Of a stretch of DNA of 64,000 nt, positions 1 through 64,000 are shown piece after piece. The translations under genes and the position numbers were made by a program. The DNA is taken from positions 3,038,001 through 3,102,000 of the forward strand of contig NZ_CP023559.1 of the NCBI RefSeq assembly GCF_003006155.1. The letters run 5' to 3'. Numbering within the stretch: position 1 is the first letter of the stretch; each line of letters opens with the position of its first letter. The notes under the pieces were generated by a model. That model did not search any database. It was not told the origin of the DNA and saw only the letters and a program-made list of their open reading frames with translations. Source of the DNA: Salinicola tamaricis. GTDB taxonomy: Bacteria; Pseudomonadota; Gammaproteobacteria; Pseudomonadales; Halomonadaceae.

Positions 1-1255
1 GCGTTGTGCGTCGCGAACTGCGGGAAGATCCGCCCGCGGGTGTTCTCGGAGAGCAGGAACTTGGCGCAGGCGAGGTAGGCCACGTCGGTACACGCCTTGC
101 GCGTGTAGACCGGATAGCCGGCCACGCCGAGCTTCTGCGACTCCTTGATCTCGGTATCCCAGTAGGCGCCCTTGACCAGCCGCAGCGGGATCTCGTCGCC
201 CTGCTGGTCGGCCAGCTGATTGACGTAGTGGAGCACCGTGAGGCAGCGCTTGGAGTAGGCCTGCACGACCAGACCGAAATGGCCCCAGCCGCGACACGCG
301 TCGCTTTCGAAGACGCGCGGAAGACCTCCAGCGAAAGCTCCAGGCGGTCGACCTCCTCGGCATCGATGGTCGTGCCACCTGCCGCTCGCGGGCCATCTCG
401 ACCAGTTGCTTGACCGTACCGACCAACTCCTCGAGCACCTGGGTGCGGCGACCGAACTCATAGCGCGGATGCAGTGCCGAGACGCTTGATCGAGACCGAG
501 GCGCCGGCGTCTTGGCGTCCAGGCGGCGCTGGTCTCGCCGACCTGGCGGATGGCCGCAGCGTAGTCGTCGAAGTAGCGCCGGGCGTCGCACGCGTGCGCG
601 CGGCCTCGCCGAGCATATCGTAGGAGTAGGTGTAGCCCTTGTTGAACAGCGGTTTGGAGCGCTTCAGCGCTTCATCGATAGTGCGTCCCAGCACGAACTG
701 CTGGCCCATGATCTTCATCGCCTGATACATGGCGCTGCGAATCACCGGCTCGCCCATGCGGTTGACCATGCGATTGATGAAGTTGGCCGGCTTGCCGTCG
801 CGGGGCTTGTCGAGCTGGATCACGTTGCCGGTCATCAGCAGGCCCCAGGTGGAGGCGTTGACGAACCACGACTCGCTCTGGCCGACATAGCGCTTCCAGT
901 CCGCGACTCCGAGCTTGTCTTCGATCAGCGCATCGGCGGTTGCCTTGTCGGGCACGCGCAGCAGCGCTTCGGCCAGACACATCAGCAGCACCCCCTCCTG
1001 GGTGTCGAGGCTGTACTGCTGCAGCAGCTCGTCGATCGAGTCGACCGCCGTGTCCATCTCGCGCACGTCGTGCACCAGCTCGGCGGTCTTGTCGCCGATG
1101 CGCTTGAACTCGGCCTGGTCGGCCCCCAGCAGGGTGACCAGTTCCGCAACGTAGGCGTCCTCGGCGACGATATAGTGTTCGCTGATCCGGGCGAACAGCT
1201 CGTCGAGCGAGGTCTGCCACGTTTCGGGCTTCAACATCTGATCGGCTTTTAACAT
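1..1255 (-). CDS. putA: PutA, proline dehydrogenase / P5C dehydrogenase, N-terminal part (runs off the window, frameshifted)
   Basis: Bifunctional proline catabolism enzyme: the N-terminal FAD-dependent proline dehydrogenase makes P5C, and the C-terminal dehydrogenase (outside the window) makes glutamate. Visible parts are the alpha-helical arm and the start of the proDH barrel, with the conserved stretches YVGQSESWFVNASTWGLLM, GDEIPLRLVKGAYWDTEIK and YPVYTRKACTDVAYL. The protein begins almost directly with the arm, and I see no N-terminal ribbon-helix-helix DNA-binding domain of the E. coli type, so this form is probably catalytic only. The frame is broken near 590, 520, 495, 372 and 317, each repaired by one or two bases. 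ATG at 1255 was taken as start; its ribosome-binding site is weak. The AraC-type gene lies just upstream on the same strand and may regulate it. Identity is very likely. Confidence 0.93.
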
Positions 1256-1390
1256 TGTTCAACCCCTGAATGGACATCGGCGGGACGTGTGATCGCCTGT
1301 CACCAGGCGAGCGTCTCCGGCACGGAGGGAAGGATGGTGGGTGACTCTAGCGTGAAACAGAGCGCGGCGACTTGCCAATTCCGCGGAGAG

Positions 1391-1403
1391 ATTTGTCACA
1401 AAT
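1391..1403. promoter_or_regulatory. 13-bp inverted repeat upstream of putA
   Basis: ATTTGT-C-ACAAAT is a perfect inverted repeat in the roughly 200-bp gap between the AraC-type gene and putA. A 9-bp inverted repeat (1428-1436 with 1446-1454) lies just after the AraC-type stop codon, and a 7-bp stem (1293-1310) lies in the putA leader. The 13-bp repeat may be an operator or activator site for putA. This is inference from position and symmetry only. Confidence 0.3.
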
Positions 1404-1455
1404 CCGGGGTGGCGAACCCTCGAGGAGGTCGTCGACCGCGCTGCAGTCGACGACG

Positions 1456-2224
1456 TTAGACCAAAGTCTGACGGCGCAGCGTGACCGGCGGATAGCCGAA
1501 GTGGCGGCGAAAGGCGTGGCTCAGGCCGCTCTGATTGGCGAACCCGGTACGCTCGGCGATCTCCGACAGCGGCGTGTCCGACGTGGTGACCAGGTGCCGC
1601 GCCGCTTCCAGGCGTTGGCGCATGACGAACTGATAGGGTGAAAGACCGGTCTGCTGGCTGGCGGAAGCGCTCGCTGAAATGGGCCTCACTGAGACAAGCG
1701 ACCCGAGCCAGCTCGGCGACGCTGATGCGTCGGTCGAGATGGGCATGCACGAAACGCTCCAGACGCGCCACGTCGAGCGTGCGCGCCAGGCGCGAAGAGA
1801 CCGACTCGGCTGGATCACGCCGCGCCTCGAGGGAGCTCAGCAGGGTAGTGATCAACAGCTCACCCGGGGCATGCTGCGGGCGCGCCATTTCGTGGAGCAG
1901 AAACTGAATGAAGTGCTGCAACGACTCGTCGAGGCTGAAGTAGCCGGGGCGATCGAATAGCCGCCGCAGCTCGCGTTGGCTGCCAGTGAGCGAGGCGGCG
2001 TCGTCGGGCAGATCGATGATCAGTTGCCGGTTATCGCCGATGCCTTCGTAGTAGTGCTCGACGTTGGCCGGCACCAGGCACCCTGATAGTGGAGCCACCA
2101 CGCCGCCATGGCCGCCGACCTCGAACTCGGCATAGCCGGAAAGTCCGATCACGATCTGATGGTAGTCGTGGTGGTGATGCTGGATCGCGTTGTCCAGCGG
2201 GGCCAGGCGGATGGTATCGGTCAT
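1456..2224 (-). CDS. AraC-family transcriptional regulator with N-terminal cupin (frameshifted)
   Basis: About 255 residues once one frameshift near 1660 is repaired. The N-terminal half is a cupin-like sensing domain (HHHHDYHQIVIGLSG, then a PANVEHYYEG stretch). The C-terminal half carries the two AraC helix-turn-helices: ISVAELARVACLSEAHFSERF, and after the break LSEIAERTGFANQSGLSHAFRR followed by HFGYPP. The start at 2224 has GGAG upstream. It is followed on the same strand by putA. In Pseudomonas aeruginosa the AraC-type PruR activates putAP, so a proline-utilisation role is a reasonable inference, but sequence alone does not prove it. The break falls between sensing and DNA-binding parts of an otherwise intact gene, so it is probably a sequence error. 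Confidence 0.85.
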
Positions 2225-2301
2225 ACTGCGCTCCGCCGGCTCACGCCGAGTACTCGCCCTGGTTCAGGGCCTGATGGGCGGCGAGATGGCGCGCAGCGCG
2301 C

Positions 2302-2610
2302 TCAGCCTTCGCGACCCTGACGCGAGAACAGCGAACCACCCTGAGCCACCTGCCAGGGGCGGCCATGGGTTTCCATCAGGTGCTGACAGCGGCGGCGCAG
2401 ATTTTCCAGATAGGCATCGTGGCGGATGGGGTAACCGATGACACTGTCCCAGCGCGCCTGATCGGCACGGTTGTCGAGCACGGCGTCGAACAGCGCGATC
2501 AGATCCTCGGCGCCGGTGCGATAGCGCGGCGTGCGCGATAGCATCAGCGCGGCCACTGTGCCCAGGCTCACCACTAGACAAACGGCGAAGACAATAAAGA
2601 AAAGCTGCAC
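2302..2610 (-). CDS. small single-span membrane protein, unknown function
   Basis: 102 residues, starting at a GTG (2610) with GGGAG seven bases upstream. Residues 2-23 form one hydrophobic segment (LFFIVFAVCLVVSLGTVAAL). A charged soluble tail follows, with ALFDAVLDNRADQARWDSVIGYPIR and a second short helix rich in Arg. I do not recognise a family. The N-in/C-out or reverse topology cannot be decided. It lies upstream of the AraC-type gene on the same strand, 77 bases apart, and could be cotranscribed with it. Clean frame and codon use like its neighbours support a real gene. Confidence 0.6.
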   Translation of the reverse strand: MQLFFIVFAVCLVVSLGTVAALMLSRTPRYRTGAEDLIALFDAVLDNRADQARWDSVIGYPIRHDAYLENLRRRCQHLMETHGRPWQVAQGGSLFSRQGREG

Positions 2611-3041
2611 GAGGATGCTCCCGGCGGCGGAATTCCCAAGACCTGCGACCAGGGCAGCAGTCTATCACGCCCGCCGCTGTCAGCCCCAGCGTTACGCCAT
2701 CGGTCCGCCTGGGCAGGGAAATGTCGGGCGGCACGGAAGGGCGTGTCGAGAGCACAAGAAACCGCGGGAAACAATTTTTGATGTCGGCGCCGCCGACGGC
2801 CCGAAGGGTGACTGCCAGGGAAAGTGGCCACCAAAAAAAGTCGCCGCGCAGTGAGCGCGGCGACACGATCGCTAACAGTAAGCTAGAGATCCCATCGCAG
2901 GAATCTCATGTCCTGTATGAGTCCGGGTTGCGTAAAAAGTTCCTCGCCGCCTGTTCGATGTCGCCTGAGCTGACGCCAACCTCCCGGAGGTAGGAAATTG
3001 ACCGACATCGGCGGTTCCCAAGGCAGCAAGGAGCAGGAATA
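2611..3041. other. intergenic stretch with a minus-strand terminator and a possible short minus-strand gene
   Basis: No complete gene was recognised here. A strong minus-strand terminator (2833-2864) stands alone. Upstream of it on the minus strand an open stretch ends at a stop codon at 2906 with the tail GDIEQAARNFLRNPDSYRT, which reads like real protein and faintly resembles the end of DUF1127 mini-proteins. It has no in-frame ATG, GTG or TTG. With indels so common in this window, a short gene here remains possible. Confidence 0.35.
2833..2864 (-). terminator. strong intrinsic terminator without an annotated upstream gene
   Basis: A 10-bp GC-rich stem (GTCGCCGCGC with GCGCGGCGAC, 5-base loop), followed on the minus strand by seven T. 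It would end a minus-strand transcript starting between about 2870 and 3090, where no confident gene is found. Confidence 0.75.
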
Positions 3042-3086
3042 ATGGCGCGATTCCTGGTTATTAGACGAAAGTATAAAGAGGGCGCT

Positions 3087-4282
3087 ATGAACGCAGCTAC
3101 GGACGGACGTCCCGCCGCCCGCGTCGCGATACTCATCGAGCTGGCGCTGGCCGTCGGCGGGTTCGCGATCGGTACTGGTGAATTCGCCATCATGGGGCTG
3201 ATGCCGAACGTCGCCCAGGCACTCGGCGTCGGCGAGACCCAGGTCGGCCATCTGATCAGCGCCTATGCGCTGGGCGTGGTAGTGGGCGCGCCATTGATCG
3301 CGGTCTTCGGCGCCTATCTCTATCGGCGTCATCTGCTGCTGCTGCTGATGGCATTCTTCGCCATCGGCAACTTCGCCAGTGCCATGGCCCCGGGTTACGC
3401 CTCGCTGATGCTGTTCCGCTTCATCTCGGGATTGCCCCACGGGGCTACTTCGGGGTCGCTGCGCTGGTGGCAGCGTCGATGGTGCCGCCGCACAAGCGTG
3501 CCAAGGCGGTCAGCCGGGTGATGCTCGGCATCACCACCGCCATGCTGATCGGCAACCCGCTGGCGACCTGGCTGGGTCAATTGCTGAGCTGGCGCTACGC
3601 TTTCGGCCTGGTGGGGACGATCGGTCTGGTCACTGTGGTGCTGGTCTTCATCTATCTGCCGTTCAATCGCGATGAGGTGCGCAACAGCCCGCTGCGCGAG
3701 CTGACCGCACTGCGCCGCCGCCAGGTCTGGCTGACATTGGGCATCGGCGCGATCGGCTTTGCCGGCATGTTCTGTGTGTTCAGCTATCTCGCGCCGACGC
3801 TGATCCAGGTCACCGGCCTTGAAGAACATGGGTGCCGGTGATCCTGGCCGCGTTCGGCGTGGGGGCGATCCTCGGCAACATGGCCGGCGGCTGGCTGTTC
3901 GACCGCCTGCAGTTCCGTTCGGTGGGATGGATTCTGGGGTTCAGCGCGATCGTTCTGCTGCTGTTCCCACTGGCTGCGCATTCGGTATGGACGGTGTGGC
4001 TGGCCGGTACTGGCGGTCGGCGGCATGGTGGCACTGTCGCCGCCGCTGCAGATTCGGTTGATGGATGTGGCCAAGGACGCACAGACGCTGGCCGCGGCTT
4101 CCAATCATGCCGCTTTCAACGTGGCCAATGCGCTCGGTCCCTGGCTCGGTGGCCTGGCCATCACCGCGGGTTACGGCTGGACCTCCACCGGGATCGTCGG
4201 CGCAGTCATGGCGCTGGGTGGTCTTGTTATCTATGCGCTGGCGCGCTGGCAGGAGCCGAGCCGCGCCTCTGGCGAGGCCTGA
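3087..4282 (+). CDS. MFS transporter, sugar/drug efflux type (AraJ/YdhP-like), frameshifted
   Basis: About 398 residues and 12 predicted membrane segments once three breaks (near 3440, 3828 and 4008) are repaired. The start shows the AraJ/YdhP hallmark GGFAIGTGEFAIMGLMPNVAQ, and the loop-4 region reads LMLFRFISGLPHGA then VAASMVPPHKRAKAVS. The C-terminal half ends with an SNHAAFNVANALGPWLGG stretch typical of the same group. Substrate unknown; the family exports arabinose-like sugars or drugs by proton antiport. ATG at 3087 has AAGAGG just upstream, while an in-frame ATG at 3042 has a stronger AAGGAG and is a real alternative that adds 15 residues. It faces the small zinc-ribbon-like gene. 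Confidence 0.88.
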
Positions 4283-4334
4283 ACGACAGACGCCCCCGCG
4301 CGGGGGGGCGTCTCGATCGGGTAGCGACGCCGCG

Positions 4335-4529
4335 TCATGGGGTCGGCGCGGCGGCGGACGCCTCGGGATAGACACAGGGCTCCTGGCTAGGACAGCGTTC
4401 GCACTGAATGGCGATGCCCTCGGCGGGTATCTGGGCGGCGCCGGCTTCCGATAGTGCCTGTTCATGGCCGCAGGCGCGGCAGCAGGCGATCCAACGGTTG
4501 TTCGTCTGCGTCAGGGTGAACATGTCCAT
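4335..4529 (-). CDS. small zinc-ribbon-like protein, unknown function
   Basis: 64 residues. Two CxxC pairs (CCRACGH near residue 17 and CERCP near residue 43) with small spacing suggest a zinc ribbon. The start at 4529 (MDMFTLTQ) was chosen over the ATG at 4544 because GAGGAG sits eight bases before it; the longer form would translate through that ribosome-binding site. The C-terminus is Ala/Pro-rich. It is convergent with the MFS gene. No family was recognised; it could be a small regulatory or metal-binding protein. Confidence 0.6.
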   Translation of the reverse strand: MDMFTLTQTNNRWIACCRACGHEQALSEAGAAQIPAEGIAIQCERCPSQEPCVYPEASAAAPTP

Positions 4530-4659
4530 TGTTCGTCTCCTCATCGGGATTATCCAGAGTACGGTTAGGAGTCTAACGGGAAAGCGCAGCGAAATGCGAC
4601 TTTGGTCTTATATGTCGAAGTGGCTGCGGGGCAGGCAAGAGCCTGTGCTGTGGTATGCC

Positions 4660-4731
4660 GAGGCGGCACTGGGCCGGGCGAAAGAGGCGGCACCGGGCAG
4701 CGCGAAAGAGGGAATACCGGGCCGCGAGCGC
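4660..4731. repeat. degenerate 24-bp tandem repeat, three units
   Basis: Units begin at 4660, 4684 and 4708. The first two share GAGGCGGCAC, then GGG, and end in GCGAAA; the third is diverged. It sits in the roughly 300-bp gap between two minus-strand genes and has no recognised coding role. Confidence 0.6.
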
Positions 4732-4789
4732 GGCACCGGATGGCCCCAACGATATTTCGAAAGGGGGCGCGGTCGACATCTTGCCGCGC

Positions 4790-4821
4790 CTGAATAGTGG
4801 CGTGGCTGAATAGTGGCGTGC
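4790..4821. repeat. 16-bp direct repeat, two copies
   Basis: CTGAATAGTGGCGTGG at 4790-4805 is followed immediately by a copy differing in the last base (4806-4821). It lies just after the stop codon of the XRE gene. It is probably slippage-type expansion. Confidence 0.65.
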
Positions 4822-4845
4822 CTAGGCTGCGTCCGGTTCGGGTCT

Positions 4846-5463
4846 CTACTGACGACTCCAGCGGGCGCGCAGATAGCCCACGACGCGGAACGGCGGGGTG
4901 CGCATGTTCTCCACGCTGACGCTCTGGAGCTGCTCGCCGCTGACGCGGATGCGCCCGGAGGTGAGGCGCTCCAGATACTGGATCTGCAGGCGTCCCTCGC
5001 GTTCGATCAGATAGAGCCCATCCTGCTGAAAGCGCTCGCTCGGGTGCACCGCTGCCAGATCACCCTCGTAGAGAAAGTCGAAGGTCTCACCCTCGGCGGG
5101 GGTGACCAGAAAGCAGTCGCGGGTCAGTAGCTGCGCCGTCGACAGCTCGACATCGAGCTCGTCGTTACCGGCGGCGGACTCCCAGGGCGCGCAGACGCGC
5201 GAGCGCAGCGCCAACAGCCCTTGTGGCTTGGCCGGTGCATCCACCGCCAGGGCGTTGAGGGAGTCGTCGTCGAGCAGTTGACGAATCGAACAGTCGAGCG
5301 CGGAGGTGAGAGCGACCAGGCGCGCATGCCCGATCTGCTTGATGGTGCCGGATTCCCAGTAGGAGATCGTGACGTCGGAAACTCCAACCCGGCGCGCCAA
5401 CGCGGCTTTGCTCAGTCCGGCCTGGAGTCGAAGTTGTTTGATTCTTGGTCCTAGCCCGTCCAT
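4846..5463 (-). CDS. XRE-family repressor with degenerate S24 (LexA/CI-like) C-terminal domain
   Basis: 205 residues. Residues 4-60 form an XRE helix-turn-helix (IKQLRLQAGLSKAALARRVG, then VSDVTISYWESG). Residues about 105-205 resemble the S24 fold of CI/LexA-type repressors: FLYEGDLAAVHPSERF, DGLYLIEREGRLQIQYLERL and a C-terminal VVGYLRARW strand. In active S24 proteins the first block carries a catalytic Ser (DSMxP) and the second a Lys (hKRL). Here I read GETFDFLYEGD and IQYLERL, so both appear lost, and self-cleavage is unlikely. ATG at 5463 fits the domain start; ATG at 5508 is possible. It stands alone, with no phage genes around it. Target and signal are unknown. Confidence 0.8.
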   Translation of the reverse strand: MDGLGPRIKQLRLQAGLSKAALARRVGVSDVTISYWESGTIKQIGHARLVALTSALDCSIRQLLDDDSLNALAVDAPAKPQGLLALRSRVCAPWESAAGNDELDVELSTAQLLTRDCFLVTPAEGETFDFLYEGDLAAVHPSERFQQDGLYLIEREGRLQIQYLERLTSGRIRVSGEQLQSVSVENMRTPPFRVVGYLRARWSRQ

Positions 5464-5864
5464 CCGTCCATCTCGCCTGCATAATGATGCGTTAGCATAT
5501 CCACTCATCACCGAAGTTTGTTTCGGGTTGGTTGGAACGAGGTTCTCGACATTTATCGTAACGTGTCGGAATGTAAGAAAAATTCCGGCTGTCGAGGGGT
5601 TGCCGGAAAGTTTCGGATCGCTCTGCCCCGAGCGTTGGACGAGACGCTTGGAGCAGGGCGATCGTTCTGCACGATAATGAATCTTAGTGCCTTTCGTGCC
5701 GCTTGAACAATTCGTGTCGAAGTTTCTCCGCGTCGCAGTGACCGGTTGTGCCTGCAGGCAGCCGATGAGGGCGCGTATACTAGGGGTGTCGTGAGGCCCC
5801 TGCGCGAGCCGCATGGGGCATCTTTACAGGCCCAGGCCTGCTCTTTCATCAACGGATTGGATTC
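5464..5864. other. divergent intergenic region between the XRE gene and gltX
   Basis: 401 bases without a gene. Near the XRE start are two short inverted repeats, ATGC-GTTA-GCAT (5487-5498) and CCGAA-N5-TTCGG (about 5511-5526), possible autoregulatory sites. Before gltX a TATACT (5776-5781) could be a -10 box, but I found no good -35. The middle is GC-balanced and featureless to me. Confidence 0.4.
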
Positions 5865-7343
5865 ATGACTGTACGCACGCGTATCGCGCCTTCTCCGACC
5901 GGTGACCCCCATGTCGGGACGGCCTATATTGCGCTCTTCAACCTCTGCTTTGCGCGCCAGCACGGTGGGCAGTTCATCCTGCGGATCGAAGATACCGACC
6001 GCCAGCGCTCGACGCTGGAATCGGAACAGATGATCCTCGATTCGCTGAGCTGGATGGGGCTGAGCTGGGACGAGGGCCCGGACGTGGGTGGCCCTCACGG
6101 CCCCTATCGCCAGAGCGAGCGCGGCGAGATCTACGCCGAGCATGCCCAGCAGCTGCTGGATGCCGGCCACGCCTTCAAGTGCTATCGCACCAGCGAGGAG
6201 CTGGACGCGCTGCGCGAAGCGCGGCGTGAGGCGGGGCAACATCTGGCGCTCAAGTCCGGCGATCTGGCCCTGGACGAGGACGAGCGTGCACGCCGTGAAG
6301 CGGAGGGCTATCCCTACGTGATTCGCATGCACGTGCCGGACAGCGGGACCTGCGAGGTCGACGACATGCTGCGGGGTCGGATCGAGGTCGACTGGACCCA
6401 GGTCGACGCCCAGATTCTGCTCAAGTCCGACGGCATGCCCACCTACCATCTGGCCAACGTGGTCGATGACCATCTCATGGGGATCACCCATGTGCTGCGC
6501 GGTGAGGAGTGGATCAACTCGGCGCCCAAGCACCAGCTGCTCTACGCCTATTTCGGTTGGGAGATGCCGGTGCTGTGCCACATGCCGCTGCTGCGCAACC
6601 CCGACAAGTCGAAGCTGTCCAAGCGCAAGAATCCGACCTCGATCAATTACTATCGGCGCATGGGCTATCTGCCCCAGGCGTTGACCAACTATCTGGGCCG
6701 CATGGGCTGGTCGATGCCGGACGAGCGCGAGAAGTTCTCGCTCGACGAGATGATGGCCAGCTTCGATATCCAGCGGGTGTCGCTGGGTGGGCCGGTGTTC
6801 GATCTCGACAAGCTCACCTGGCTCAACGGCGTCTATATCCGTGAGGATCTGGACGACGCCGGGCTGCTCGAGGCGCTGCGCAGCTGGGCTTTCAATGAAG
6901 AATACGTGGGCCAGATCCTGCCGCAGATTCGTCCGCGAATCTCGACCCTGTCCGACGCCATTCCGCTCGCCGGGCACTTTTTCTCGGGGCTGCCGTCGAT
7001 CAGCGCCGAGAGTTTCGATGGTGTGGCCCTGGAGCGGGAGTCGCTGGTCGAGCTGCTTCAGTTTCTGACCTGGCGCCTCGAAGCGGTCGGACGCTGGGAG
7101 AAGGCGGCGTTGCTCGACGTGTGCCAGTCACTCTCGGCAGCGCTCGAGCTGAAGATGAAGGCGTTCCTGGCCCCGGTGTTCATCGCCGTTACCGGTAGCG
7201 CGCACTCTACCTCGGTGCTCGATGCCATGGCGATCATCGGCTCCGACATGACGCGGGCGCGCCTGCGTCACGCCATCGAGGTGCTCGGCGGGGTCTCCAA
7301 GAAGCAGGCCAAGCGACTCGAGAAACGCTACCGAGAGCTCTGA
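5865..7343 (+). CDS. gltX: glutamyl-tRNA synthetase
   Basis: Charges tRNA-Glu with glutamate in the cytosol. 492 residues, the normal length, with an intact frame. The class I signatures are clear: [18 protein letters not shown] (HIGH type, residues about 9-26), [11 protein letters not shown], and the KMSKS-type loop [10 protein letters not shown] near residue 245. The C-terminal anticodon-binding helices end with RLEKRYREL. From memory it follows the Pseudomonas GltX sequence closely, including [19 protein letters not shown]. The tRNA-Glu gene lies about 195 bases downstream, so the enzyme and one of its substrates sit together, although the tRNAs have their own promoter. Confidence 0.98.
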
Positions 7344-7383
7344 GACGGGTCTTGGGCAGATCCGTCGACGCTCAAATAAAGTG

Positions 7384-7412
7384 TTGACGGATCAGTTAGA
7401 TACCCGTATAGT
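7384..7412 (+). promoter_or_regulatory. sigma-70 promoter of the tRNA-Ala/tRNA-Glu unit
   Basis: TTGACG (7384-7389), 17-base spacer, TATAGT (7407-7412), then a GC-rich discriminator (TCGCCCCG) before the first tRNA at 7431. A GC-rich discriminator is typical of stringently controlled stable-RNA promoters. Confidence 0.8.
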
Positions 7413-7430
7413 TCGCCCCGTTCCTGAGAC

Positions 7431-7506
7431 GGGGCCTTAGCTCAGCTGGGAGAGCGCGACACTGGCAGTGTCGAGGTCAGCGGTTCGATCCCGCTAGGCT
7501 CCACCA
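7431..7506 (+). tRNA. tRNA-Ala (GGC)
   Basis: 76 bases with encoded CCA. Acceptor arm GGGGCCT pairs with AGGCTCC, anticodon stem CGACA/TGTCG encloses loop CTGGCAG with anticodon GGC, and the T-loop is GTTCGATC. It is the first gene of a two-tRNA unit behind gltX. Confidence 0.97.
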
Positions 7507-7537
7507 AGGAACATCGCGACCGATGTCGCATCTTTGC

Positions 7538-7613
7538 GTCCCATTCGTCTAGTGGTCTAGGACACCGCCCTTTCACGGCGGTAACAGGGGTTCGAACCCC
7601 CTATGGGACGCCA
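7538..7613 (+). tRNA. tRNA-Glu (TTC)
   Basis: 76 bases with encoded CCA. Acceptor arm GTCCCAT pairs with ATGGGAC, anticodon stem CCGCC/GGCGG encloses CTTTCAC with anticodon TTC, and the T-arm is GGGGTTCGAACCCC. A T-run follows at 7620-7624. Confidence 0.97.
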
Positions 7614-7620
7614 CTTCTGT

Positions 7621-7915
7621 TTTTCCACATCCTGCTCCCTTTCGACCGTCAACCTGCGTGGCTGGCTGTTGATAACTCCTTTCCGATCGCTCTATAACGC
7701 TTGACAACGTGGCTGATTGTCCACTGTGTCCGATGGTGTCGTCGATACCCGCGGGTAAGCGGCTGAAATGCGTGTAGAACCTGCTTTTTCCTTATAAATC
7801 AGTGTTTTGCGGTTGATCAAAATTTGATCGATCTGTCTTCAGGGCGCCTGTCAGGGGGCCTGCGTGACATTATCTGGTGGTTTTGAACAGGGTTATCCAC
7901 AGAATGTGTGGACAT
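7621..7915. promoter_or_regulatory. AT-richer gap with several DnaA-box-like 9-mers
   Basis: The 374-base gap between tRNA-Glu and gltA has no gene. It holds one perfect DnaA box, TTATCCACA (7893-7901), plus near matches TTTTCCACA (7621-7629), TGTTGATAA (7667-7675), TTGTCCACT (7717-7725) and TGTGGACAT (7907-7915). Three GATC sites are close together around 7813-7831. It may titrate or bind DnaA; nothing proves function. Confidence 0.35.
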
Positions 7916-7926
7916 CTGCTGCGGCC

Positions 7927-7955
7927 AAAAAAAACCGCCGATAGTATCGGCGGTT
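7927..7955 (-). terminator. intrinsic terminator of gltA
   Basis: Inverted repeat AACCGCCGATA/TATCGGCGGTT (7933-7955) followed on the minus strand by eight T. It lies 33 bases past the gltA stop codon. Confidence 0.9.
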
Positions 7956-7987
7956 ACGGTTGAGCGAGTGCTGCCCGGGCGCGGATG

Positions 7988-9276
<1,289 letters not shown>

Positions 9277-9546
9277 GTAAGGCCTCCCTATCGTGACATA
9301 ACCCTTTGTCTTTCCTGCTGTGCGGGCAAAAAGAGTCCGCCCACTATAGGTTTCCGTAAGGGTTTGTCAATTCGCCAAGCAGGTTTGACAACGGCTTCTA
9401 TAAGCGGGTTCGCACATTGTCGACACTTTGCGTTGACAATGCGTCTCGTGACCTGTTTCTTGCCCAGCGCGCCTGCCCGCGTCCAGCGGTTAAATGTGTC
9501 GCGGCGAGATGCCGGACGCCGCCAGGATTGTCGCTATACTGATACA

Positions 9547-9578
9547 GGCAGAGCCGCCTCGGCCGAGGCGGCTCTGCC
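9547..9578. repeat. perfect 32-bp palindrome in the gltA-sdhC gap
   Basis: The arm GGCAGAGCCGCCTCGG is followed directly by its exact reverse complement, with no spacer. It lies about 200 bases upstream of the probable sdhC promoter and 270 bases upstream of the gltA start. It could be a regulator site or a hairpin; no T-run follows on either strand. The rest of the 9277-9939 gap holds only the promoter listed separately. Confidence 0.7.
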
Positions 9579-9775
9579 GGGGCGGCAGGCGGAAGATTCC
9601 GTGCTGCGTCTTCTTGCGGCCGGGATCTGGAGTGTAGTCGCTGAGGTGAGGTGTCGCCGTGGCGTCGGCGGCCCGCCGCGGAGAGGGTGGAGTCATGGCG
9701 CAGGGCAGCGCTTCTGGCGGGTGCCGCGGGCAGGCAGTCTGGGGTCGTTCTGGGCATGACGAAAGTTGTAGTCGT

Positions 9776-9804
9776 TTGTCATGCCGGCCCTCAAACCCTA
9801 TAAT
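9776..9804 (+). promoter_or_regulatory. likely sigma-70 promoter of sdhCDAB
   Basis: TTGTCA (9776-9781), 17-base spacer, perfect TATAAT (9799-9804). The leader to the sdhC start is about 130 bases. Confidence 0.7.
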
Positions 9805-9939
9805 CTTCTCCCGCGCGATATGGCATCGTCAGCTCGGCCTGGGCCGCAGGGAAACCAGTTCCGCGACCGAGATCCTGCTTCTAAAAACCACAGCCCAAAC
9901 GGGCCAGACCCGTCTGGGTCAAGAGAGTGTTGAACAGCC

Positions 9940-10317
9940 GTGAATAGCAAACGTCCAGTAAACCTCGACCTGTCTACCATCCACTTTCCACTCCCCGCAC
10001 TGACCTCCATTACTCACCGCGTTACCGGCGTCATCCTGTTCGTCGGGCTGATCTTCGGCTTTTGGGCCCTGGATAAGTCGCTCTCCTCGCCGCAGGGGTT
10101 CGAGACAGTGAGCGATGTGCTGGCGCACAACGTACTGGCCAAGCTGGTCGCCTGGGGTCTGCTCTCGGCGCTCGGATTTCACTTCGTGGCCGGTATCAAG
10201 CACCTGCTGATGGATGCCGGCTACGGCGTCGATCTCGAAGGCGGTACGCGTAAGGCGCAGATCACGGTCGTGGTCAGCGCTGTTCTGGTGGTTCTGGCAG
10301 GAGTCTGGGTATGGTAA
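9940..10317 (+). CDS. sdhC: succinate dehydrogenase cytochrome b556 subunit
   Basis: Membrane anchor of complex II; with SdhD it binds haem b and ubiquinone in the inner membrane. 125 residues with three membrane spans. Signature RPVNLDLSTIHFPLPALTSI near the start, then SITHRVTG, and the haem-ligand region ALGFHFVAGIKHLLMDAG. The start is a GTG at 9940. It overlaps sdhD by seven bases, so translation is coupled in the sdhCDAB operon. Confidence 0.95.
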   Translation: MNSKRPVNLDLSTIHFPLPALTSITHRVTGVILFVGLIFGFWALDKSLSSPQGFETVSDVLAHNVLAKLVAWGLLSALGFHFVAGIKHLLMDAGYGVDLEGGTRKAQITVVVSAVLVVLAGVWVW

Positions 10318-10658
10318 CCAACATCACGAATCTCGGTCGCAGCGGCCTCTCCGACTGGCTGATCCAGCGCGTCTCGGCGCTCGTCCTGGCGGTCTACGCG
10401 CTGTTTCTGGTCGCCTATCTGCTGTTCCACCCCAATCTCGACTACGTCACCTGGAGTGGTCTGTTCGCGCAGACCTGGATGCGTATCTTCTCGCTGCTGG
10501 CCTTCATCTCGATGGCCGCACACGCCTGGGTCGGTCTGTGGACCATCTCCACCGACTACCTCAAGCACACCGGCGCGCGTTTCGGTTTCCAGGCCGTCGT
10601 GATTCTCGCCATCTTCGTTTTTCTGGTGTGGGGCGTACAAGTCCTCTGGGGAGCCTGA
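10311..10658 (+). CDS. sdhD: succinate dehydrogenase hydrophobic membrane anchor
   Basis: Second membrane anchor of complex II, 115 residues, three spans. LGRSGLSDWLIQRVSALVLA begins the first helix and ISMAAHAWVGLWTISTDYLK carries the conserved His and the quinone-site Asp-Tyr. Its ATG lies inside the end of sdhC, and sdhA follows after three bases. Confidence 0.95.
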   Translation: MVTNITNLGRSGLSDWLIQRVSALVLAVYALFLVAYLLFHPNLDYVTWSGLFAQTWMRIFSLLAFISMAAHAWVGLWTISTDYLKHTGARFGFQAVVILAIFVFLVWGVQVLWGA

Positions 10659-10661
10659 TCC

Positions 10662-12434
10662 ATGTCTACCATGCGAAACCTGACATTCGACGCCATCATC
10701 ATCGGCGGTGGCGGTTCCGGCCTGCGCGCGGCGCTCGAGCTGGCCAAGTCCGGCAAGAAGACGGCGGTGCTGTCCAAGGTCTTCCCGACCCGCTCGCACA
10801 CGGTCTCCGCCCAGGGTGGCATCACCTGTGCCATTGCCTCTGCCGACCCCAACGATGACTGGCGCTGGCACATGTACGACACCGTCAAGGGCGGTGACTA
10901 CATCACTGACCAGGACGCTGCCGAATACATGTGCACCGAGGGCCCCAAGGCGGTCTTCGAGCTCGAGCACATGGGGCTGCCGTTCTCGCGCTTCGACAAC
11001 GGCCGCATCTATCAGCGCCCGTTCGGCGGTCAGTCCAAGGATTTCGGCAAGGGCGGCCAGGCGGCACGTACCTGTGCCGCGGCCGACCGTACCGGCCATG
11101 CGCTGCTGCACACGCTGTACCAAAACAACCTGAAGAACAACACGGTGTTCCTCGACGAGTGGTATGCCATCGATCTGGTCAAGAATGCCAATGGCGACGT
11201 GGTCGGCTGCATCGCGCTGTGCATCGAGACCGGTGAAATCGTGCACGTCAAGTCCAAGGCCACCGTGCTGGCCACCGGCGGCGCGGGCCGTATCTACGCC
11301 TCCACCACCAACGCCCTGATCAACACCGGTGACGGTATCGGCATGGCGCTGCGCGCCGGCTTCCCGGTGCAGGACATCGAGATGTGGCAGTTCCACCCGA
11401 CCGGTATCCACGGTGCCGGCTGTCTGGTGACCGAGGGCTGTCGCGGCGAGGGCGGCTACCTGATCAACAAGGATGGCGAGCGTTTCATGGAGCGCTACGC
11501 GCCCAACGCCAAGGATCTGGCTGGCCGCGACGTGGTCGCCCGTGCCATGGTCATGGAAGTGCTGGAAGGGCGCGGCTGTGGCGAGAACGCCGACCACGTC
11601 ATGCTCAAGCTCGACCACCTGGGCGAAGAGGTGCTGATGAAGCGCCTGCCGGGCATCGTCGAACTCTCCAAGACTTTCGCTCACGTCGATCCGGTCAAGG
11701 AGCCGATCCCGGTCACCCCGACCTGCCACTACATGATGGGCGGTATTCCGACCAACGTTCACGGCCAGGCGCTGACCCAGGACAAGGACGGCAACGACGC
11801 CATCATCAATGGTCTGTTCGCGTGTGGCGAGGCGGCCTGCGTCTCGGTTCACGGCGCCAACCGTCTGGGCGGTAACTCGCTGCTCGACCTGGTGGTCTTC
11901 GGTCGCGCTGCGGGCATCTACATCGAGAAGGCGCTCAACGAAGGTATCGACTACCTCGACGCTTCGCAGTCGGACGTCGACAGCGCCATGGCGCGCCTGT
12001 CGCGCTGGAACGAATCCAGCGGTGGCGAGTCGGTCTCCGAGCTCAAGGCCGAGCTGCAGAGCACCATGCAGAACGCCTTCGGGGTCTTCCGCCAGGAAGA
12101 CAACATGCAGGAGGGCGTGAGCAAGCTGGCCGAGCTGCGCGGGCGGATCGCCGAAGCGCACCTGAGTGACAAGTCCAACGCCTTCAACACCGCGCGGGTC
12201 GAAGCGCTCGAGCTCGACAACCTGCTCGAAGTGGCCGAAGCGACCGCCATCGCGGCGCTGGAGCGCAAGGAGAGCCGCGGTGCTCACTCGCGCTACGACT
12301 ATCCGGATCGTGACGACGTCAACTGGCTCAAGCACTCGCTGTTCCATCCGGGTGACAAGCGCGTGACCAAGCGTGAGGTCAACTTCACGCCGAAGACGGT
12401 CGATACCTTCGAGCCGAAAATCCGTACCTACTGA
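10662..12434 (+). CDS. sdhA: succinate dehydrogenase flavoprotein subunit
   Basis: Oxidises succinate to fumarate on the cytosolic face of the membrane, with covalent FAD. 590 residues, intact. The FAD dinucleotide fold [17 protein letters not shown] is at residues 12-28, and His46 in [13 protein letters not shown] is the expected FAD attachment site. Active-site regions include [23 protein letters not shown] and [16 protein letters not shown]. The C-terminus is the usual [18 protein letters not shown]. It lies between sdhD and sdhB in the operon, with five and 14 bases of spacing or less. Confidence 0.98.
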
Positions 12435-12448
12435 GGGGGTTGTCACGC

Positions 12449-13159
12449 ATGTCCAGTCTTCAGGTTTCCGTATATCGCTACAACCCCGAGACCGACTCCG
12501 CGCCCTATATGCAGGAGTTTCAGATCGACACCCAGGGGCGCGATCTGATGGTTCTCAACGTGCTGACCATGATCAAGGATCAGGACAGCTCTCTGGCCTT
12601 TCGTCGTAGCTGCCGCGAAGGGGTCTGCGGCTCCGACGGCATGAACATGAACGGCAAGAACGGTCTGGCCTGCATCACCGCGCTGTCCGAGGTGGTCAAG
12701 GACAACAAGCTGGTGCTGCGTCCGCTGCCGGGTCTGCCGGTCATGCGCGATCTGGTGGTCGACATGGGGCTGTTCTACAAGCAGTACGAGCGCATGCAGC
12801 CGTATCTGCAGAACGACACTGCGGCACCGGCGATCGAGCGGCTGCAGTCGCCGGAGGAGCGCGACAAGCTCGACGGCCTCTACGAGTGCATCCTGTGCGC
12901 TTGTTGTTCGACCTCGTGCCCGTCGTTCTGGTGGAACCCGGACAAGTTCGTCGGCCCGGCCGGCCTGCTCCAGGCCTACCGTTTCCTCGCCGACTCGCGC
13001 GACAACGCCACCCAGGCGCGTCTGGCCGAGCTCGAGGACCCGTTCAGCCTGTTCCGCTGCCGCGGCATCATGAACTGCGTCTCGGTATGCCCCAAGGGTC
13101 TCAATCCGACCCGGGCCATCGGCAAGATTCGGGAAATGCTGCTGTCCAACGCCACCTGA
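12449..13159 (+). CDS. sdhB: succinate dehydrogenase iron-sulfur subunit
   Basis: Carries electrons from the flavin to quinone. 236 residues with all three cluster motifs: CREGVCGSDGMNMNGKNGLA then C for [2Fe-2S], CILCACCSTSCP for [4Fe-4S], and CRGIMNCVSVCPKGLNP for [3Fe-4S]. ATG at 12449 was chosen over an in-frame TTG at 12440 because GAGGGGGT ends eight bases before it. It is the last gene of sdhCDAB and is followed by a terminator. Confidence 0.97.
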   Translation: MSSLQVSVYRYNPETDSAPYMQEFQIDTQGRDLMVLNVLTMIKDQDSSLAFRRSCREGVCGSDGMNMNGKNGLACITALSEVVKDNKLVLRPLPGLPVMRDLVVDMGLFYKQYERMQPYLQNDTAAPAIERLQSPEERDKLDGLYECILCACCSTSCPSFWWNPDKFVGPAGLLQAYRFLADSRDNATQARLAELEDPFSLFRCRGIMNCVSVCPKGLNPTRAIGKIREMLLSNAT

Positions 13160-13269
13160 GCACGGGCGCGGGCATCTACGACTTAAATCGTAGCGCGCGG
13201 CTTGTTATCATGTGCCGCGCTCGCCGGCTGCGACACCGTGTCGCAGTCGAGCCGACTATCAGAATGCTG

Positions 13270-13294
13270 GCCGGTGCCTCGTGCACCGGCTTTT
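13270..13294 (+). terminator. terminator after sdhB
   Basis: Stem GCCGGTGC/GCACCGGC with a 5-base loop and TTTT after it. A second small palindrome, CTGCGACA-CCG-TGTCGCAG (13228-13246), precedes it. Some read-through into sucA is possible, as in other gammaproteobacteria. Confidence 0.7.
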
Positions 13295-13418
13295 AACGAT
13301 CATGACGCCGCTTCGCCTACATGGTCGTAACGCCGTCTCGCGACGGTGACGGAGTGACGCCGTGACGCAGATCGCGACCGGCGCCGACAACACCCCATCA
13401 GTGCAGGGTGAACGAGAT

Positions 13419-16248
13419 ATGCAAGAAGGCATAATGGAGTTGATGTGGCGCACTTCCCACATGAGCGGCGGTAACGCTCACTACGTGGAAGCGCTCTACG
13501 AGCAGTATCTGAACGATCCCTCGACTGTGCCCGACGAGTGGCGCCAGGCCTTCGATCAGTTGCCCGGTTGGAAGGTACCCCCGCTCATGATGTCCCCCTG
13601 AGCCCCATCCGGGAGCAGTTCTACCAGCTGGCGCGCGAGCGTCGTCCGGGGCAGGCCGCCCCCAGCACCGCCGGCAGCAGCGAGAATCGCAAGCAGGTCA
13701 AGGTACTGCAGCTGATCAACGCCTACCGCTTCCGCGGCCATCAGCGCGCCGACATCGACCCCCTCGGTCTGCGCCAGGCCGAGACCGTGCCCGACCTCGA
13801 TCTCTCTTTCCACGACCTCACCCAGGCCGACATGAACACCGTGTTCCAGACCGGTTCGTTCTTCCTGGGCAAGGATGAGGCGCCGCTCAAGGAGATCGTC
13901 GAGGCGCTGGATCAGACCTACTGCCGGGCGATCGGCTGCGAGTTCATGCACATCGTCAACACCGAGGAGAAGCGCTGGCTGCAGCAGCGCTTCGAGTCGG
14001 TACGCTCGAAGCCCAAGTACAGCCAGAGCGATCGCGAGCATCTGCTCGAGCGACTCACCGCCGCCGAGGGGCTGGAAGCTACCTCGCCTCCAAGTATCCG
14101 GGTACCAAGCGTTTCGGCCTGGAAGGTGGCGAATCCTTCATTCCGATGATGGACGAGGTGATCCAGCGCAGCGGTACCTACGGCGTCAAGGAAGTGGTCA
14201 TCGGCATGGCCCACCGGGGCCGTCTCAATCTGCTGGTCAATATCCTCGGCAAGAGCCCGTCGGAGCTGATCGACGAGTTCGACGGCAAGAAGCAGCTCGA
14301 GCGCGGTTCCGGTGACGTCAAGTATCACCAGGGCTTCAGCTCCAACGTCATGACGCCGGGCGGCGAAGTGCACCTGGCACTGGCCTTCAACCCCTCCCAC
14401 CTGGAGATCGTCTCTCCGGTGGTCGAGGGGTCGGTGCGCGCGCGTCAGGACCGTCGCGACGACGTCGATGGCGAGCAGGTGCTGCCGGTGGTGATCCACG
14501 GCGATGCCGCCTTCGCCGGTCAGGGCGTGGTCATGGAGACCTTCCAGATGTCGCAGACCCGCGGTTACAAGACCGGCGGCACGCTGCACATCGTGATCAA
14601 CAACCAGGTCGGTTTCACCACGTCGCGCCCCGACGACGCGCGCTCCACCGAATACTGCACCGACATCGCCAAGATGGTTCAGGCGCCGATCTTCCACGTC
14701 AACGGCGACGACCCGGAAGCCGTGCTGCATGCGACCCAGGTGGCGGTGGACTATCGCAAGGCGTTCAAGCGCGACGTGGTCATCGACCTGGTCTGCTACC
14801 GCCGCGCGGTCACAACGAGGCCGACGAGCCCTCCGGCACTCAGCCGCTGATGTACGCCAAGATCAAGTCGCACAAGTCGACGCGCACGCTCTACGTCGAG
14901 CAGCTGATCGAGGAGGGCGTGCTCACCGAGGAGCAGGCCAAGCAGATGGGCGAGCAGTATCGCGACGATCTGCTGGCCGGCAATCACGTCGCCAATGCGC
15001 TGGTGAAACAGCCCAACACCGGCCTGTTCGTCGACTGGACCCCGTACCTGGGCCACGAGTGGAGCGGTGACACCGATACCAGCTGCGATCTCGAACACCT
15101 GCGTCAGCTGGCGCAGAAGATGAGCGAGATTCCCAACGGGGTCGAGGTTCAGCGCCAGGTATCACGGGTCTACGAAGAGCGTCGCAAGATGCTCGCCGGC
15201 AACCAGCCGCTCAACTGGGGCTTCGCCGAGACCCTGGCCTACGCCACCCTGGTCGACGCCGACCATCCGGTGCGACTGACCGGCCAGGACGCCGGCCGCG
15301 GGACCTTCTCCCACCGCCACGCCGTGGTCCACAACCAGGAAGACGGCTCGACCTACATTCCGCTGCAGCATCAAGGAAGGGCAGCCGAACTTCACCATCC
15401 ACGACTCCTTCCTCTCTGAGGAGGCGGTGCTGGCGTTCGAGTACGCTACGCTACCACTACGCCAATGCGCGATCATCTGGGAGGCCCAGTTCGGGGACTT
15501 CTTCAACGGCGCTCAGGTCGTGGTCGACCAGTTCATCTCCTCGGGCGAGTCGAAGTGGGCACGTCTGTGCGGGCTGACGCTGCTGCTGCCGCACGGTTAC
15601 GAAGGCCAGGGGCCGGAGCACTCCTCCGCGCGTCTCGAGCGCTTCCTGCAGCTGTGCGCCGAGCACAACATGCAGGTGTGCGTGCCGACTACTCCGGCGC
15701 AGATCTTCCATCTGCTGCGGCGCCAGGTGATCCGTCCGCTGCGCAAGCCGCTGATCGTGATGTCGCCCAAGAGTCTGCTGCGTCACAAGGATGCCACGTC
15801 GACCATGGAAGAGCTGTCCGACGGCCGCTTCCAGATGGTCATCCCGGACATCGGCGAGCGCGATCCGCAGGCGGTCAAGCGGGCAGTCATCTGCTCGGGC
15901 AAGGTCTACTACGATCTGGCCAGCTACCGCGCCGAGAATCAGCGTGACGATACCGCGATCATTCGTGTCGAGCAGCTCTACCCCTTCCCCAAGGAAGAGC
16001 TGTTCGACGCGCTCAAGGCCTTTCCGAACCTGGAACAGGTCGTCTGGTGTCAGGAAGAGCCGCTCAACCAGGGCGCCTGGTATCAGAGCCAGCATCATCT
16101 TCGCCTGGTGGCGAGCATGGTGCGCGAAGGGTTGGACCACAGCCTCAAGTTCGCGGGTCGTCCGGCATCCGCCGCGCCCGCCGCAGGCTACATGTCGGTC
16201 CACGTGGCACAACAGAGCCAGCTGGTCGACGACGCCTTCAACGCCTGA
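13419..16248 (+). CDS. sucA: 2-oxoglutarate dehydrogenase E1 component (multiply frameshifted)
   Basis: Thiamine-diphosphate decarboxylase subunit of the 2-oxoglutarate dehydrogenase complex; makes succinyl-CoA with SucB and Lpd. About 943 residues after repair. Recognisable parts: N-terminal LMWRTSHMSGGNAHYVEALY, VVIGMAHRGRLNLLVNILGK, SSNVMTPGGEVHLALAFNPS, VIHGDAAFAGQGVVMETFQM, HIVINNQVGFTTS and NVLV-free C-terminal VVWCQEEPLNQGAWY. ATG at 13419 matches the homologue start better than the upstream 13362. Breaks near 13602, 14083, 14810, 15372 and 15446, with both insertions and deletions, so sequence error is likely. First gene of sucAB-lpd-sucCD. Confidence 0.96.
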
Positions 16249-16299
16249 GGCGCCATGCTGCCGGAACAGACGCGACAGAGAAGAGATTAAGGATACAAC

Positions 16300-19428
<3,129 letters not shown>

Positions 19429-19489
19429 GTCACACGCTTCGCGCATCTTGCTAGAGGTGCCGTTCTGGTTTCGGAGCGGCACGGGGGCG

Positions 19490-19508
19490 GGGGCCTTTCA
19501 GCGGCCCC
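19490..19508 (+). promoter_or_regulatory. GC-rich hairpin in the lpd-sucC gap
   Basis: GGGGCC/GGCCCC with a 7-base loop, preceded by a weaker GTGCCG/CGGCAC pairing. No clear T-run, so it is perhaps an attenuator or processing stem between lpd and sucC. Confidence 0.3.
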
Positions 19509-19546
19509 TGCCATTCGAGTCACATGCAACCTAATGGCATGAATCG

Positions 19547-20713
19547 ATGAACCTTCACGAGTATCAGGGCAAGCAACTGTTTGCCGATTACGGTCTTCCG
19601 GTGTCCAAAGGCTTCGCCGTCGACACCCCCGAAGAAGCGGCACAGGCCTGCAAGAAAATCGGTGGCGACAAGTGGGTCGTCAAGGCCCAGGTTCACGCGG
19701 GCGGCCGCGGCAAGGCCGGTGGCGTCAAGCTGATCAAGAGCCCGGAAGAAGCCAAGGCATTCGCCGAGCAGTGGCTGGGCAAGAACCTGGTGACCTACCA
19801 GACCGACGAAAAAGGTCAGCCGGTCGCCAAGATTCTGGTCGAGAACTGCACCGACATCGCCAGCGAGCTCTACCTGGGTGCCGTGGTCGATCGCGCCACC
19901 CGTCGTGTGGTCTTCATGGCCTCCACCGAGGGCGGTGTCGAGATCGAGAAGGTCGCCGAAGAGACGCCCGAGAAGATCCTCAAGGCCGAGATCGATCCGC
20001 TGGTCGGCGCACAGCCTTACCAGGCGCGTGAGCTGGCTTTCCAGCTGGGTCTGAACAAGGACCAGATCAAGCAGTTCACCAAGATCTTCCTGGGTCTCTC
20101 CAAGCTGTTCCACGACAAGGATCTGGCCCTGCTGGAGATCAACCCGCTGGTGATCACCGACGAAGGCAATCTCCACTGCCTCGACGCCAAGATCAACCTG
20201 GACGCCAACGCCCTCTACCGTCACCCGGACCTGCAGGCGATGCGCGATCCGTCGCAGGAAGACGAGCGTGAAGCCCACGCCCAAGAGTGGGAACTCAACT
20301 ACGTCGCCCTCGACGGTAACATCGGCTGCATGGTCAACGGTGCCGGTCTGGCCATGGGCACCATGGACATCGTCAACCTGAACGGCGGCAGTCCGGCCAA
20401 CTTCCTCGACGTCGGTGGCGGCGCGACCAAGGAGCGGGTGGCGGAAGCGTTCAAGATCATTCTCTCCGACACCAACGTCAAGGCCGTGCTGGTCAACATC
20501 TTCGGCGGCATCGTGCGTTGCGACATGATCGCCGAAGGCATCATCGGTGCCGTCGAGCAGGTCGGCGTCAACGTGCCGGTCGTGGTGCGTCTGGAAGGTA
20601 ACAACGCCGAGCTGGGTGCCGAGAAGCTGGCCTCCAGCGGTCTGAACATCATCGCTGCTACCAGCCTGACTGACGCGGCTCAGCAGGTCGTCAAAGCGGC
20701 GGAGGGCAAGTAA
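19547..20713 (+). CDS. sucC: succinyl-CoA synthetase beta subunit (ADP-forming)
   Basis: With SucD converts succinyl-CoA to succinate with substrate-level ATP formation. 388 residues, normal and intact. ATP-grasp N-terminal [20 protein letters not shown], then [20 protein letters not shown], metal-site [20 protein letters not shown], and the CoA-ligase part with [13 protein letters not shown] and [17 protein letters not shown]. Its stop codon overlaps the sucD start by one base (TAATG), so translation is coupled. Confidence 0.98.
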
Positions 20714-21584
20714 TGAGTATCCTGATCGACAAGAGCACCAAGGTCATCTGCCAGGGCTTCACCGGTGGCCAGGGGACCTTCCACTCCGAGCAAGCGATCG
20801 CCTACGGCACCAACATGGTCGGCGGCGTCACCCCGGGCAAGGGCGGCCAGGAGCACCTGGGCCTGCCGGTGTTCAATACCGTCAAGGAAGCGGTCGAGCA
20901 GACCGGCGCCGAGGCCAGCGTGATCTACGTGCCCGCTGCCTTCTGCAAGGACTCGATCCTCGAAGCCGCCAACGCCGGCATCAAGCTGATCGTGTGCATC
21001 ACCGAAGGTATCCCGACGCTGGACATGCTCGACGTCAAGGTCAAGTGTGACGAGCTGGGCGTGCGCCTGATCGGCCCCAACTGCCCCGGCGTGATCACCC
21101 CGGGTGAGACCAAGATCGGCATCATGCCGGGTCACATCCACAAGCCGGGCAAGGTCGGTATCGTGTCGCGCTCCGGCACCCTGACCTACGAAGCGGTCAA
21201 GCAGACCACCGATCACGGCTTCGGCAGTCCACCTGCGTGGGCATCGGCGGCGACCCGATTCCGGGGTCCACCTTCATCGACATCCTCGAGATGTTCGAGA
21301 AGGATCCGCAGACCGAAGCGATCGTGATGATTGGTGAGATCGGCGGTACCGCCGAAGAGGAAGCCGCGGCTTACATCAAGGCCAACGTCTCCAAGCCGGT
21401 GGTCTCTTACATCGCCGGTGTCACCGCGCCTCCGGGCAAGCGCATGGGCCATGCCGGTGCGATCATCTCCGGTGGCAAGGGCACCGCGGACGAGAAATTC
21501 GCCGCGCTGGAAGACGCCGGGGTCAAGACCGTGCGTTCGCTCGCCGAGATCGGTGATGCGCTGAAAGCCGTTACCGGCTGGTAA
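20713..21584 (+). CDS. sucD: succinyl-CoA synthetase alpha subunit (one frameshift)
   Basis: CoA-binding, phosphohistidine-carrying subunit. About 290 residues. [20 protein letters not shown] and the Rossmann CoA site at the N-terminus, [30 protein letters not shown], then after one missing base near 21229 the normal [18 protein letters not shown]. The active-site His lies in [17 protein letters not shown]. Last gene of the sdh-suc block, followed by a strong terminator. Confidence 0.96.
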
Positions 21585-21616
21585 GCGCTTCACGGCGCGA
21601 TACTTGCGCTGCAACG

Positions 21617-21650
21617 ACGGCCCGCCAGGCACTGCCTGGCGGGCCGTTTG
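21617..21650 (+). terminator. strong terminator after sucD
   Basis: 12-bp stem ACGGCCCGCCAG/CTGGCGGGCCGT with a 7-base loop, followed by TTTG. It separates the convergent sucD and flippase-like genes and may act on both. Confidence 0.85.
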
Positions 21651-21743
21651 CGTTCTGGCTGGCTATATCAGGCGTTGAGCCGGCGGCGCTGTCGCCATTG
21701 CGATACTGGAAGGTGGTTCAGAGAAGTGGCGCGGTACTGGTCA

Positions 21744-22740
21744 TCAGCCCCGCTGCTGGCGCCGAGCCATCATGCGCAGGAAGGCGCGGCCGGCGGTGGC
21801 GAGAAAGATCGGGAAGCCGGCCAGCAGATAGAAGTAGTAGGTGACGAAGCGCCAGATCAGCACCGAGGCGGCTGCCGCCTGGGCGCCGATCAGTGGCGTC
21901 AGTAGCGCCGAGAGGTGAGTTCGGCACCGCCGGCGCCCCCGGGCAAAAAGCTCAACTGACCGGCGGCCATCGACACCATCTGCACCAGGAAGGTCCAGGC
22001 CCAGTCGATATGCTGTCCCAGCCCCTGAACCACCAGGAACAGCACGCTGTAGCGCACCAGCCAATGGGCGCAGCAGAGCAGGAAGATGGCGAACAGCAGC
22101 CAGCGCGGCAGGCGCAGGGTCTCGACCAGCGAGTTGCGAAAGTGCGCAGACGCCGCGCCAGGCCGAAGCGCGAGCGGCGTGACATTGAGCTTCTCGAGCC
22201 AGCGCCCGGTCACCTGCATCACCCGGTTGTAGTGGCTCAGGGTCAGCCACAGGATCGCCAGCGCGCTGACCAGAAGGGTCGTGGGTAGCCCTACCAGCCA
22301 GCCCAGCTGTAGATCGACCGCCTCGATCAGCACATAGGCGGCGACGCCGACTAGACCGGAGAGGAAGAACAGCAGGTCGGTGAGCTGGTCGACGGCGAAG
22401 ATCGCCGAGGATTGCGCCGGGCGCACCCCGCGCCGGGCGAGCAGGCCGAGCAGGGTCAGCGGCCCGCCGGTGCCACCCGGGGTGGCACAGATGGCGAATT
22501 CGGTGGCCATCACGATCGAAAAGGCGCGCGCCTGTGATAGCTTGCGGCGCGCCCGGCCAGCAGTAGGCGCAGGCGCAGGGCGTTGAGATTCCAGCACACG
22601 AAGATCATGCCCAGCATCAGCAGTAGCTGAGAAGTGGGGAAGCCGCGCAGTTCGGTGACGATACCGCGCCCGCCGATCAGCAGGGGAATCGCCAGTGCCG
22701 CCACCAGGCCCAGCACCAGGCACCAGATGATCCGTTTCAT
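21744..22740 (-). CDS. flippase-like membrane protein (UPF0104 / lysylphosphatidylglycerol synthase-type TM domain), frameshifted
   Basis: About 330 residues with roughly eight membrane spans. The family hallmarks are EFAICATPGGTGGPLTLLGL and, near the end, GQLSFLPGGAGGAELTS. Such domains form the membrane part of MprF and of the AglD-like flippase group; transport of lipid-linked sugars or lipids is proposed for them. Breaks near 22550 and 21915. Its ATG overlaps the stop codon of the deacetylase gene (ATGA), so the glycosyltransferase, deacetylase and this protein are translated as one coupled operon. A role in moving the product of that pair across the inner membrane is inference. Confidence 0.82.
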
Positions 22741-23528
22741 GCCGCCGAACGATCCTTGCGCGTGGCGAGGTCGGGCGCGTGATGCTCCAGCCAGTGCTGC
22801 TTGGTCACTGCCTGGCGCCCCTCGCCCATGAGCTGCTCCACCAGCCGATACCAGTAGTCGTAGGAGACGCGGTAGCGCATGTCGACCGGATGCAGGGCCA
22901 GGCGCAGCAGTGCAGCCTGCTTAAAGCGCGCCTGCTGGACGGCACTGACCACCCGTGACATGCCGCGTCGCCAGGCGCTGCGCGCGCTCCACACGATGCT
23001 CGGCGCCTTGATCGGCTCGAAACCGGGCAGGCGGTAGAGCTGCTGCGGGTCACTGGTGTAGGTGAACGGGCGCTGGCGCAGCGCGGCCCGGGTGCCCTGG
23101 CTCATCAGCCAGGCCGGCGCTACGAAGCCACCGTGGGGCCAGCCGCAGGTGTCGAACTGGGCCATGCCGTCGTCGAGCAGGGCGCCGGCGGTGGCCTGGT
23201 CGAGGGTGTAGAACTCACCCTCCCAAGTGTAGATGCGGCGCATGTAGAAGTCGTGAAGGGTACGTGGCCGGGGCGCATCGTCACGGTGAAGTAGCCGTGC
23301 AGCACCAATTCGTCGCCGCGGGCGAGGCGGCTGTCCAGGACCCGGCGCAGCGCATCGCTATGGCGGCACTCGCCGCGACCGTGGAAGTCGGGCACCACCA
23401 GCCAGGTAATGGGGATCGGGCCGAGACGCTCGCTCAGGCGGTCGATCGCCGCGACGAAACCTTGGTAGTCGGGCCAGGTTTCCGGGGCGATATCATGCAG
23501 GACCAGTGAAAAATGCCGTTCAAACCAT
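22737..23528 (-). CDS. polysaccharide deacetylase-like protein (DUF2334 type), frameshifted
   Basis: About 263 residues after repair near 23257. It starts FERHFSLVLHDIAPETWPDY and has WLVVPDFHGRGECR, then GDELVLHGY, the layout of DUF2334 deacetylase-fold proteins with metal-site Asp and His residues. The start is unclear in the raw sequence. If one T is removed from the TTT at about 23522, an ATG at 23528 (MVERHF) opens the frame and the same change stops the upstream glycosyltransferase at TGA, a coupled overlap. It probably removes an acetyl or similar group from the sugar product of the partner enzyme; the substrate is unknown. Confidence 0.75.
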
Positions 23529-24650
23529 GCTGCGACCCATGCTGCGCTGCCGTGGCGCTGGCGGTGGCATTGGTCAGGCGGCGATAGTGCGTGAGCAGAC
23601 CATCGATGACGATGTCCCAGTCGTGTGGCGCTCGACGTAGCGACGTGCACGGCGTCCGGCCTGTTCGGCATCGTGCTGGGTGAACAGTTCGCGTACGCCG
23701 CGCGCATATCGGCAGGGGAGTGCGGCTCGCTGAGCAGGCCGCAACCCAGCGGTACGTTCTCCGCCCAGCGCGCCGGCGCGCGCAGCGATCACCGGAATGC
23801 CGCACGCCATCGCTTCCAGCGCGACCAGCCCGAAGGTCTCTTGGGTGCCGGCGTGAACCAGGGCGTCGCTGGAGGCGAGCCAGCCGGCGACCTCCTCGGT
23901 CGGGTGTAGCGGTCGATCACGCTGACGTTGTCCGGCGTCTGGCTGGGCATGCTGGGACCGACCAGCAGCAGGTGATAGCCCTTGCCCAGTTGACGGGCCA
24001 TCTCCAGCAGGTGGTGCAGGTTCTTCTCGCGCGAACCGCGGCCGACGAAGATCAGAAGCTTGGTGTCGTCGTCGAGGCCGAGCTTGGTGCGCAGTGCTGG
24101 ATCGCGGAACCGCGGGTGGAAGCTCTCGAGGTCCACCCCCAGCGGCTGTACCGCGACATGCTCGATCCCCAGTCGGGTCAGGCGCTCGGCCATCACTCGG
24201 CTGGGCGCCAGCACCTGGTCGAAACGGCGGTAGAGGCGGTAGACGTAGCGCTCGACCAGGCGGTCGGTGCCGCTACCGAGGCGATTGCTGATCAGGCGCG
24301 GCAGGTCCGAGTGGTAAAAGCCGACCACTGGCACGTCGAGCTTGCGCCCGGCATCGAGCGCGGCCCATCCGGTGACGTAGGGGTCGCCCGCTTCGATGAT
24401 ATCCGGCTTGACGCGCAGCAACTCGCGTTCCCAGCCGCGACGGCGCAGCGGAAAGCGATAGCCCTGACTGAACGGCAGCGGCGGCGAGGCACTTCGTAGA
24501 CGCCGCCGTGGAGACGCGCTCGGCGCCGGGAATCAGCAGGCTGCAGGTGACCCCGGGAAGCTTGGCCAGGCGCCGGTGCTTGGCGTCGAGGTAGGTACGG
24601 ACCCCGCCACTGGCAGGGGCATAGAACATCGTGACGTCGGCAATATGCAA
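23520..24650 (-). CDS. GT4-family glycosyltransferase (frameshifted)
   Basis: About 375 residues after repair of breaks near 24505, 23905, 23765 and 23522. N-terminal acceptor domain begins MHIADVTMFYAPASGGVRTYL, with the typical GGVRTYL loop. Mid-part DIIEAGDPYVTGWAAL, then VVGFYHSDLPRLISNRLG. The C-terminal donor domain has LLIFVGRGSREKNLHHLLEM and the nucleotide-sugar EX7E region EAMACGIPVIA. A cytosolic enzyme that uses a nucleotide-sugar; acceptor unknown. First gene of a three-gene operon with a deacetylase and a flippase-like protein, suggesting synthesis, trimming and flipping of a glycolipid or glycan. Confidence 0.82.
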
Positions 24651-24869
24651 CGAGCCGCTCCTCTAAAAAACGATCCCTGTCGATATGGCGCATTCCCGAG
24701 AACGGCGATGACGCCAGAAAAGACCGGATGACGGAGTGTCGGCGGATCGCTCGCGCCGCGCGTTGAAGGTCTTTCCTGGACAGCAGTATATCGCGTCGCT
24801 GTCACAGGGTGTTCACACCATGGTGGTAGCCTGCGTGCGCCATCCCTGGCGCACGCGGCTCGGTTCATG

Positions 24870-26806
24870 TCACTCGGCGGGTGTCGCCACCAGCGAGCGG
24901 GTCGCTTCGCGCGCCTCGACGAGCTTGACGCGCAGTGTTCCGCCCAATTGATAGCGCGGCTCGCCGGCGATCTGGATGCGGCCTTCCTTGTCGTCGATCG
25001 CCACCTGATTGCGGTCGCTGTGCAGCATCGGCGCGGGGATGAAGGCGGTGGCGCCGTTGGCGCTCAGCCGCACGCGCATGCCGCCGCGGCGGATATCGAT
25101 GATATCGGCGTCGTACACCGTGCCTTGATCCAGGTATTGACCCAGATAACGCACGTATAGCCAGTCTTTGACGTCACGTTCGGCCATTCGGTTCAGTCGG
25201 CGGCGTTCGGTCAACTGCTCGGTCAGCCGCTGGCTGGCCTCGGCCGGCGCCGCTTCACCCTTGAGCACGCGCTTGATCAGACGATGATTGACCATGTCGC
25301 CGTACTTGCGGATCGGCGAGGTCCAGGTGGCGTAGGCAGGCAGGCCCAGACCAAAGTGGGGGCCGGGGCGGGCCGACATGTTGGTGTAACCCTGGAAGCG
25401 GCGCAGGCGGGCGTCGAGCCAAGCATCCTCGCGGCTGTCCAGCGCCCGGCGCAGCTCGCGGTAGCGCGGCAGCTCGCTGAGCTGCTCGCGCTCCACCTCG
25501 ATCCCCTGGGCGGCGAGGAACTCCAGCGCCGGGTCGAGCTTCTCCGGCTCGAAAGCGTGGTGGACGTTGAAGATGCCGTGCCCCACCTCCCGCGACAGCA
25601 AATCGGCGCAGCAGGCGTTGGCGACGATCATCGCCTCTTCGATCATGCGCTGGCCGGTGCGGCGGGTTTCGGTACGGATAGCGAGCACGTTGCCGGCGTC
25701 GTCGAGATCGAAGACGTAGTCGGGGCGATCCTTGAACACTAGGGTGTTCTGTTCGCGCCAGGCTGCCCGGGCCTGGGCCAGGTCGCGCAGGGCCTCGAGC
25801 TGGGGCGCGATCGCCGCTGCCGGTGTCGCGGCGTTATCGACGCCTTCGAGCCAGTCGGATACATCGTAGACCAGCCGCGCCTGGGAGCGGATGGTCGCGG
25901 CGAAGAAGCGATACTCGCCAAGGGTGCCGTCGCGGCCCACCTGCAGACGGCAGGCAAGCACCGGACGCTCGACGTCGGGCTTGAGCGAGCACAGATCGTC
26001 GGCCAGCGCCTCCGGCAGCATGGTCACGTTCTGACCCGGCAGGTAGACGGTGAAGGCGCGGGTGCGCGCTTCCTGGTCGGCCGGATGAGATTCGTCGACA
26101 TAGGCGGTGGGGTCGGCGATGGCGACGGTCAGGGTCCAGCCGTCGTCGCGGGTCTCGACGCGCAGGGCGTCGTCCATGTCGCGGGTCTTCTCACCGTCGA
26201 TGGTGAAGAACGGCTCGGCGGTGAGGTCTTCGCGCTCGAGCCCCTCTTCCTGCAGCGGCCAGGACTCCGCCGCCGGCGGGCACTCCTGCTCCAGCGCATG
26301 GCGCGCCAGGGTCACCCGCCACGGCACGGCAGGGTCGTCGCGCTTGACCACCAGCTCGTCGATCTGGGTGAAAAAGCCGCGGTCGTCGGCACGCAGCGGA
26401 TGGCGCACCAGACGTGCCACACACCAGTCGCCGTCGGCGATGCTGGCCTCGTCGAGGGAGCGCTTGATGCGCGCCTTGAGCGGCTGGTTGATCGAGGGGT
26501 GGTCGGGGATTACCGCCAGGCGGCCCTCGCGCAGCTGCACGCGGGCGATGAAGCGATCGAGAGAGGCTTCGATCAGCTTCTCCGGCTCGGCCTGCTTCTT
26601 GTCGCCATCCTCCTTGATCGCGGCCTCGATACGGTCGCCGTGCAGAACCTGCTTCATGGCGGGCGGGGGAATGAAGTAGGAGGTCCCGTCCTCGGTCTCG
26701 AGGAAACCGAAGCCCTTGTCGGTGGCTTTGATCGTGCCTTGGGCACGCGGGGTCTGGGCGCGGATGTTTGCTTCAGCTGGGCCAGAAGAGCGTTGTTCTG
26801 CAGCAT
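24870..26806 (-). CDS. rnb: exoribonuclease II (one frameshift)
   Basis: 3'-5' processive degradation of single-stranded mRNA. About 645 residues, the RNase II length. MLQNNALLAQLKQ at the start, then two cold-shock domains (YFIPPP, MKQVLHGDRIEAAI), the RNB catalytic domain with FFTIDGEKTRDMDDAL (metal-binding Asp cluster) and PIRKYGDMVNHRLIKRVLKG, and a C-terminal S1 domain. A break near 26772 lies between the start and the first cold-shock domain. The start at 26806 was chosen because MLQNN matches the E. coli MFQDN start. A lone minus-strand gene between the glycan operon and the NAD(P)-binding protein. Confidence 0.93.
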
Positions 26807-26904
26807 CGTATCGAATCGGTCGTTGGGCGAGAGCGCCACTATACGGATTCCCGCCTTTTCACGCCAACCCGCCGCGCCGGCTCCTGATCAGCGTGGCCGC
26901 CGCG

Positions 26905-27537
26905 TCAGACCGACGTCACGGCCTCGGCGATCGGTGTCTCGCCTGCCAACAGCACATACTCGCGCGCTGGGGCGGGATGCCCGAGCACCGCCAGGGCAAC
27001 GCTGGCGACGTCGTCGCGTGATATCTCGCCGCTGGTCGCAGCCGCCTGCGACAGTGCGACGCGGCCGCTACCCGGTTCATCGGTGAGGCGCCCCGGTCGC
27101 AGCACCGTCCAGTCGAGCTCGCTGGCCATCAGGTAGGCGTCGGCAGCGCGCTTGGCGACCAGATAGGGCTGCAGCTTCTCGGGCCCCGTCAGCGGATCGA
27201 CGTGCAGCGTGGAGACCATCACGAAGCGTCGGATGCCGGCTTCGCGTGCCTCGTCCACCGCGCGCATGGCGCCATTGAGATCGATCATCAGGGTGCGGTC
27301 GAGGCCGGTGGACGCGCCGGATCCGGCGGTGAACAGCACCGCATCGCAGCCCTCGAAGGCGTCTGCCATGTCGCCGGCGAGATCGCCGATCACGCTCTCG
27401 ACGCCCAGCTCGTCGAAGAATGCCTGCTGAGAGGTGTCGCGGAGCATGGCCCGCACCGGCGTCCCCTGGGCGGCGGCCTGCTGGCAGAAGCGGCGACCGA
27501 TCTGGCCGTTGGCACCGATGACCAGTGTCTTGCTCAT
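26905..27537 (-). CDS. NAD(P)-binding atypical short-chain dehydrogenase (NmrA/YtfG-like)
   Basis: 210 residues, intact. Rossmann start MSKTLVIGANGQIGRRF (GxNGxxGR), DAVLFTAGSG, and an active-site-like region with YLVAKRAADAYLMASELDWT then VLRPGRLTDEPG. This group includes NAD(P)H-sensing and flavin-reductase-like proteins, and the reaction cannot be told from sequence. It is divergent from the nag regulator, with 168 bases between, so the operator there could affect it too. Confidence 0.78.
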   Translation of the reverse strand: MSKTLVIGANGQIGRRFCQQAAAQGTPVRAMLRDTSQQAFFDELGVESVIGDLAGDMADAFEGCDAVLFTAGSGASTGLDRTLMIDLNGAMRAVDEAREAGIRRFVMVSTLHVDPLTGPEKLQPYLVAKRAADAYLMASELDWTVLRPGRLTDEPGSGRVALSQAAATSGEISRDDVASVALAVLGHPAPAREYVLLAGETPIAEAVTSV

Positions 27538-27631
27538 CTCTTCTGTCTCCTTACTGTCTTGATGACGTATCGGGTCTATCTGAGAGCATGGCAGAGGATG
27601 CGGGATACGACCAAAGTGGGGGCTGGTGAAG

Positions 27632-27672
27632 TGGTATTGCAGTGGTTATGTTAGTGGTATTGAACTGGTATC
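27632..27672. promoter_or_regulatory. four TGGTATT-like direct repeats, probable operator of the nag regulon
   Basis: TGGTATT (27632), N4, TGGTTAT (27643), N5, TGGTATT (27655), N4, TGGTATC (27666): four copies at about 11-bp helical phase, ending 33 bases before the regulator start. From memory, xanthomonad GntR regulator NagQ binds two TGGTATT repeats separated by four bases; this would be two such boxes. The function here is inference. Confidence 0.65.
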
Positions 27673-27705
27673 TATTTCTGACGCCTAACCTCGGGGAACC
27701 ACGCC

Positions 27706-28440
27706 ATGCCGTCGTCACTCTCCCGCCTGCAACTCGATGCTTCGCGCGCCACGCCGCTCTATCGGCAATTGGCGCAGCAGTTGATCGAGGCGATCGAGTC
27801 GGGGGACTGGGAGGCGGGCGAGGCGCTGCCCTCCGAGCGGGTGCTGGCGGAGACGCTGGATATTTCGCGCATCACCGCGCGCAAGGCGCTCGACCGACTG
27901 GTGGCGCTGGGGCTCATCCAGCGCAGCCGCGGCTCGGGCACCTTCATCGCTCCTAGGCTCAATCAGTCGCTGACCCGGCTCACCAGTTTCACCGAGCTGC
28001 TGGTGCAGCGCGGGCATCGCCCCAGCTCACGCTGGCTCGAGCGGCGCCTGGGCGTGCCCACGGCAGAAGAGGGATTGCGCCTGGGGCTGACCGCGGACAG
28101 CCGGGTAGCGCGGTTGAAACGCCTGCGCCTGGCTGACGAGGTGGTGGTGGCGGTGGAGGAGAGCTGCCTGCCGGTGAGCGTGGTGGCCGACCCGCAGGCG
28201 GTCGAGCACTCGCTCTACCGCTATCTCGAGAATCAGGGCACCCCGGTGGTGCGGGCGCTGCAGCACGTCTCGGCGTGTAACGCGGACGCTGAGCTGGCGG
28301 CGCTGGCCGAGGTCGCCGAGTCCCAGGCGCTGCTGGTGATGACGCGTCTGGGCTATCTGGCGGACGGAAGGGCGGCGGAGCTGACCGTCACCTACTGCCG
28401 GACCGACTACTACGACTTCATGGTGGAACTGACGCAGTGA
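27706..28440 (+). CDS. nagR: GntR/HutC-family regulator of GlcNAc use
   Basis: 244 residues, intact. The N-terminal winged helix (about 8-72) has LYRQLAQQLIEAIESGDW, LPSERVLAETLDISRITARKA and RSRGSGTFIAP. The C-terminal UTRA effector domain runs to LTVTYCRTDYYDFMVEL. UTRA proteins of this type sense phosphorylated amino sugars. It is the first gene of the nag cluster and is preceded by a direct-repeat operator, so autoregulation and repression of the operon, relieved by GlcNAc-6-P or a related signal, is the expected logic. Gene symbols differ between species (nagR or nagQ). Confidence 0.88.
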   Translation: MPSSLSRLQLDASRATPLYRQLAQQLIEAIESGDWEAGEALPSERVLAETLDISRITARKALDRLVALGLIQRSRGSGTFIAPRLNQSLTRLTSFTELLVQRGHRPSSRWLERRLGVPTAEEGLRLGLTADSRVARLKRLRLADEVVVAVEESCLPVSVVADPQAVEHSLYRYLENQGTPVVRALQHVSACNADAELAALAEVAESQALLVMTRLGYLADGRAAELTVTYCRTDYYDFMVELTQ

Positions 28441-28471
28441 TGCCGGCGGCGGCATCACCCGAGGAGAGTAC

Positions 28472-29607
28472 ATGCTGTACGGCAACATCCTGACCCCGGA
28501 GGGCTGGCGCCTGGGCTGGCTGCGCTGGCAGGCAGGGCGGGTGACGTCGATCGACGGTGAGGCGGTCGACCCGACCGCCAACGATCACCCGCGGCTGCTA
28601 CCGGGGTTCGTCGACCTGCACGTGCATGGCGGCGGCGGTGCCGATGCCATGGAGGGGGGCGAGGCCGCGGCGACGCTGGCACGCACCCACATGCGCTTCG
28701 GCACCACCAGCCTGCTGGTCACGACCATGACCGCGCCGCCGGCGGAGATCGAACGTGCCTGCGCGATGCCGCGGCGTGGATCGCCGCGCCCCCCGAACGC
28801 GCCGCGCGGCTGCTCGGCGTGCATCTAGAAGGCCCCTATATCAATCCCGGCAAGCTCGGCGCCCAGCCGCCGCATGCGCGCCCCGGAGTGATCGCGGAGG
28901 TCGAGGCGCTTTTGGCGCTGGCACCGATCCGGCTGTTGACCCTGGCCCCGGAACTCTCCGGGCATGCCGAGCTGATCCGCCATCTGGATGGGCGCGGCGT
29001 GCGGGTGCAGATGGGGCACTCGCTGGGCAGCTACGAAGAGGGGGTAGCGGGGCTTGCCCACGGTGCCCGCGGTTTCACGCACCTGTTCAACGCCATGAGT
29101 GGCCTGCACCATCGCAAGCCGGGCATGGTCGGCGCCGCCCTGGCCCACGCCGAGTACGCCGAGATCATCCCTGACCTGCTACACGTGCACCCGGGGGCGA
29201 TCCGCGCTGCGCTGCGCTGCATTCCGCGGCTCTACGCGGTGACCGACTCCACCGCGGCGGCGGGCATGCCCGATGGTGAGTATCGGCTCGGCGCGCAGCA
29301 GGTCACCAAGTGCCTGGGCGGCGTGCGCCTGGCCGATGGCACGCTCGCCGGCAGCACCCTGACCATGGATCAGGCGCTGCGCAATCTGGTCGCCATCGGT
29401 CTCGATCTGGCCGATGCGGCCCAGCGGCTGTCGCGTTTTCCCGCGGAGTTCCTCGGCGAGCAGGAGATCGGCCGGCTCGCACCCGGCGCCCACGCCGACG
29501 TTGCGGTGATGAGTGCCGATCTCGATCTCGACGCCGTCTATGTCGGCGGGGAGTGTGTCCACCGCCGCGACGCGGCGTCTACCACGGAGACAGACCCATG
29601 TCGCTGA
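28472..29607 (+). CDS. nagA: N-acetylglucosamine-6-phosphate deacetylase (one frameshift)
   Basis: Removes acetate from GlcNAc-6-P to give glucosamine-6-P. About 378 residues. Amidohydrolase metal-site start PGFVDLHVHGGGGADAMEGG, then HLEGPYINPGKLGAQPPHA, the His-rich FTHLFNAMSGLHHRKPGM, and YAVTDSTAAAGMPDGEY with the catalytic Asp. One C is missing near 28758 (GCCTGCG for GCCCTGCG). GAGGAGAG precedes the ATG. It overlaps the next gene by 10 bases. Confidence 0.95.
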
Positions 29608-30618
29608 TGCTGGAAGAGGCACTGAGCGCCCCGCAACGCCTGCGCGAACAGTGGCAGGCCAATGCTGCCGCGATGGCCGCGTTGGGGGGCGAGCTGCGGG
29701 AAGCCGGTCTGCGCGGCGCGGTGACCGTGGCACGTGGCAGCTCCGATCATGCGGCGGCCTATTTTGCCTACCTCGGCATGAAGCGTCTCGGTCTGCCGAT
29801 CGCCTCGATTCCGCCTTCGCTGACCACCCTCGCCGGGACGCCTTGGCGGGTCTCCGGGCAGTTGGCGTTGGCGATCTCGCAGTCCGGGGCGAGCCCCGAT
29901 CTGATCGCTACCCAGCGCGCGCTGGCGGCGGGCGGGGCGCGCACGCTGGCGCTGGTCAACGCGCCCGACTCCGAGCTGGCGGCGGCCTCGCAGCACAACC
30001 TGGGCCTGCACGCCGGGGTCGAGCATAGCGTGGCCGCGACCAAGAGTTATCTCGCGACCCTGGCCGCAGCGGCGCATCTGATCGCGGCCTGGCAGGGCGA
30101 CCCCGAGCTGCTGAGTGCCCTCGAGCGGCTACCCGAGCGGCTGGAAAGCGCCGCCGCCTGCGATTGGCAAGCCGCCGTGGAGGCGCTGAGTGGCGCCGAC
30201 CGGCTGCTGGTGATCGGGCGCGGGGTGGGGCTCGCCGTCGCCCAGGAGGCGGCGCTCAAGTTCAAGGAGACCTGCGGCATTCAGGCCGAGGCGTTCAGCG
30301 CCGCCGAGGTCAAGCATGGCCCGATGGCGCTGATCGAACCCGGCTACCCGGTGCTGGTACTGGCGCCGCCGGGGCCGGATCAGGCCGGCCTGCTCGATCT
30401 GGCGACATGGCTGCGCGGGGTCGGCGCGCGGGTACTGCTGGCGGCGGACGCCAGCGTCGCCGGGCGCGAGCTGGACGTCAATGACGCCGGTCACGACGAT
30501 CTCCAGCCGCTGGCGGTGATCCAGAGCTTCTACGTCATGGCGGCACGTCTGGCGGTGGCCCGGGGCGGGGATCCCGACTGCCCGCGCGCATCTGCAGAAG
30601 GTGACCCGAACACTCTAG
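29598..30618 (+). CDS. nagB2: SIS-domain glucosamine-6-phosphate deaminase (NagB-II/AgaS type), 3' end frameshifted
   Basis: About 339 residues. It makes fructose-6-P and ammonia from glucosamine-6-P by the isomerase-like SIS route instead of the classic NagB. It resembles the isomerase half of GlmS without the glutaminase domain: VARGSSDHAAAYFAYLG, ALAISQSGASPDLIATQ, VEHSVAATKSYLATLAAAA, ALKFKETCGIQAEAFSAAE and VKHGPMALIEPGYPVLVL. A base lost near 30585 hides the canonical tail HLQKVTRTL, which ends at TAG 30616-30618. That stop codon uses the first bases of a MITE-like element, so the insertion sits exactly at the gene end. Fits the Pseudomonas nag cluster order. Confidence 0.9.
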
Positions 30619-30760
30619 GTTATGTACGAAAACTACCTGCGCTTGGCAATACGGCGTTAAAAATCGGCTCAAAATGCTCATTTACACCCCGTAAACTCCG
30701 CGTTTTCGCCAATTTTTGCCTTGTCTTGCCTTCGCTCGCTGACTTTTCGCACAGAACCTA
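30616..30760. mobile_element. 141-bp MITE-like element with terminal inverted repeats and TA duplication
   Basis: AT-richer than its surroundings. The left end GGTTATGTACGAAAACT and the reverse complement of the right end GGTTCTGTGCGAAAAGT differ at only three positions, and both are bounded by TA (30616-30617 and 30759-30760). The inner parts also pair imperfectly over about 60 bases, so the whole could fold as a hairpin. There is no coding capacity. TA duplication and short terminal repeats suggest mobilisation by a Tc1/mariner-like (IS630-type) transposase elsewhere in the genome. It separates nagB from nagF; bases 30761-30860 after it hold no gene. Confidence 0.7.
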
Positions 30761-30860
30761 ATTTTACGCTCGGCCGCTCCCCGTCGCCCCCACTCACTAT
30801 CTCGGGTGGGGGCGAGGGCAGGGCTCTCTCCATCACGCTTTTATCCGCCGCCGGAGGTCT

Positions 30861-33540
30861 CATGGCTGCTTCTCCCCACATGCTCAGTGCGCCCCTGCGA
30901 GGCCTGGTGGTGGCGCTCGGCGATCTACCCGATCCGGTCTTCGCGTCCGAGGCCCTGGGGCCCGGGATCGCGCTCGATCCGCTCGATGACACCCTTCACG
31001 CCCCCTGCGACGGCGAGGTGATCCAGTGTGCGCGGACGCGCCATGCGCTGACCCTGCGTGACGACACCGGTGGTGAGTGGCTGCTGCACCTGGGGCTCGA
31101 TACCGTCGATCTGGCCGGCGACGGCTTTTCCCTGATGGTCGCCGAGGGTGAGCGGGTCATCGCCGGCACGCCGCTACTGCGCTTCGACGCCGATCGGGTG
31201 GCGAGCCAGGCCAAGGCGCTGCTGACACCGATCGTGCTGACCAACGTCGTGGATCAGCGCCTCGAGCTGCTGGTGGCTCCGGGGCAGGTGGTCGAGCGCG
31301 GAGAGCCGCTGCTGCTTTGCCATGGCGAGGTTGGTGGGGGGGCAGACGGCGCGAGCCGCACCGAGACGTTGAGCGATGCGGGGCGTGATGCGACAAGTAG
31401 CACCGACGAATGTACTAGCGAAGGCGCTGAGGCCCGCTGCGAGACGACTGTCGCCGCTGCCCGGTATCCATGCACGCCCGGCGGCGCGTCTGCGTGCCAT
31501 CGCCCGGGCGCATGACGTCTCCCTGCGGCTGGTGGCGGCGGATGGCCGCGAGGCGACGCCGCGAGCGTCAGCGCGCTGCTCAACCTGGGGCTGGTTCAGG
31601 GTAGTCGGGTGACCCTGGTGGCCCGGGGTGCGCAGCGTCAGGCTGCACTCGCCGCCGCCAGCGCGCTGCTGGGCACCGAGGAGGCGTCTGATGTGTCCAC
31701 AGCGCCCGAAGCTGTGTCCGCGGTGCCCGAGACCGCGCCGCCAGTGAGCGGTGCCCGCCATAGGGAAGAGGACTTGCTGCGGGGTATCAGCGCCAGCGCC
31801 GGGATGGCGATCGGTCCGCTTCGCCGCTACGAGCTGCCACTACCGCGGGTCGCTGAGACGGCAGCCGACCCGGCGGCAGAGCGACAGGCGCTGGCGGCAG
31901 CGCTGGAAACGGTTGCCGCGACGCTGGAAAGCGCTCGGCATTCGGCCGACGCCCAGGGTCAACAGGAAGAGGCGGAGATCTTCGACGCCCACTTGGCCTG
32001 GCTGGAGGACCCGGCGCTGCGCGAGGCGGCCGAGCATCATATCGCCGCCGGGTCCAGCGCCGGGCAGGGCTGGTACGCCGCGCTGCAGGCCGAGATCGAG
32101 CGCCTGCGGCAGAGCGAGAGCGCGCTGCTGGCGGCGCGCGTCGACGATCTGCGCGACCTGCAGCGGCGGGTGATGGCGCCGCTGGCAGCGGACGCCGGCG
32201 CCGCCGAAGCCGCGGATGACGATCTCGACGGGGCGATATTGATCGCCCGCGAGATGACGCCGTCACAGTTCGTGGCCGTGGCCGGGCGTATCCAGGGATT
32301 GTGTCTGGCCGCCGGGGGTGCCACTTCGCATCTGGCCATCCTGGCCCGCGCGCGGGGGGTGCCCTGCGTGATGGGGTTGGGCGAGGCGCTGCTCTCGCTC
32401 ACTGCCGAACGTGCCGTGCTCGACGCTACCCATGGCGTGCTCGAGAGCGCGCCCGATGCCGAGCGTCTGGCGGCGCTTGTGGCCGAACGTGAACGCCGAC
32501 AGGCGCAGGCGCGTAGCGCGGCCGAGCAGGCCTGTGCGGCGGTGATCACCCGCGACGGCCGCCAGGTACAGGTTGCGGCCAATGTCGGTTCGGCGGCGGA
32601 GGCGCAGGCGGCCGCGCGGGCGGGTGCCGATGGCGTGGGCCTGCTGCGCAGTGAATTTCTGTTCCTGGGGCGTGCCGCGGCGCCGACCCGCGAAGTCCAG
32701 CGCCGCGAGTATGCCGCGGCGCTGGCCGCGCTCGATGGCAAGCCGGTGATCGTGCGCCTGCTCGATATCGGCGCCGACAAGCAGCTCGACTATCTGAGCC
32801 TGCCGGCGGCGCCCAATCCGGCCCTGGGCGAGCGCGGTATCCGCCTGTGGCAGACCTTTCCCGAGCTGTTCGAGACCCAGCTCGATGCACTGCTGCTGGC
32901 AGGCAACGAGGCGCCGGTGGCGGACGCGGCGACGCCGCTGCAGCTGATGCTGCCGATGGTGAGCGATGTCGGCGAGCTGCGCTGGGTGCGCCAGCGCCTG
33001 GCGGCGCGCGCCGCCGAGCTTGGCATCACCCGGCTGCCGGCCCTCGGGGTGATGATCGAGGTGCCGTCGGCGGCGTTGTGCGCCGTGAGCCTGGCCCGGG
33101 AGGCCGACTTCTTCTCTATCGGCACCAACGACCTGACCCAGTACGTCCTGGCGATGGATCGCGAGGTGGCGGGGTTGGCGGCGCACTGTGACGTGCTCCA
33201 TCCCGGCGTGCTGCGGCTGATCCAGGCCACCCTCGAGGGGGCTCGAGGCCGCTGCCCGGTCGGGGTGTGCGGGGCGGCCGCCGGCGATCCACTGGCGGCG
33301 GCGCTGCTGGTGGCGATGGGGGTCGACGAGCTGTCGCTGGAACCCGCCGGCATCGCCGCTCTCAAGGCGTGGCTGCGCGAACTCGACGCTGCGGCCCTGG
33401 CTGCCCGGGTGCCGGAACTGCTGGCACTCGACGACGGTGCCGCGGTGCGCGCGGTGCTGGCGGCGTGGCTCGATGCCTCGGCACCCCGCGGCTTCGGCGT
33501 GATGAGCGAGCGCCGAGGTCATACTCACAACAAACAGTAG
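30861..33540 (+). CDS. nagF: PTS phosphoryl transfer protein, EIIA-HPr-EI fusion (frameshifted in the HPr part)
   Basis: About 890 residues. It carries phosphate from PEP to the GlcNAc EIICB. Domains in order: glucose-type EIIA (about 1-160; LHAPCDGEV and WLLHLGLDTVDLAG with the phospho-His), HPr (LSPLPGIHARPAARLRAI, active His codon at 31469), then Enzyme I (GISASAGMAIGPL; GGATSHLAILARARGVPCV with the phospho-His codon at 32329; FFSIGTNDLTQYVLAMDRE; ADGVGLLRSEFLF). Breaks lie in the EIIA-HPr linker (about 31375-31440) and near 31555. Pseudomonas aeruginosa NagF has the same fusion. The ATG at 30861 follows CGGAGG. A dedicated EI and HPr make the pathway independent of a general PTS. Confidence 0.93.
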
Positions 33541-33567
33541 TACAAGCACAATAGCCAGGAGAGGGTC

Positions 33568-35256
33568 ATGCTCCAGACGATGGGTACCCGGCTGATGGCC
33601 GGACTGCAGAAACTCGGGCGCTCGTTGATGCTGCCCATTGCCGTGCTGCCGGTGGCGGGATTGCTGCTGCGCCTGGGCCAGCCCGACCTGCTCGACATCG
33701 GGTTCGTCGCCAATGCCGGCAACGCGGTCTTTTCCCACCTGGCGCTGATCTTCGCCATCGGCGTGGCGGTGGGGTTCGCCGATGACGACAACGGTGCCGC
33801 TGGGCTGGCCGGGGTGGTCGGTTACCTGGTGCTGGAGGCGGTGCTCAAGACGCTCAACCCCGAGATCAACATGGGCGTGCTCGGCGGTATCATCATCGGC
33901 AGCGTGGCCGGGCTGCTCTACAACCGCTACAAGGCGATCAAGCTGCCGGACTATCTGGCGTTCTTCGGCGGACGACGCTTCATCCCCATCGTCACCGGGC
34001 TCTCCGCCGTGGCGCTTGGCGGGCTTTTCGGGGTGATCTGGCCGCCGATCCAGCACGCCATCGACCAGCTCGGCCAGTGGCTGATCGACGCCGGCGATCT
34101 GGGCCTGTTCGTCTATGGCGTGCTCAATCGCATTCTGATCGTCACCGGTCTCCACCATGTGCTCAACAGCTTCGTGTGGTTCGTGTTCGGCAGCTACGAT
34201 GGCGCGACCGGCGATCTCAACCGCTTCTTTGCCGGCGACCCCAGTGCGGGTGGTTTCATGGCGGGGTTCTTTCCGGTGATGATGTTCGGGCTGCCGGCAG
34301 CGGCGCTGGCGATGTACCACGCCGCGCCGCGGGGCCGCCGCGCCCAGGTCGGCGGGCTGCTGCTGTCGTTGGCGCTGACCGCCTTTCTCACTGGGGTGAC
34401 CGAGCCGATCGAGTTCTCGTTCATGTTCCTGGCACCGCTGCTCTATGCCTTCCATGCGCTGATGACCGGCCTGTCGATGGCGCTGATGGATCTGCTCGGG
34501 GTCAAGCTCGGCTTCACCTTCTCCGCCGGTGCCTTCGACTACGCGCTCTCCTACGGGCTTTCGACCCACGGCTGGATGATGATTCCAGTGGGGTTGGCCT
34601 ACTTCGCGCTTTACTATCTGGTGTTCCGCTGGGCCATCGCGCGCTTCGACCTGCCCACGCCGGGGCGTGAGCCCGAGACGGCGACGACCACCGCGACGAC
34701 GCTCGCCGGCCCGCGCGGACCGGCGTTCGTCGAGGCGCTCGGTGGGGCAGCCAATCTGGTCAGCGTGGGCGCCTGCACCACGCGGCTGCGGCTGGTGACG
34801 AAAGACGCGGACGCCATCGACGAGGCGACGCTCAAGGCACTGGGCGCGCGTGGCATTCTGCGGCTGCGCGGCGGTGGGCTGCAGGTGATCCTGGGGCCGA
34901 TCGCCGACGCCGTGGCCGACGACATCCGCGGTGCGCTGCGCCAGCAGGGCGCTGCGGTCGATGCCGCGCCGGTGCCGGCAACGGGGGAAGCGGAGCGTGC
35001 CGAGTTGGCCGCCGCCGAGCTCGATGCCGACTCACAGGCGGCGTGGCTGGCAGTCGTGGGCGGGCACGACAACCTGCGCCAGGTGAATGTCGTCGCCACG
35101 ACCCGGCTGCGCCTCGAACTGGCCGACCGTCGGCAGCTGGACGAGGCCACGCTGCGCGGGCTGGGTGCCGCGGGGGTACAGCGTTTTGCCGACGGTACTC
35201 TGCATGTGGTGATGGGGCCACAGGCGGCGGCAGTCGCCAAGAGTCTGGCTGACTGA
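33568..35256 (+). CDS. nagE: PTS GlcNAc-specific EIIC-EIIB permease with a second, degenerate EIIB
   Basis: Imports and phosphorylates N-acetylglucosamine. 562 residues, intact. The EIIC part (1 to about 360) starts RSLMLPIAVLPVAGLLLRLG and has the substrate-site GVTEPIEFSFMFLAPLLYA and VLNRILIVTGLHHVLNSFVW. EIIB-1 (about 385-460) has the phospho-Cys in VGACTTRLRL (Cys403). A second EIIB-like repeat (about 485-560) has VVATTRLRLEL, where the Cys is replaced by Ala510, so it cannot carry phosphate. It follows nagF by 27 bases and relies on the EIIA domain of NagF. Confidence 0.95.
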   Translation: MLQTMGTRLMAGLQKLGRSLMLPIAVLPVAGLLLRLGQPDLLDIGFVANAGNAVFSHLALIFAIGVAVGFADDDNGAAGLAGVVGYLVLEAVLKTLNPEINMGVLGGIIIGSVAGLLYNRYKAIKLPDYLAFFGGRRFIPIVTGLSAVALGGLFGVIWPPIQHAIDQLGQWLIDAGDLGLFVYGVLNRILIVTGLHHVLNSFVWFVFGSYDGATGDLNRFFAGDPSAGGFMAGFFPVMMFGLPAAALAMYHAAPRGRRAQVGGLLLSLALTAFLTGVTEPIEFSFMFLAPLLYAFHALMTGLSMALMDLLGVKLGFTFSAGAFDYALSYGLSTHGWMMIPVGLAYFALYYLVFRWAIARFDLPTPGREPETATTTATTLAGPRGPAFVEALGGAANLVSVGACTTRLRLVTKDADAIDEATLKALGARGILRLRGGGLQVILGPIADAVADDIRGALRQQGAAVDAAPVPATGEAERAELAAAELDADSQAAWLAVVGGHDNLRQVNVVATTRLRLELADRRQLDEATLRGLGAAGVQRFADGTLHVVMGPQAAAVAKSLAD

Positions 35257-35382
35257 GCCTCACGCGCGGCGCGACAGTGGTATCTTGAAGCGCGAAAGAC
35301 GCCTGCGTCGTCCGCGCTTCAGGTGCGGCGCAGCGTCAACGCGACGCACCCAGTCCCATCCGCCAGAGCCACAGGAGCGCTC

Positions 35383-36180
35383 ATGCCCCCCTACCTGATT
35401 GCCAGCGATCTCGACAGTACCCTGCTCGATGCCGAGCACCGTGTCGCTGCGTTGACCCGCGAGACCCTGGCGCAACTGGTCGCGCGTGGCCACACCCTGG
35501 CGCTGGCCTCCGGGCGTCACCACCTCGATATCGCCGCGATCCGGCGCCAGCTCGAACTCCCCGCCTGGATCATCAGCAGCAACGGTGCCTGCGTCTTCGA
35601 TACCGACGACCGGGTGGTCAGCGAACGCCCGGTGCCGCCGGCGCTGGTGGAGGCGCTGGTGGAGCTGCCGCGGCCGGCGGCGGTGCGGCTCAATCTGTAT
35701 ACCCGTGAACGCTGGCTGATCGACGCCGAGGCACCGGAGCTGTTGCCGCTGCACGCCATGACCGGCTTCACCTACCAGGTCGATGAGCTGCGCGATTTGC
35801 GTCAGGAGGCCGTGAGCAAGGTGCTCTATATCGGGCGACCGGCGCTGCTTGCACCGCTCGAGCGCACGCTGCGCGAGCGCTACGGCGAGGCCCTGCATAT
35901 CACCTATTCGGCGGCCAATTCACTGGAGGTGATGCAGCGCGGGGTGGACAAGGGCAGCGCGCTGGCGCAGACGCTGGCGGCGCTGGCGATGCCCGCCTCC
36001 CGGGCGCTGGCCTTCGGCGACAACTTCAACGACATTGAGATGCTGACGCTGGCCGGTAATGCCTTCGTCGTTGCCAATGCCCATCCCGAGGTGATCGCCC
36101 GGCTCCCCCGGGCGGAGCGCATCGGCGCCCATCACGAGGCGGCGGTGGCGCATACGCTGCGGCGTTTCTTCGCCCTCTGA
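35383..36180 (+). CDS. Cof-type HAD hydrolase (sugar-phosphatase-like)
   Basis: 265 residues, intact. HAD motifs: I at LIASDLDSTLLDAEH, II at LALASGRHH, III around KGSALAQTLAAL, IV at ALAFGDNFNDIEML. The Cof/YidA cap lies between II and III. These enzymes dephosphorylate sugar phosphates, flavin or PLP compounds; the substrate is not visible. ATG at 35383 was chosen over 35323 because homologues begin just before motif I. Placed 126 bases after nagE on the same strand; it may relieve sugar-phosphate build-up, which is inference. Confidence 0.85.
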   Translation: MPPYLIASDLDSTLLDAEHRVAALTRETLAQLVARGHTLALASGRHHLDIAAIRRQLELPAWIISSNGACVFDTDDRVVSERPVPPALVEALVELPRPAAVRLNLYTRERWLIDAEAPELLPLHAMTGFTYQVDELRDLRQEAVSKVLYIGRPALLAPLERTLRERYGEALHITYSAANSLEVMQRGVDKGSALAQTLAALAMPASRALAFGDNFNDIEMLTLAGNAFVVANAHPEVIARLPRAERIGAHHEAAVAHTLRRFFAL

Positions 36181-36236
36181 GGGTACCCTGGCGCGTGCCG
36201 GCCCGCGCTCGACGCTGGCGGTCGGTGCGGTGGGTG

Positions 36237-37307
36237 TCAGCGGGCGGGCGGTTCGCGTCCGCTCTGGGCCGAGTCGTCCAGCCGGCGCAGCTGCTGCCAT
36301 ACCTCGCGACGGAGATCGGCCAGACGCGGGCGCTCGTCGGCGGTAAAGGCGATCGGGCGGGTGGTGGCGATGGCACGCAGGCCGAGCCTCGCGGTCAGCA
36401 GGCCTGCGCCCAGCCCCTGACCCGCGCGAGTGGAGAGCTTGGCGGCAAGATTCATCGACAGCAGGTCCATGCCGGCATCGGTGACCATCTCGCTGGCGCC
36501 GGCGAAGGCCATGTTGCGCAGCACCTCGCGGAACAGGCGCAGGCGGCTGGCGTAGCCGAGCTGCAAGCCATAGAGCGCGGCGATACGATCGAGCATGGCG
36601 ATGTTGCGCCAGGCCATCAGCGCCATGTCGACCAGGGTCAGCGGGCTCACCGCGACCATCACTGCGGTCTCTCCCGACATTCGTGTGATCAGCCGGCGCG
36701 CGGCCTGATCCCGCGGGCGCAGTAGGTGCCAGGCGAGCAGTTCACGGGTCTCGGCGGCGCTGTGATGCGCCTCGTGCGCGGCGATGAAGGATTGCCAGTG
36801 CGGATGCCCCTGCGCGAGCCCCATCTGGGTGCGCAGCGCCTCGGCCAGTGCTAGTGGTTCGGCGTTCTCCTGGGCGCCTTCGCCGCTCGCCGGCCAGGTG
36901 TCGTCGAGACGCTCGCGCAGGCGGGCGTGGCGGCGCAGCTTGCGCAGTCGCCACAGCTCACCCAGCAGCGCCTTGCCGCCGAGGCCGATGGCCAGGAGTC
37001 CCAGCGCGCTCCAGGCGCCGGCCAGCCAGTCTCCGCCGAGGGTGGCGTGGTAGAGCGTCTGGCCCGCCTCCAGCGTGCCCAGTCCCAGGCTGGCAGTGAA
37101 CAGCACCAGCAGCCCCCAGCGACGCTTGCGCGGCGGCGCCAGGGCGGCATCCAGCGCCGGCGAGGGCATCTCCTCTTCGGGTGCCGGGATCGAGGGCTGC
37201 TCGGGCAGATAGGCGTGTGCACCGCGCAGTGGCGTGGCATCGCCGGTAGGGTCGTCAGTGGTGGCAGTGGGCTCGTCGAAGCGCCGGCCAGGGCGGGGAT
37301 CACTCAT
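36237..37307 (-). CDS. ycjF: YcjF/TIGR01620-family membrane protein
   Basis: 356 residues, intact. A charged N-terminal third is followed by two membrane spans (RWGLLVLFTASLGLGTLEAG and AGAWSALGLLAIGLGGKALL, about 85-140). The DUF697-type C-terminal part then has VAVSPLTLVDMALMAWRNIA and LQLGYASRLRLFREVLRNMA. Partner of the YcjX GTPase: its ATG overlaps the ycjX stop (ATGA). In E. coli the pair belongs to the phage-shock regulon, but no psp genes are seen here. Function unknown beyond envelope stress association. Confidence 0.85.
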   Translation of the reverse strand: MSDPRPGRRFDEPTATTDDPTGDATPLRGAHAYLPEQPSIPAPEEEMPSPALDAALAPPRKRRWGLLVLFTASLGLGTLEAGQTLYHATLGGDWLAGAWSALGLLAIGLGGKALLGELWRLRKLRRHARLRERLDDTWPASGEGAQENAEPLALAEALRTQMGLAQGHPHWQSFIAAHEAHHSAAETRELLAWHLLRPRDQAARRLITRMSGETAVMVAVSPLTLVDMALMAWRNIAMLDRIAALYGLQLGYASRLRLFREVLRNMAFAGASEMVTDAGMDLLSMNLAAKLSTRAGQGLGAGLLTARLGLRAIATTRPIAFTADERPRLADLRREVWQQLRRLDDSAQSGREPPAR

Positions 37308-38714
37308 CGCAGTTTGTCTCCCAGGAGCCAGTCGAGCGCTGCATCCATGCGGATGTGCGGCAGCGCACCGCCATCGGCCCGCGGCGGGCGAAAGGCGGTG
37401 AAGGTGAAGCCCTGACGCTGCCAGAAGCCGGCGTCGGGCAGCCGCGCGGGGACGTCGCCGGGATAGAGCAGCAGCGGGGCGTCGTCGAGGCCGTGGCCGC
37501 GCAGCGCTGGCTGGCGCTGGCCGTCGCTCTCCACCTCGCGATTCTCGGTGGCGCGGATCGCCGCGAGCGAAAAGGCGCGCACCGGGACGTCGGCGGTAGC
37601 GCAGGTCCTTGAGCGGTTCGGCCAGCAGCGACTCGAGCAGCGCGACCAGGTGCGGGTGCTGATCCGGCGTGACGTGATCGGCCTTGGTGGCGGCGATCGC
37701 CAGCCGGTCGATACGCGGTGCGAACAGTCGGTTGATCAGGCCGCGCTTGCCGTAGTCGAAGCTCTGCATCAGTGTGGTCAGGGCGCTGGCGAGATCCTCG
37801 AAGCGTTCGGGGCCGGCATTGAGCGCGCCAAGTACGTCGACCAGCACGATCTGACGATCGAAGCGGCGAAAGTGCTCGCGGTAGAACGGCTTGACCACGT
37901 GCTGCTGATAGTGGCGAAAGCGTCGCGTCAGGGTCTTGTAGAGGCTCTCGGCGGGCAGCGCTTCGAGTTGGCGCCGGTCCGCATCGGCGATGCCGGGCAG
38001 GGGAAAGAACTGCAGCACCGGCGCGCCCTCGAGCTCGCCGGGGAGCAGGAAGCGCCCCGGCTGCAGGTGCGAGAAGCCGGCCTCGCGGGCTTGCCTGAGG
38101 GTGTCGGCATAAAGCCCCGCGAGTTCGGCCAGGCGGGTCTCGTCGAGCGTCTCGTCGGGGCGATGGGCGGCGACTGCGCGGCGCCACGGCTCGGCGAAGC
38201 GCTGGCGCTCGGGGCCCATGGCCGCGAGCTGGTTCTCGCTCCAGCCGAGGAAGTCGTGGCCGAGCAGCGGCAGGTCCAGCAGCCACTCGCCGGGATAGTC
38301 GATCAGATCCAGGGTCAGATTGGCGGTATCGCCCAGCAGGCCGCGGGCGCGTCGGTCTTGAAGCGCGCTTGAGGCGCAGCTCGCTGATCCCGCGGGTCGG
38401 TTCGGGCCAGCGCGGTGGCTCGCCGGACAGGCTGGCGAGCGCCTCGTCGTAGGGGAAGCGCGGAATGCCCAGATCGGGCTGCGACATCCGCTGGGCACCC
38501 AGCAGGCGGCCTTCGCGGGCCGGCTTGAGCAGGTCCAGCCGGGCATCGATGCCGGCGTGGCGCAACTGATGACCAGCGAGGTCAGAAACGCGGTCTTGCC
38601 GGCGCGGGAGAGCCCGGTCACCGCCAGGCGCAGTTGGCGATCGCGGCCGCGCTCGATCAGGTTGTGAATCTCTTGGGTCAGGTCTCGGGGCATCGCCTCG
38701 TTATCCGCACGCAT
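37304..38714 (-). CDS. ycjX: YcjX-like GTPase (DUF463), frameshifted
   Basis: About 470 residues. P-loop near the N-terminus (LRLAVTGLSRAGKTAFLTSL, residues about 28-47), then DLIDYPGEWLLDLPLL (G3-like) and RLAIAATKADHVTPDQH (TKAD as G4), and the tail ALDWLLGDKLR. Breaks near 38572 (one C missing), 38350 and 37585. The break artefacts even produce one open frame that runs through ycjX into ycjF. The start could be 38714 or the ATG at 38693 (MPRDL). Cytosolic or membrane-peripheral GTPase working with YcjF. Confidence 0.87.
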
Positions 38715-38794
38715 TCGCCGTCAGGGTAGCTGAAATGTGTGGGTAAACCGCTGTTCAGGCAAGGGCCCCGCGGAAAAAGTGCGCTCGGATACGC

Positions 38795-38821
38795 GAACGC
38801 CCCGCATAGGGCGGGGCGTTC
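38795..38821 (-). terminator. hairpin after the symporter gene
   Basis: 11-bp stem GAACGCCCCGC/GCGGGGCGTTC with a 5-base loop, 53 bases past the symporter stop. The T-run is poor on both strands. Confidence 0.55.
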
Positions 38822-38873
38822 TGGATGAGTCCGTGTCGTCGTCGGGCGCTGAACGCGGCCGATCTCGGCGCAC

Positions 38874-40469
38874 TCAGTTGGCGAAGGTGAGATAGATCGC
38901 GAACACCAGCACCAGCAGCAGGATGCCCACCGGCACCGCGCCTTTCCATGGGGTCAGGTCGACTGCCTTGACGTCCTCCTGGATCCAGGCTTCACGCCGC
39001 GGTGCGATCTTGCCGATCAGCAGCATGCCGAGGATCAGCAGCACGAACACCCCGGCAACGAAGTGGTACTGGTTGGTCAGGTCGAGGATGGCGTTGAAAG
39101 GCGGCACGAAGTAACCCAGCGCGATCAGCACGATACCGCCGATCAGGCCGAAGATGGCGGCGCTCTCGGGGACACGCTTGGTCAGCAGGCCGACGATCAC
39201 CACCGCCAGGATGGGGATGAAGTAGATCGCGTTCATCGTCTGCAGATAGTCGAACAGGCTCTCCTGCCCGGCCAGCAGCGGCGCGATCGCCATCGATGCC
39301 ACTGCCATGATCCAGCCGAACACCTTGCCCGACTTGACCACCTCGGCTTCGCTGGCGTCCTTGCGGAACACGCCCTTGTAGAGCCCCAGGCTGAACAGCG
39401 TGGTGGTGCTGTTGAGCGCTGAGTTGAACGAGGAGAGGATGGCACCGACCATCACCGCGGCGAAGAAGCCGGTTAGCCACGGCGGCAGCAGGTGGAACAC
39501 CAGATGGCCGTAGGCCTGATCCGGGGCGATACCGTCGCCGGCGTAGAGCTGGAAGGCGATGATCCCCGGCAGCACCAGATAGAGCGGGCCGAGCAGCTTG
39601 AGGAAGCCGGTCAGCAGCACCCCTTTCTGGCCCTCGGCGAGGCTGCGCGCGGCGAAGGTACGCTGGATGATCTGCTGGTTGGTGGACCAGTAGAACAGGT
39701 TGATCAGGAAGACCCCGGTGAACAGCGTCGGCCAGGGGACCTGCTGGTCCGGCCCGCCGAGGGAGTTCAGACGCTCTGGCTGAGCTTCTTGGATCGCGTG
39801 CCAGCCGGCGGCGATGCCATTGCCGTCACCCACCGCGTCGAGCCCTAGGTAGACGATCAGCAGGCCGCCCACCAGCAGGCCGATGGCGTTGATGGTGTCG
39901 GACACCGCGACCGTGCGCAGGCCGCCGAACAGCGCATAGACCGCACCGATCAGGCCCACCCCCCATACCGTCAGCCACAGCAGGGTGGTGCTCGAATCGA
40001 TGCCGGTCAGCACCGGCAGGTCGAGCATCCCCTGCAGGCCCACGGCGCCGGAGTAGAGAATGATCGGCAGCAGGATCACCGCGTAGGCGATCAGGAAGAT
40101 CACGTTGCAGATCAACTGGGTGGTCGGGCCGAAGCGCTCCAGCAGCAGCTGTGGCACGGTGGTGATACCGCTGCGCAGAAAGCGCGGCAGGAAGAACAGT
40201 GCCAGTAGCACCAGCGCGACCACGGCGACCACTTCCCACGCCATCACGCTGAGACCATCAGCGAAGGCTGCGCCGTTGAGGCCCACCATCTGCTCGGTGG
40301 AGAGGTTGGTCATCAGCAGCGAACCGGCGATCAGCGGGAAGGTCAGGCTGCGTCCGGCGAGAAAATAGCCGCGGGTATTGCTGAGATCGTCACGGTGGGT
40401 GATGCGCCATGTGATCAAGGCGACCAGCCCCGTGAAAAAGAGAAACGAGATCAGAGTCCATGCATGCAT
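38874..40469 (-). CDS. sodium:solute symporter, SSS/SLC5 family (YidK/SglT-like)
   Basis: 531 residues, about 14 membrane spans, intact. GYFLAGRSLTFPLIAGSLLM then TNLSTEQMVGLNGAAFADG is the YidK/SGLT-like core with the sodium site, and SSFNSALNSTTTLFSLGLYK lies in span 8. The start at 40469 (MHAWTLISF) has AGGAA ten bases upstream and fits the first membrane span; the ATG at 40517 adds a non-conserved tail. The substrate is probably a sugar or polyol. Expected in a salt-adapted organism using sodium gradients. Confidence 0.9.
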   Translation of the reverse strand: MHAWTLISFLFFTGLVALITWRITHRDDLSNTRGYFLAGRSLTFPLIAGSLLMTNLSTEQMVGLNGAAFADGLSVMAWEVVAVVALVLLALFFLPRFLRSGITTVPQLLLERFGPTTQLICNVIFLIAYAVILLPIILYSGAVGLQGMLDLPVLTGIDSSTTLLWLTVWGVGLIGAVYALFGGLRTVAVSDTINAIGLLVGGLLIVYLGLDAVGDGNGIAAGWHAIQEAQPERLNSLGGPDQQVPWPTLFTGVFLINLFYWSTNQQIIQRTFAARSLAEGQKGVLLTGFLKLLGPLYLVLPGIIAFQLYAGDGIAPDQAYGHLVFHLLPPWLTGFFAAVMVGAILSSFNSALNSTTTLFSLGLYKGVFRKDASEAEVVKSGKVFGWIMAVASMAIAPLLAGQESLFDYLQTMNAIYFIPILAVVIVGLLTKRVPESAAIFGLIGGIVLIALGYFVPPFNAILDLTNQYHFVAGVFVLLILGMLLIGKIAPRREAWIQEDVKAVDLTPWKGAVPVGILLLVLVFAIYLTFAN

Positions 40470-41138
40470 TGGGGCAGTTCCTGGTTGAATGCGTCCCGGC
40501 GGCGCCGTCTCGGGCATGCCGCATTACGCTGCGGAGTGTCGGGTAAGTGGGCGCGAAGCGCTATTCGCCATTTGTCTGACATAGCCTGTGCAATGTCTAG
40601 GCATGGTATCGGGCTCGCCCAGATCGATGCCCGACGCAGGGCTGTACTGGAAAAGAGCGCGGTGAGTCGAGCGGCGCGATCAGCGCGGAAAAGCGACCGG
40701 CAAGGGCAGCGGCAAGCGGCTCGCGCCCCCGACGGGATGGCCTCGGGGGTAGCTGAAAGGGGCCAGATACGCCATTATGCGCAGCCAGCGGCATCGCCGG
40801 GATGGCGGTATGACGCCAGGCGCCGGTCTTCATTCGTACCATAGCCGGGGCTGGTGGCAGTGACTGCGCCGTGTGCCCGAGGCGCGGCGCGCTCGAGACG
40901 CCGACACGGCTTGGCGGCGGCGCCTATGCTAGACTGCGGCTGTCACAGAAGCACGGATGCTTCGCTATCCCGTCGTATTTCGTCGCAAGTTATCATCGCA
41001 TTGTCCTTGCCATGGCAAGGCGAGGTGTTGTCGGCGCGCTTCGTTGCCGCCTGCCGCGGCAGGCTCGGCCCGGTGTCAGTGATGGTACCGGATGAGCGTG
41101 TTGTTACCGGACAAGATAGTTTTGAAAGGAGTGTGAGT
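40470..41138. other. 669-bp gap between the symporter and opgG with leader palindromes
   Basis: No gene recognised. A reading frame continuous with opgG is open from 40854 but reads as non-coding before the GTG start. Two perfect 16-bp palindromes lie in the last 140 bases: CCTTGCCATGGCAAGG (41005-41020) and GCCTGCCGCGGCAGGC (41049-41064). They could be hairpins in the opgG leader or regulator sites. Promoters for both divergent genes should lie here, but I saw no convincing -35/-10 pair. Confidence 0.4.
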
Positions 41139-42725
41139 GTGAGTGCATCGATCCGGCAAGGTAACCTTGAACGACGCAAGGGGCTGATACCCGCGGCGGC
41201 CCTGGCTGGGCTGCTGCTCAGCGGCATCGCCCAGAACGTACTGGCCTTCGGCTTCGACGACGTCGCCAAGCAGGCCGAAGAGCTCTCCCAGCAGGGTTAC
41301 AGCGAACCGGAACGCAATCTGCCCGACGAGCTGCGCAACCTGAACTTCGCCCAGTATGAGCAGATCCAGTTCAAGCGCGATCGCGATGTCTGGAGTGGGG
41401 ATGGAGTGCCGTTCACGCTGAGCTTCTTCCACGAAGGCATGCATTACGACAGCGCGATCAAGCTGCACAGCATCGACGATCAGGGAGAGGTGCACGACTT
41501 CGCCTACAAGCCCGACGATTTCACCTACGGCGACCTGAAGCTCTCTGACAAGGTCAAGACCAGTACCGACCTGGGCATCGCCGGCTTCAAGGTGAACTAC
41601 GCGCTCAATGACAACCCGCGCAAGGACGAGACCATGGTCTTCCTCGGCGCGAGCTACTTCCGCGTGGTCGGCAAGGATCAGGTCTACGGCGTTTCCGGGC
41701 GCGGCCTGGCGGTCGACACCGGACTCTCCTCGGGTGAAGAGTTCCCGCGCTTCAAGGAGTTCTGGGTCGTCAAACCGAGCAAGAGCAGCCAGTACCTGAC
41801 CATTTTCGCACTGCTCGACTCGGCCAGCGTCACCGGCGCTTACCGTTTCGTGCTGCGCCCCGGCGCCGACACCGTGGTCGACGTCAAGTCCCGGCTCTAT
41901 CTACGCCGTCCGATCGAAAAGCTGGGCATCGCGCCGCTCACCAGCATGTATCTCTTTGGCCCGGCGCAGCCCTCCACCGAGCTCAACTATCGCCCCGCCA
42001 TCCATGACTCCAACGGCCTTTTGATCAGCGACTCGCAGAACGGCTGGACCTGGCGTGCCCTGGCCAACCCGGCCAAGCTGATGATCAACGAGCAGGCGAC
42101 CCCGCGGCTGCGTGGCTACGGCCTGATGCAGCGCAACCACGACTTTTCCGCCTATCAGGATATCGCTAACCGCTACGATCTGCGCCCCAGTGCCTGGGTC
42201 GAGCCGCAGAACGAGTGGGGCGCGGGCAAAATCGAGCTGATCCAGATTCCGACCCCCAACGAGACCAACGACAACATTGTCTCGATGTGGCTGCCGGAGA
42301 CCGCGCCCGAGCCGGGCACGCCGCTGGACTACGACTACCGTTTCACCGTGACCAAGAACGAGAGCCGCTACGCCGATCCGTCGCTGGCCTGGGTCGAGCA
42401 GACCCGCCGTTCGCGCGGTGAGGTGCTCAAGGACAACCTGGTGCGTGAGTCTGACGGCTCGCTGGCGTTCGTGATCGATTTCGACGGTGCCGCGCTGTCC
42501 GGTCTCGGTGCCGACGCCAATATCAGCGTTCAGGCCAGTGTCGGCGACAACGGCGAACTGGTCGGCAGCCGCGCCGAGCCCAACCCGGCCACCGGCGGCT
42601 GGCGTGTGTTCGTCAAGGTCAAGCGCAGCGACAACAGCAAGCCGCTGGATATCCGCGCCTACCTCAACAAGGGCGACCAGCGTCTCTCCGAAACCTGGTA
42701 CTACAGGCTGCCCGCCAATGGCTGA
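41139..42725 (+). CDS. opgG: periplasmic glucan biosynthesis protein OpgG
   Basis: Periplasmic protein needed for branching of osmoregulated periplasmic glucans made by OpgH. 528 residues. Signal peptide at about 12-36 ([20 protein letters not shown], cleavage after LAFG or before it), then [13 protein letters not shown] and the OpgG core with [19 protein letters not shown] and [18 protein letters not shown]; the C-terminal Ig-like domain ends [12 protein letters not shown]. No ATG precedes the signal peptide; GTG at 41139, seven bases after AAAGGAG, is the best start, with GTG 41133 too close to it. The last eight bases overlap opgH. Confidence 0.95.
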
Positions 42726-45216
42726 TGCGACTCCCTCACAGCGGATCGCATCGCCTGACCAGTATCTCGAGCGCCTGGCGCTCGAGGCCCAGGACCGGGA
42801 GGCGCGTCGGCGCTTGCTGGCGAGCGATCTGGATACCCACGACATGGCGGCGCTGCACGCCGCCTTGGGCGGGCACGAGCCGGACCCCGAGGATCCTGCG
42901 GCGCAATCGGTAGGGCGGCGGCTGGCGCTGGCCTACGCCGAGCCGCCGCTGGCACCGCCTGAGGTGCTCACCACCGACGCGGCAGGGATCACCCGCCTCG
43001 AGACTGCGCCGCCGATGCAGCGCACGCCGCTGGCGCCGGAGGCGTGGTCGACCAACCCGTTCGTGCGTTTCGGGCAGCGCTTTCGCAACTGGGTGGGGCG
43101 CGGCTTCCGCCGTCGGGTGCGCCCGGCCAAGCCCAAGCCGCGCTGGCAGTGGGTCGCCACCGGGCGTCGCTGGGTGCTGCTGGTCCTGATCTTCGGGCAG
43201 AGCGTGATCGCTGCCAACCAGATGCGCACGGTGCTGCCGGGGCAGGGCGCGCAGTGGCTGGAGATGACCATTCTAGGGTTGTTCGTGCTGCTGTTCGCCT
43301 GGGTCTCGGCGGGTTTCTGGACTGCGCTGATGGGCTTTTTCCAGCTTTTGCGCGGGCGCGACCGCTACGCCATCGATTCGGAAGTGGGTGACGAGCCGAT
43401 CGATCCCAGCGCGCGCACCGCGCTGCTGGTGCCGATCTGCAACGAGGACGTGCCGCGGGTATTCGCCGGGGTGCGCGCGACCCTGGAGTCGTTGCGCCAG
43501 AGCGGCAATGACCGTCACTTCGATCTGTTCATCCTGAGCGACACCTTCGACCCCGACACGGCGATCGCCGAGACCCATGCCTGGCTGGCGCTGTGCCGTG
43601 ATCTCGATGCCTTCGGCCAGGTCTTCTATCGCCGGCGCCAGCGCCGGGTCAAGCGCAAGAGCGGCAACCTCGACGACTTCTGTCGCCGCTGGGGCGCGCT
43701 CTACCGCTACATGCTGGTGCTCGATGCCGACAGCGTGATGAGCGGCGCCTGCCTGACGCGTCTGGTGCAGATGATGGAGGCACACCCGGATGCCGGCATC
43801 GTGCAGACCGCGCCGCGCGCCTCGGGGCGTCTCAATCTCTATGCGCGCATGCAGCAGTTCGCGACCCGTGTTTACGGCCCGCTGTTCACTGCCGGGTTGC
43901 ACTTCTGGCAGCTGGGCGAATCGCACTACTGGGGGCACAACGCGATCATCCGCATGGCGCCGTTCATGCGCCACTGCATGCTCGCGCCACTGCCCGGCAA
44001 GGGCTCGATGTCGGGGGAGATTCTTTCCCACGACTTCGTCGAGGCGGCGCTGATGCGGCGTGCCGGCTGGGGTGTCTGGATCGCCTACGAGCTCGAGGGC
44101 AGCTACGAGGAGATGCCGCCCAACCTGCTCGACGAGCTCAACCGTGACCGCCGCTGGTGTCACGGCAACCTGATGAACTTCCGGTTGTTCCTCTCCAAGG
44201 GGATTCACCCGGTTCATCGCGCGGTCTTCCTGACGGGCCTGATGTCCTATATCTCGGCGCCGCTGTGGTGTCTGTTCCTGGTGCTGTCGACGGCGCTGCT
44301 GGCCGTGCACACCCTGAGCACACCGAACTACTTCCCCGAACCGGGGATGATGTTCCCGGTCTGGCCGCAGTGGAATCCGACCCTGGCCGTAGGCCTGTTC
44401 GGTGCCACCGCGACGCTTTTGTTCCTGCCCAAGGTGCTGAGCGTGGTGCTGGTGTGGATCCAGGGCAGCCGGCAGTTCGGCGGGCCGTTCAAGGTCTTCG
44501 TCAGCATGGTGCTGGAGTCGCTGTTCTCGATGGCGCTGGCGCCGGTGCGGATGCTGTTCCATACCCGCTTCGTGCTCACCTCGCTGATGGGCTGGGCGAT
44601 CCAGTGGCGCTCGCCGTCGCGCGAGAATAGCGACACCACCTGGGGTGACGCGATCCGCAACCACTGGAGTCAAACCCTGATCGGCGCGGTGTGGGCGACC
44701 GGGGTCTACTTCATGGAGCCGACCTTCCTGTGGTGGTTGTCGCCGATCGTCGGCGCGATGATGCTGTCGATCCCGGTCTCGGCGCTGTCGAGCCGGGTGG
44801 GCCTGGGCAGCGCCTGCTTCCGCGCGCGGCTGTTCCGGATCCCCGAGGAGACCCATCCGCCACGCGTGCTGCGGCGAATGGTGCGTCATCTGGGGCGGAT
44901 GAACGCGGCGGCGGCCACCCCGCACTTCGTGCAGGTGGTGGTCGATCCGGTCGCCAACGCGCTGGCCACGGCGCTGGGTACCTCGCGCCATGCCACGGCG
45001 GAACCGCTGCGCCGGCGCCGCGCAGAGCGCGTGGCGGCAGCGGCGACCCGCGGGCCGGCGGCGATGGGCAATCTCGAACGGCTGGCGTTTCTCGACGATC
45101 CGGTGATGATGTCGCAGCTGCACTTCCGTGTGTGGAGCGATGCGCAGGCGCACCGGGAGTGGTTCGAATCCGGCATGCCGTCGCGTGAGTCGACCCGGGT
45201 GCCGGTGTTCGGCTGA
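42718..45216 (+). CDS. opgH: glucans biosynthesis glucosyltransferase OpgH
   Basis: Inner-membrane GT2 enzyme that polymerises UDP-glucose into beta-1,2 glucan and passes it to the periplasm. 832 residues, intact. The cytosolic N-terminus has the conserved [15 protein letters not shown], two spans follow (about 150-215), then the GT2 domain with [43 protein letters not shown] (DxD) and DLLDEL-like [17 protein letters not shown] with the QxxRW-type signature, and about six C-terminal spans. The ATG lies inside the end of opgG (ATGGCTGA), so the two are coupled. The OpgGH pair responds to low osmolarity in known species. Confidence 0.96.
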
Positions 45217-45241
45217 GCTGCGGCTGTGCGGCGAACGCCAG

Positions 45242-45267
45242 GATGGGCCGACGATCGTCGGCCCATC
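45242..45267 (+). terminator. hairpin after opgH
   Basis: Perfect 26-bp palindrome GATGGGCCGACGA/TCGTCGGCCCATC followed by GCGTTTA. Only three T, so a weak terminator or a stability stem. Confidence 0.6.
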
Positions 45268-45377
45268 GCGTTTATGGGTGGTCGCGGCCGTGAAGATTGT
45301 GCCCGGGGTGTCTATCCTTGAGGCGACGGCGGCAAGCGCCGCCTCGACACCCCTCATCGGAATCAAGGAGTGACTCT

Positions 45378-45621
45378 ATGGGCTTTATCTTGTGGCTGAT
45401 CATCGGGGTATCGCCGGCTGGATCGCGGGTAAGGTGATGCGCGGCGGTGGCTTCGGCATTCTCGGCAATATCGGCGTGGGTATCGTCGGTGCCGTGATCG
45501 GTGGCTTCATCTTCAGTCTGCTGGGCCTCTCCTCCAACGGGCTGATCGGGTCGCTGGTGGTGGCCACGATCGGTGTGCCATCATCCTGCTGTGGGTGGTG
45601 GCCAAGATCAAGAAGGCGTAG
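45378..45621 (+). CDS. GlsB/YeaQ/YmgE-family small membrane protein (frameshifted)
   Basis: About 80 residues after repair. Opens with MGFILWLIIG, then IAGWIAGKVMRGGGFGILGN and IGVGIVGAVIGGFIFSLLG, the glycine-rich hydrophobic pattern of the transglycosylase-associated family; ends VVAKIKKA. Breaks near 45410 and 45581. AAGGAG lies nine bases before ATG 45378. Members are often stress-induced; function unknown. Confidence 0.85.
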
Positions 45622-45766
45622 CGCTGAGCAGGCTGGAAGAAGCGCCCGTGTGATGGTCTTTTGGCCGGGTCTGGCGCCTTGCGTCGGGTACGTCGCGCCT
45701 TGGGGCGTGCCCGGCGGTGCGAATCGGGTAGAATGAGGCCTTTCGACGGCCAGAGATCTGCAAGGA

Positions 45767-47068
45767 ATGCCTGATTCAAAGACCGCCGTGTCCGGCACGC
45801 AAAGCGCCGGCCAGAAGGAGCGTTTCATCGGCCTGGAGTGGCTGCGCTTCTTTCTCGGCCTGTACATCGTCATATTCCACACGCTGCACACCTATCCCTC
45901 GATCAGCAGTTGGTCGCACTATGTGACCGATATCGGCTTCTTCTCGACCAGCGCGTTCTCTTCGTGCTCTCGGGTTTTTTGCTGACCCACGTCTATCTCG
46001 ACGATGCGCATCGCATGCGCGAACCGGTCAAGAGTTTCCTGCTCAAGCGCTTCTCGAATCTCTATCCGATTCATATCGGCTCGTTGATCCTGGCGATGAG
46101 CGTGTCGGCGCTGGTCGGCTATCTCGCCATTGCCCCGGGCGACAGCGACATCTCGCTGCGCTTCGTGGTCTACGACGTCAACAATGACATCGGCCAGCTC
46201 GACTGGAAAAGCCTCAACCACACCATGTCGCCGCTGGAACGGGCATCAATCTGCTGCTCAACCTGACCCTGCTGCACGCCTGGAACCCGCTCTACCTGAC
46301 CTTCAATCCGCCCTCATGGTCGATCTCGGCGCTGTTCTTCTTCTATCTGACCTTTCCGTGGCTGGCGCCACGCCTGCGTCGGGTCCTGCACCCGCGGCGC
46401 GCCATGCTGTGGGTCAATCTGATCTATCTGATCCCCCCGCTGATCGTGGTCTTCACCACCCATTACGGCGTGCCGGAGACCGGTATCCTGCACCGCAATC
46501 CGCTGATCCGGCTACCGGAGTTCGCCGCCGGCATTCTGCTCTATACCTTCTATGCACAGCAGCGGGACGCCGGACGTTCGATGTCGCCGAGCCGGCAGCT
46601 GCTGGCGTTGCTCGGTGTGGCCGCCAGCATCGCGGCGGCGCTGTTCCTGCTCGGACGCGGACACGCCTGGTACTACCTGCTGCACGATGGGCTGCTGCTG
46701 CCCGGCGCAGTTGACGCTGGTCTACGTGGCCGCGCAGTGGGGTGAGCCCAGGAGCCGGCGGGTCAAGCGCCTGGCCTCGCGTCTGGGCGGCGCCTCGCTG
46801 CCGATGTGCGCGCTCCATGTGCCGCTGTACGCAGTGTTCTCGCGCGTCGAAAGGTGCTGTCGGGTGATCCGGGGCTGTGTCTGAGCGACTTCCGCGGTTG
46901 CCTGGCCGCGGCCGGCGACGTGCATCTGTGGCTCTATCCCGTGTTCCTGCTGCTCACGGTGCTGTTCTGTACCTGTTCCAGGAGCAGTTCGTGGTGCGGG
47001 TCCGGCGCTGGCTGCTGCGCCATCTGCTGCACAAGACGACGCGCACGCACGTCGACAAGATGAGCTGA
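45767..47068 (+). CDS. acyltransferase-3 family membrane protein (frameshifted), OpgC candidate
   Basis: About 430 residues and roughly ten spans after repair. The start RFIGLEWLRFFLGLYIVIFH has the acyltransferase-3 hallmark (R.x2-5.R/LR..A...V..H type), then FVLSGFLLTHVYL and FLLKRFSNLYPIH; mid-part NPPSWSISALFFFYLTFPWL. Breaks near 45958, 46243, 46708, 46855 and 46975. Such proteins transfer acyl groups to extracytoplasmic sugars. OpgC, which succinylates OPGs, belongs to this superfamily. Position 550 bases after opgH on the same strand makes an OPG-decorating role plausible but unproven; O-antigen acylation is an alternative. Confidence 0.83.
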
Positions 47069-47084
47069 CGTCGCGACAAGCGTG

Positions 47085-47116
47085 ACGCCCCGACGACCTG
47101 GCGGTCGGCGGGGCGT
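47085..47116 (+). terminator. terminator after the acyltransferase
   Basis: 14-bp stem (ACGCCCCGACGACC with GGTCGGCGGGGCGT, one mismatch) and TGGC loop, followed by TCGCTTT. It begins 16 bases past the stop codon. Confidence 0.7.
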
Positions 47117-47374
47117 TCGCTTTCCGGTACTGTGCCGCCGCGTCCGTGGCGGTCTCCTCGATCGTTCGGCGGGCGTCCTGTCTTCGGCGTTTCACGAGTC
47201 TCTCTTTGCGCGAACTTCCTCGTCCAGTGTGGGCTCAGCATTGACACTCTGCGGTTGGCCCGAGGGCGCCGATCCCCGCCAGGCGCTGTCGCCGGTGCAG
47301 GCGCGTGATCGCCTGCAGACGCTGCGATCACGGATCGCGACGAGTTCGCCTGGCGCCTGTGGAGAGTACGGTCG

Positions 47375-49621
47375 ATGGGCAGCAGCCTCCGCCCGTCGCG
47401 TCTAGCGGCGCTCGAGCTGCTGGCGCTGGGCGGTGCGGTGGGATGGCTCGAGGGCGAGCGCCAGGCCGCCTGGCTCGCCTGGCTGGCGGCGGAGATCGTC
47501 ACCGCCACCCTCGCGAACCGCTGGCGCGCGCGGGCGCCGTGGAGCGATCCGCTGCTCGATGCCGCTGGGCGCGCGCTGGCCAAGCGCGAACGTCAGGGTC
47601 GCGGGGTCGACTGGCCGGCGCTGGCGCGTCAGCTCGAGGGTGCACGAGCATCCGCCGAGTCGCTGTGGGCCGAGCCGCTGTGGGGTGCGCGTGCGACCTT
47701 CGCCCCGGTGCTCCGCTGGCCGTTCACTCCCGATCCCGACGAGCGCCTGGGGTGGCAGCGCCTGCTGCGTGAAGAGCTCGACATCGCCGGACGCGATGCG
47801 CTGCTCGCGGGTCTTGAATGGCTGGCGCGCCAGGGTTATCGCTACGGCTGGGATATGGACGCCGCCCGGCTCGGGCGCGAGGGCTCGGTGGAAGCCGAGA
47901 CCTGGCTCGCGTCGCTCGGCGAACAGCGCGAATACGGTCAGGTACTGGTCGCCTTCGTGACCCGCGCGGAGCCGCTCGAGTGGGCGGCCTGGGATTGGCT
48001 GCGGCTGATCGATCAGGCTTATCTCGGCTTTGGCGCGGGCTGGCTGTCGGCGCAGGAGGCCGAAACCTTCGCTGCCCACGGCTTGGATCTGTTGCAGCAG
48101 CGCTATGCCGACTGGCCCGCCATGGCGCACGCCTACCAGCGCGGCCGCAGCCTGTTCGAGGGGCGTGATCTGTGTGCTGACTTCGAGGCCGATTGGGGCC
48201 GTCTGTTGGGGGCGGCCGGCAGCCCCTGGCAGACCCCGCTGGCTCACACGCTCGACAACGACCGCCGTCAGCAGGCGCGGCGTGTGGTGCGTGAACGCCA
48301 CGCCTCGGCCGATGCCTGGGTGCTGGCGCTGGCGGCGGTGCGGGAGCCGGATCTGGCGACCCGCTACCAGCTCGGCGAGCCGTTGGCGCCGGCGCGGCGC
48401 GAGGATGCCGAGCGCTATCTCAACGAGGTGCTGACGCTGCGCCGTGACGAACCGCTGGCGGCGCTGGCGCGCTACTGGATGCCGGCCCAGGCGCACCATC
48501 TCAATCAGCTGGCGGCGGATGCGCGTCACCCCGGTGCGGCAGTCAGCGGCCGTGTCGCCGGCGAGCGGCGTCAGGCGCTGAAGGCGTGCGCTGACCATGC
48601 CGCGACCATCTTCATGGCCGAGAAGTACGCCTTCTATCTGCTCATGGCGGCGGACAGCGAACGTTACGCGCCGGCCGAGCTGCAGACGCAGGCGCGCTCG
48701 CTGGCGGGTGCGCTCGGGCGCTTCTATGCCACGCCGCAGACGCTGCTCGCGGCCTGGCTGACGTGGGAGACGCTGCTCAGCCCCGAGGAGGCGCCGGAGG
48801 AGACCGGGCTGGGCGATGACATCGCCTGGCATCTGCGCGACCCCGGCTCGCGCTTTCACTGGTTGACGCCGATCTTCGATAGCCAGTGGCAGGAGCCGGG
48901 ACCGCGTCCGAGTCTCGAGCAGTTCACCGCGATGTCGCTGGCCGGGCCACTCAACGAGGCGGCATGGCAGTGGCCGCTGCCGCTGGCGGCGGAGGATCGG
49001 CGCGCACTGCAGGAGTGGCTGGAGCATCAATACGCGCTGCAGGGGGCGACCGGACTCGCCGAGTTTCTCGATTACCTGCTCGAGGCAGGGGATCGTCAGG
49101 AGTATCAGATCAACTACGCCCCCTATACGCTCAACCCGCGCCGCCTGGCCGAGGAGATCGCGATTCTCGAGTCCGGCGACTGCGGTGAGGAGGAGCGGGT
49201 GCATCTGCTGCGGCTACGCCACGTGCGCGACAACGCCTGCGGCTGCAACGACGAGGACATGACTGCCTGGGATATCGCCCAGCTGGTCGATCTGAGTCTC
49301 GCTGGGCGCCAGCTCGACTGGCTCGACGATGCCGCGCTGACGCGCTATCTCGAGGCGGCGGGGGGGCTCGCCGAGCGCCACTACAGCAGTTGGCAAGCCT
49401 ACGCGGAAGGGCTCTTCAGCGGTTTCGGCTTCTTCATGGACGACACCCCGGAGCGTGACGATTTCTTGCGTCGCTTCCGCGAGGCGCTGACTGCCTGGCT
49501 CGGCGCCTCGCCGCTGCTCGCCGGTAGCTGGGCGAGTCTCGACTTCCCCGGCCGCCCGGGACGCCACTCGACGCCGCTGCACGTCGACGTGCTGGTGGGT
49601 GGGCCGCATCGGCTGCACTGA
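47375..49621 (+). CDS. DUF1266 protein with two DUF1266 copies, unknown function
   Basis: 748 residues, cytosolic by appearance, intact from 47375. Two DUF1266-type segments: residues about 195-290 (WAAWDWLRLIDQAYLGFGAG, later ADWPAMAHAYQRGRSLF) and about 630-735 (TAWDIAQLVDLSLAGRQLDW, later RHYSSWQAYAEGLFSGFGF). Both have the AWD..., then ..(S/D)W..Y..G order known from E. coli YbeR/YbeU. The middle (about 380-520) has helices with MAEKYAFYLLMAADSE and little similarity to anything I know. Upstream in the same frame the sequence stays protein-like (ITDRDEFAWRLWRVRS) until a TGA, so the true start may lie around 47220 behind an indel. Large and unlike its neighbours in topic. Confidence 0.75.
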   Translation: MGSSLRPSRLAALELLALGGAVGWLEGERQAAWLAWLAAEIVTATLANRWRARAPWSDPLLDAAGRALAKRERQGRGVDWPALARQLEGARASAESLWAEPLWGARATFAPVLRWPFTPDPDERLGWQRLLREELDIAGRDALLAGLEWLARQGYRYGWDMDAARLGREGSVEAETWLASLGEQREYGQVLVAFVTRAEPLEWAAWDWLRLIDQAYLGFGAGWLSAQEAETFAAHGLDLLQQRYADWPAMAHAYQRGRSLFEGRDLCADFEADWGRLLGAAGSPWQTPLAHTLDNDRRQQARRVVRERHASADAWVLALAAVREPDLATRYQLGEPLAPARREDAERYLNEVLTLRRDEPLAALARYWMPAQAHHLNQLAADARHPGAAVSGRVAGERRQALKACADHAATIFMAEKYAFYLLMAADSERYAPAELQTQARSLAGALGRFYATPQTLLAAWLTWETLLSPEEAPEETGLGDDIAWHLRDPGSRFHWLTPIFDSQWQEPGPRPSLEQFTAMSLAGPLNEAAWQWPLPLAAEDRRALQEWLEHQYALQGATGLAEFLDYLLEAGDRQEYQINYAPYTLNPRRLAEEIAILESGDCGEEERVHLLRLRHVRDNACGCNDEDMTAWDIAQLVDLSLAGRQLDWLDDAALTRYLEAAGGLAERHYSSWQAYAEGLFSGFGFFMDDTPERDDFLRRFREALTAWLGASPLLAGSWASLDFPGRPGRHSTPLHVDVLVGGPHRLH

Positions 49622-49654
49622 ATGCGCCGCCGCGATCGAGTCTCGCTTTCATCA

Positions 49655-49680
49655 CGATAGGGCTCGTCAAAGCCCTATCG
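49655..49680 (+). terminator. hairpin after the DUF1266 gene
   Basis: CGATAGGGCT/AGCCCTATCG with a 6-base loop, 34 bases after the stop codon. No T-run follows. The rest of the 292-base gap to the NlpC/P60 gene holds an eight-T stretch near 49732 and nothing else I recognise. Confidence 0.45.
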
Positions 49681-49913
49681 ATGACATATCATCCGCGGTG
49701 TGCTACGCCCGTCGGCCAGACGGCGCGTGGTTTTTTTGATCCTGACTGTCGATGATTCGAGCCGAATACTGGCCGCTTTGGCGGTGATACCCCCACCGGT
49801 GTCACCACCACAGCGACTCAATTCGCCCGATGGCGCTTGCCCGGTCGTGAGACACCCGCGGCGTGTATCGAGGCATGCCCGTGGTGGCTCACCGGTGAAT
49901 GAGGTTGCGCTGA

Positions 49914-50543
49914 ATGCTCAAACGCACGGCCCTGGGGTTGGCCATCGCCTTTGTCGTGAGTGGCTGTTCGACTCCCGCACAACAACAACAGGTTCACGCG
50001 CAGTACGCGCTTCCGGTGGCCAAGTCGCGTTTCGTCGTCGCCCAGCAGACGCCGGCGGCATCACCTCCCCGGACGCATCAGCAGGCACGCCAGGTGCGTG
50101 ACTACCGCCAGCCTTCACCTGTCTCGCCCACTATCATTCGTGAAGCGCTGCTCGACGAGCACCAGCGCTGGGTTGGCACCCCCTATGCACTCGGCGGCAA
50201 TGGCCGCCACGGCATCGACTGCTCGGCGCTGATGCAGCATGTGTTCACCGAGGCTTTCTCGCTTGAGCTGCCGCGCACCACCGAGGAGCAGGTCCAGGAG
50301 GGTAGCCGCGTCTCGCGCAGCGATCTCAAGGCCGGTGATCTGGTCTTCTTTCGCCCGCCGGGGCCCTACAACCATGTCGGTGTCTATGTCGGCGATGGCT
50401 ACTTCCTGCACGCCTCGACCTCGCAGGGTGTCAAACTGTCGCGGCTCGACAATGTCTACTGGGGACGCTACTACTGGCAAGCGCGGCGCCCGATGGAGCG
50501 CACCCAGCTGGCGCAGCGGGTGGTCCTGGCCAGCGAGGGCTGA
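49914..50543 (+). CDS. NlpC/P60-family lipoprotein, peptidoglycan endopeptidase (MepS/NlpC-like)
   Basis: 209 residues. Lipoprotein signal at 1-18 with lipobox VVSGC (Cys18) then STPAQQQQ. An unstructured Gln/Pro-rich stretch reaches to about residue 75. The NlpC/P60 domain has the catalytic Cys in GIDCSALMQHVF, GDLVFFRPPGPYNHVGVYVG with the catalytic His, and GYFLHASTSQGVKLSRL. It probably cuts D-Glu to diaminopimelate cross-links to let the wall grow. Start MLKRTALG is standard. The following gene, slyD, is on the other strand, separated by a two-way terminator. Confidence 0.93.
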   Translation: MLKRTALGLAIAFVVSGCSTPAQQQQVHAQYALPVAKSRFVVAQQTPAASPPRTHQQARQVRDYRQPSPVSPTIIREALLDEHQRWVGTPYALGGNGRHGIDCSALMQHVFTEAFSLELPRTTEEQVQEGSRVSRSDLKAGDLVFFRPPGPYNHVGVYVGDGYFLHASTSQGVKLSRLDNVYWGRYYWQARRPMERTQLAQRVVLASEG

Positions 50544-50643
50544 GGTGTGACGCGACAGCTTATGTACTGCGCCAGGCGCGCCTCGTACGTACAGTCACGT
50601 GCCACGATGGACGCAGACAAAACCAGTCGCGATGAACGCAGAC

Positions 50644-50673
50644 AAAAAAAGGGCAGCCGATAGGCTGCCCTTT
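50644..50673 (-). terminator. terminator of slyD (likely two-way)
   Basis: 11-bp stem AAAGGGCAGCC/GGCTGCCCTTT with GATA loop. Seven A before it on the plus strand give seven T on the minus strand; plus-strand exit is TTTGTCG. Confidence 0.9.
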
Positions 50674-50713
50674 GTCGTTGCGCCCGCGAGAGCGGAGCGC
50701 CGCGGTGTGCGGC

Positions 50714-51194
50714 TCAGTGCTCGTGGCCGCCTTCACCGTGGACGTGGCCGTGGGACTTCGTCTTCGGTCGCTTCACGCACTTCGGTGATCTCGACGTCGA
50801 AGTTGAGTTTTTCACCGGCCAGGGGATGGTTGCCGTCGACGGTGACGGTGTCGCCTTCGACCTTGGTCACGGTGACCATCAACGGGCCTTCCTGGGTCTG
50901 GGCCTGGAACTGCATGCCCGGCTGGACTTCCTCGACACCCTGGAAGGCATCGCGCGGCACTTCCTGTACCAGCGCCGGCTGCACTTCACCGTAGCCTTCG
51001 TTCGGCTCGACGGCGACCGTGAGCTTGTCACCATTGGTGCGACCTTCGAGCTGCTTCTCCAGCCCCGGGATGATGTTGCCCGCGCCGTGAAGATAGGTCA
51101 GCGGATCGCGGCCTTCCGAGCTGTCCAGGACCTCGCCCGCGTCGTTGGTCAGGGTATAGTGAAAAGCGACCACGGAGTTCTGGGCAATCTGCAT
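50714..51194 (-). CDS. slyD: FKBP-type peptidyl-prolyl isomerase SlyD (one frameshift at the tail)
   Basis: Prolyl isomerase and chaperone, also a nickel carrier for hydrogenase in some bacteria. About 159 residues. FKBP part: MQIAQNSVVAFHYTLTNDAG, GAGNIIPGLEKQLEGRTNGD; insert-in-flap domain between about 70 and 120 (YGEVQPALVQEVPRDAF). The raw frame ends in PRPRPR, but one base inserted near 50754 restores a His-rich metal tail SHGHVHGEGGHEH then stop at 50714, as expected for SlyD. Confidence 0.93.
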
Positions 51195-51388
51195 CTGGGA
51201 ACTTTGCGTTTGTGCATGTCTCCAATATCGTAACGTGCCATGGCTTCCGTGTCAGGTGGTGAGCGGCTGTCATGGGTGAAAACCGTGCCTCTCGCCCGGC
51301 ATTCACCGGCAGTTGCGCCGGATCGAGGCTGTGAGTACCCTGCGGAAGGCATTGATATCGTGATCTCTGGGGTGAGGAGAGGTGTTGC

Positions 51389-51676
51389 ATGACCGTGTTT
51401 ATCGTATGGCTCGTCGCCTTTGCCGTGCTGCTGTTCCTGGCGCTCAAGGCGTGGGAGGGCACGCTGGGTGGCTTGGTCGAACGCTGGCTGCCGGCGCAGC
51501 TCAGAGGGGATCCGGCGCAGGATCGCTGGATGGTGTCGGTGGCGCTGGCGATCCTGGGGGCGACGTTCATCGTCAAGCCGATCTCGATGCTGCTGACGCT
51601 GATTCTGCTGGCACTGCTGGTATGGGTCGGTAAGCGCCTGGCCTGCTGGGCGTTGCGCAAGGCCAAGCTGCACTGA
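51389..51676 (+). CDS. two-span small membrane protein, unknown function
   Basis: 95 residues, intact. Membrane segments at about 3-20 (FIVWLVAFAVLLFLALKAW) and 48-80 (VSVALAILGATFIVKPISML then LTLILLALLVWVG), with a short basic tail. GAGGAGAGG precedes the ATG by eight bases. I do not recognise a family. Divergent from slyD; the 194-base gap holds promoters for both. Confidence 0.65.
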   Translation: MTVFIVWLVAFAVLLFLALKAWEGTLGGLVERWLPAQLRGDPAQDRWMVSVALAILGATFIVKPISMLLTLILLALLVWVGKRLACWALRKAKLH

Positions 51677-51710
51677 GCAGGATTTCGGCGATACCACCAG
51701 CCAGAGTGAC

Positions 51711-51741
51711 GACGGGCGCTGTCGCGAGTACAGCGCCCGTC
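51711..51741. terminator. two-way hairpin between convergent genes
   Basis: 12-bp stem GACGGGCGCTGT/ACAGCGCCCGTC with a 7-base loop, followed by GTGTTT. Lies between the small membrane protein and lpxR. Confidence 0.75.
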
Positions 51742-51768
51742 GTGTTTCAGGCTTGGGAGTCGCCGGGC

Positions 51769-52755
51769 TCAGAGCCAAGTGGAGAGGGTGATCGAGCCGA
51801 ACCGATCACCGCCGTCCTGCTCGTCGAACTCCTTGGTCCGCCACACCGAGCTGTAGGAGAGCTGCCAGCGGTCCCAGGACAGTGCCAGGCCGAGCTGGGC
51901 TTCGCCGACCCAAGGGCGACGATCCACCGAGTGGCTATCTTCGAAGGTGTTGCCGTCGAGCAGCATGTTGTGGGCCATGAGCCGGCCCTCAAGATTGGCG
52001 AAGAGATACCAGTTGAAACCGCTGTTCTCGCGGAAGTAGACCCGGCTCCCCTGTGACGGTGCCACCGCCGGCACGCCGAAGCTCTGGTCGAGCCCCTGGC
52101 CGAGGCGCAGGCCCAGGCCACTGGCGGCATAGGTATAGAGATTACCCACGGCGAAGCCCACCGAGGGACCGAATTCGGTTTCCAGGCCGCCGAGGCGGGC
52201 AGTCTTCCACCAGGCGGTCTCGTAAGCCACATTGACAAAGGGCTCGTTGTGAAGCTGGTTGTGCCAGCCTTCGGGCTCGTCGCTGCCGATCCAGTGGTGG
52301 AAGTTCTTCTGCACCGTACGTGCACCCGAGCCGGGGCCGACCAGACCTGCATCGAAGAACAGGCCACTGCTGCGGCGCCAGCCGGGCGTGCGCGACTCGT
52401 CGAACAGCGAGAGCCCGGCGTAGAGGACGCCAGCGTAGGGGCGGTCGTCTTCGATCAGGCTGCGCTGGTCGATGTCCTCGGGGGTGTAGATCTGCTGGCC
52501 GAAGCGATAGGCGGCGCCGTCCAGCGTGGCACCGCTCCAGCCGGGCAGGATATCGGCGAGCTGGCGCGTCCAGTGGTCGGCACTCGGCGCGAAGGACCAG
52601 CCGATCTCGAGGCCGTTGGTGTAGTGACCGTCGCCGCCGCTGGCGAACAGGTCGTTTTCCGCTTTGAGTGTCAGCAGGCCATCGGCAGCAGCGGCACCCG
52701 ACAGCAGCGCCGCGGCGGCAGCCAGGCCGGCCGTGGCCATTATGCGTCCCTTCAT
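51769..52755 (-). CDS. lpxR: outer-membrane lipid A 3'-O-deacylase, LpxR family (DUF2219)
   Basis: 328 residues. Signal peptide at 1-24 (GLAAAAALLSGAAAADG). A 12-stranded beta-barrel is expected; conserved start LTLKAENDLFASGGDGHYTNG carries the Asn-Asp pair and the Tyr-Thr-Asn-Gly motif, then DDRPYAGVLYAGLSL and a GWHNQLHNEP region around the catalytic His. It ends in Leu-Ser-Thr-Trp-Leu, an aromatic outer-membrane end signature with Trp rather than Phe. LpxR removes the 3'-acyloxyacyl chain of lipid A, lowering immune recognition or altering permeability. A palindrome ACATACG-ATAG-CGTATGT (52791-52808) lies 36 bases upstream. Confidence 0.9.
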   Translation of the reverse strand: MKGRIMATAGLAAAAALLSGAAAADGLLTLKAENDLFASGGDGHYTNGLEIGWSFAPSADHWTRQLADILPGWSGATLDGAAYRFGQQIYTPEDIDQRSLIEDDRPYAGVLYAGLSLFDESRTPGWRRSSGLFFDAGLVGPGSGARTVQKNFHHWIGSDEPEGWHNQLHNEPFVNVAYETAWWKTARLGGLETEFGPSVGFAVGNLYTYAASGLGLRLGQGLDQSFGVPAVAPSQGSRVYFRENSGFNWYLFANLEGRLMAHNMLLDGNTFEDSHSVDRRPWVGEAQLGLALSWDRWQLSYSSVWRTKEFDEQDGGDRFGSITLSTWL

Positions 52756-52877
52756 GTCCCTGTCATTCCCTTAAGAGTCTTAACCACAGAACATACGATA
52801 GCGTATGTAAAGTGCGGGCGACAGGCGAAAATAGTATCAGGCTAACGATGCGTGCCGATCGGGGAGCCCGAACGTAG

Positions 52878-52903
52878 AAACGGTGCCTCGTAGGGCACCG
52901 TTT
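52878..52903 (-). terminator. terminator after the SlyB-like gene
   Basis: AAACGGTGCC/GGCACCGTTT with a 6-base loop, 47 bases past the stop codon of the lipoprotein. Three T follow on the minus strand as part of the stem end. Confidence 0.7.
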
Positions 52904-52949
52904 CGTGACTGCTGACCTGAGATCGGCGCGGGGTGGGCGCCGACAGGCG

Positions 52950-53417
52950 TCAGTAGGGGGCGACGCTGACGCTGGAGCCGCTGGCGATCAGGCGCACACG
53001 CTGGCCGACCTGCCAGTTGCGATCGGCCTTCTGCACGACCACCACGTTCTGGCCGCTGTCCTGGCGGATCTCCAGCTCGTAGGCGTCGACGCGATCGGTC
53101 GCCTGCTGGACCTTGCTGCCGGCGATGGTGCCGCCGATCGCGCCCGCCGCGGTAGCCAGGGTCTTGCCGGAGCCGCCGCCCACCTGGTTGCCGAGGAGGC
53201 CGCCGATCACCGCGCCGCCGAGGCTTCCCAGCACGCTTTCGCCGTTGCCACCCTGGATCTGTACCGGGCGCACCGATTGAATGGTGCCGTAGCTGACCGA
53301 CTGTGCGGTCTCGGCCTGATTGCCGCGGTAGACGTCACCCGAATAGGTCGAGGTATTGGTGCAGCCGGCCAGGGCCAGCACGCTCATAGCCAGCGCGGGG
53401 ATAAGCAGTTTCTTCAT
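52950..53417 (-). CDS. slyB: SlyB/PcpY-like glycine-zipper outer-membrane lipoprotein
   Basis: 155 residues. Lipobox LALAGC (Cys19) after MKKLLIPALAMSVL. A two-part glycine zipper in the middle (LGGAVIGGLLGNQVGGGSGK, then AAGAIGGTIAGSKVQQ), and an SH3-like C-terminal part. The start at 53417 (MKKLL) with GGAG upstream was preferred to 53444. SlyB-type proteins are part of the PhoP/Q-related envelope stress response in enteric bacteria; here only the family is certain. A single-gene unit. Confidence 0.9.
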   Translation of the reverse strand: MKKLLIPALAMSVLALAGCTNTSTYSGDVYRGNQAETAQSVSYGTIQSVRPVQIQGGNGESVLGSLGGAVIGGLLGNQVGGGSGKTLATAAGAIGGTIAGSKVQQATDRVDAYELEIRQDSGQNVVVVQKADRNWQVGQRVRLIASGSSVSVAPY

Positions 53418-53556
53418 GTTCACTCCTCCTGAACCTAGTAGCAAGGTTTTGTGCCAAGGATATTAAAACAGTGTTTCCGAACTCGTCCAGCATTTCTGCC
53501 GCGGCCGGCCCGACTCAGTGTAGGCAGCCTGTGGCGAACTTGCCGCCACTCCACGC

Positions 53557-54747
53557 TCACGCCTCGTCGTCCTCTTCGTCATCCTCATCCCAGCACAGGC
53601 TACCGGCGTCGAGCAGCGCGGCCAGCACGGTGGCCGCTTCGGGATGTGCCAGGCTCTTCTGGTCCAGCGGTTCGGCGTCGCACAGGCGGCGCGCCAGCGC
53701 CGGGTCGCAGCCTAAGGCATCGCCATCGGCGAACAGCGTCGCCTGGGTCGGCGTCTGCCCCCGCCAGGCGAAGCGCGAGCCGGGGCTGTGCAGCAGGCGT
53801 TCGCCGGCGCTGAGCGCTGCCTCCACCTCGGCTGGATCGCTGGGGCTGTCGCTGGGTACCAGCTGATCGAGATACTTGGGCTGGGTCATGGCGCGGCCGA
53901 ACCATTGCGCCATCTGATCCGGGCGATCGATAGCGGCCAGTAGCAGCGTGCGCACACGGTCCACCGCGGCGTCATCCAGCTCACCGGGGTGCTGCGGCGG
54001 CTGCAGATCGGCATCGGTGTAGCGCTGGCTGTCGCCGAGCTGCTCACCGATGTAGTCGGCGAAGGCGGTGACGGTTTCGTCGACCGAGGGCGCGCGAAAG
54101 CCGATCGAGAAGGTCATGCAGTCATCCGAGGCGCTGACCCCGTGATGGGCCACGCCCGGCGGCAGGTAGAGCATGTCGCCGGGTTCCAGGACCCAGTCCT
54201 GATCGGGCTGGACCTCGAAGGTATCGAGGATGCGCAGATCGATCCCGGCAATCAGCGGCGCGTCGTCGCCGGGATTGCCACCCAACTGCCAGTGGCGCCG
54301 TCCACTGGCCTGCAGCAGGAAGACATCGTACTGGTCGACGTGCGGACCCACGCTGCCGCCGGTAGGGGCGTAGCTGACCATGATGTCGTCGAGCCGCCAC
54401 TGCGGCAGGAAGTCGAACTGGGCGAGCAGCGCGGCGACCTCGGGCACGTAGTGGTCGACCGCCTGCACCAGCAGTGACCAGCCGCTCTCGGGCAGGCGCG
54501 CGAAGGTGACGTCGTCGAACGGGCCTTGGCTCACCTGCCACGCCTTGTCCGGGCCCTGCTCCTCGACCAGGCGCGACTCGACCTCGGGCTCGCAGGCCAG
54601 GCCGGCGAGATCGTCCGGGTCCAGGGGCGAGACGAAGTCGGGCAGTGCGCCGCGAATCAGCAGCGGCGATTTCTGCCAGTGGCGGCCCAGGAACTGGGCG
54701 GGGGTCAGGCCGCCCAGCAGCGTGCGCGGGGTATTGGCGGCGGTCAT
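53557..54747 (-). CDS. roxA: ribosomal protein uL16 arginine 3-hydroxylase (RoxA/YcfD, JmjC-like cupin)
   Basis: 396 residues, intact. Fe(II)/2-oxoglutarate oxygenase that hydroxylates an Arg of ribosomal protein uL16. WQKSPLLIRGALPDF at the start matches the family, the iron ligands are His and Asp of GGSVGPHVDQYDVFLLQ and the distal His in LPPGVAHHGVSASDDC. A C-terminal winged-helix-like part (about 210-390) ends in a very acidic tail DEDDEEDDEA. It follows purB on the same strand, matching the Pseudomonas gene order. Confidence 0.93.
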   Translation of the reverse strand: MTAANTPRTLLGGLTPAQFLGRHWQKSPLLIRGALPDFVSPLDPDDLAGLACEPEVESRLVEEQGPDKAWQVSQGPFDDVTFARLPESGWSLLVQAVDHYVPEVAALLAQFDFLPQWRLDDIMVSYAPTGGSVGPHVDQYDVFLLQASGRRHWQLGGNPGDDAPLIAGIDLRILDTFEVQPDQDWVLEPGDMLYLPPGVAHHGVSASDDCMTFSIGFRAPSVDETVTAFADYIGEQLGDSQRYTDADLQPPQHPGELDDAAVDRVRTLLLAAIDRPDQMAQWFGRAMTQPKYLDQLVPSDSPSDPAEVEAALSAGERLLHSPGSRFAWRGQTPTQATLFADGDALGCDPALARRLCDAEPLDQKSLAHPEAATVLAALLDAGSLCWDEDDEEDDEA

Positions 54748-54776
54748 GGCATCCTCCTGCGGTGGTGCGAGCGCGT

Positions 54777-56868
<2,092 letters not shown>

Positions 56869-56872
<4 letters not shown>

Positions 56873-58056
56873 GCCGAACGCGCGCTCCCTATGAGTGAGG
56901 TGGGCTCGGCCGCGCCGGTAGCGGTGGTTGCGGTGGCGCGGATCACCGCACCGCCGAGGCAGACGTCGTCGGCGTAGAGCACCAGCGACTGACCCGGGGT
57001 GACCGCGCGCTGCGGCGTGTCGAAGTGCACTGCCAGGCCGCCATCGTCGAGCACCTGCACCTGGCACGGTTCGTCCTGCTGACGGTAGCGAGTCTTGGCG
57101 CGCAGGCGCGCGGCCTCGGGCGGGGTGCCGGCGATCCAGGCGGCGGGTTCGCAGTAGGCAGTGTCGCTGTAGAGCAGCGGATGCTCGCCCTGAACCACCA
57201 CCAGTACATTGCGCTCGAGATCCTTGGTGGCAACGAACCACGGATCTTCGCTGTGCGCCTTGAGCCCGCCGATACCCAGGCCGCGGCGCTGGCCCAGGGT
57301 GTAGTACATCAGGCCCGTGTGCTCGCCGACCACTTCACCCTCGGGCGTCTCGATACGTCCCGGCTGGGCCGGCAGGTACTGCTTGAGGAAGTCGCTGAAG
57401 CGGCGTTCGCCGATGAAGCAGATCCCGGTCGAATCCTTCTTGCGCGCGGTGGCCAGGCCGTGGCGCTCGGCCAGGGCGCGAACTTCGGACTTCTCCAGCT
57501 CACCCACCGGGAACAGGGTCTTGGCGATCGCCGCCCCCGGCACCGCGTGCAGGAAGTAGCTCTGGTCCTTGTTGGCATCGCGACCCTTGAGCAGCTCGGC
57601 GCGGCCGTCCGCGGTGAGGCGCCGGCGCACGTAGTGGCCGGTGGCGATCAGGTCCGCGCCGAGCATCTCGGCATAGTCGAGAAAGACTTTGAACTTGATC
57701 TCGCGGTTGCACAGGATGTCAGGATTGGGCGTGCGTCCGGCCTGGTACTCGGCGAGGAAGTGTTCGAAGACGTTGTCCCAGTACTCGGCAGCGAAGTTGG
57801 CCGTGTGCAACTTGATGCCGAGGCTGTCGCAGACCGCCTGGGCATCGGCCAGATCCGCCATCGCGGTGCAGTACTCGGTGCCGTCGTCCTCGTCCCAGTT
57901 CTTCATGAACAGGCCCTCGACGCGGTAACCCTGTTCGAGCAGGCGCAGCGCGGTGACCGAGGAGTCGACGCCACCGGACATGCCCACGATCACGGTGGTG
58001 GCACCGGTCGCGGTCGGGCCCTCGGGAGTCTCGGATGGAGGTGTGGCAAGCGTCAT
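56869..58056 (-). CDS. mnmA: tRNA-specific 2-thiouridylase
   Basis: Makes s2U34 in tRNA-Lys, -Glu and -Gln, using sulfur relayed from TusE. 395 residues, intact. PP-loop [20 protein letters not shown] near residue 22, the first catalytic Cys in [15 protein letters not shown] and the second in [15 protein letters not shown], then [17 protein letters not shown]. The N-terminus carries about 20 extra Thr/Pro-rich residues. It modifies the product of the tRNA-Glu gene in this same window. Downstream genes hflD and purB overlap or follow closely. Confidence 0.96.
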
Positions 58057-58274
58057 GGCGAATCTCTGGCCGACAGGGTCCGTGGCGAGCGGGGCGCAAC
58101 CCCCGGCACCGGCACGGGCCGCGGAATAAATGACCCGGGATTATAGCCGAAAGCGCGGGGCAGCATCGAGTGCACCGCGCTGTCGGCTCGCGTGGCGGTG
58201 GCGCGGGCATGGCGAGTTTGGCGACGAGGACTTGGCGGCGAGAGTCTGGTCGCGAGCGTCTGGCTGCGCGGTTG

Positions 58275-58724
58275 TCAGCGCTCGCGAATCGCGTCCAGCG
58301 GGAAACGGCGGCCCTCGCGCACGTCGCGCAGACGCTGCATCACCACCGGGCTGCGCAGACGGCGGGCGCGCTCGAGGTCATCGATCTCGTCGAAGGTCAG
58401 CCAGTGGGCGCTGACGATCCCCTTGTCGAGTGGATTGCCCAGGTGCGCCAGCGGTAGTCCCAGAAAGGCGTGGCTATGAAAGGTGAGCCCGTCCTGGGTG
58501 TGGTGGATATAAAGGCCGAGATAGTCGGTGATCGCCACCTGCCAGGCCGCCTCCTCGCGCACTTCGCGTTCGGCTGCAGAGACCAGCCGCTCGCCGCGCT
58601 CGAGGTGGCCGGCGGGCTGATTGTAGAGGCTGAATGGGCCGCCACGATCCTCCTCGACCATCAGGTAGCGGCCGGCGCGTTCCACCACGACGGCCACGGT
58701 CACGCGTGGTGTCCAGCGATTCAT
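58275..58724 (-). CDS. nudJ: NUDIX phosphatase NudJ
   Basis: 149 residues, intact. NUDIX box GHLERGERLVSAAEREVREE then AA (residues about 38-60; GX5EX7REUXEE). NudJ hydrolyses nucleoside tri/diphosphates, thiamine pyrimidine pyrophosphate and similar. ATG at 58724 has GGAGAGAG seven bases before it; the ATG at 58814 adds non-conserved residues. It precedes mnmA by about 220 bases, which hold no gene. Confidence 0.93.
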   Translation of the reverse strand: MNRWTPRVTVAVVVERAGRYLMVEEDRGGPFSLYNQPAGHLERGERLVSAAEREVREEAAWQVAITDYLGLYIHHTQDGLTFHSHAFLGLPLAHLGNPLDKGIVSAHWLTFDEIDDLERARRLRSPVVMQRLRDVREGRRFPLDAIRER

Positions 58725-58844
58725 GTCATCTCTCTCCCCACTCGAACGCTTCCACGGCGCACTCTTCTGGCTACCGGGCTGGCTATGATCATACCGGGTC
58801 TGGCGTCGCGGCACAGCCCGCGCGGCCCAACCCGAGGCCTGCGC

Positions 58845-59435
58845 TCAGCGGCGTCGGCGCGTCCGCGCGCGTCCCGGGACAGGTGCCGTCGGCAGGTTGA
58901 GCGGTTCACTACGCCACGCCCCGGGAGCCAGATCCCCCAGCTGCCAGGGGCCGATCGCCACCCGCATCAGGCGTAGCGTTGGGTGGCCGATATGGGCGGT
59001 CATGCGCCGGACCTGGCGGTTGCGTCCCTCGCGCAGCTCGATCTCCAGCCAAGTGGTGGGAATGTCGCGGCGAAAGCGTACCGGCGGGTCGCGCGGCGCT
59101 GGTGGCGGGCCAGCCAGCCGGCGAACCCGGGCCGGTCGCGTCGGGCCATCCTTGAGTGTCACCCCGCGGGCGAGTGTCGTCAGGGCGGCGTCATCGGGTG
59201 CCCCTTCGACCTGCACCCAGTAGCGTTTGGCCAGCTTGTGGCGTGGGTCGCTGATGCGATGGATCAAACCGCCGTCGTCGGTGAGCAGCAGCAGGCCCTC
59301 CGAGTCGTAGTCGAGACGGCCGGCGGCGTAGACGTCGGGCACCGCCAGATGGTCGGCCAGCGTGGCGCGACCGCGGTCGTCAGTGAACTGGCAGAGCACC
59401 TGATAAGGTTTGTGCAGCAGATAGATTCGACCCAT
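58845..59435 (-). CDS. rluE: 23S rRNA pseudouridine 2457 synthase RluE
   Basis: 196 residues, intact. RsuA/RluB family: [20 protein letters not shown] at the start, the catalytic Asp in [20 protein letters not shown], and [20 protein letters not shown]. No S4 domain, as expected for RluE. A basic Arg-rich tail follows. It belongs to the rluE-nudJ-mnmA-hflD-purB neighbourhood. Confidence 0.94.
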
Positions 59436-59795
59436 GGCGTTCGCGTCGAAGCGGCTCCTGGAGAGGTGAGTGGGCAGCGTGACAGGGCGTGGCCAGCGAG
59501 TGGCCGGGCGCGGGTGGTGACCGCGGCGGGGCTGACGCCAGGGCTCACGGCTAACTATTTTTTGTTCGGGCTTGCATCATGGCGATATCGGCCGCATCTT
59601 CAAGGGAACCTCGGGTCTTCAACGGTATCCAACACCTCACTGAGAGACGGCTCGATTCGCACTCGTGCGAGGCAATCCAGGTGCCGGCGCCAGGCGAGGC
59701 ACAGGGTACCGGTACCGGTTGCCAGCTGCACTCGCTGCAACACCTGTGCGACGATGGACGACCCCGGCCCGTGCACTCAGGAATTCATCCTTACC
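59436..59795. other. divergent gap between rluE and clpS
   Basis: 360 bases without a gene. A six-T stretch (ACTATTTTTTGTTCGGGC, about 59552-59569) lies upstream of a possible TTGCAT ... ATATCG promoter towards clpS, giving a leader of about 200 bases. No riboswitch or hairpin stood out. Confidence 0.4.
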
Positions 59796-60185
59796 ATGTT
59801 AGAGATCGTAAATAGCGTGTCGTCTGATTCCCATGGGGAGCCGGCGCGTCTCGGCATGACGCGCCCTCCCGACCCTGATCACCACGAGCAGGGAGACGTT
59901 GCCGAACAGGCGTCGGAGCCGCAGCTGGCGCCGCCGCCGATGTACAAGGTCGTACTCTATAACGACGACTACACCCCGATGGAGTTCGTCGTCGAGATAC
60001 TTCAACGTTTCTTCGCCATGGACAGTGAGAAGGCGGTGCAGATCATGCTCGCCGTGCACACCCAGGGGAAGGCGACCTGCGGCATCTTCACCCGTGACGT
60101 GGCGGAGACCAAGTGTCATCTGGTCAACGAGTATGCGCGCGAGTGCGAACATCCGCTGATGTGCGATGTGGATGCCGTCGAGTAG
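59796..60185 (+). CDS. clpS: ClpS, ClpAP adaptor for N-degron substrates
   Basis: 129 residues. Delivers proteins with N-terminal Leu, Phe, Tyr or Trp to ClpAP. Core: [20 protein letters not shown] (with the residue-binding Asn-Asp pair), [40 protein letters not shown]. The N-terminal extension (1-50) is longer than in E. coli and acidic, with His/Glu residues. The start at 59796 has only a distant AGGAA; a GTG at 59817 is possible. It stands 112 bases before clpA. Confidence 0.95.
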
Positions 60186-60297
60186 GGGTGGTGGGGCGGT
60201 CCGTGACGCTTTGTGCGTCGGGGACTTGCGAAACCGCTGTTTGTGCCCGATTGTGAAAGTGCCGACCGACGCCCTCAGTGGCTAAAAGGGGACTGCC

Positions 60298-62559
<2,262 letters not shown>

Positions 62560-62691
62560 TCGGGTTGCTCGAGTGGCTGGCCGAGCCGCCAGCCACTCGG
62601 TGTCCTGACGGGCGCTCTCGATACGGCAGAACGTTGCAACGATCCGGTCTCGAATTCACAGCGTCTTTAGACGGCTACGCCTCGAAACGAC

Positions 62692-62725
62692 AACGCCTCG
62701 CCATGGCAACATGGCGAGGCGTTTT
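62692..62725. terminator. strong terminator between clpA and infA
   Basis: 14-bp stem AACGCCTCGCCATG/CATGGCGAGGCGTT with a GCAA (GNRA) loop, then TTTT on the plus strand. It can serve both convergent genes. Confidence 0.9.
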
Positions 62726-62828
62726 CGATTCTGGGTGCTGGCGACGGCTGACGCCCGTGACAACGGTGGCTCAGGGCGCAAAAACAGGCGGAAAGTGAAT
62801 TCCCGTCAGCGGTGCCGAAGGGCAGGGC

Positions 62829-63046
62829 TCAGCGCGAGCGGTAGACGATGCGGCCCTTGGAAAGGTCGTAGGGGTGAGTTCGACCTTGACCTTGTCGCCG
62901 GTCAGGATGCGAATGTAGTTCTTGCGCATCTTGCCGGAAATATGGGCGGTGACGACGTGGCCATTTTCCAGCTCGACGCGGAACATGGTGTTGGGCAGCG
63001 TGTCGACGACGACACCCTCCATTTCGATATGATCTTCTCGTGCCAT
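62829..63046 (-). CDS. infA: translation initiation factor IF-1 (one frameshift)
   Basis: 72 residues after repair. S1/OB-fold: [58 protein letters not shown], then with one base added near 62871 the invariant tail [13 protein letters not shown] and stop at 62829. A frameshift in an essential gene is one of the clearest signs that the breaks here are not biological. It lies between clpA and bpt, as in Pseudomonas. Confidence 0.97.
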
Positions 63047-63210
63047 ATAGGCGATCCCTCTTGGGTATTGGTTGGCGGACCGCTCGGTCGGCCGTCGACG
63101 CGCACCACCGCGAACGGCAGCGGTGCCATCCACGGTCAGCGACGAGCCCGACCCGGGCCTCTGAAGTGCGCGATATTATGAGCCATCTCGACGCGAAGGC
63201 AAAAAGCGGC

Positions 63211-63975
63211 TCAGGTCAACGCCGTCACCGGCACCCGCCGCTGCCAGCGGCCGCCGTCGAGGTACTCCAGTGGCTGATACGCCTGCTTGTAGCGCATCTT
63301 CTGGCTCTCGCGAATCCAGTAGCCCAGGTAGACATGGGGCAGGCCTCGTCGGCTTGCCAGCTCGATCTGGCTGAGCACTGCGAAGACCCCCAGCGAACGC
63401 CGCTGCAGCGCCGGGTCGGGATCGAAGAAGGTGTAGATCGCCGAGAGTCCATGGCCCAGCAGGTCGGTGGCGGCGACCGCGATCAGCCGCTCATCGAGCC
63501 AGAACTCGAGCAGCTTGGCGAATGGCTGGGTCTGGGCCAGAAACTGTCGGTACTGCTCGCGGCTGGGCGGAAACATGTCGCCATCGGCGTGACGGGCCTG
63601 GATATAGTCTGCGTATAACGCATAGTGGCGCTCGTCGAACAGCGTCGGGCGCAGGCGCGTGGTGATGTCACGATTGCGCTGCATCAGCTTGCGCTGGGTG
63701 CGCGAGGGGGTGAAGTCTTCCACCGGGATACGCACGGAGACGCAGGCACTGCACGCACCGCAGTGGGGCCGATAGAGGTTGGCGCCGCTGCGCCTGAACC
63801 CCAGTAGGGTCAGGGCGTCGTAGACATCCGCGGTGGGCGGCTCCTGGGGGTCGAGGAACAGTGTTGTCGCCTCGCGTCCGGGAAGATAGCTGCAGGGGTG
63901 CGGCACCGTCAGGAAGAAACGGAGATCGCGTGCCTGACGCTGCGCTGTGCTGCGGTTCGCATTGTCGCTGCTCAC
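63211..63975 (-). CDS. bpt: aspartate/glutamate leucyltransferase (Bpt, arginyltransferase family)
   Basis: Adds Leu from Leu-tRNA to proteins starting with Asp or Glu, making them ClpS/ClpA substrates. 254 residues, intact. HPCSYLPGREATTLF then the Cys cluster LYRPHCGACSACVSVRIPV, and GYWIRESQKMRYKQAYQPLE near the end, all family hallmarks. The start is a GTG at 63975 with GGAG upstream. aat, encoding leucyl/phenylalanyl transferase, is expected just beyond the right edge. Confidence 0.95.
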   Translation of the reverse strand: MSSDNANRSTAQRQARDLRFFLTVPHPCSYLPGREATTLFLDPQEPPTADVYDALTLLGFRRSGANLYRPHCGACSACVSVRIPVEDFTPSRTQRKLMQRNRDITTRLRPTLFDERHYALYADYIQARHADGDMFPPSREQYRQFLAQTQPFAKLLEFWLDERLIAVAATDLLGHGLSAIYTFFDPDPALQRRSLGVFAVLSQIELASRRGLPHVYLGYWIRESQKMRYKQAYQPLEYLDGGRWQRRVPVTALT

Positions 63976-64000
63976 GGGGGCTCCGAGGGCCAGAGGCCGG

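Follow-up and report, generated by a model that had tools for sequence, protein, structure and literature searches.

The 141-bp element at the stop codon of nagB-II in Salinicola tamaricis is explained, with a probability that we put at roughly 0.78, as a non-autonomous MITE-like transposon, mobilized in trans by a transposase of the IS5 family and carrying a persistent hairpin module coupled to new ends. Within the window, that is, the whole stretch of 64,000 nucleotides analyzed, the element occupies positions 30618-30758. The first-pass annotation had described a TA-flanked inverted repeat of lower GC content, and the sequence confirmed this: the 17-bp terminal repeats (left, GGTTATGTACGAAAACT; right, GGTTCTGTGCGAAAAGT) have three mismatches in 17 positions, and the GC content is 47.5% vs 72.3% and 70.5% in the adjoining kilobases. 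The RNA fold of 30610-30770 has a predicted energy of −42.5 kcal/mol (z −4.38), which none of 200 shuffles equaled. The element and its surroundings are composed as follows.

29598-30618, plus strand: host gene, a SIS-domain protein like NagB-II (glucosamine-6-phosphate deaminase); NF046059 at 257.9 bits, below the cut-off of 430.
30616-30617, no strand: left TA target duplication, from the sequence and the YTA flanks in the family; together with base 30618 it makes the nagB-II stop TAG (30616-30618).
30618-30634, plus strand: left terminal inverted repeat, class A (GGTTATGTACGAAAACT), from the alignment; similar ends are found on IS5-family elements of about 916 bp in other genera.
30652-30724, plus strand: conserved 73-nt hairpin core, from covariation and model R1 (89.3 bits, this core being one of the 31 rows from which the model was built).
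30742-30758, minus strand: right terminal inverted repeat, class A, from alignment and sequence.
30759-30760, no strand: right TA target duplication, from the sequence.
30784-30815, plus strand: GC-rich 12-bp hairpin downstream of the element and ahead of the EIIA gene, from the fold and the sequences of relatives.
30862-31515, plus strand: next gene, PTS EIIA domain; frame breaks lie between its ORF and the EI-domain ORF that begins at 31609.

A search of the 64-kb window with model R1 gave one core match only, that at 30652-30724. An Rfam scan of positions 30000-31500 returned no match at the gathering score and one sub-threshold match, which lay outside the element; a scan of 10 loci with related copies returned none.

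We propose that an IS5-family transposase would have recognized the 17-19 bp ends and moved the element in trans into a YTAR target formed by the nagB-II stop codon itself, with duplication of the TA. Because the first base of the element is G, TA plus G would again read as a stop, TAG, and no change in the NagB-II protein is predicted from the sequence. The earlier claim that the element supplies the TAG stop is accordingly right for the G at 30618 and wrong for the T and A, which are target sequence. The right flank, TA followed by ATTTT, predicts a TAA stop before insertion, and the nagB stop was thus probably converted from TAA to TAG. The ORF finder carried the nagB-II frame through the element to the TAA at 30759-30761 because of an extra base at about 30584-30589 (CCGCGCGCAT), which breaks the frame before the stop; the three nearest relatives, G016, G006, and G005, read CCGCGGCAT at this place, and without the extra base nagB-II would end ...HLQKVTRTL-TAG as it does in them. 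This base is likely to be a sequencing or assembly error, since the window genome is listed as 93.25% complete and the PTS neighbors have frame breaks; the breaks between 31440 and 31610, which separate the EIIA and EI ORFs, are probably assembly errors.

The nagB-II orthologue was located in all 18 genomes of the genus, and the empty sites that the first-pass annotation had proposed to look for were found: the element was absent from the nagB-II stop in 17 of the 18 genomes and present in that of the window only. In the three nearest relatives (91-95% identical), which lack the element but share the gene order, the nagB-II end reads TAG and then a spacer. A flank similar to the 30784-30815 hairpin occurs in G006 and G005, both of which lack the element, so this hairpin predates the insertion. 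At the orthologous stop in G011 (L256 from about 2517) there is a remnant of another class, 35 nt of which are 94% identical to the left end in L128 and L169, and the nagB-II stop has therefore been hit at least twice.

In the own genome, a single contig of 4.28 Mb, blastn found at least 44 matches to the element, a lower bound in which 40 of 80 first-look candidates were scored, and the element is therefore not a chance palindrome. All 18 genomes of the genus matched, with 2 to 44 matches each, and the view of the element as multi-copy and MITE-like thus stands. The own-genome matches aligned as 40 copies, 31 of them with recognizable A-, B- or D-type ends on both sides; TA was present at both junctions in 23 of the 31. 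Counts of end patterns with up to two mismatches (177 for class A/B vs 44 in the reversed control; 58 for class C vs 1) suggest that this genome holds, by order of magnitude, about 90 elements. Matches were also found in eight plasmid records, seven from Pseudomonas and one from Halomonas, and the class A consensus had none in phage records. In 79 copies of the window's genus the base 5' of TA on the left was C (65%) or T (24%) in most cases, and on the right likewise C (65%) or T (18%); TA itself was a requirement in delimiting these ends. In class C the duplication is TNA instead (TGA 20, TCA 6, TAA 4, and TTA 1, the remainder of 40 independent copies being imperfect).

When the own-genome copies were aligned, one interior was found between differing ends, which fall into four classes.

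Class A: GGCTTTGTACGAAAA, to which the window copy belongs.
Class B: GGCACTGTCTGAAAAG.
Class C: GAGGGTGTTTACAAA.
Class D: CGCTYTGTCTGAAAA, after TA.

Insertion sequences with the same ends, which the first-pass annotation had suggested searching for, do exist; they occur in other genera and belong to the IS5 family. Among the loci examined from the family, L402, L407, L408, L416, L418, L421, and L423 are bounded by class A ends (TAGG[CT]TTTGTACGAAAAGT type) 916-922 bp apart, one of the two ends departing by one or two bases in L407, L408, L418, and L421; the insertion sequence of L409 has the ends TAGGTTTTGTCCGAAAAGT, and that of L427 (1206 bp) has class C-like ends. Within the genus, class D ends delimit two insertion sequences of about 921 bp, L114 and L115. 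The proteins of L416 (both ORFs), L114, and L427 scored above the cut-off of NCBIfam NF033580 (transpos_IS5_3, IS5 family). PF01609 was found in 5 of the 18 genus genomes, and PF13340 in 41 of the 121 genomes of the family at E 1e-10. The own genome has one PF01609 match, interrupted by an internal stop, and one PF13340 match, below cut-off and with two stops, bounded by class C-like ends. Neither search showed an intact IS5 partner there, so mobility lies in the past or has ended in this genome. The locus of the sole PF01609 match, G000:C1:3372369-3373544 (L088, L108), is a decayed IS5-type element.

Two origins other than trans-mobilization by IS5 have to be weighed against these data. The first-pass annotation attributed the element to a Tc1/mariner-type (IS630) transposase. 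RUP and Correia elements are reportedly linked to IS630. PMC2229807 describes terminal TA as usual in small repeats of this kind. PF13358 (IS630-type), however, had no match in the own genome, the insertion sequences with matching ends scored above the NF033580 cut-off as IS5, and that of class C gave only a weak match to an IS630 model over its N-terminal part (26 bits vs a cut-off of 100); we therefore give the IS630 assignment virtually no credence. That the repeats are ordinary deletion derivatives of one insertion sequence, spread by descent, would be the conventional account, as MITEs usually arise in this way and are commonly viewed as defunct deletion products of a single parent. Against it, the core was inside none of nine insertion-sequence loci with matching ends (the single core match, in L402, lies outside its insertion sequence), internal sequence derived from a parent was not found among the nine, and several end classes share one interior within one genome. 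The repeats thus share only their ends with the insertion sequences examined; an origin by internal deletion is not supported and we consider it very improbable, and a putative mobilization through the shared ends is supported by the sequences. In the IS5 trans-mobilization that we prefer, the interior holds no remains of the insertion sequences examined but a hairpin module, a persistent unit that may have been coupled repeatedly to new ends.

The structure of this module was examined with model R1, built from 31 hand-chosen compact cores. In the 31-row alignment 90.0% of the cells pair, 116 cells have changed on both sides, and the covariation score is 0.419, vs 0.153 for shuffled and 0.080-0.128 for slid alignments. 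The structure was written from one row, and RNAalifold gives the same inner pairs; the outermost helix pairs in 68.9% of cells. The core has the tip TTTAC-N5-GTAAA and covarying stems with internal loops. Its tip helix, a bulged T and TCA are invariant across the 31 rows, these letters being fixed by the search pattern; the covarying pairs lie in the two middle helices, mostly outside that pattern. Also outside it, TC/TC stands on both sides in 24 of the 31 rows, which corresponds to tandem G-A on the bottom strand. Folding with RNA parameters predicts the bottom strand to be the more stable in 128 of 135 copies, and folding with DNA parameters does so in 133 of 135. Hairpin-templated repair could also yield compensatory change, and covariation alone is thus no proof of RNA.

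Scanning genome contigs with the core pattern TRCTCATTTAC-N5-GTAAACT gave at least 117 stretches with at least 123 matches; among the matches listed were Pseudomonas, Halomonas relatives, Salinicola, Marinospirillum, Methylophaga, Nitrosomonadales, Chromatiales, Desulfobacterales, and Bacteroidota. The pattern letters are invariant by construction, and the comparison was therefore made on columns outside the pattern. Of the matches listed, the 26 from Bacteroidota-titled loci were set against the 97 others (L165, from a Pedobacter-titled bin, counted with the latter); each group had a 60% majority base in 29 flanking columns, and the two agreed in 19 of these and differed in 10. Differing inverted ends surround the core in most analyzable loci, including those from Pseudomonas, Nitrosomonadales, and Bacteroidota, some of the listed ends being spurious extensions; the Desulfobacterales contigs end too close to the core for ends to be delimited. 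Model R1 recognized 30 of 31 sources, mostly Bacteroidota, at E 0.01 or better (L165 and L180 among them had also contributed to the model), and it had no match in L239, from a Christensenella bin. It matched 74 of 299 phylum-level genomes and 31 of 154 genera when 16 candidates were scored per genome with strict filters, a count in which lone weak matches may be chance. In at least two bacterial phyla the hairpin module is enclosed in elements whose ends are of many different kinds. Among the open-licence papers listed, no title or abstract opening dealt with this core or with a swapping of ends around a shared core.

We examined the orientation of the copies relative to stop codons. The 236 core matches considered excluded from the start L001-L020, L108-L124, and L242-L269 (duplicates or IS/nagB loci), together with cores less than 470 nt from a locus end and identical centers; 148 had a paired duplication, 88 were dropped, and joining copies with similar flanks left 135 independent ones, some with misplaced ends. 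Forty-six of the 135 lie at stop codons of ORFs of at least 150 codons, 35 in sense only, 7 in antisense only, and 4 in both (p 1.5e-5); the corresponding numbers are 38, 12, and 7 at 100 codons and 32, 6, and 3 at 200, all of these counts resting on ORFs rather than curated genes. With strict A/B/D ends and TA on both sides, the window's genus gave 90 copies, 84 of them independent, of which 33 were at stops (22 sense, 7 antisense, 4 both; p 0.008); at 100 codons the strict set gave 24, 9, and 8 (p 0.014). The sense bias at stops holds, and is weaker under the strict definition of ends. For class C, 45 copies reduced to 40 independent ones, 30 with flanks; with ORFs of 120 codons or more, 21 lay at a stop, of which 16 were sense and 5 antisense (p 0.027). 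In the later loci L350-L389, retrieved once the bias had been noticed, the ratio was 14 vs 2 (p 0.004), a few earlier class C copies, e.g., L349, being in both sets.

Stops of this kind made up 27 of 285 matched YTAR sites in the flanks vs 50 of 132 TA-type copies before joining. Among ORFs that run into the element with no stop at the junction there was little bias (22 on the left, 17 on the right), as against 38 and 11 among those with a stop there. Asymmetry of the target site was considered as the cause of the bias and rejected, as the flanks look symmetric. There was no global orientation bias: in codirectional contexts, by a rough ORF-based gene call, 33 copies were sense and 33 antisense. 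T-runs of at least four beside the stem were likewise symmetric (111 of 135 copies in sense, 117 of 135 in antisense). The gene after sense copies at stop codons was convergent in 16 cases, codirectional in 14, and none was present in 5. With end identity as a proxy for age, copies with at least 14 of 17 identical positions were 19 sense and 5 antisense, and those below it 16 vs 2, numbers that do not separate insertion bias from selection. For the classes of the window's genus the rule at stop codons is that TA or TNA is duplicated and the element starts with G; the duplication and the initial G remake the stop, and many copies can therefore be tolerated without breaking proteins. Neutral insertion does not predict the sense bias of these copies, which is a testable signal.

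Mobilization in trans by IS5 together with a harmless landing in a stop codon explains the nagB case; it leaves unaccounted for the conservation of the core between changing ends, and the sense bias. A dedicated regulatory hairpin of the nag operon, a terminator or attenuator selected at this site, would agree with the strong fold and with the sense orientation at the stop, which is that of most stop-codon copies. It is an improbable reading, given that the other 17 genus genomes lack the element there, that two near relatives without it share the downstream hairpin-forming flank, and that a terminator-like consensus scan of 30400-31000 found no sites (the scan needs an uninterrupted stem and a loop of 3-8, and misses interrupted stems). 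As the nearest relatives also keep the gene order without it, little effect on nag and PTS genes is to be expected beyond the added 3' hairpin. In the mRNA the nagB stop would be followed directly by a long hairpin, which is expected to have no more than a 3'-end role (in stability, processing or partial attenuation), not that of a dedicated switch; an uncoupling of the PTS genes from nagB, suggested in the first-pass annotation, is possible, and for the nag operon the element is probably incidental. The core itself might instead be the mobile or functional unit, recognized as single-stranded DNA or RNA, with the IS ends only one vehicle. REP/RAYT and integron attC hairpins are recognized as single strands, folded and with polarity, and the conserved polarity and covarying stems of the core, the different ends around it, and the sense bias all fit. 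Among the copies examined, however, none clearly moved without inverted ends, and it is largely the search pattern that makes the tip strictly invariant. Some elements of about 52 bp have both ends but lack the core (L097 and L098, read directly; G006:C1:3899328-3899379 and others, deduced from end spacing); they resemble products of deletion between CGCTCG repeats, not empty acceptors. We regard it as rather unlikely that the core itself is the mobile or functional unit.

Returning to the coupling of one module to successive IS ends, a single core with compensatory stem changes occurs between differing IS-like ends in Pseudomonadota and Bacteroidota (and in Desulfobacterales, where the ends are not delimited). 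A conserved core with different ends points to selection acting on the core, and to a means by which so small an element could outlast its transposase; we infer that the core is under selection as folded DNA or RNA and keeps acquiring new ends. More tentatively, and with the odds somewhat against it, the cross-phylum module may be a selfish or functional unit that is passed between pairs of IS ends and kept preferentially at stops, its more stable strand being the template strand of the gene. If so, it would be a mobile 3'-end element living off successive borrowed transposases, with a core active in integration or in 3'-end biology.

Several known repeats resemble the element in part. It shares with REP palindromes and attC a folded strand with polarity, here predicted; REPs lack IS ends, which are present here. 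MITEPsy1 of Pseudomonas syringae, an IS5 MITE of 100 bp, is described in PMC3189936 as inserting at CTAG or YTAA with a 4-bp duplication; our element likewise has IS5-type ends, is non-coding and uses a YTAR target close to CTAG/YTAA, but unlike MITEPsy1, compared by description and not by internal sequence, it belongs to elements that have one core and different ends. The ERIC repeats of enterobacteria are similarly short (less than 200 bp) and have an orientation-dependent effect on mRNA (PMC2229807); by description they are close in size, and the class A consensus had no match in 20,395 E. coli records. The pneumococcal BOX and RUP repeats are modular (BOX) or MITE-like, and BOX encodes the 3' stop codon of 36 annotated CDSs, truncation being not strongly evidenced, according to PMC3049150; unlike these, again by description, our elements have a single core between many different ends.

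Extra modules recur at the same places in several end classes, namely a 52-57 bp module with mini-hairpins and pieces of 14-17 bp. In L100, L103, L105, and L106 the 52-57 bp module, whose mini-hairpins have GAA/TTCG loops, is inserted at one core position; related inserts occur in L075, L083, L085, and L096, which have other end classes. Directly downstream of the class B copy in L066 lies a sequence that resembles a second element end.
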